Source: a virus. Taken from it: a stretch of DNA of 22,974 nucleotides. The position numbers and the translations under genes are program-made. Under the pieces are notes generated by a model that did no database searches, was not told the DNA's origin, and saw only the letters and a list, made by a program, of their open reading frames with translations. The DNA lies in IMG/VR virus record IMGVR_UViG_3300030117_003823, positions 1 to 22,974 of that record. One strand, 5' to 3'. Shown here piece by piece: positions 1 to 22,974 of this stretch (position 1 is its first letter; the number at the start of each line of letters is the position of its first letter).

Positions 1-759
1 GAATCGGGCCATAATGTTCTCACTGACGAAATTCACAGCGTGGGAAATCTTTTTGATCAAACTCAAGCAGAGCTTTTACGAATCAGGAATGTTGGCCAGG
101 AAATAAATACAAACTCAAATAATATCTCTACTCTTCAAGGACGTATCAAAGGCCTTCAAGAAAAATTAAATCAAGAACATGATACAGGTAGTTCAGAACA
201 ATATTTATCTGAATTATATACTCAACTAAATGATTGTGTAAAAGAACACGCAGAATATACAGAAGCATTAAGTTATTCTCAAGCAGTTGCTGAATTATTA
301 ACTGATGGTGGAATTAAAGCTAAAGTAATAAAACAATATCTACCTGTTATCAATAAACTTATTAATCAATATTTACAAACATTAGATTTCTTTGTACTAT
401 TTAATATAGATGAAGAATTTAATGAAACAATCAAATCTAGACATAGAGATGATTTCTCATATACAAGTTTCTCAGAAGGAGAAAAGTCTCGTATAGATTT
501 ATCACTCATGTTTACCTGGCGTCAAATTGCTCGTATGAAAAACTCTACAAATACAAATCTATTAATATTAGACGAAACATTTGACTCATCATTAGACGGA
601 GATGGAGTAGACAATCTACTTAAAATTCTAGCCACTCTGGATAAGGATACCAATACTTTCATCATATCTCACAAGACTGACGTCCTGGATGGCAAATTTG
701 AGAACAAATTGCGGTTCGAAAAGGTCAATAATTTTAGTAAAATGGTACAATCTACCTAA
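1..759 (+). CDS. 46: Recombination endonuclease subunit gp46 (SbcC/Rad50-like), 3' part
   Basis: The reading frame is open from base 1, so the GTG at 40 is internal and the gene begins upstream of the window. The visible part holds the end of a coiled coil and the C-terminal half of an SMC/Rad50-type ATPase head. It contains the ABC signature FSEGEKSRIDLSL, a Walker B strand NLLILDETFDSSLD and an H-loop TFIISHK. In T4, gp46 pairs with the nuclease gp47 to resect DNA ends for recombination-dependent replication and to degrade host DNA. The absence of an N-terminal Walker A here is explained by the window edge. Family assignment is secure; the choice of gp46 over a generic SbcC rests on the T4-like context. 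Confidence 0.9.
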   Translation, partial: ESGHNVLTDEIHSVGNLFDQTQAELLRIRNVGQEINTNSNNISTLQGRIKGLQEKLNQEHDTGSSEQYLSELYTQLNDCVKEHAEYTEALSYSQAVAELLTDGGIKAKVIKQYLPVINKLINQYLQTLDFFVLFNIDEEFNETIKSRHRDDFSYTSFSEGEKSRIDLSLMFTWRQIARMKNSTNTNLLILDETFDSSLDGDGVDNLLKILATLDKDTNTFIISHKTDVLDGKFENKLRFEKVNNFSKMVQST

Positions 760-855
760 GTTGTTGGTACTGAATCACTTACAAAGATTTTGAAAAAAAT
801 TCGCAAAAACGCGTTTGAGGCAATAATATCAACACATTTCTAGCGCTTTTTTCTG

Positions 856-884
856 TTTACTTCTGGGTCACTGTTTGGTATAAT
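856..884 (+). promoter_or_regulatory. Sigma70-like promoter
   Basis: TTTACT (856-861) and a perfect TATAAT (879-884) are separated by exactly 17 bases, about 30 bases upstream of the ATG at 915. The same TTTAC(A/T)-N17-TATAATATA arrangement recurs before nrdB and before the RNase H gene, which supports a real host-RNA-polymerase promoter. The rest of the 760-914 gap holds a 10-base palindrome (AAACGCGTTT, 807-816) and no convincing terminator. Confidence 0.75.
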
Positions 885-914
885 ATAACCATAACAAACA
901 AAATAAGGACTAAT

Positions 915-1199
915 ATGACAAAATCAGAAATAGCAAGATTGACGGCCCTGATCGGGAAAGCAAGCACAGAAGAATTAAACACAGTAGTACGTGAAGCTTA
1001 TAATGCACGTATGAAAACTTTAAGAAATGAGTCTAAAGCAGGTTTAGCTGTTGGCGACACAGTATCTTTGACCCACAGAAAATTTGGTGGATACGTTAAA
1101 GGTATCGTTACAAAAGTTAGACGCACGAGAGCTTCGGTTGAAATTGGACCGACGGTCTACAACATTCCAATGGAAATGTTAACGAAAGTAGGTGCATAA
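915..1199 (+). CDS. Small basic protein with KOW/SH3-like C-terminus, unknown function
   Basis: A 94-residue protein with a good Shine-Dalgarno (AAGGA, 7 bases before ATG). The N-terminal half is predicted helical. The C-terminal half (about residues 45-90) reads VGDTVSLTHRKFGGYVKGIV followed by alternating beta-type residues, the pattern of a small beta-barrel of KOW/Tudor type that binds RNA or DNA. It is the first gene after the promoter at 856-884, so it is likely expressed early. It overlaps the next gene by one base (TAATG), implying coupled translation. I do not recognise the specific family; the fold statement is an inference from sequence pattern. Confidence 0.7.
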   Translation: MTKSEIARLTALIGKASTEELNTVVREAYNARMKTLRNESKAGLAVGDTVSLTHRKFGGYVKGIVTKVRRTRASVEIGPTVYNIPMEMLTKVGA

Positions 1200-1516
1200 T
1201 GGATAGCGGATTTACATATATAGAAGCTGAATCTAATCACAAATTTGATAGTTATCATATTTCAATTTGTCACCTTGACTCAAAAGAAAGACATGGAAAA
1301 TGGTTAACCATCAGACATATTCTTGAAACTAAATTTGCTCCTCATACACATATTAAAAAATGGGGTTTAACGAAAAGAGTTAAAGAGGCCGGTCTTACGG
1401 GTCACGATCTTAGAATGATTTTAAATTCTGAAACGGAATCTCCATATTGGGATGACAGTTATGACAGAGAAGAAATGTTAAAAATAGTAAATGGTAAAAT
1501 AGGCGGGTGGCTATAA
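1199..1516 (+). CDS. Hypothetical phage protein
   Basis: A 105-residue protein, translationally coupled to the gene before it through a TAATG junction. It is rich in His, Lys and Trp. A central segment (about residues 36-73, ending GLTGHDLRMIL) looks helical, and the C-terminus is acidic then Gly/Trp-rich (IGGWL). There is no catalytic motif that I recognise. It is the last gene before the structured RNA at 1531-1615. Confidence 0.6.
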   Translation: MDSGFTYIEAESNHKFDSYHISICHLDSKERHGKWLTIRHILETKFAPHTHIKKWGLTKRVKEAGLTGHDLRMILNSETESPYWDDSYDREEMLKIVNGKIGGWL

Positions 1517-1530
1517 TGAAATAAAATAAT

Positions 1531-1615
1531 GTGAGACTCTTGTATCCTATTTCGAAAGCTGAGCTTGATGTCGGTAGGAGAGAATACGAGTCACGGGGAG
1601 AGGCCCGAAAGACAT
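1531..1615 (+). ncRNA. Structured RNA element with pseudoknot potential, class unknown
   Basis: This gap is clearly richer in G and C than its surroundings and folds well. GUGA 1531-1534 pairs with UCAC 1591-1594, CUC 1537-1539 with GAG 1588-1590, GUAU 1542-1545 with AUAC 1584-1587, CCUA 1546-1549 with UAGG 1575-1578, CGA 1553-1555 with UCG 1571-1573, and AAGC 1556-1559 with GCUU 1563-1566. A second short hairpin, GGG/CCC, follows at 1595-1606. AUGUC 1568-1572 is complementary to GACAU 1611-1615, giving a possible pseudoknot or alternative fold. It lies directly before the RBS of the gene at 1642, as a riboswitch-like leader would. It does not fit a tRNA or a hammerhead core that I could build, and I do not recognise the class. 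Confidence 0.6.
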
Positions 1616-1641
1616 AATTGATTTTTAAAGAGGAAAATAAA

Positions 1642-1902
1642 ATGACAATAAATTGGGAAGAAAGATTATTAGAAATAGCAGAAAATGCTGACTTCATAGG
1701 TCACAATAGCGATATACTTGTGAGGTTATATCGTAACTATAATGAATCAATAAGAGAATGTGGTTATAGTTTGCGAACAGTATGCAGACGTTTAAATGGT
1801 TGGTTTGAAGATGACAGGGGAAATCGTGGACTTAGTCTATATATTCCTAGAGAATCATTAACTGATGATACTTATGAACGATTAATGAGTATAGAATTTT
1901 AA
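1642..1902 (+). CDS. Hypothetical phage protein downstream of the structured RNA
   Basis: An 86-residue protein, MTINWEERLLEIAENADFIG at the N-terminus. The ATG at 1642 is chosen because it follows an AGAGGA Shine-Dalgarno with proper spacing; an in-frame TTG at 1618 would place the start in the structured RNA and has no RBS. The protein is mixed charge, probably helical, without recognised motifs. Its position right after a folded leader suggests expression is controlled post-transcriptionally, but what it does is unknown. Confidence 0.65.
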   Translation: MTINWEERLLEIAENADFIGHNSDILVRLYRNYNESIRECGYSLRTVCRRLNGWFEDDRGNRGLSLYIPRESLTDDTYERLMSIEF

Positions 1903-1915
1903 AAAAGGAAAAATT

Positions 1916-2014
1916 ATGGAACATATGTGGTTATTTGAACCTATGAAATGGGTACTTATCGGATTATTAATATATTGGGTATTGATGGAGATTTTCTTCA
2001 ATGATAGATATTGA
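1916..2014 (+). CDS. Single-pass membrane peptide, 32 residues
   Basis: ATG at 1916 follows a good AAGGAAAAATT Shine-Dalgarno. The product is MEHMWLFEPM then a hydrophobic stretch (about residues 11-28, KWVLIGLLIYWVLMEIFF) and a short polar tail NDRY. The stop lies inside the next gene, which starts at 2001, so the two overlap by 14 bases and are probably coupled. Such micro-membrane proteins are common in phage early regions and may modify the host envelope, but no function can be read from the sequence. Confidence 0.6.
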   Translation: MEHMWLFEPMKWVLIGLLIYWVLMEIFFNDRY

Positions 2015-2459
2015 TATAACAGGTGGCAAACAAAAAGAACGAGATCTAATATACTCACTCGCAAACTTCTGTGTAAAAAAACTTATGCCCCGCAAAAAGA
2101 ATTTAGAAATCGAAATAAGAATAAAGCGGAAACTAGAAGAGAAGGAAGGCCTGTCTGCAGGTGTCATTGATACAGATGATATCAATACATTCGAAATGGA
2201 CCTAGAGTCTTCCATGTCTCTCCGCAAAAAGTTACTTTCTGTAGCACACGAAATGGTGCACGTCAAACAATTTACTCGTGGTGAACTTAAACACGCCGAT
2301 ACTATAACAGCTAAACGTTGGTTCGGTAAAACATATAGTGAATCAAATTATTGGGATTGCCCTTGGGAGATCGAAGCTTACGGCCGTGAGCTCGGCCTAT
2401 TTACAATGTGGGTAGAAAAACTTGATATAAAAGGTAAATTTACTGAAGATCCTACATAG
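2001..2459 (+). CDS. Putative zinc metallopeptidase-like protein (HExxH)
   Basis: A 152-residue protein carrying VAHEMVHVKQF at residues 81-91, an HExxH zinc motif (H83, E84, H87), followed about 36 residues later by PWEIEAYGRE, whose E123 or E125 is a plausible third zinc ligand of a gluzincin/minigluzincin or SprT-like site. The N-terminal 60 residues are basic and helical/beta mixed. Similar compact HExxH proteins occur in marine T4-like phages. Substrate is unknown. It ends just before the late promoter at 2477, so it probably belongs to the upstream transcription unit. Confidence 0.7.
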   Translation: MIDIDITGGKQKERDLIYSLANFCVKKLMPRKKNLEIEIRIKRKLEEKEGLSAGVIDTDDINTFEMDLESSMSLRKKLLSVAHEMVHVKQFTRGELKHADTITAKRWFGKTYSESNYWDCPWEIEAYGRELGLFTMWVEKLDIKGKFTEDPT

Positions 2460-2476
2460 TCTGAACTCAAAATTTT

Positions 2477-2484
2477 TATAAATA
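2477..2484 (+). promoter_or_regulatory. T4-type late promoter (TATAAATA)
   Basis: A perfect TATAAATA octamer, the T4 late promoter core recognised by gp55 with gp45 as co-activator. It lies in the 2460-2542 gap, with the expected start near 2490 and a leader of about 50 bases before the ATG at 2543. It heads the run of virion-type genes. A perfect 12-base palindrome (AAGTGTACACTT, 2486-2497) sits on the predicted start site. Confidence 0.75.
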
Positions 2485-2542
2485 GAAGTGTACACTTAAC
2501 TAAATTTGATGTACATTTTAGTAATTTATGGGAACTATGAGA

Positions 2543-3607
2543 ATGCAGAGTTTTATAAACTTCACATCTATATACGAAGGTATCGAGTGGAATCAGCTCG
2601 AACACAAACGTCTTGTCGAAAAAGGTATCGGCGACATATTTCTCAATAAAATCAAAAATGGTGAAGCACACGCAGTAAAAGGTGGTCAGTTCATCATAGA
2701 CAAAGGTGAGCTTCAGCGTTTCGAAAAATTCATGCTAGATAGAGATCTACCTAGATTAGGTGGTAAAAAAGCAGTTCAAGTCAGAGGTAAACTAGAAGGA
2801 AAAAGAACTACACTATTATATCCTCATGACTTTTATAAAACAACCGAGTATGGTGGCAGAGGTGAAAAATCTGGTACTCGAGCAGAAGACGGCGCACTCG
2901 CAAGATTTCAAGAAAAATTCTTTAAGATATTAGAACGAACCGGAAGATCTGCACTTAAAATACAGATAGCAGGAAAAAATCGTCGTGTCATTGAAATGGC
3001 AGATATCATTCAACCTCCAGGCACTCCTAAAGCCGACTTTGTAATATTGGATAGAGAACAAAATGAAGTAGCGTACATATCACATAAAATGGGCGATAAA
3101 GATAAATTTGGTCAACAATACGGAGGAATAAGTGATTACGGAACTGGTGGTATATTTACATCAGGAAGTGTTCGTAGAGAATTAGAATCATTTTTAGGAA
3201 TGATGGCGATAGAACATGGTGATGCTCAAGATGAAGATCCAAGAGATTTTGACGGTTTAATTTCAGGTGAATCATATGCGCGCGCTGTCAAGAATGATAA
3301 AGCAATTGGTCAAACAATATACGGAATTGAATATCCATCTAGAACGCCAGGCCTTGAGAACGTAGATGAGTATCATGTAGGAGATTTATATTTCACTTCT
3401 CGCGGAAGAGGTGTGTATGAAATTATGTCACTTCACAAAAAAGGTAACGGTGACATTCCAAAACGAGGAAGTAAATTTGAAGCATTTTGGTCCGCAAGAG
3501 CGACACCATCAATAAAAACACAATATATTTTAGGAAAAGCATATGTAGGTACTAGATTCGGAATTTATCCGAAGGCAGCATTACCACCAACGGTAGAAAT
3601 AATTTAA
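2543..3607 (+). CDS. Putative internal virion protein with PD-(D/E)XK-like nuclease motif
   Basis: In-frame ATGs at 2528, 2537 and 2543 compete. I choose 2543 because GGGA lies about 9 bases before it and the N-terminus becomes MQSFINFTSIYEG, matching the MKSFKE-type leader of the genes that follow; the result is 354 residues. Residues 163-185 read PKADFVILD, then polar turn residues, then VAYISHKMGD. The D-x(n)-S-x-K pattern (D165, K182), with an upstream candidate Glu (E115 in RAEDG), resembles a PD-(D/E)XK nuclease core with Ser in the usual Glu place. IYE|G at residues 10-13 is a candidate prohead-protease site. Nuclease activity is an inference; virion location is inferred from promoter and leader. 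Confidence 0.65.
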   Translation: MQSFINFTSIYEGIEWNQLEHKRLVEKGIGDIFLNKIKNGEAHAVKGGQFIIDKGELQRFEKFMLDRDLPRLGGKKAVQVRGKLEGKRTTLLYPHDFYKTTEYGGRGEKSGTRAEDGALARFQEKFFKILERTGRSALKIQIAGKNRRVIEMADIIQPPGTPKADFVILDREQNEVAYISHKMGDKDKFGQQYGGISDYGTGGIFTSGSVRRELESFLGMMAIEHGDAQDEDPRDFDGLISGESYARAVKNDKAIGQTIYGIEYPSRTPGLENVDEYHVGDLYFTSRGRGVYEIMSLHKKGNGDIPKRGSKFEAFWSARATPSIKTQYILGKAYVGTRFGIYPKAALPPTVEII

Positions 3608-3618
3608 GGGAGTAAAGA

Positions 3619-4131
3619 ATGAAATCATTTAAAGAAGTGTCAGAGAAAAATAAAATAAAAGAAGACTCATTTGCAAATTTAGCAGTAACGGCTGATCAAC
3701 TAGCATATGCAAAATCTAGAATCGGTTCAATACGTCAACAGCGTAAAACTGACATAAGAAAAGCAAAATTAAATTTTAAAAGAGCTAAAGTTGCACTTGA
3801 TAACGCAAAAAATCCTGGGCAAATAAAATCAGCAAAAGCAGACCTTAAACAAGCAATTTTACAATTTGATAAAGCTGATGTAAGAGATATTAGACAACTT
3901 AAACAAGATATAAGACGAGCAAAAGCAGAACGAAAAGCTGAAGTGATTAGAGCAAAAGAAGAATTAGAACAAGCTAGAATAGATTTAAAAACTGCAAAAG
4001 ATAAAACTGATTTAAAACAAGCTAAAGATGATTATGAATTAGCTAAACAGTTTTATGTACAGCAAATGTTTAAAGCTGAATCTTATGATAAATTAGAAGA
4101 AGATGTGTCTAAGTTAAATGAAGTCGTTTAA
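3619..4131 (+). CDS. Lys/Glu-rich coiled-coil protein, probable internal head or core protein
   Basis: A 170-residue protein starting MKSFKEVSEKNK after a GGGAG Shine-Dalgarno. From about residue 25 to 160 it is an almost uninterrupted helix of alternating Lys/Arg, Glu/Asp, Ala and Leu, typical of a coiled coil, with repeated KAxxxxKxAK-like spacing. Abundant, highly charged helical proteins form the scaffold core and internal-protein set of T4 heads (gp22, gp67, gp68, IPI-III). The leader fits the T4 capsid-targeting pattern. No sequence identity to a particular T4 core protein can be claimed by eye. The next gene starts inside its last codons. Confidence 0.65.
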   Translation: MKSFKEVSEKNKIKEDSFANLAVTADQLAYAKSRIGSIRQQRKTDIRKAKLNFKRAKVALDNAKNPGQIKSAKADLKQAILQFDKADVRDIRQLKQDIRRAKAERKAEVIRAKEELEQARIDLKTAKDKTDLKQAKDDYELAKQFYVQQMFKAESYDKLEEDVSKLNEVV

Positions 4132-4426
4132 AGAACATGTTGAAGAACAGGGTATTTTTATACCAGGTATGGGTAGATCTAAACCGGTGGGTAGAGGTCT
4201 AATTCGTAGAAGTAAAAGTAATACTTTAACTTCGAAACAGATTTTAAAAAGAATTAAAAAAATGAAAACTAGTTCTCTTAATCAGGTTAAGAGTTTATTT
4301 AAAACAACTTATAAACCAAAAGAGAAACATACTAAACAGGATTTATTAGGTTCACTACCTATGAGTGTGAAGAAAAAAGATATAGAAAAATTATTTAGTA
4401 AAGACTTTGGAAAGAAAAAGAAGTGA
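4118..4426 (+). CDS. Very basic small protein with capsid-targeting-like leader
   Basis: A 102-residue product, MKSFKEHVEEQGIFIPGMGR at the N-terminus, overlapping the gene before by 14 bases. After the leader (with a candidate cut after VEE, residues 8-10) it is dominated by Lys/Arg and ends in KDFGKKKK, so it is strongly cationic and likely to bind packaged DNA or polyanions. The overlap with both neighbours suggests coupled expression at matching levels. Function beyond a likely internal head protein is unknown. Confidence 0.65.
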   Translation: MKSFKEHVEEQGIFIPGMGRSKPVGRGLIRRSKSNTLTSKQILKRIKKMKTSSLNQVKSLFKTTYKPKEKHTKQDLLGSLPMSVKKKDIEKLFSKDFGKKKK

Positions 4427-5649
4427 AGAGTTTTAAACAATTAGTTGAAGCATCAGAAAAAAATGTGCACATGACACACATCGAAGACCGTGTTATATAC
4501 GGCGGTGTTAAAGGTGCACGAGAAGCTATATTTGCATTACGCAGTTTACGAGATATGTTAGCTGGTGGTTCTAGTGGTAGAACAAATGTAACAGTTAAAT
4601 GGGACGGAGCTCCTGCTGTTTTTGCTGGAACAGATCCAAGAGACGGACAATTTTTTGTAGCTAAAAAAGGTATATTTAACAAGGATCCAAAAGTTTATAA
4701 ATCACACAAAGATATAGAAGCAGATACATCTGGTGATCTTGCAAAGAAATTAAAAGTCGCGTTTGATGAATTAAGAAAAATAGGAATCAATGGTGTACTA
4801 CAAGGTGATTTAATGTTTACTAAAGATGATGTTAAAAGCGAAACAATAGATGGCGAAAGGTACATAACCTTTCAACCTAATACAATTGTTTATGCAGTTA
4901 ATAGAAACTCAGATTTAGGAAAACAAATATCAAGAGCTAGATTAGGTATTGTATTCCATACATCTTATTCAGGAAGAGACTTCGAATCAATGAAAGCTGA
5001 ATTTAAAGTAGATGTATCAAAGTTAAAACGTAATTCAAGAATATGGTTTGATGATGCAGGTGTAAAAGATTTAAGTGGTACGGCAACACTTACGGCAGGC
5101 GAAACTGCACAAGTTACATCAGCTATTTCTAAAGCAGGTAAAATATTTCAAACAATTTCAGGAAATACATTAAGAGAATTAGATGCTAATCCAGATCTTG
5201 CATCTAAAATAGAAACATTTAATAATACTATAGTTCGAACAGGTAAACGTATAGAAAATACTTCTCAACACGTTGATAATTTACTTGCGTGGTTTGACGA
5301 AAGATATGTAAAAGAATTAGAAAAAAGATCTAGTGAAAAAGGTAGAGAAGCAGTTATGCAAAGACGATCTGAAACATTTAAGTTCTTTTCACCAGAAAAT
5401 AAAAAGAACCTAGTACTCATGTTTGATCTGATGAATGCAATAGTAGATGCTAAATTACTTATCATAAGTAAATTAGATGACTTAAAACAAATGAATACTT
5501 TTGTACTAACAAGAAATGGATTTAAAGTAACAGGTCAAGAAGGATTTGTTGCTATTGATGATAAAGGCGGAGCAGTTAAATTAGTTGATCGATTAGAATT
5601 TTCATATAATAACTTTTCGCCTGATACAATTAAAGGATGGGAAAAATAA
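4423..5649 (+). CDS. KxDG nucleotidyltransferase (ligase-like) probable virion protein
   Basis: The GTG start at 4423 overlaps the previous stop (GTGA) and is fixed by the leader MKSFKQLVEASEKN. The 408-residue protein has the covalent nucleotidyltransferase signature: motif I VKWDGAP (K59, D61, G62), a motif III-like VLQGDLMF (residues 125-132), a IIIa-like strand LGIVFHTSY (174-182), a motif IV-like QEGFVAI (372-378) and a motif V-like GAVKLVDR (383-390). Between IIIa and IV lies a long insert (about 190-360), largely helical, unlike standard ligases. Known members with these motifs are DNA/RNA ligases and capping enzymes forming lysyl-NMP. Marine T4-like phages carry similar proteins annotated only as a DUF (DUF6267, from memory). 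The substrate is unknown. Confidence 0.7.
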   Translation: MKSFKQLVEASEKNVHMTHIEDRVIYGGVKGAREAIFALRSLRDMLAGGSSGRTNVTVKWDGAPAVFAGTDPRDGQFFVAKKGIFNKDPKVYKSHKDIEADTSGDLAKKLKVAFDELRKIGINGVLQGDLMFTKDDVKSETIDGERYITFQPNTIVYAVNRNSDLGKQISRARLGIVFHTSYSGRDFESMKAEFKVDVSKLKRNSRIWFDDAGVKDLSGTATLTAGETAQVTSAISKAGKIFQTISGNTLRELDANPDLASKIETFNNTIVRTGKRIENTSQHVDNLLAWFDERYVKELEKRSSEKGREAVMQRRSETFKFFSPENKKNLVLMFDLMNAIVDAKLLIISKLDDLKQMNTFVLTRNGFKVTGQEGFVAIDDKGGAVKLVDRLEFSYNNFSPDTIKGWEK

Positions 5650-8081
5650 TGTTAAAAGGTTTTAAACAGTTTACTGAGGAAGTAGTTAATCCAGTTGTAT
5701 TTACATTTGGTAGATTTAATCCTCCAACTATAGGTCATTTAAAACTTTTAGATAAAGTTGCATCTATAGCTAGGGGTAAGAATTATAGAATATATGCTTC
5801 ACAATCAGAAGATTCTAAAAAGAATCCGTTACAATATTCTGAAAAAGTAAGATTTATGCGTAAGATGTTTCCTAGACATGGTAGAAACATCGTAATGGAT
5901 GCTAACATTAAAACAGTTTTTGATATTGCTGTAAAACTGTATGATGAAGGATTTAATCAGCTAAACATGGTTGTAGGTGATGATAGAGTAAATGAATTTG
6001 AAAGATTACTTATAAGATATAATGATCAGAAAGGTCGGCACGGGTACTATAACTTTATTGAGGGAATTAATATTATTTCAGCGGGTAGACGTGATCCAGA
6101 TTCAGAAGGTGTTGAAGGTATGTCAGCTTCTAAAATGAGAGCTGCAGCAGTCGATAAAGACTTTAAGTCTTTTCAACAAGGACTTCCAAAAGGATATTCT
6201 GATGGTGTGACATTATTTAATACTCTTCGCAAACGTATGGGTCTGAGAGAAGTAACTGACTTTAGAAATCATATTCAGCTCGATAAGATATCTGAGAAGA
6301 GAGAACTATATACAAGAGGTGAAATATTTAATATAGGTGAGCAAGCAGTAACTCAAGATGGTCAGACGATAACTATATCAGAACGTAAACCTAATTATAT
6401 AGTCGCCGGAGACGGTAATAAATATTGGATTAACGATTTAACAGAAGTCAAAAAACAAGCACAAGATAAAGATATCAAAGGTAGAAAAGGTAGTCAACCT
6501 GCTAACTATCATAGAGGATTAAAAAAATCAACTAAAGTAAAAAGAGACGCTCAATTTAAAAAACAAGCTAAGATGAGAGATGACGATCCAAGTGCTTATA
6601 AACCAGCACCTGGAGATAAAGGAGCAAAGACTAAACCGTCTAAACACACTAAAAAATACAAACAAATGTTTGGTGAAGGACCAGAGGATGATAATCCAGA
6701 ATATTATAATGAAGCTTTGAGATATAATAAAATATATCATGCATCTTCAAAGAAGATCAGTAGACCTTCAACACATCCAATGTTTTTTGCTTTAGCTCTT
6801 GAACATAGTAAGAGTGATAACTTCGAAGGTTGGTATTATAATCTCATACAAAATGATGGACAGGCTTATCTTTATGAAGCACAAGTTGGGAATAAAAATA
6901 AAGTAGCTAAGTACGACGATCGTAAAATACAACAATTATTTACTGAGGCAGGAATTGATTTAGAAGAAGTTTATATCAATATGCTTTTAGCTAATCCATC
7001 TGGTAAAGAAATACAAAATGATCCAGGAACTAAACTACTGCAAAAGAACGGATATATAGGTATTCAATATTTAGATTATGACCCAAGAGATTTTAGTAAA
7101 GATTTAGAAGCACTTATTATATTTAATCCAAGTAGAGACACGAGAGGATTTAAATTAATTTCTGCATCAAATGAATCAGTTGAAATAGACGAAAAGAAAA
7201 ATCCAAGGATACCTAGAAAAAAAGGTCAACCTGCAGGAAGTGATAAACATTCTGATTTATATACAGATGAAAATCCGAAAGGAACTATTAAAGGTTTAGG
7301 ATTTAAAGATACTAAAACAGCAGAAGAATCTATTAGAAAAATTAAAAACTCTGGCAAATCTCATGCGCACAAAATTCAAGCTGCAATCGCAATGGAACAG
7401 AGAGCAAGAGTCATGGGCAAAACAGGACCCGCAGCTGTGTATCGTAAATATATTAATCAGATGAAGAAAAAGACTAAAGAGAGGAATGAAGACGTGCAAA
7501 GTTTTAAAGAATACTTAGAAGTGGGTACTAATACAATAGTTTCTACATACAAAAAAGAAACACCTGGTGAAGAAGAGATCAAGCTAGAAAAATTAGATCC
7601 TCGTAAACATGATGCAGGTGATTACATTGATGACTTCTTAAAATCTGACGCACCACAATTTAAAGGTAAATCTAAAAAAGAAATACAAAATATGGCAATA
7701 GCTGCATATCTTCAAGCACGTGATGATGCAGGACTAACAGAAAACGGTCTTTGGGCAAACATACATAAACGTAGAAAATCAGGTAAGAGAATGAGAAAGC
7801 CTGGTGAAAAAGGTGCACCTACAAAAGCCGCATTTAAGTCTGCTTCAGAAAATGTTGAAGAAGGAACAGGTAAAAAGAAAAAGTCAGAGCCATGGCCAAA
7901 ACAATACGAACGTCGAGTAGTTAAAACAACTAAACCTGAACATAAAGAAAAAGGTTTTAATTGGCGCATTAAAGGTAAAGAAAGAAATGAGATTTCAATA
8001 AAATTGTATAAGACAAAACCATCTTATCAAGAGTTTGTGAAGCAAATGAAAAGAGTTGCAGGTCACGAGTTCGGGGGATAA
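5649..8081 (+). CDS. Multidomain virion cargo: HxGH nucleotidyltransferase plus ADP-ribosyltransferase-like domain
   Basis: ATG 5649 is preferred to 5637: it overlaps the upstream stop (TAATG), has AAGGA upstream, and yields the leader MLKGFKQFTEE. The 810-residue product is modular. Residues 14-200 are a cytidylyltransferase/NMNAT-type domain with GRFNPPTIGH (21-30) and MSASKMR (158-164). Residues 219-343 are a basic module ending KQMFGE. Residues 355-507 resemble a PARP/diphtheria-toxin-type ART: KIYHASS (H364), FFALALEHSKSDNF (379-392), LEALIIFNPSRD (E487). Residues 508-614 hold a Lys-rich module with GTIKGLGF and SHAHKIQAAIAMEQRA. QSFKEYLE at 617-624 is an internal leader-like peptide. 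The tail has a DDFLKSDAPQFKGKSKKEI module and LTE followed by GLWANIHKRR. LxE/xxE sites fall at module borders. Virion delivery, as with T4 Alt, is inferred. Confidence 0.75.
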   Translation: MLKGFKQFTEEVVNPVVFTFGRFNPPTIGHLKLLDKVASIARGKNYRIYASQSEDSKKNPLQYSEKVRFMRKMFPRHGRNIVMDANIKTVFDIAVKLYDEGFNQLNMVVGDDRVNEFERLLIRYNDQKGRHGYYNFIEGINIISAGRRDPDSEGVEGMSASKMRAAAVDKDFKSFQQGLPKGYSDGVTLFNTLRKRMGLREVTDFRNHIQLDKISEKRELYTRGEIFNIGEQAVTQDGQTITISERKPNYIVAGDGNKYWINDLTEVKKQAQDKDIKGRKGSQPANYHRGLKKSTKVKRDAQFKKQAKMRDDDPSAYKPAPGDKGAKTKPSKHTKKYKQMFGEGPEDDNPEYYNEALRYNKIYHASSKKISRPSTHPMFFALALEHSKSDNFEGWYYNLIQNDGQAYLYEAQVGNKNKVAKYDDRKIQQLFTEAGIDLEEVYINMLLANPSGKEIQNDPGTKLLQKNGYIGIQYLDYDPRDFSKDLEALIIFNPSRDTRGFKLISASNESVEIDEKKNPRIPRKKGQPAGSDKHSDLYTDENPKGTIKGLGFKDTKTAEESIRKIKNSGKSHAHKIQAAIAMEQRARVMGKTGPAAVYRKYINQMKKKTKERNEDVQSFKEYLEVGTNTIVSTYKKETPGEEEIKLEKLDPRKHDAGDYIDDFLKSDAPQFKGKSKKEIQNMAIAAYLQARDDAGLTENGLWANIHKRRKSGKRMRKPGEKGAPTKAAFKSASENVEEGTGKKKKSEPWPKQYERRVVKTTKPEHKEKGFNWRIKGKERNEISIKLYKTKPSYQEFVKQMKRVAGHEFGG
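7476..7496 (+). promoter_or_regulatory. Internal ribosome binding site and in-frame GTG start
   Basis: AAAGAGAGG (7476-7484) lies 9 bases before an in-frame GTG (7494) inside the 810-residue gene. Translation from here would begin MQSFKEYLEV, the same leader type as the neighbouring independent genes. This is either a working internal start or the scar of a gene fusion. Confidence 0.5.
7494..8081 (+). CDS. Possible nested product: C-terminal 195 residues with its own leader
   Basis: Initiation at the internal GTG would give a 195-residue protein in frame with the large gene. It starts with MQSFKEYLEVG, then a DDFLKSDAPQFKGKSKKEI module (residues 46-66 of the nested product), LTE|NGLWANIHKRR, a candidate SENVEE|G site and a basic C-terminal domain (KQYERRVVKT to the end). 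That a complete capsid-targeting-like leader with a Shine-Dalgarno stands in the middle of a long frame is what argues for it. It is not proven that the site is used; it could also be a former separate gene fused to the ART-bearing gene. Confidence 0.4.
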   Translation: MQSFKEYLEVGTNTIVSTYKKETPGEEEIKLEKLDPRKHDAGDYIDDFLKSDAPQFKGKSKKEIQNMAIAAYLQARDDAGLTENGLWANIHKRRKSGKRMRKPGEKGAPTKAAFKSASENVEEGTGKKKKSEPWPKQYERRVVKTTKPEHKEKGFNWRIKGKERNEISIKLYKTKPSYQEFVKQMKRVAGHEFGG

Positions 8082-8089
8082 CAAAAACA

Positions 8090-8097
8090 TATAAATA
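8090..8097 (+). promoter_or_regulatory. T4-type late promoter (TATAAATA)
   Basis: A perfect TATAAATA in the 25-base gap before the 809-residue polyprotein gene. By T4 geometry transcription would begin near 8103, leaving only 3-4 bases before the ATG at 8107 and no room for a Shine-Dalgarno on that transcript. Confidence 0.6.
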
Positions 8098-8106
8098 GGT
8101 ATAACT

Positions 8107-10536
8107 ATGACAAAACAACAAGCCAAAAAATTAGCAAAAGATTTCAGATTAGGCAATAGACACCGTAAAGCCAATCTAATGAGACAGTTTAATATAAAGC
8201 CCGCAACTAGTTCGAACACTGGTCGACTTAAAATGGGTATACGTATTGACATCGAAAATAATCCACGAGACTATATAGCCGCACTCGATGATGATGGTAA
8301 GTTAGTTTTCTTTAGTGGCAATCCTATTAAACGAATACCTGCAATAGAATTATTCGACACGCCTAAAGCCACTAAAAAAGAATCAGTCAATGAAGTTAAA
8401 ACAAACAAATTTACTTTAAACGATATGGATGATAATGATGCTGCAGTTGTTGCTGCAATGGCACAACGCGCAGGAGTTTATCTTAGAACTAGAAAAATTT
8501 CTATGAAAAGGTCAGATGTTGAATTAAAAGGCGATAAGAAAAAGATTTTTAGATTCATTAATTCTTTACCTGAATCAGTCAATGAAAAAAGATTTGATAT
8601 GATATACAGGCTCGACGATATGGATAATAACTATGCTGGAGTTGTAACTGCAATGGCAAAAAGAGCAGGACTTTTTCTTAGAAAGAGAAACGTTTCTATG
8701 AACAAATCAGCTGTGGAATTAAAAGGCGATGTAAAAAAGATTGATAAATTTATCAGGTCTTTACCTGAATCAGTTAGTGAAGAAGCACCAAGTAGAGTTA
8801 GAGATCATTTAGGTGGTGGTTATACATTAGTTTATAATAGTCGTACAAATCGTAGAATTGCTTTAGATAAACTAAAAAAAGCCGGATTTAAAGACAGTGA
8901 CTTTAGTGGTCTTTCAAATGAAATTAGTATAAAAAAAGATGCTGAAGTATTTAAAAAAGCTGGCGTAACAGATCAAAAGAAACAGAAAGAAATGGTACTT
9001 AAAGTTTTAGGTGAATCAGTAAATAGATTAGAAAGATTAACAGGAAAAAAAGTAACAGTAACCACCCCTAATGATAGTATTACAGGAAAACTAGTATTCA
9101 ACTTCGGTTACTTGAATCGATTTGAGTACTTTGTTGATGGTTATGAAAATGAAAAATTTACGGCTAGAGACGTTAAGTCTATACTTGGAAATAAAATTAA
9201 ATTAACGAAGGATTTTGATGCAATGGAATCAACTAATGAGAATACAGTACCAAGAAGACTTAAATCAGCACCTGGTAGTTTCGGTCCGGCTAAGTATTAC
9301 TATTCGCTATTCCCAAATCGTCAAGATGCAGTAAAAGCACTAAAAAAAGCTGGATTTGAAGGATTTGGTGACTTAACTATTAGCCAAAAAGATGGTACTA
9401 TCAAAGTAAATCCTAATGCGACAGCGTATAGAAAACAAGGCATCAAACTTACAGATTATAAAGGCCAACATAAATATGTAATGAGTATTTTAGATCCTAA
9501 CAACACATTTAGAGAGTCTGTTGACAGACAGTTAGTTGTATTAGAAACTATTTTAAAGAATGAAGATGTTGATTTAATTTTACAATTTAATGAATCACAT
9601 GAGTTTGACATTAAAAATATTAAAATTTTAGAAGTTCGTAAATTATTTAAAAACTTTAAAGAATCAATAGAGGAAAGAACACAATATCAGTTAGTCGCTC
9701 AAAAAGTAGATGGCACAGAGCTTAGATCTAAATTCTATGATGAAGAAAATATGCTTGCAGATATGCAACAAAAGTGTGAGGATTCTGAAGACTATGAGTC
9801 AACAAGCGTTATTAAACGCGTTGTAGATACAGATGAAGAAGAGGAAGAAAAGAAAGAACAAGCTCCTCAACTTGCTCAAATAGCAGGTTCTCCCGGTCAG
9901 GATGTAGGTGAAAGTGTTCAATTAGATGAAGTCAGACCGCGCGATGCGGTACTAGGTACAATTGCGGTAGGTGTAGGAGCTGCTGCGTTAGCGAAAAGAG
10001 CTAAAAGAAGAAAAGCCAGACAAGCACAAAAAAAGCTTGATCGCGATGCACAAAGAAGAAAAGATAAGTTAACAATTGCAAGAGCACAATCAATAAGTGA
10101 CCGTAACAAAATTAGAGATATGGAAATAAAAATAAGGGAAACTGATGATCCTCAAAAGAAACGAGCAATTCAAGATAAAATCAGAAAAATAAAAGAAAGA
10201 ATAAGAAAACGAGAACAAAAATTTCAAGAATCAGTAGACGGTCGTACAAAACCTTTTAAAGAAAAAGTTAAGAAACTTAACTATGAGAAAAAGACAATCA
10301 CTGAAAAAGAAATAAAAGGTTTACGTAAAAAAGCTGATAAGTCTGGTATGCCTTATGGTATCTTAAAACAAGTTTATAATAGAGGAATGGCGGCATGGAA
10401 AACAGGTCACAGACCTGGCACTACTCCACAACAATGGGCAATGGCTCGTGTTAATTCTTTCGTTACTAAATCGTCAGGAACATGGGGAAAAGCTGATAAA
10501 GATCTTGCTGCTAAAGTAAGAGCTAGAAAAAAATGA
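8107..10536 (+). CDS. Modular virion polyprotein punctuated by ESVxE motifs
   Basis: An 809-residue protein built of small modules separated by a recurring Glu-Ser-(Val/Thr/Ile) linker: ESVNE 92-96, ESVNE 156-160, ESVSE 221-225, ESVN 303-306, ESTNE 374-378, ESVD 470-473, ESIEE 519-523, ESVQLDE 602-608, ESVD 708-711. Modules include a duplicated domain of about 58 residues (102-160 and 167-225), two related modules with an A-L/D-K-LKKAGF core (about 227-302 and 390-470), an acidic stretch (574-584), a hydrophobic Ala/Gly segment (616-629), a Lys/Arg coiled coil (630-706) and a C-terminal domain (about 714-809) with MPYGILKQVYNRG and GHRPGTTPQQWA, which I recall from marine phages as DUF5824. 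Cleavage at the E-ending linkers by a prohead protease is inferred. KNFKESIEE (515-523) itself resembles the N-terminal leader of neighbouring genes. Confidence 0.75.
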   Translation: MTKQQAKKLAKDFRLGNRHRKANLMRQFNIKPATSSNTGRLKMGIRIDIENNPRDYIAALDDDGKLVFFSGNPIKRIPAIELFDTPKATKKESVNEVKTNKFTLNDMDDNDAAVVAAMAQRAGVYLRTRKISMKRSDVELKGDKKKIFRFINSLPESVNEKRFDMIYRLDDMDNNYAGVVTAMAKRAGLFLRKRNVSMNKSAVELKGDVKKIDKFIRSLPESVSEEAPSRVRDHLGGGYTLVYNSRTNRRIALDKLKKAGFKDSDFSGLSNEISIKKDAEVFKKAGVTDQKKQKEMVLKVLGESVNRLERLTGKKVTVTTPNDSITGKLVFNFGYLNRFEYFVDGYENEKFTARDVKSILGNKIKLTKDFDAMESTNENTVPRRLKSAPGSFGPAKYYYSLFPNRQDAVKALKKAGFEGFGDLTISQKDGTIKVNPNATAYRKQGIKLTDYKGQHKYVMSILDPNNTFRESVDRQLVVLETILKNEDVDLILQFNESHEFDIKNIKILEVRKLFKNFKESIEERTQYQLVAQKVDGTELRSKFYDEENMLADMQQKCEDSEDYESTSVIKRVVDTDEEEEEKKEQAPQLAQIAGSPGQDVGESVQLDEVRPRDAVLGTIAVGVGAAALAKRAKRRKARQAQKKLDRDAQRRKDKLTIARAQSISDRNKIRDMEIKIRETDDPQKKRAIQDKIRKIKERIRKREQKFQESVDGRTKPFKEKVKKLNYEKKTITEKEIKGLRKKADKSGMPYGILKQVYNRGMAAWKTGHRPGTTPQQWAMARVNSFVTKSSGTWGKADKDLAAKVRARKK
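8410..8781 (+). repeat. Tandem duplication of a 58-residue module
   Basis: Bases 8410-8586 and 8605-8781, offset 195 bases, encode two copies of the same module. Shared landmarks are (N/D)DMD-N, VV-AMA-RAG, R-(K/N)-(I/V)SM, VELKGD-KKI and SLPESV(N/S)E. Copies differ at many residues, so the duplication is old or the copies have diverged in function. Confidence 0.85.
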
Positions 10537-10865
10537 AGTCATTCAAAGAACATACAGACATCTGCTGTGAAGACTGTTACAACCATGAACTCACAGAAGC
10601 TGAATATAAAGGTAAAACTGTTACACTAAACAAACCTTTCCGTTCTAATGACGGTAAAAAGAAATTTTATGTATACGTTAAAAATGAAAAAGGTAACGTA
10701 ATTAGATTGGGTTTTGGTGATCCTAATATGGAAATAAAAAGGGATGATCCAAAACGTAGAAAAAGTTTTAGAGCTAGGCACAGATGTGATACACCTGGCC
10801 CGAAATATAAAGCCAGATATTGGTCTTGTTTCCAATGGAGAGCCGGAGCAAAAGTAAAAGGTTAA
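10533..10865 (+). CDS. Small virion protein with Cys-rich leader and LTE cleavage-like site
   Basis: A 110-residue product overlapping the previous stop (ATGA). The leader MKSFKEHTDICCEDCYNHEL runs into LTE|AEYKG (residues 20-22), after which a conserved marine-phage domain begins: KTVTLNKPFRS, YVKNEKGNVIRLGFGDPNM (about 47-65), then RKSFRARH and CDTPGPKYKARYWSC (82-97). LxE is the textbook T4 prohead protease consensus, and the domain starts directly after it. Cysteines 11, 12, 15 and 82, 97 could bind metal or form disulfides. I recognise the domain as recurrent in phages but not its function. Confidence 0.7.
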   Translation: MKSFKEHTDICCEDCYNHELTEAEYKGKTVTLNKPFRSNDGKKKFYVYVKNEKGNVIRLGFGDPNMEIKRDDPKRRKSFRARHRCDTPGPKYKARYWSCFQWRAGAKVKG

Positions 10866-10866
10866 T

Positions 10867-11172
10867 ATGAATCAAACTGATAAACAACGCCTAGATAGAA
10901 TAGAAGAGAAAATAGATAAATTATGTGATGCAGTAGTTTCTATTGCAAGAGCAGAAGAAAAAATTCACTCTTTAGAAGAAAAAGTAGTAACAGTATGGCA
11001 ATCATTAGATGATGCACATACTAAATTAGATGAAATAGATGATAGATTACACGCTGCAGAAGAAGCAGTAAATACATCTAAATCAACAATTTCAAATATC
11101 GTGCGGTTAGGATGGATAGTCATAGCTGCAATAATAACTGCCGGCATCGGCACAATAACAATGATGAAATAA
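10867..11172 (+). CDS. Coiled-coil protein with C-terminal membrane anchor
   Basis: A 101-residue protein one base after the previous stop. Residues 1-75 are a heptad-rich coiled coil (RLDRIEEKIDKL, IHSLEEKVVTV, KLDEIDDRLHAAEEAV). Residues 78-98 form one hydrophobic helix (NIVRLGWIVIAAIITAGIGT) and the tail is TMMK. The architecture is like XhlA-type hemolysin/holin accessory proteins and other tail-anchored phage proteins. In this late cluster it could act in membrane penetration or lysis; the sequence does not decide. Confidence 0.6.
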   Translation: MNQTDKQRLDRIEEKIDKLCDAVVSIARAEEKIHSLEEKVVTVWQSLDDAHTKLDEIDDRLHAAEEAVNTSKSTISNIVRLGWIVIAAIITAGIGTITMMK

Positions 11173-11182
11173 GGAGAACAAA

Positions 11183-11920
11183 ATGTTCACAGGATACGAG
11201 CAAAAAGAATTACAAGGACTTGCTGATGCTGCTAAAAATATTTTAGAGGGTCACAAATCACTTGAGGAAATAGCTGATAAAATGAGTAAAGAAGATGCAT
11301 CTAATTTTATGGGTGCAGCTGCAGCAGCTAAAAAAGCAGGTAAAAAAGAATTTGAATTTGGAGGAAAAACTTATCCAGTTCGAATAGACAAAGATGTAGC
11401 TGACGAGATCGCAGAAGTCGATGAAGCTTCTAAACCTGATTTTCTTGACATCGATAAAGATGGTGATAAAAAAGAACCTATGGCTAAAGCTGCTAAAGAT
11501 AAAGAGCAAAAAGAGTGTGTATCACGAGAAGACTTCAAACCACATAAAATGTATGATCCTAAAACAGGTACAGAAGTTATGGCTAATACATATGACGATC
11601 ATTTAAAATATGATAAGATGGGTTATGTACATGATAAACCAACTAAAAGCGAAGCAAATGAATTTGAAGCTCCGTTTGCAGAAGACTCAGAAAAATTAAA
11701 AGAGTTTGCAAAAACAGTTGAAGTTCCTCAGTTTGATACCGATCAAGATGCAATAGAAAAACTTAAAAATAAACATGACATCGAAATAACAGAAGGTAAA
11801 ATGAAAGAACTTTCAGGTTATATCGAAGCTGGATTAACTGCAAAAGAAATTGCTAAAGTTATGAAGTTAAAGTTTGACGGTGCAATGGAGAAATTTTTAA
11901 AGAAAATGGGTGCTAAGTAA
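11183..11920 (+). CDS. Probable virion/scaffold protein with acidic calcium-loop-like motif
   Basis: A 245-residue protein with a strong GGAGAA Shine-Dalgarno. The N-terminal 50 residues are helical and end in an Ala-rich run. VDE|ASKPDF (79-87) resembles a processing site and leads into LDIDKDGDKKEPM (88-100), an EF-hand/dockerin-like DxDxDG loop lacking the canonical Glu at position 12. ITE|GKMKEL (202-210) is a second LxE-type site, followed by a C-terminal helical domain. The DxDxDG-KKEPM motif recurs in marine T4-like phage virion proteins. Role in head assembly or as internal protein is inferred from context. Confidence 0.6.
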   Translation: MFTGYEQKELQGLADAAKNILEGHKSLEEIADKMSKEDASNFMGAAAAAKKAGKKEFEFGGKTYPVRIDKDVADEIAEVDEASKPDFLDIDKDGDKKEPMAKAAKDKEQKECVSREDFKPHKMYDPKTGTEVMANTYDDHLKYDKMGYVHDKPTKSEANEFEAPFAEDSEKLKEFAKTVEVPQFDTDQDAIEKLKNKHDIEITEGKMKELSGYIEAGLTAKEIAKVMKLKFDGAMEKFLKKMGAK

Positions 11921-11922
11921 CG

Positions 11923-11930
11923 CATAAATA
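11923..11930 (+). promoter_or_regulatory. Late promoter-like motif (CATAAATA)
   Basis: A 7/8 match to TATAAATA in the 15-base gap before the ATG at 11936. T4 geometry would place the start of transcription on the ATG itself. An overlapping AAGGG gives a Shine-Dalgarno for read-through transcripts. Confidence 0.45.
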
Positions 11931-11935
11931 AGGGT

Positions 11936-12301
11936 ATGACTATATTATACCCGACTGAAAAGAATATTAAAACATACGCGGTTGAAAATTATACTAATAC
12001 AGCATGTTTATCAGCTGAAGATTTTTGGGAAGACTTTAATAGAATAAAATATGTTAAACGTCTTCTCAGAAAGTATATTAAAGATGGTACATTAAAAGAA
12101 AGATTAATTTTAAATCATTTGATTTCGTTTTACAACGTTTTTCAAATATCAGCAGCAACAAGAATGTTATTCTTAAGAATAGATGATGATTTAAAACCAG
12201 CGTTAAAAACGTTTTTAGTCTTTCTTAATTACTTACCACAAAACTGGTATACAGAAATAATATTAGACGACAGGATAGTAAAGGTTTTAAGAGAGATATG
12301 A
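11936..12301 (+). CDS. Conserved marine phage protein, unknown function
   Basis: A 121-residue, largely helical protein. The middle carries FWEDFNRIKYVKRLLRKYIK (about 30-49), then LKERLILNHLISFYNVFQI and AATRMLFLRI, a pattern I associate with T4-like marine phages but cannot name. It overlaps the next gene by four bases (ATGA) and sits between likely virion genes, so a structural or assembly role is possible. Confidence 0.6.
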   Translation: MTILYPTEKNIKTYAVENYTNTACLSAEDFWEDFNRIKYVKRLLRKYIKDGTLKERLILNHLISFYNVFQISAATRMLFLRIDDDLKPALKTFLVFLNYLPQNWYTEIILDDRIVKVLREI

Positions 12302-12879
12302 AACAACTAAATGAAGTAACATTTTTAAGAGCTGCTGATACTGCTTATGCTATTAGGTTTCTTCGTCTTTTAACTATGCCTGTTGAACAAACATCTGCAT
12401 TTAAAAAAGGTATAATAGACAAACAATTTAAAAAACTCAAAAAGCCTACAACACAAGACGAAAAAAATGCCTATACAATTTTTCACAGATTAGTTTATAA
12501 TATTCGTAAAATAATGGTAAAAGCACCTGGTGGAAGAATAGTTAACTATGCATCGGCTTTATTTCTAATCAAAGAAAAATTTAATCTATCAGAAGAAGAA
12601 ATTTCTAAAGCACTAGATATTCCACAAGATATTTCTTTAGTGGAAAACAATTTATTTATAAATAAATTAGACTGCCTTTCAGGGGGAAGATATGTAATTA
12701 ATAAAAATATATCTCTTCCTATGACTGGTGAAGAACTTATTCACAAAGGCACCGAAATTTTAGTAAAAGAAGATACTAAACCGGCTGGATCTATATTTAA
12801 TATCCCAGTGTTTAGAGTCTATCACATTAAAACAAAGAGTGATATTTATATAACACAAGAGGATATTAAAGATGCATAA
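12298..12879 (+). CDS. Conserved marine phage virion-associated protein, unknown function
   Basis: A 193-residue protein starting MKQLNEVTFLRAADTAYAIR, followed by FLRLLTMPVEQTSAFKKGII. Residues 60-100 hold HRLVYNIRKIM and ALFLIKEKFNLSEEEIS. The helical first 120 residues look like a fold of their own, and the C-terminal third is beta-rich (GEELIHKGTEILVKED, VFRVYHIKTKSDIYI). LNE at residues 4-6 fits the LxE protease consensus at the right distance for a leader. Overlaps both neighbours, so it is part of the late operon. Confidence 0.6.
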   Translation: MKQLNEVTFLRAADTAYAIRFLRLLTMPVEQTSAFKKGIIDKQFKKLKKPTTQDEKNAYTIFHRLVYNIRKIMVKAPGGRIVNYASALFLIKEKFNLSEEEISKALDIPQDISLVENNLFINKLDCLSGGRYVINKNISLPMTGEELIHKGTEILVKEDTKPAGSIFNIPVFRVYHIKTKSDIYITQEDIKDA

Positions 12880-13915
12880 CGAAGAATACACACAAATGAG
12901 CTCGATGATACGAGCAATCTCTGGAAAAACAGTTAAAAACATTCAAGAAGAAGTTCAAGTAGAATCAACTAAAGCGTATGGTGATACATTAAAACAAATT
13001 GCTAAAGACAGACAACTAAAGAACTTAACTAAAAAAGATAGAGACACTTTAGTTAAAATAGCTAAGCTTCTCGGTCAAGATAAAAAAGAAGATATAGACG
13101 AAGCATTAAATAGACGCGAAAGAGCAGAAGCAAAATCACTAATTAAACAAGCTAATACTTACTATAGAAATATGGATAAAGTTGAAAAGTTCGCGTTTAA
13201 AAATTCAAGAGATTTATCTAAAGTTGAAAGATCACTTGGAGGCATGATTGCTGATCTTAAAAGAAGCTTTTCAATGGATTCACGATTCGTGAATCGACAA
13301 ATAGAAAAACTAGTTGGTGCTGACAGATTTTTTAATTTTTCAGAGTTTGCAGATGACGCATATGAAGGAATGACTTCAGCTGAAGCTGCGTTTGAAGAGC
13401 ATATAAGACAGTTAAAAGATAATGATCCAGATGCACAAGAAACACTTGATATATTCTTAGACAAACTAGAGTCTGCTAATAGAAGCTACGGTGAATTTCT
13501 TAGATCGGCTGTTCTTGCACTAGAAGATTCATTAGACGAAGATTTAGATGAAACTGACACGGTAGCAGGCGATATTGCACTAAAAGACATGCCTTTAGGT
13601 AAGAAAAAAGATGATGAAGAAGAAGTCAATGAAGCATTACAAATGGGCCCTATCGAGCCTCGTACACTTGCAGGTAAGATTATTACTGGTGAAGTAAAAT
13701 TACTTACAGTATATCAGGGTAATCCAGGCGGAAGACAAACTTACATCGTAGCTACAGGTAAACCTTCAATCCAGGGCGCACCACCAGATTCAATATACAT
13801 TGATGCAACTGGTAGTAGACCACGAGGTTCCGGTTTAGCGATTGGATTTCGTTTAGATGCAGTTAAAAAATCATTTATAAGAAGAGACGGTTCGGCAAGA
13901 GTTGAGCTCAAATAA
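12872..13915 (+). CDS. Probable internal virion protein, helical N-domain and beta C-domain
   Basis: A 347-residue product, last gene of the late cluster. Residues 25-78 form a small module (TLKQIAKDRQLKNLTKKDRD) bounded by QVES and DIDE|ALNRR. Residues 79-222 are a long helical domain. A very acidic linker (LDEDLDETD, KKKDDEEE) ends VNE|ALQMGP (252-258), after which a separate beta-rich C-terminal domain (258-347) contains TVYQGNPGGRQTYIV and GLAIGFRLDAVKKSF. Domain borders coincide with xxE|A sites, the same architecture as in the other cargo genes. Confidence 0.6.
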   Translation: MHNEEYTQMSSMIRAISGKTVKNIQEEVQVESTKAYGDTLKQIAKDRQLKNLTKKDRDTLVKIAKLLGQDKKEDIDEALNRRERAEAKSLIKQANTYYRNMDKVEKFAFKNSRDLSKVERSLGGMIADLKRSFSMDSRFVNRQIEKLVGADRFFNFSEFADDAYEGMTSAEAAFEEHIRQLKDNDPDAQETLDIFLDKLESANRSYGEFLRSAVLALEDSLDEDLDETDTVAGDIALKDMPLGKKKDDEEEVNEALQMGPIEPRTLAGKIITGEVKLLTVYQGNPGGRQTYIVATGKPSIQGAPPDSIYIDATGSRPRGSGLAIGFRLDAVKKSFIRRDGSARVELK

Positions 13916-13917
13916 TA

Positions 13918-13937
13918 AAGTAAATTTTTATTTACTT
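13918..13937 (+). terminator. A/T-only hairpin between late cluster and nrdB
   Basis: AAGTAAAT (13918-13925) and ATTTACTT (13930-13937) form a perfect 8-base-pair stem with a TTTT loop just after the stop at 13915. It has only one G-C pair, so as a terminator it would be weak. Its 3' arm contains the -35 hexamer TTTACT of the nrdB promoter, so the symmetry may instead be an operator-like feature. Confidence 0.4.
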
Positions 13938-13966
13938 ATTCGCAAATTCGTAGTATAATATAAATA
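13931..13966 (+). promoter_or_regulatory. Composite promoter of nrdB: sigma70-like plus late motif
   Basis: TTTACT (13931-13936), 17 bases, then TATAAT (13954-13959) form a sigma70-like promoter. A perfect TATAAATA (13959-13966) shares its first T with the end of the -10 box. The two starts would differ by only a few bases, upstream of the AAGGAG Shine-Dalgarno of nrdB. Confidence 0.7.
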
Positions 13967-13987
13967 TCATTTTTAAGGAGTAGAACT

Positions 13988-14968
13988 ATGCCGACCATTT
14001 TCGAAGAACAGATAGGACGTAAGCCAGACCGTTATCCATGGGCAAATCAATTTATTGAGTCAATGCATAACGGTTTTTGGACTGATAAGGAGTTTAATTT
14101 TCAAGCAGACGTACAAGACTTTAAAGTCACCTTAACAGATCAAGAACAAGAAATGATTGTTCGTTGTTTATCCGCCATTGGTCAAATCGAAGTGGCGGTT
14201 AAAACTTTTTGGGCCAAACTGGGTCAAAACTTACCTCATCCTAGTCTAACAGATCTTGGTTATGTAATGGCAAACGTAGAAGTAATTCATAATAATGCAT
14301 ACGAACGTTTAATTGAAATACTTCAAATGGAAGATGTATTCGAAAAGAATTTAGAATTAGAAATCATTCGCAATCGTGTAAAGTATCTTCGCAAATATAA
14401 TCACAAATACTACAAAGATTCTAAGAAACAATATGTTTACTCACTCATTCTCTTCACGCTATATGTAGAGAATGTTTCTTTATTTAGTCAGTTTTATACA
14501 ATAAACTATTTTAATCGATTTAGAAACGTACTTAAAGACACAGCACAACAAGTTGCATATACATCTAAAGAAGAAATGATTCATGCAATGGTTGGTATAA
14601 AATTAGTTAATACAATTCGTGAAGAACATCCAGAAATATTTGATGAAGAGTTTGAATTGTTGATTCAAGCACAATGTGCAAAAGCATATGAGGCTGAAGC
14701 AAAAATCATAGAGTGGTCTGTAAACGGATATAAATCAGAACACCTTACTTCTGATATTATGAAAAATTTTATTAAAAACAGATTAAATCAAAGTCTAGAA
14801 CAAATCGGATTCAAACCTATCTATGATGATATATGCCCGGTGTTACTAGAAAAAACAGAGTGGTTTGATGAAGATGTACTTGGAAACACGGCAACAGACT
14901 TCTTTTACAAACGTCCAACAGAATATTCAAAAAATGACAAATCATACGACGAAGATGATTTGTTTTAA
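13988..14968 (+). CDS. nrdB: Class I ribonucleotide reductase small (radical) subunit
   Basis: A 326-residue R2-type protein. Metal ligands of the di-iron carboxylate site are visible by position against E. coli R2: E68 (QIEVAV, where E. coli has D84), E98 and H101 (EVIHNNAY), the Glu of YVENVSLF, and the Glu/His of EEMIHAM. The radical tyrosine is present as Y105, four residues after H101, so this is not a Tyr-less subclass Ic protein. It supplies the radical to NrdA for dNTP synthesis during phage replication. A strong AAGGAG Shine-Dalgarno and a dual promoter precede it, and nrdA follows after 14 bases. The Glu in place of Asp at the first ligand is unusual together with a Tyr. Confidence 0.93.
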   Translation: MPTIFEEQIGRKPDRYPWANQFIESMHNGFWTDKEFNFQADVQDFKVTLTDQEQEMIVRCLSAIGQIEVAVKTFWAKLGQNLPHPSLTDLGYVMANVEVIHNNAYERLIEILQMEDVFEKNLELEIIRNRVKYLRKYNHKYYKDSKKQYVYSLILFTLYVENVSLFSQFYTINYFNRFRNVLKDTAQQVAYTSKEEMIHAMVGIKLVNTIREEHPEIFDEEFELLIQAQCAKAYEAEAKIIEWSVNGYKSEHLTSDIMKNFIKNRLNQSLEQIGFKPIYDDICPVLLEKTEWFDEDVLGNTATDFFYKRPTEYSKNDKSYDEDDLF

Positions 14969-14969
14969 G

Positions 14970-14977
14970 TATAAATT
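14970..14977 (+). promoter_or_regulatory. Late promoter-like motif before nrdA (TATAAATT)
   Basis: TATAAATT, one mismatch from TATAAATA, ends 5 bases before the nrdA ATG. No Shine-Dalgarno is visible in the 14-base gap. The string TATAAATNNTATTATGAGC is shared almost exactly with the start of the gene at 20153. Confidence 0.35.
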
Positions 14978-14982
14978 ATATT

Positions 14983-16632
14983 ATGAGCGAAAAATATTAT
15001 TGGTTAAACAAAGACAGTAGGCTCTTCTTAGAAAGAGGCTACCTAGAAGAAGGTGAAACACCTGAACTTAGAATCCATCAAATTGCAGACGCGGCAGAAA
15101 AGATTCTAAATAAAGAAGGTTTTCGAGATAAGTTCGAAGACTATATGTCAAGAGGTTGGTACTCACTAGCTTCTCCTATATGGGCAAACTTCGGTAAAGA
15201 AAGAGGTTTACCTATATCTTGTTTTGGTTCATACATCGATGACACAATGGAAGAGATTCTATACACAATATCAGAAGTTGGTATGATGTCAAAGATGGGT
15301 GGCGGAACATCTGCGTACTTCGGTGCAATAAGACCAAGAGGTGCAACAATATCATCAGGTGGTAATTCAAACGGACCACCACATTTTATGGAACTATTTG
15401 AAGTAGTTACTAATGTAGTATCACAATCAAACGTAAGACGTGGTTCTTTTGCTGCGTATCTTCCTGTTGAACACCCTGATGTAGAAGAGTTTTTACAAAT
15501 AAGAGATGACGGCCATCCAATACAAAACATGTCATTCGGTGTCACAGTTGGTGACAAGTGGATGAAAGAAATGATTGATGGTGATAAAGAAAAACGTAGA
15601 ATATGGGGTAAGATAATTAAGAAACGTTTTGAATCTGGCTATCCTTACATTATGTTTAGTGATACAGTAAATAAAAAATCTCCAAAGGTATACAGAGACA
15701 AAAAAATTAAAATTAATAACTCAAACCTTTGTTCAGAGATTTGTTTATCAACAGGCATTGGTGAATCATTTGTTTGTGATTTATCATCTATGAATTTATT
15801 ACATTATGACGAATGGAAAGATACAGATGCTGTAGAAATATTAACTTATTTTCTAGATGCTGTGATGACAGAGTTTATTAAGAAAGCAGAACTCATATCA
15901 TTTATGAAAAGACCTTTGCATTTTGCTAAGACACAAAGAGCATTGGGTATCGGGGTACTAGGTTGGCACTCATATCTACAAAGTAAAATGATAGCATTTG
16001 AATCATTCGAAGCAAACATGGTCAATATAGAAATACATAAACTAATTAAAGAAAAATCACAAGCTGCTTCGAAAGAGATGGCTGAGATATATGGAGAACC
16101 AGATTTACTTAAAGGTTACGGTATGAGAAATGTAACTACCATGGCCATAGCCCCTACTACTTCTTCTAGTTTTATATTAGGTCAAGTATCACCAAGTATC
16201 GAACCATTAAATAGTAATTACTTTGTAAAAGATTTAGCAAAGGGTAAATTTACATATAAGAATCCTTATTTAAAAGAACTACTAGAAGAAAAAGGAAGTG
16301 ATACAAAAGAGGTATGGAAATCTATTCTTGTAACTGGTGGTTCTGTACAACATCTCATGTTTTTATCCGACGAAGAAAAAGCAGTATTTAAAACATTCGG
16401 AGAGATATCGCAAAAAGATATCATTATCCAGGCAGCATCAAGACAAAAACATATCGATCAATCACAGAGTTTAAATCTGATGATTCATCCTTCTACGCCA
16501 CCGCGTGATATAAATAAACTATTGATAGAAGCTTGGGAATTAGGAGTTAAAACTTTATATTATCATCGTGGAACAAACCCTGCCCAAGAGTTAAGCAGAA
16601 ATTTATTAACCTGTTCAAGCTGCGAGGGATAA
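14983..16632 (+). CDS. nrdA: Class I ribonucleotide reductase large (catalytic) subunit, compact form
   Basis: A 549-residue protein that reduces ribonucleoside diphosphates with the NrdB radical. All catalytic residues are recognisable: C80 (PISCFGS) and C265 (SFVCDL) as the redox pair, N248-C250-E252 (NSNLCSE) as the active site, Y526-Y527 (TLYYHRGT) as the radical-transfer pair, and the C-terminal CxxC (C544, C547; TCSSCEG) reduced by thioredoxin or glutaredoxin. It is about 200 residues shorter than E. coli or T4 NrdA and starts directly in the helical part before the barrel, so the N-terminal ATP-cone for activity control is missing. The frame is intact, so this is a compact enzyme and not a fragment. 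Confidence 0.93.
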   Translation: MSEKYYWLNKDSRLFLERGYLEEGETPELRIHQIADAAEKILNKEGFRDKFEDYMSRGWYSLASPIWANFGKERGLPISCFGSYIDDTMEEILYTISEVGMMSKMGGGTSAYFGAIRPRGATISSGGNSNGPPHFMELFEVVTNVVSQSNVRRGSFAAYLPVEHPDVEEFLQIRDDGHPIQNMSFGVTVGDKWMKEMIDGDKEKRRIWGKIIKKRFESGYPYIMFSDTVNKKSPKVYRDKKIKINNSNLCSEICLSTGIGESFVCDLSSMNLLHYDEWKDTDAVEILTYFLDAVMTEFIKKAELISFMKRPLHFAKTQRALGIGVLGWHSYLQSKMIAFESFEANMVNIEIHKLIKEKSQAASKEMAEIYGEPDLLKGYGMRNVTTMAIAPTTSSSFILGQVSPSIEPLNSNYFVKDLAKGKFTYKNPYLKELLEEKGSDTKEVWKSILVTGGSVQHLMFLSDEEKAVFKTFGEISQKDIIIQAASRQKHIDQSQSLNLMIHPSTPPRDINKLLIEAWELGVKTLYYHRGTNPAQELSRNLLTCSSCEG

Positions 16633-16633
16633 T

Positions 16634-16783
16634 ATGGAAGACGATATTTTTGTGGAATGCCCACACTGTGGAGTTAGATACACAATATCATGTTCAGAAA
16701 TAGTAATATCAGATATACAAGATGATCCAAACGATATGTATCCAAAGTATTGTTCGTTTTGTGGTGGAGAAATAGAAATATAA
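16634..16783 (+). CDS. Small zinc-ribbon protein
   Basis: A 49-residue protein whose ATG lies two bases after the nrdA stop. It has two cysteine knuckles, ECPHCG (residues 8-13) and YCSFCG (about 39-44), joined by a short acidic linker, the form of a rubredoxin-like zinc ribbon. Similar micro-zinc-ribbons occur near nrd genes in marine phages. It may bind a protein or nucleic acid; a thioredoxin-like role for NrdA is not supported, since that needs a CxxC in a thioredoxin fold. Confidence 0.7.
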   Translation: MEDDIFVECPHCGVRYTISCSEIVISDIQDDPNDMYPKYCSFCGGEIEI

Positions 16784-16975
16784 ATGAGTGTAATAATTAG
16801 ACGTAGACTAGGATTTAAAAAAAGTTATACAGTCATAATGTTTGATAAAGATAACATACATGAATGGCCTACTAATGACCATGAACATGCAGAGATAGAA
16901 AAAATATTTATGCAAGATAAACCGTATGACGGTATAATAAATGATTATACTAGGTACAAAGAATTATTTGAATGA
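16784..16975 (+). CDS. Hypothetical small phage protein
   Basis: A 63-residue product starting immediately at the previous stop (TAAATG) and overlapping the next gene by four bases (ATGA). The N-terminus is basic (MSVIIRRRLGFKKSYTVIMF) and beta-like, the rest is acidic and helical (HEHAEIEKIFM, YTRYKELFE). Not recognised. Tight coupling to the endonuclease gene is the only hint of function. Confidence 0.55.
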   Translation: MSVIIRRRLGFKKSYTVIMFDKDNIHEWPTNDHEHAEIEKIFMQDKPYDGIINDYTRYKELFE

Positions 16976-17397
16976 GTGAATGGACATATAATAAAAAACC
17001 GTTTGATACCGATATGATTGAAGAATATATCGGATTTGTTTACGAGATATATGACACAGAATCCAAGATGAAATATATTGGTAAGAAAAAGTTCTGGTCA
17101 AAAGTAACTCGTCCACCATTAAAAGGTAAAAAGAATAAAAGAAGATCACTCAAAGAATCTGACTGGAAATCTTATTACGGTTCATCTGAAATCGTCAAGG
17201 ATCTGGTGGAAAATACAGGTGAATGGCGTTTCAAAAGAAAAATCCTTAGACTTTGTAAAACAACTGGTGAAATGTCTTACTATGAAATGAAAGAGCAGAT
17301 TGATAACGATGTTTTACTTAAACCTAACGAATACTATAATGCATTTGTGGGTGGTAAAATTCATAGAAAACATCTGAATCATTTAATTAAAAAATAG
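16972..17397 (+). CDS. Putative GIY-YIG-like endonuclease
   Basis: A 141-residue protein with GFVYEIY (residues 22-28) followed by KYIGKKKFW (about 35-43), a variant of the GIY...YIG strand pair. Downstream come WKSYYGSS, a Glu in YYEMKEQ and an Asn in YYNAFVGGKIHR, in the order of the catalytic Arg/His, Glu and Asn elements of the family. T4-like cyanophages have similar small proteins annotated as putative endonucleases. It could be a free-standing homing-type nuclease or serve recombination and DNA breakdown. No intron border is visible around it. The family call is moderate because the first motif is GFVY rather than GIY. Confidence 0.65.
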   Translation: MSEWTYNKKPFDTDMIEEYIGFVYEIYDTESKMKYIGKKKFWSKVTRPPLKGKKNKRRSLKESDWKSYYGSSEIVKDLVENTGEWRFKRKILRLCKTTGEMSYYEMKEQIDNDVLLKPNEYYNAFVGGKIHRKHLNHLIKK

Positions 17398-17399
17398 TG

Positions 17400-17428
17400 T
17401 TTACATGTTTCCATAATTTTGATATAAT
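17400..17428 (+). promoter_or_regulatory. Sigma70-like promoter of the RNase H gene
   Basis: TTTACA (17400-17405), a 17-base spacer and TATAAT (17423-17428), followed by ATATA as in the other two promoters of this type. It drives the RNase H gene at 17459, whose GAGATAGGA Shine-Dalgarno lies between. Confidence 0.75.
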
Positions 17429-17458
17429 ATATAACATAATTGAGATAGGATTTATATT

Positions 17459-18331
17459 ATGATACTAGTAGATTACTCAGGAATATGTATGGGTGCATTC
17501 TTTGCCCGAGGTTCAGGTCCGGATGAAGGTTTACTTCGCCACTTTATTCTTAATTCATTACGTATGAATAATGCAAGATTTCGTAATGAGTACGGTAAAA
17601 TGGTTATATGTTGTGACGGTGGAACATGGCGTAAAGATTATTATCCAGAATATAAAGCAAATCGCAAAAAAACACGTGAAGAGAGTGATGTCGATTGGAC
17701 AAGTGTATTCAATACATTCGGCAAAGTACAACAAGAAATATCAGAGAACTTACCATTCGATGTCATACATGAATATGGTGCAGAAGCAGATGATATTATT
17801 GCAACGCTTGTCAAAGAAACACAAGACTTTGGTAAACACGAGCCAGTTATGATTGTATCTGCAGATAAAGATTTTATTCAATTACAAAGATATGGTAATG
17901 TAAAACAATGGTCACCATTAACTAAAAAGTTTATTACTCACGATAATCCTGTACGTTACTTAAGAGAACATATATTTAGAGGTGATGCAGGTGACGGTGT
18001 ACCAAATGTATTATCATCAGATGATACACTTTGCGATGAAGACAAAAGACAAACACCTTTATCAAAGAAAAAGATAGACAGTTGGTGTGACGCAATGGAT
18101 CGTGATGGTACAAATGGTTTACATGATATAATGCCAACACAAGCATATCGTAACTATCAACGTAATAACAGAGTTATTAACTTAGATAATATCCCAGAAG
18201 ATGTTACTAATAAAATATTAGAAAAATATAATGACATAAAACCAACACCAAATATGAAAACACTAAACTATTTGGTTGTAAATAGGTTAAATAATTTAAT
18301 AGAATCAGTAGGAGACTTTCACAGACCATGA
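17459..18331 (+). CDS. rnh: T4-type RNase H, 5'-3' exonuclease (FEN-1 family)
   Basis: A 290-residue protein (T4 RNase H is 305). Acidic metal-binding residues occur in order: D5 (LVDYSG), D53 (CCDGG), E109, D111 and D112 (GAEADDII), D136 and D138 (SADKDF), D176 and D179 (RGDAGDG). YYPEYKANRKKTREE (61-75) is the basic arch region. RGDAGDGVPNVLS is the helix-hairpin turn of the family. It removes RNA primers and flaps from lagging-strand fragments. It opens a gene block with its own promoter and overlaps the oxygenase gene by four bases. Confidence 0.92.
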   Translation: MILVDYSGICMGAFFARGSGPDEGLLRHFILNSLRMNNARFRNEYGKMVICCDGGTWRKDYYPEYKANRKKTREESDVDWTSVFNTFGKVQQEISENLPFDVIHEYGAEADDIIATLVKETQDFGKHEPVMIVSADKDFIQLQRYGNVKQWSPLTKKFITHDNPVRYLREHIFRGDAGDGVPNVLSSDDTLCDEDKRQTPLSKKKIDSWCDAMDRDGTNGLHDIMPTQAYRNYQRNNRVINLDNIPEDVTNKILEKYNDIKPTPNMKTLNYLVVNRLNNLIESVGDFHRP

Positions 18332-19197
18332 GTATAGACGCGTACACTTATAATGTTGCAACGCCTGATCAAGCAAAGATATTAAAAGAAGAAATTATTA
18401 CGATTAATGAAGAAATTGAAACTGCTGCAGGTGGGTTTTGGTTAGACAAAGATACACAAGCGAAAAACTGTATTGAAAAATATATATTAGATACATATCC
18501 TAAAGTAATAAAGGATGCTAATATTAATGAGTCCCAAGTTGTAGGATTTGAATGGTGGGATCATTATACAACTAACGCTACAAATGTTGTCGATATTCAC
18601 TTTGATTGTGATGAAGCAGAATCAAACTCAAAAGGAAAAGTAAAAATGCTTACACCTTTAAGGGCAACAGTAACATACTTAGCAGAACCAAATGATGCGC
18701 CAACCGCTATTTTTGGTATTAAACAAGAAACACCAGAAATTAGTCATGTTAGCGATAATGTACAAAATGTTGTTTATTCGTATCCTAAGATAGGAAAGTT
18801 TTTATCATTTGATGGATCGTATATGCATGGTGTATTTCCTCCTAAAAAACCTATAACAAGAATGACTTTAATGTACAATATATGGGGACACAGATTACCA
18901 ACAAAAATAGATCATTACGAAAATTCAGAAAAGTATGGAGAAGCAGTTGCGGCCGAGGGCTCTCGTGATCGGTGTCCGTATGAATCATCAAATGCGAATA
19001 TTCAGTTTGATATAGATAACATGGAAAAAGAAACACCAATATTTGAACAAACTTCTAAAGAAACACATGGAGTAGTAGATATAAGATACCATCATAAATA
19101 TTTTCGTGCAAAGACACATATTCCTTTTAGAAAAAACAAAGGGGAAAATAATTTAATTGAAATTGAATGTAATAATGAGGTAATAAAAAATGTCTAA
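18328..19197 (+). CDS. 2-oxoglutarate/Fe(II)-dependent oxygenase
   Basis: A 289-residue protein with the double-stranded beta-helix iron motif HxD...H: H91 and D93 (DIHFDCDE), H167 (YMHGVFP), and R178 (ITRMTLMYN) as the likely 2-oxoglutarate anchor. Strands such as ATVTYLAEP and APTAIFGI fit the jelly-roll core. Such oxygenases are very common in T4-like cyanophages and pelagiphages; proposed roles include DNA base or protein hydroxylation and host metabolic tuning, but the substrate cannot be read here. Both edges overlap neighbouring genes (4 and 8 bases), so it is part of the RNase H operon. Confidence 0.85.
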   Translation: MSIDAYTYNVATPDQAKILKEEIITINEEIETAAGGFWLDKDTQAKNCIEKYILDTYPKVIKDANINESQVVGFEWWDHYTTNATNVVDIHFDCDEAESNSKGKVKMLTPLRATVTYLAEPNDAPTAIFGIKQETPEISHVSDNVQNVVYSYPKIGKFLSFDGSYMHGVFPPKKPITRMTLMYNIWGHRLPTKIDHYENSEKYGEAVAAEGSRDRCPYESSNANIQFDIDNMEKETPIFEQTSKETHGVVDIRYHHKYFRAKTHIPFRKNKGENNLIEIECNNEVIKNV

Positions 19198-19609
19198 AGA
19201 AAAAGAGATAGTAACACTACATAGTATGTTTGATAAAGTAGATAAACTAAAACAACACAAACGTAAAGTTGATTTGTTAAAAGAATACAGAAAAAACTTT
19301 GCATTTGTAACTGTTATACAAGGAAGTTTTGATAATAATATTAAACTACCATTTCCACCAGGTCCTCCTCCGTATGAGGCTAAAAAAGATCCAGTTGAAT
19401 TAAATATAAAGATGTTCAGGTTTCAACCTTGTTTTGATAAGAATAGACACCAATGGGCAAGAGAAAAATGGTTTATACAGATTTTAGAAAAAATTGATGC
19501 TAAAGATGCCGAGATAGTTATAGCAATGAAAGATAAAAAACTAACGGAATTGTATCCAACCATTACAAAAGAGTTAATACAAGAAGCAATGCCGGGATTA
19601 GTAAAATGA
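19190..19609 (+). CDS. Conserved T4-like phage protein (DUF6433-like)
   Basis: A 139-residue protein. The layout KRKVDLLKEYRKNFAFVTVI, then QGSFDNNIKLPFPPGPPPY, later REKWFIQILEKIDAKDAEIV and AMKDKKL, ending ELIQEAMPGLV, matches what I remember of DUF6433 proteins of T4-like cyanophages. Their function is unknown. It overlaps both neighbouring genes by 4-8 bases. The family name is from memory and needs a profile search. Confidence 0.65.
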   Translation: MSKEKEIVTLHSMFDKVDKLKQHKRKVDLLKEYRKNFAFVTVIQGSFDNNIKLPFPPGPPPYEAKKDPVELNIKMFRFQPCFDKNRHQWAREKWFIQILEKIDAKDAEIVIAMKDKKLTELYPTITKELIQEAMPGLVK

Positions 19610-20148
19610 ATATATTTGTATTAGATAATGAACCAAAAGAAGCAGCTAGACAACATTGTGATAAACATGTTGTTAAAATGATTATTGAGTCTGCACAAAT
19701 GTTGTCCACTTCCCATCGTATACTTGATGGTACGTTAACTCGTAAGCCATCTAAGTCCGGTAAAACAATGGTTCAGTATTGGGAGATGGATAACCAATAT
19801 GATGAGAATCTATTATATAAAGCAGTACATATGAAACATCCTTGTACTCTTTGGACAATGGAATCATCAGAAAATTATCATTGGCATTGGGATTTATTCA
19901 ATGCGCTTTGTGACGAATACATTCATCGATATAAGCGAGTACACCGAACAGATGAATTACTTCGAGGTAGGTTATTAAGACCACCAGAAAATATCCCGCA
20001 GGGACCGATGACACCCTTCCGTCAAGCAATCTTCGAAGATTGTAAAGGTCCAGATCCCGTTAAAGCATATAGAAAATATTACCACGCTAAAACATTTAAA
20101 ATGGCTTGGACAAATCGCGAGGTTCCAGCGTGGTATTCATATAAATAG
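19606..20148 (+). CDS. Conserved phage protein with CDKHVVKM signature
   Basis: A 180-residue protein. Residues 18-33 read CDKHVVKMIIESAQML, followed by THR-type and KHPCTLW segments, a His/Trp cluster (NYHWHWDLF), and a C-terminal YRKYYHAKTFKMAW...PAWY. The CDKHVVKM...AQML motif is shared by a family found in many T4-like phages and resembles the core of pyrimidine-dimer-excision proteins (Pyr_excise) in which the nearby His are conserved. Whether it is a DNA repair enzyme cannot be decided from the sequence. It ends in a TATAAATAG that is also a late promoter motif. Confidence 0.6.
   Translation: MNIFVLDNEPKEAARQHCDKHVVKMIIESAQMLSTSHRILDGTLTRKPSKSGKTMVQYWEMDNQYDENLLYKAVHMKHPCTLWTMESSENYHWHWDLFNALCDEYIHRYKRVHRTDELLRGRLLRPPENIPQGPMTPFRQAIFEDCKGPDPVKAYRKYYHAKTFKMAWTNREVPAWYSYK
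20140..20147 (+). promoter_or_regulatory. T4-type late promoter (TATAAATA)
   Basis: A perfect TATAAATA that also encodes the last codons and stop of the gene before it. It ends 5 bases before the ATG at 20153. T4 geometry puts the transcript start on or next to that ATG. Confidence 0.55.
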
Positions 20149-20152
20149 TATT

Positions 20153-20353
20153 ATGAGCACAGCAGCATTTTACAGATATGAAAATAATTATTTAGCCAAT
20201 GCGGTTGAAATACATCACAGCGGAAAAACATATTATGTCAATAATCATGCTGACTACTCATATCCAATAGATGGATTTACGTACTATGCTTCAATTGAAG
20301 AAGCATGTACAGCAATTGGAATAAGTGTTCCAGCTGCAACAACAGAATCTTAA
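20153..20353 (+). CDS. Hypothetical small protein
   Basis: A 66-residue acidic-to-neutral protein, Tyr-rich (FYRYENNYL, KTYYVNNHADYSYP, FTYYASIEEA). No Shine-Dalgarno is visible; the start lies just after the late promoter motif. The alternation of aromatic and polar residues suggests a small beta-sheet domain. Not recognised. Its stop lies immediately before the glutamine riboswitch. Confidence 0.55.
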   Translation: MSTAAFYRYENNYLANAVEIHHSGKTYYVNNHADYSYPIDGFTYYASIEEACTAIGISVPAATTES

Positions 20354-20354
20354 C

Positions 20355-20405
20355 ACGTTCACCCGAAAGGGCGGAAGTACTCACATTGTGTGAGGAAGGA
20401 ACGCA
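20355..20405 (+). promoter_or_regulatory. Glutamine riboswitch (glnA class)
   Basis: The element fits the glnA/glutamine-I RNA consensus. P1 pairs CGUUC 20356-20360 with GAACG 20399-20403. P2 is CCC 20362-20364 with GGG 20369-20371 closing a GAAA tetraloop. P3 is CUCACA 20380-20385 with UGUGAG 20389-20394. The conserved joining strands CGGAAGUA (20372-20379) and GGAAGGAACGC (20394-20404) are both present. The family, with the related Downstream-peptide RNA, is known from cyanobacteria and marine phages and often precedes short peptides, exactly as here: the RBS and ATG follow at 20414-20426. Ligand specificity for L-glutamine is inferred from the family. I favour type I over Downstream-peptide because of the three-way junction. 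Confidence 0.88.
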
Positions 20406-20425
20406 CTGCTAATAGGAGAAAGCAA

Positions 20426-20593
20426 ATGGCAACTCTACAATACAGAGGGTCAGTTGTTGGAAACTCAGAAGCGGTGGTAAAACCTAGCATCGCTTCTTAC
20501 AGAGGTTCAACATACAACCCACAAGAAGTTGACTCAGCTCCAAAAGCTCACAAGTTCGTAATGAACTATCGTGGTGCTACTTTGGACGTGTAA
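20426..20593 (+). CDS. YRG-repeat small peptide (DUF4278-like) under riboswitch control
   Basis: A 55-residue peptide starting MATLQYRGSVVGNSEAV after a TAGGAG Shine-Dalgarno. An in-frame GTG at 20390 would start inside the riboswitch P3 stem and is rejected. Three YRG motifs occur (residues 6-8, 28-30, 48-50: YRGSVVG, YRGSTYNP, YRGATLDV). YRG-x-x-Y is the hallmark of small cyanobacterial DUF4278-type proteins. Its placement after a glutamine riboswitch parallels the GS-inactivating peptides that glnA RNAs control in cyanobacteria, but this peptide is not itself recognisably such an inhibitor. A role in nitrogen or glutamine sensing during infection is an inference. Confidence 0.8.
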   Translation: MATLQYRGSVVGNSEAVVKPSIASYRGSTYNPQEVDSAPKAHKFVMNYRGATLDV

Positions 20594-20612
20594 AGTCTAG
20601 CACAAAAAAATG

Positions 20613-20652
20613 TTCCCTCAGAGGTAGTATTTTATAAATACCTTTGAGGGAA
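20613..20652 (+). promoter_or_regulatory. RBS-sequestering hairpin with a late promoter in its loop
   Basis: UUCCCUCAGAGGUA (20613-20626) pairs along all 14 positions with UACCUUUGAGGGAA (20639-20652), with one G-U pair. The 3' arm contains the Shine-Dalgarno GAGGGAA of the gene at 20655. A perfect TATAAATA (20633-20640) runs from the 12-base loop into the 3' arm; by T4 geometry transcription would start near 20646, making an mRNA with the free RBS but without the 5' arm. T4 genes e, soc and I-TevI are known to use this arrangement to block translation of early read-through RNA. On the - strand the same stem is followed by a T7 tract and could act as a terminator. Confidence 0.8.
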
Positions 20653-20654
20653 TT

Positions 20655-22382
20655 ATGGCAAAAAAGAAAAAGAAGGACAAGGCTAAAGAATTGTCCGTGT
20701 CAGAAGCACAAAAAGTAGTTGCTTATCTTGTACATAAAAAAGATAAAGAAGATGAGTTATTACGAGAAGCTGCTTATGTACTACTTCAAGAAACAAATCC
20801 AGAATTTGATTATGAAGTAGAACCATCTGATACAACAGATATTAAAGGAGTAGATCAAGCAGCATCAGCTGGTGCTAACGCGGCAACAGTTGCAGGTGCA
20901 GCGGCAGCTACTACAGCTGCGACTACCGCAACAACAGCTGGTATATCATCAATCGGAGCAGCTATTGCTCAATTACAATCACTAGGAACTGCAGGCGTTA
21001 TCGCAATGTCTTCAGCAGTTTATTTCCAAGGTAGTTCAGTTTACGATAACGTAGATGTAATGATAGATGAAGTTACACCTATGATTGAAGAACTTGTAAT
21101 TACTGGAACAATTACCCCTCCACCCGAATCATCATTTTATGGTCAAGAAATTCCAAAAACTACAAGCTTTATCGGAGTTAAAGTTGGAGAGGCTCGAGAA
21201 GAAGAGCCGGCTGAAGATTCCGATCAACCCCTAACGGAAGAAGGTACTACAGATGACACAACATCAGAGAGCGAAACATCAACTGAAGATACGGAACAAT
21301 CGGAAGACGAAAACAAAACTGAAAAGTCAGACGAGAAGCAAGCCGTAACGGAAGAAGATGAGGAATCTGATGAAGAGGAGTCTGAAGAAGAATCTGAAGA
21401 CTCTTCTGACACCGAAGAAGAAAAAGAAGAACCAAAAAAGAAGAAAGGTTTTTTAGGTTTATTCGGTGATGACGATGAAGAAGAGGAAGAGGAAGAAGAG
21501 CAGGAAGAGGAAGAAACTACTGAAGACGAAGCTCCTGTAGAGGAAGACGAACCTGCTGATGAACCCGAAGAAGAAACTGCTGAAGAAGAACCTAAAAAGA
21601 AAGGTGGATTCTTTAGTTTATTTGGAGGCGGAGACGATGAAGAAGAGGAAGCTAGTGAGGAAGAGGAAGAAGCTCCTGAAGTTGAAGAAGAGCCGACTGA
21701 AGAAGCACCGGCAGATGAGCCGACTGAGGAAGTGGTAGAAGAAGAACCCAAGGAGGAGCCAAAGAAAAGTTTTTTTTCTTTTTTTAAAATAGACGAAGAA
21801 GATAGTGAAGAAGAGCAAACAGAGGAGCCTGATGAGCCTGAAGAAATCATTGAAGTCGAAGAAGTCGAAGATGAACCAGCACCTGAACCCGAACCTGAAC
21901 CAGAGCCACAGCAAGAATCACGTGGATTGTTTAGCATGTTTACACAAGCAATCTCCCCTGATGAACCCGAAGAAGTTGACGAACCTGAATTGGATGAACC
22001 TGAGCTCTCGATAGTTGCTGATGACGGGTCAGTTCAAAACCCACTACCAAAAATAGAATTTTCAGATGAAGTAGTAGAAGCATCTGATAGTATAACTGAT
22101 GAACAACTAGAAGATGCTGGTATATCAAGAGATGACTTTGAAGTAGTACTTCAGGATATGGTAGATAATCCTGATGACTACATGATGGACATTGAAGAAG
22201 TAGATTCAGATATGTTTGAAGTTGAAGAAGTGGTAATGATAGATGAAACAATTTTTAACGAACAGATAGAAGAAGAAATAGAACAAGAAATAGAAGAAGA
22301 TGATACCATTGATTGGTCAACTATTCTTGGGCCAAACGCTCCTGGCTATGATAACGGAGATAGGGACGCAACACCAATATGA
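20655..22382 (+). CDS. Extremely acidic, disordered repeat protein with periodic aromatic motifs
   Basis: A 575-residue protein. The N-terminus is Lys-rich (AKKKKKDKAKEL), followed by a helical segment, an Ala/Thr-rich stretch (66-98) and a hydrophobic segment (about 96-124) that could cross or insert in a membrane. From about residue 180 to 450 it is dominated by Glu/Asp/Pro/Ser and surely disordered. Four short Lys- or Arg-led aromatic motifs, GFLGLFG (265-271), GFFSLFG (318-324), SFFSFFK (372-378) and GLFSMFT (424-430), recur every 52-54 residues. The C-terminus (460-575) is acidic but more ordered (SDEVVEASDSITDEQLEDAG). Expression is expected to be late (hairpin-gated). It could be a membrane-tethering or DNA-mimic-like protein; no family is recognised. 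Confidence 0.75.
   Translation: MAKKKKKDKAKELSVSEAQKVVAYLVHKKDKEDELLREAAYVLLQETNPEFDYEVEPSDTTDIKGVDQAASAGANAATVAGAAAATTAATTATTAGISSIGAAIAQLQSLGTAGVIAMSSAVYFQGSSVYDNVDVMIDEVTPMIEELVITGTITPPPESSFYGQEIPKTTSFIGVKVGEAREEEPAEDSDQPLTEEGTTDDTTSESETSTEDTEQSEDENKTEKSDEKQAVTEEDEESDEEESEEESEDSSDTEEEKEEPKKKKGFLGLFGDDDEEEEEEEEQEEEETTEDEAPVEEDEPADEPEEETAEEEPKKKGGFFSLFGGGDDEEEEASEEEEEAPEVEEEPTEEAPADEPTEEVVEEEPKEEPKKSFFSFFKIDEEDSEEEQTEEPDEPEEIIEVEEVEDEPAPEPEPEPEPQQESRGLFSMFTQAISPDEPEEVDEPELDEPELSIVADDGSVQNPLPKIEFSDEVVEASDSITDEQLEDAGISRDDFEVVLQDMVDNPDDYMMDIEEVDSDMFEVEEVVMIDETIFNEQIEEEIEQEIEEDDTIDWSTILGPNAPGYDNGDRDATPI
21447..21944 (+). repeat. Four aromatic motifs at about 53-residue intervals in an acidic region
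   Basis: The GF(L/F)(G/S)LFG-type motifs are encoded at 21447-21467, 21606-21626, 21768-21788 and 21924-21944. Each of the first three is preceded by two to four Lys and set in Glu/Asp-rich sequence. Regular spacing suggests unit duplication of about 160 bases, followed by heavy divergence of the acidic spacers. Confidence 0.75.
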
Positions 22383-22564
22383 TACATTTACAAGTAATAT
22401 GGGATATGATAAAGGACAATATGCTTGACACAGGTATTGCTCTAGTGGGATTGATTGCACTACTCGCAATGTTTATTCCGCCTGACTCACCTGTCGGTAG
22501 GTTCTTTGCAACTCTCGGAGAAGGTCTAAAATTTATTAAAGGAATATTCACAAGAGGAAAATAA
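22379..22564 (+). CDS. Small membrane protein, possible holin-like
   Basis: A 61-residue protein overlapping the acidic gene by four bases (ATGA). Residues 17-34 form one hydrophobic helix (GIALVGLIALLAMFIPP), followed by an amphipathic, Lys-ending tail (FFATLGEGLKFIKGIFTRGK). One membrane span, small size and late position would suit a holin or a membrane anchor for the acidic protein. No endolysin is adjacent, so the lysis reading is weak. Confidence 0.55.
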   Translation: MIHLQVIWDMIKDNMLDTGIALVGLIALLAMFIPPDSPVGRFFATLGEGLKFIKGIFTRGK

Positions 22565-22565
22565 C

Positions 22566-22974
22566 ATGAAAAAACTAATTAGTTTTCTTTTGTTATGTTT
22601 TGTGACTAGTGTTAATGCTTCTATAAGCATTACACCGATCACAGGTGAAGATGATTACTTTTATTATAATGTAGATGTCGTATTAGAAGGCGACAAATAT
22701 GTCGAAGGCTTTGGGCCATACCAAGGAAGTACAACAAGAACATATTATGAATGGATTCTAATGACTCCATCGGCTTATGGTACAGACTATAGTTTTATAA
22801 ACTACACGAATAGTTTACAAGGAACTGATGGGTCAACTACTGATACACAATTATTAATATATGATTCGGAAAATCATCCAACATCTACAAATGTAATTAT
22901 AGCTGCACCACAAATATATAATAACTCAGCTATTTTTGGGTTTGGTGCTGGACAAACTAATTCCATAGAAGGTA
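22566..22974 (+). CDS. Secreted or envelope protein, 3' end beyond window
   Basis: A clear signal peptide, MKKLISFLLLCFVTSVNA (residues 1-18, cleavage after VNA), opens the frame two bases after the previous stop, with AGAGGAAAAT upstream. The mature part visible (about 118 residues) is Thr/Ser/Tyr/Asn-rich and beta-type (YYNVDVVLEGDKYVEGFGPY, GTDYSFINYTNS) and contains no Cys. The gene remains open at base 22974. A Sec signal on a phage protein points to export by the host, for example an envelope-modifying or superinfection-exclusion protein; the specific role is unknown. Confidence 0.7.
   Translation, partial: MKKLISFLLLCFVTSVNASISITPITGEDDYFYYNVDVVLEGDKYVEGFGPYQGSTTRTYYEWILMTPSAYGTDYSFINYTNSLQGTDGSTTDTQLLIYDSENHPTSTNVIIAAPQIYNNSAIFGFGAGQTNSIEG

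Follow-up and report, generated by a model that had tools for sequence, protein, structure and literature searches.

A type-1 glutamine riboswitch aptamer precedes a gene for a DUF4278-related three-YRG peptide in a marine T4-like phage

On binding glutamine, the type-1 and type-2 riboswitches for this amino acid turn expression on, and in cyanobacteria their aptamers lie mostly ahead of DUF4278 genes (PMC6316151, PMC6698751). The gifB riboswitch is required for the control of glutamine synthetase via the inhibitor IF17 (PMC6316151, PMC6698751). DUF4278 forms the N-terminal part of IF17, and inhibition by IF17 does not need this part (PMC6316151). In phages, glutamine riboswitches were described earlier from Melnitz, Mosig and Prochlorococcus phage AG-345-P14 (PMC9004378) as well as from T4-like cyanophages (PMC9602691, PMC9964418). 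For Melnitz, control of tmRNA was reported and a role in lysis timing proposed (PMC9004378). Hence, the riboswitch class, its occurrence in T4-like marine phages and its host pairing with DUF4278 are already known, and the statement of the initial annotation that the family is present in cyanobacteria and marine phages agrees with the literature (PMC6316151, PMC9004378, PMC9602691, PMC9964418). With Klahn et al. 2018 as a possible exception, no mention was found in the papers searched of a phage aptamer-DUF4278 pairing, of its late promoter or of the breadth of micro-proteins behind phage aptamers; the same holds for three features described below, namely the subgroup with NtcA boxes, the helix coupled or fused to YRG and the riboswitch-nested ORF.

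The window, i.e. the whole 22,974-base virus record analysed here, encodes nrdA, nrdB, a T4-type RNase H and a SegE-like endonuclease, and belongs to a marine, T4-like virus. Over several window proteins the nearest named phages, with identities mostly of 38-53%, are Phage C48C1, for which no host is given, Melnitz of OM43, HTVC008M of SAR11 and cyanophages, and the large subunit of the ribonucleotide reductase (RNR) is closest to that of an Agrobacterium phage (65%). The features of the locus are collected in Table 1.

Table 1. Features of the riboswitch-peptide locus in the window, and nested-ORF loci of cyanophage type
Feature	Position	Strand	Evidence or remark
T4-type late promoter motif TATAAATA	20140-20147	+	motif scan
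66-aa ORF between promoter and aptamer	20153-20353	+	ORF; stop codon abuts aptamer
Glutamine riboswitch aptamer, type 1 (glnA)	20354-20407	+	RF01739 covariance match
P1	20356-20360/20399-20403	+	
P2	20362-20364/20369-20371	+	
J2/3 CGGAAGUA	20372-20379	+	
P3	20380-20385/20389-20394	+	
J3/1 GAAG	20395-20398	+	
Shine-Dalgarno AGGAGA of peptide gene	20414-20419	+	sequence
55-aa three-YRG peptide, DUF4278-related	20426-20593	+	ORF, profile match
14-bp hairpin 3' of peptide gene (20613-20626 with 20639-20652)	20613-20652	+	sequence
Late-promoter motif TATAAATA within hairpin loop/3' arm, ahead of 20655-22382 gene	20633-20640	+	motif scan
Nested-ORF locus L136	1253-1470		Synechococcus phage DSL-LC02
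Nested-ORF locus L141	1253-1470		S-SRM01
Nested-ORF locus L486	651-870		P-SSM2
Nested-ORF locus L488			DSL-LC03
Nested-ORF loci L361, L389, L400, L404, L405, L416, L426, L436, L451, L454, L461			

The aptamer matches the RF01739 covariance model with 45.4 bits (gathering threshold 35), at E 3.8e-7 for the full length of the window; no other Rfam model matches the window at E<=1. Its three-way junction of P1, P2 and P3 with the strands CGGAAGUA and GAAGGAACG is present, and the initial annotation had rightly recognised all conserved elements of glnA RNAs. Of the two covariance models that it had brought into play, glnA was borne out by this score, and the Downstream-peptide or type-2 model (RF01704) failed to match the window at this E-value limit; as a positive control, the latter matched the loci L351-L353 and L355 at 65-68 bits. 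We aligned seven phage sequences, the window and six relatives, over 14 pairs. All pair cells (100%) are standard and four pairs, in P2 and P3, are compensatory; shuffled partners equalled the observed pairing in at most 1 of 500 trials, and slid partners never did. The letters of P1 are invariant across this set, and in the distant relative L130 a G/C swap (CGUUG/CAACG) preserves the pairing. Folding energy alone fails to reveal the window aptamer (z -1.06). Judged by model match and covariation, the element is a type-1 glutamine aptamer, and its family membership suggests that it would bind glutamine.

The 55-aa ORF starts after a gap of 18 nt from the aptamer end. Its product matches DUF4278 (PF14105) with 24.8 bits (E 2.9e-5), just missing the curated cut-off of 25.3, and has YRG motifs at residues 6-8, 25-27 and 48-50, in line with its first description as a DUF4278-like 55-residue peptide with three YRG motifs downstream of the RNA. 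Of 22 phage YRG peptides, 21 match DUF4278 at E<=1, the best of them at 1.5e-9, and the three YRG motifs are invariant in 13 phage and six cyanobacterial peptides. The gene differs from that of the 93% identical relative L122 by 13 nucleotides, distributed over the codon positions as 2/0/11. Since 11 of the 13 differences fall at third positions, the peptide is, by this comparison, under purifying selection. It ends five residues past the third YRG, and an IF7-like, glutamine synthetase-binding C-terminus is absent. AlphaFold2 predicted three small β-hairpins with RG at the turns (mean pLDDT 68); a PDB search with this model gave no match, and no solved structure is similar in sequence to an IF17 homologue. 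A direct tblastn search of named phages with the 55-aa sequence as query likewise returned no match.

When comparing the locus with the cyanobacterial gifB/DUF4278 type-1 unit, as described in PMC6316151 with reference to Klahn 2018 and to Ames and Breaker 2011, the aptamer class, the position directly before a DUF4278 gene and the short start-codon distance are shared. Whereas the host unit has an NtcA-controlled promoter, the window is from a phage and carries a T4-type late promoter motif. IF17, the gifB product, has an N-terminal DUF4278 with three YRG motifs and a glutamine riboswitch in common with the window; however, it continues into a C-terminal inhibitor part with an IF7-like tail, which the stand-alone 55-aa peptide lacks. 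The cyanobacterial locus L354 similarly combines a type-1 aptamer, three YRG motifs and an IF7-like tail. The marine picocyanobacterial type-2 unit (e.g. PMM1846; L351-L353, L355) resembles the window in its stand-alone three-YRG peptide of near-equal length and its leader glutamine aptamer, but that aptamer is of the RF01704 class and the window's of RF01739. Prochlorococcus-type loci have this arrangement, in which a type-2 riboswitch leads into a stand-alone YRG peptide gene, and a pattern derived from Prochlorococcus type-2 aptamers gave 20 scattered matches in viral contigs. The riboswitch class is also common to the window and to Melnitz, Mosig, AG-345-P14 and the T4-like cyanophages. 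However, the 51-aa ORF behind the Mosig aptamer (Mosig_00116) and the 32-aa ORF of Melnitz-1 belong to micro-protein families other than that of the window.

Ten relatives of the peptide were found, seven of which have a strict aptamer at about 19-22 nt, as in the window. L127 has an aptamer with a longer P3, confirmed by Rfam (54 bits), and a longer-P3 variant is visible in the sequences of L130 and L131, with diverged core positions in L130. Among 50 records with relatives of the riboswitch-adjacent gene, most of them fragments, the aptamer is present in the two nearest alone, and is thus no fixed companion of the neighbouring gene. Scanning IMG/VR with the exact core pattern gave at least 120 stretches; all survey counts are lower bounds and include related contigs at full weight. 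At least 119 phage aptamer units have a P1. Among the matches listed, a Shine-Dalgarno-led ORF lies within 80 nt in 107 of 119 units, and 105 of these 107 ORFs have at most 70 aa (median 38); an equally small ORF occurs at 8% of random positions. The distance to the start codon has quartiles of 24-29 nt in 98 phage units among the matches listed. The downstream peptides fall into several families, including YRG, a short basic 'WxxYCR / WCFxxxIKQH' type labelled helical from its sequence, and the types 'GTSGYxVKxG...NNW', 'KNITSxDPRLQ', 'NWQLxLIKQQKEKEQRK', 'MTKYQ...NPFYP' and 'MTYRPFxWK'. Pairing of a predicted glutamine sensor with a tiny protein is thus widespread in water-borne phages, the well-studied cyanophages included.

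T4 late promoters have the motif TATAAATA, and the cyanophage version is NATAAATA (PMC2984593). In our survey, NTAAATA occurs 11-24 nt upstream of the aptamer in 64 of 106 phage units among the matches listed, against 1.3 expected. The window has nine TATAAATA motifs (4.1 expected), and the one upstream of the aptamer is about 207 nt away from it. In the relatives L122, L124, L125 and L128 the motif stands 18-20 nt upstream of the aptamer GUUC, which predicts a transcript start at the aptamer. The intervening 66-aa ORF of the window is absent from relatives that retain aptamer and peptide, and is an apparent insertion; it has no family match and no relative in viral contigs. A 14-bp hairpin similar to that behind the peptide gene is found in the same four relatives, and may mark a transcript end or a processing site. 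The gene beyond it (20655-22382) encodes a very acidic, low-complexity protein of 575 aa with repeated KKKGFLGLFGDDDEEEE-like blocks, for which a family search gave no convincing match.

A cyanophage subgroup of the units has a nitrogen-related signal in place of the late promoter motif. In cyanophages, Sullivan et al. took GTA-N8-TAC as the NtcA site (PMC3037559). This motif is seen in 15 of 106 units among the matches listed, against 1.7 expected, and always at -38/-39; four equally shaped control motifs stay near expectation. A targeted scan found 50 distinct loci with an NtcA box and a compact aptamer, with a spacer of 25 or 26 bases in 44 of them. Boxes of this type were noted in L002, L004, L006, L007, L027, L029, L035 and about 40 further loci, mostly 25-26 nt from GUUC. 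These loci are cyanophage-like, and box and aptamer together would sense nitrogen for a single micro-protein gene at both the transcriptional and the translational level. The same type of unit is found in the Synechococcus phages DSL-LC02, DSL-LC03, S-SRM01 and S-PM2 and the Prochlorococcus phages P-SSM2 and P-SSM5. The box is present in DSL-LC02, S-SRM01 and S-PM2, and no obvious one was seen in the P-SSM2 unit.

In about 40 of 69 distinct cyanophage YRG genes, a basic helical ORF of 27-33 aa starts one base before the YRG stop (4% by chance), as in L007, L136, L365, L385 and L487 (S-PM2p192/193), and in five loci (L035, L383, L405, L426, L462) YRG and helix are fused. This coupling or fusion, a Rosetta-stone link, indicates that the two work together, and shares with IF17 the layout of DUF4278 plus helical inhibitor seen in L354. 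Homology of the phage helical peptides to IF7 or to other DUF4278 C-termini found no support, profile-profile scores being no better than those of column-shuffled controls. Several cyanophage-type loci moreover have an ORF of 50-51 aa (MEALILTCLQAQLI.GRV...KNDLIWEIKQITPKECKIDAKAD) nested within the glutamine riboswitch (Table 1). It occupies the loop of a stem interpretable as the P2 of an additional aptamer unit in tandem. This stem covaries (UCUAU/AUAGA, UCUCAU/AUGGGA); the start codon of the nested ORF overlaps it, and the stop codon, which is TGA, or TAA in P-SSM2, shares bases with the GAAGG core. S-PM2 (L487) and L392 have the stem, UUCGCUAU/AUAGCGAA, without a nested ORF.

Building on the observed aptamer, peptide gene, adjacency, conservation and promoter motif, we propose that the locus is probably a phage version of the cyanobacterial unit of glutamine riboswitch and DUF4278 gene, delivering a glutamine-gated late peptide that may act on nitrogen assimilation. 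Late in infection, the TATAAATA promoter would yield an mRNA with the type-1 aptamer; plentiful glutamine would stabilise P1 and raise translation of the 55-aa YRG peptide, an ON direction as measured for host switches. Both glutamine binding and this direction are carried over from the riboswitch family. The peptide would then work through protein-protein contact on the nitrogen assimilation of the host, at glutamine synthetase or one of its regulators, a mode of action also assumed for the host relatives of the peptide. This supports the reading of the initial annotation, in which the phage would tie a small peptide to intracellular glutamine; the host partnership with DUF4278, the link to IF17 and the T4-type late promoter had been overlooked there. 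Regulation of the peptide gene by the aptamer in vivo is very probable, and a target in nitrogen assimilation is a tentative suggestion, somewhat short of an even chance. The proposal draws on the main partnership of host aptamers with DUF4278 genes and the need for the gifB riboswitch in glutamine synthetase regulation (PMC6316151). It is further supported by the 45.4-bit RF01739 match, the compensatory changes, the conserved DUF4278-related peptide, the late promoter motif (64 of 106 units among the matches listed) and the IF17-like coupling or fusion of YRG and helix in cyanophages. Against it count the folding of leaders, in which P1 released no sequestered Shine-Dalgarno (see below), the missing glutamine synthetase-inhibitory tail, phage helices with no detectable similarity to IF7 and the dispensability of DUF4278 in IF17. 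So do the nearest named phages, which infect OM43 or SAR11 or have no host given, together with the absence of DUF4278 from the 150 SAR11-order genomes searched.

Alternatively, glutamine could be a broad gauge of translation capacity or of how far infection has progressed, with the peptide aimed outside nitrogen assimilation, at lysis timing, the virion or host takeover. The late-promoter motif, the many non-homologous micro-proteins after phage aptamers, the aptamers in phages of heterotrophs (Mosig, Melnitz) and the lysis timing proposed for Melnitz (PMC9004378) all fit such a gauge. We regard it as rather unlikely, given that the window peptide is of the very DUF4278 family under host riboswitch control (PMC6316151) and that the same peptide families stand behind NtcA boxes in the cyanophage subgroup. 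A relic or passive 5' leader that folds and no longer switches the peptide gene is improbable: its core bases are fully conserved, the stems covary in relatives and the start-codon distance is tight (quartiles 24-29 nt, 98 phage units among the matches listed). The diverged core of L130 speaks for a relic, as does the modelling of phage leaders, which yielded no expression platform. When 101 phage leaders were folded with P1 free or forced, Shine-Dalgarno accessibility showed no consistent change, and Shine-Dalgarno pairing with the aptamer was lower than in controls with a shuffled linker; release of a sequestered Shine-Dalgarno by P1 is thus unsupported as the expression platform.

Genes other than that of the 55-aa peptide are judged unlikely targets, because the gene that follows is served by a separate TATAAATA motif and sits past the 14-bp hairpin. 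Service to the 66-aa ORF transcript or the 575-aa gene in place of the peptide would agree with the intercistronic aptamer, whose 5' edge the 66-aa ORF reaches. Yet this ORF, itself without relatives, is missing where relatives keep aptamer and peptide, and such service is highly improbable.

More broadly, and as a possibility we hold with considerable reserve, phages may have made YRG and short basic helical peptides, used singly, coupled or fused as in IF17, into regulators of their own that act on host nitrogen assimilation and respond to nitrogen status. Glutamine riboswitches, some with a nested micro-ORF, would gate them, in cyanophages together with NtcA boxes, and the window would represent the stand-alone, late-expressed form. 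If the proposal holds, phages of abundant aquatic bacteria would sense glutamine late in infection and respond with a peptide of the host's glutamine synthetase-associated family. The same kinds of parts are present in the isolates S-PM2, P-SSM2, DSL-LC02, S-SRM01, Mosig and Melnitz, so the idea is testable in culture. The Melnitz-1 aptamer (L142, 45146-45194; also L269) shares sequence with the annotated tmRNA at the 3' end of the latter. A 32-aa ORF (MTLYQQWCYLKAQKEYRRRQKILMYFRIRLKG), which the annotation shown for Melnitz EXVC044M lacks, follows this aptamer directly. The position of this ORF suggests that the published riboswitch target, tmRNA, merits re-examination.

Outside phages, tandem type-1 aptamers were seen in marine Alphaproteobacteria (SAR116/SAR11/other: L151, L157, L171, L201, L202, L213, L217), in contrast to reviews that confine the type-1 class to cyanobacteria. 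They precede ORFs that, named by eye, resemble ammonium transporter and glutamine synthetase genes.
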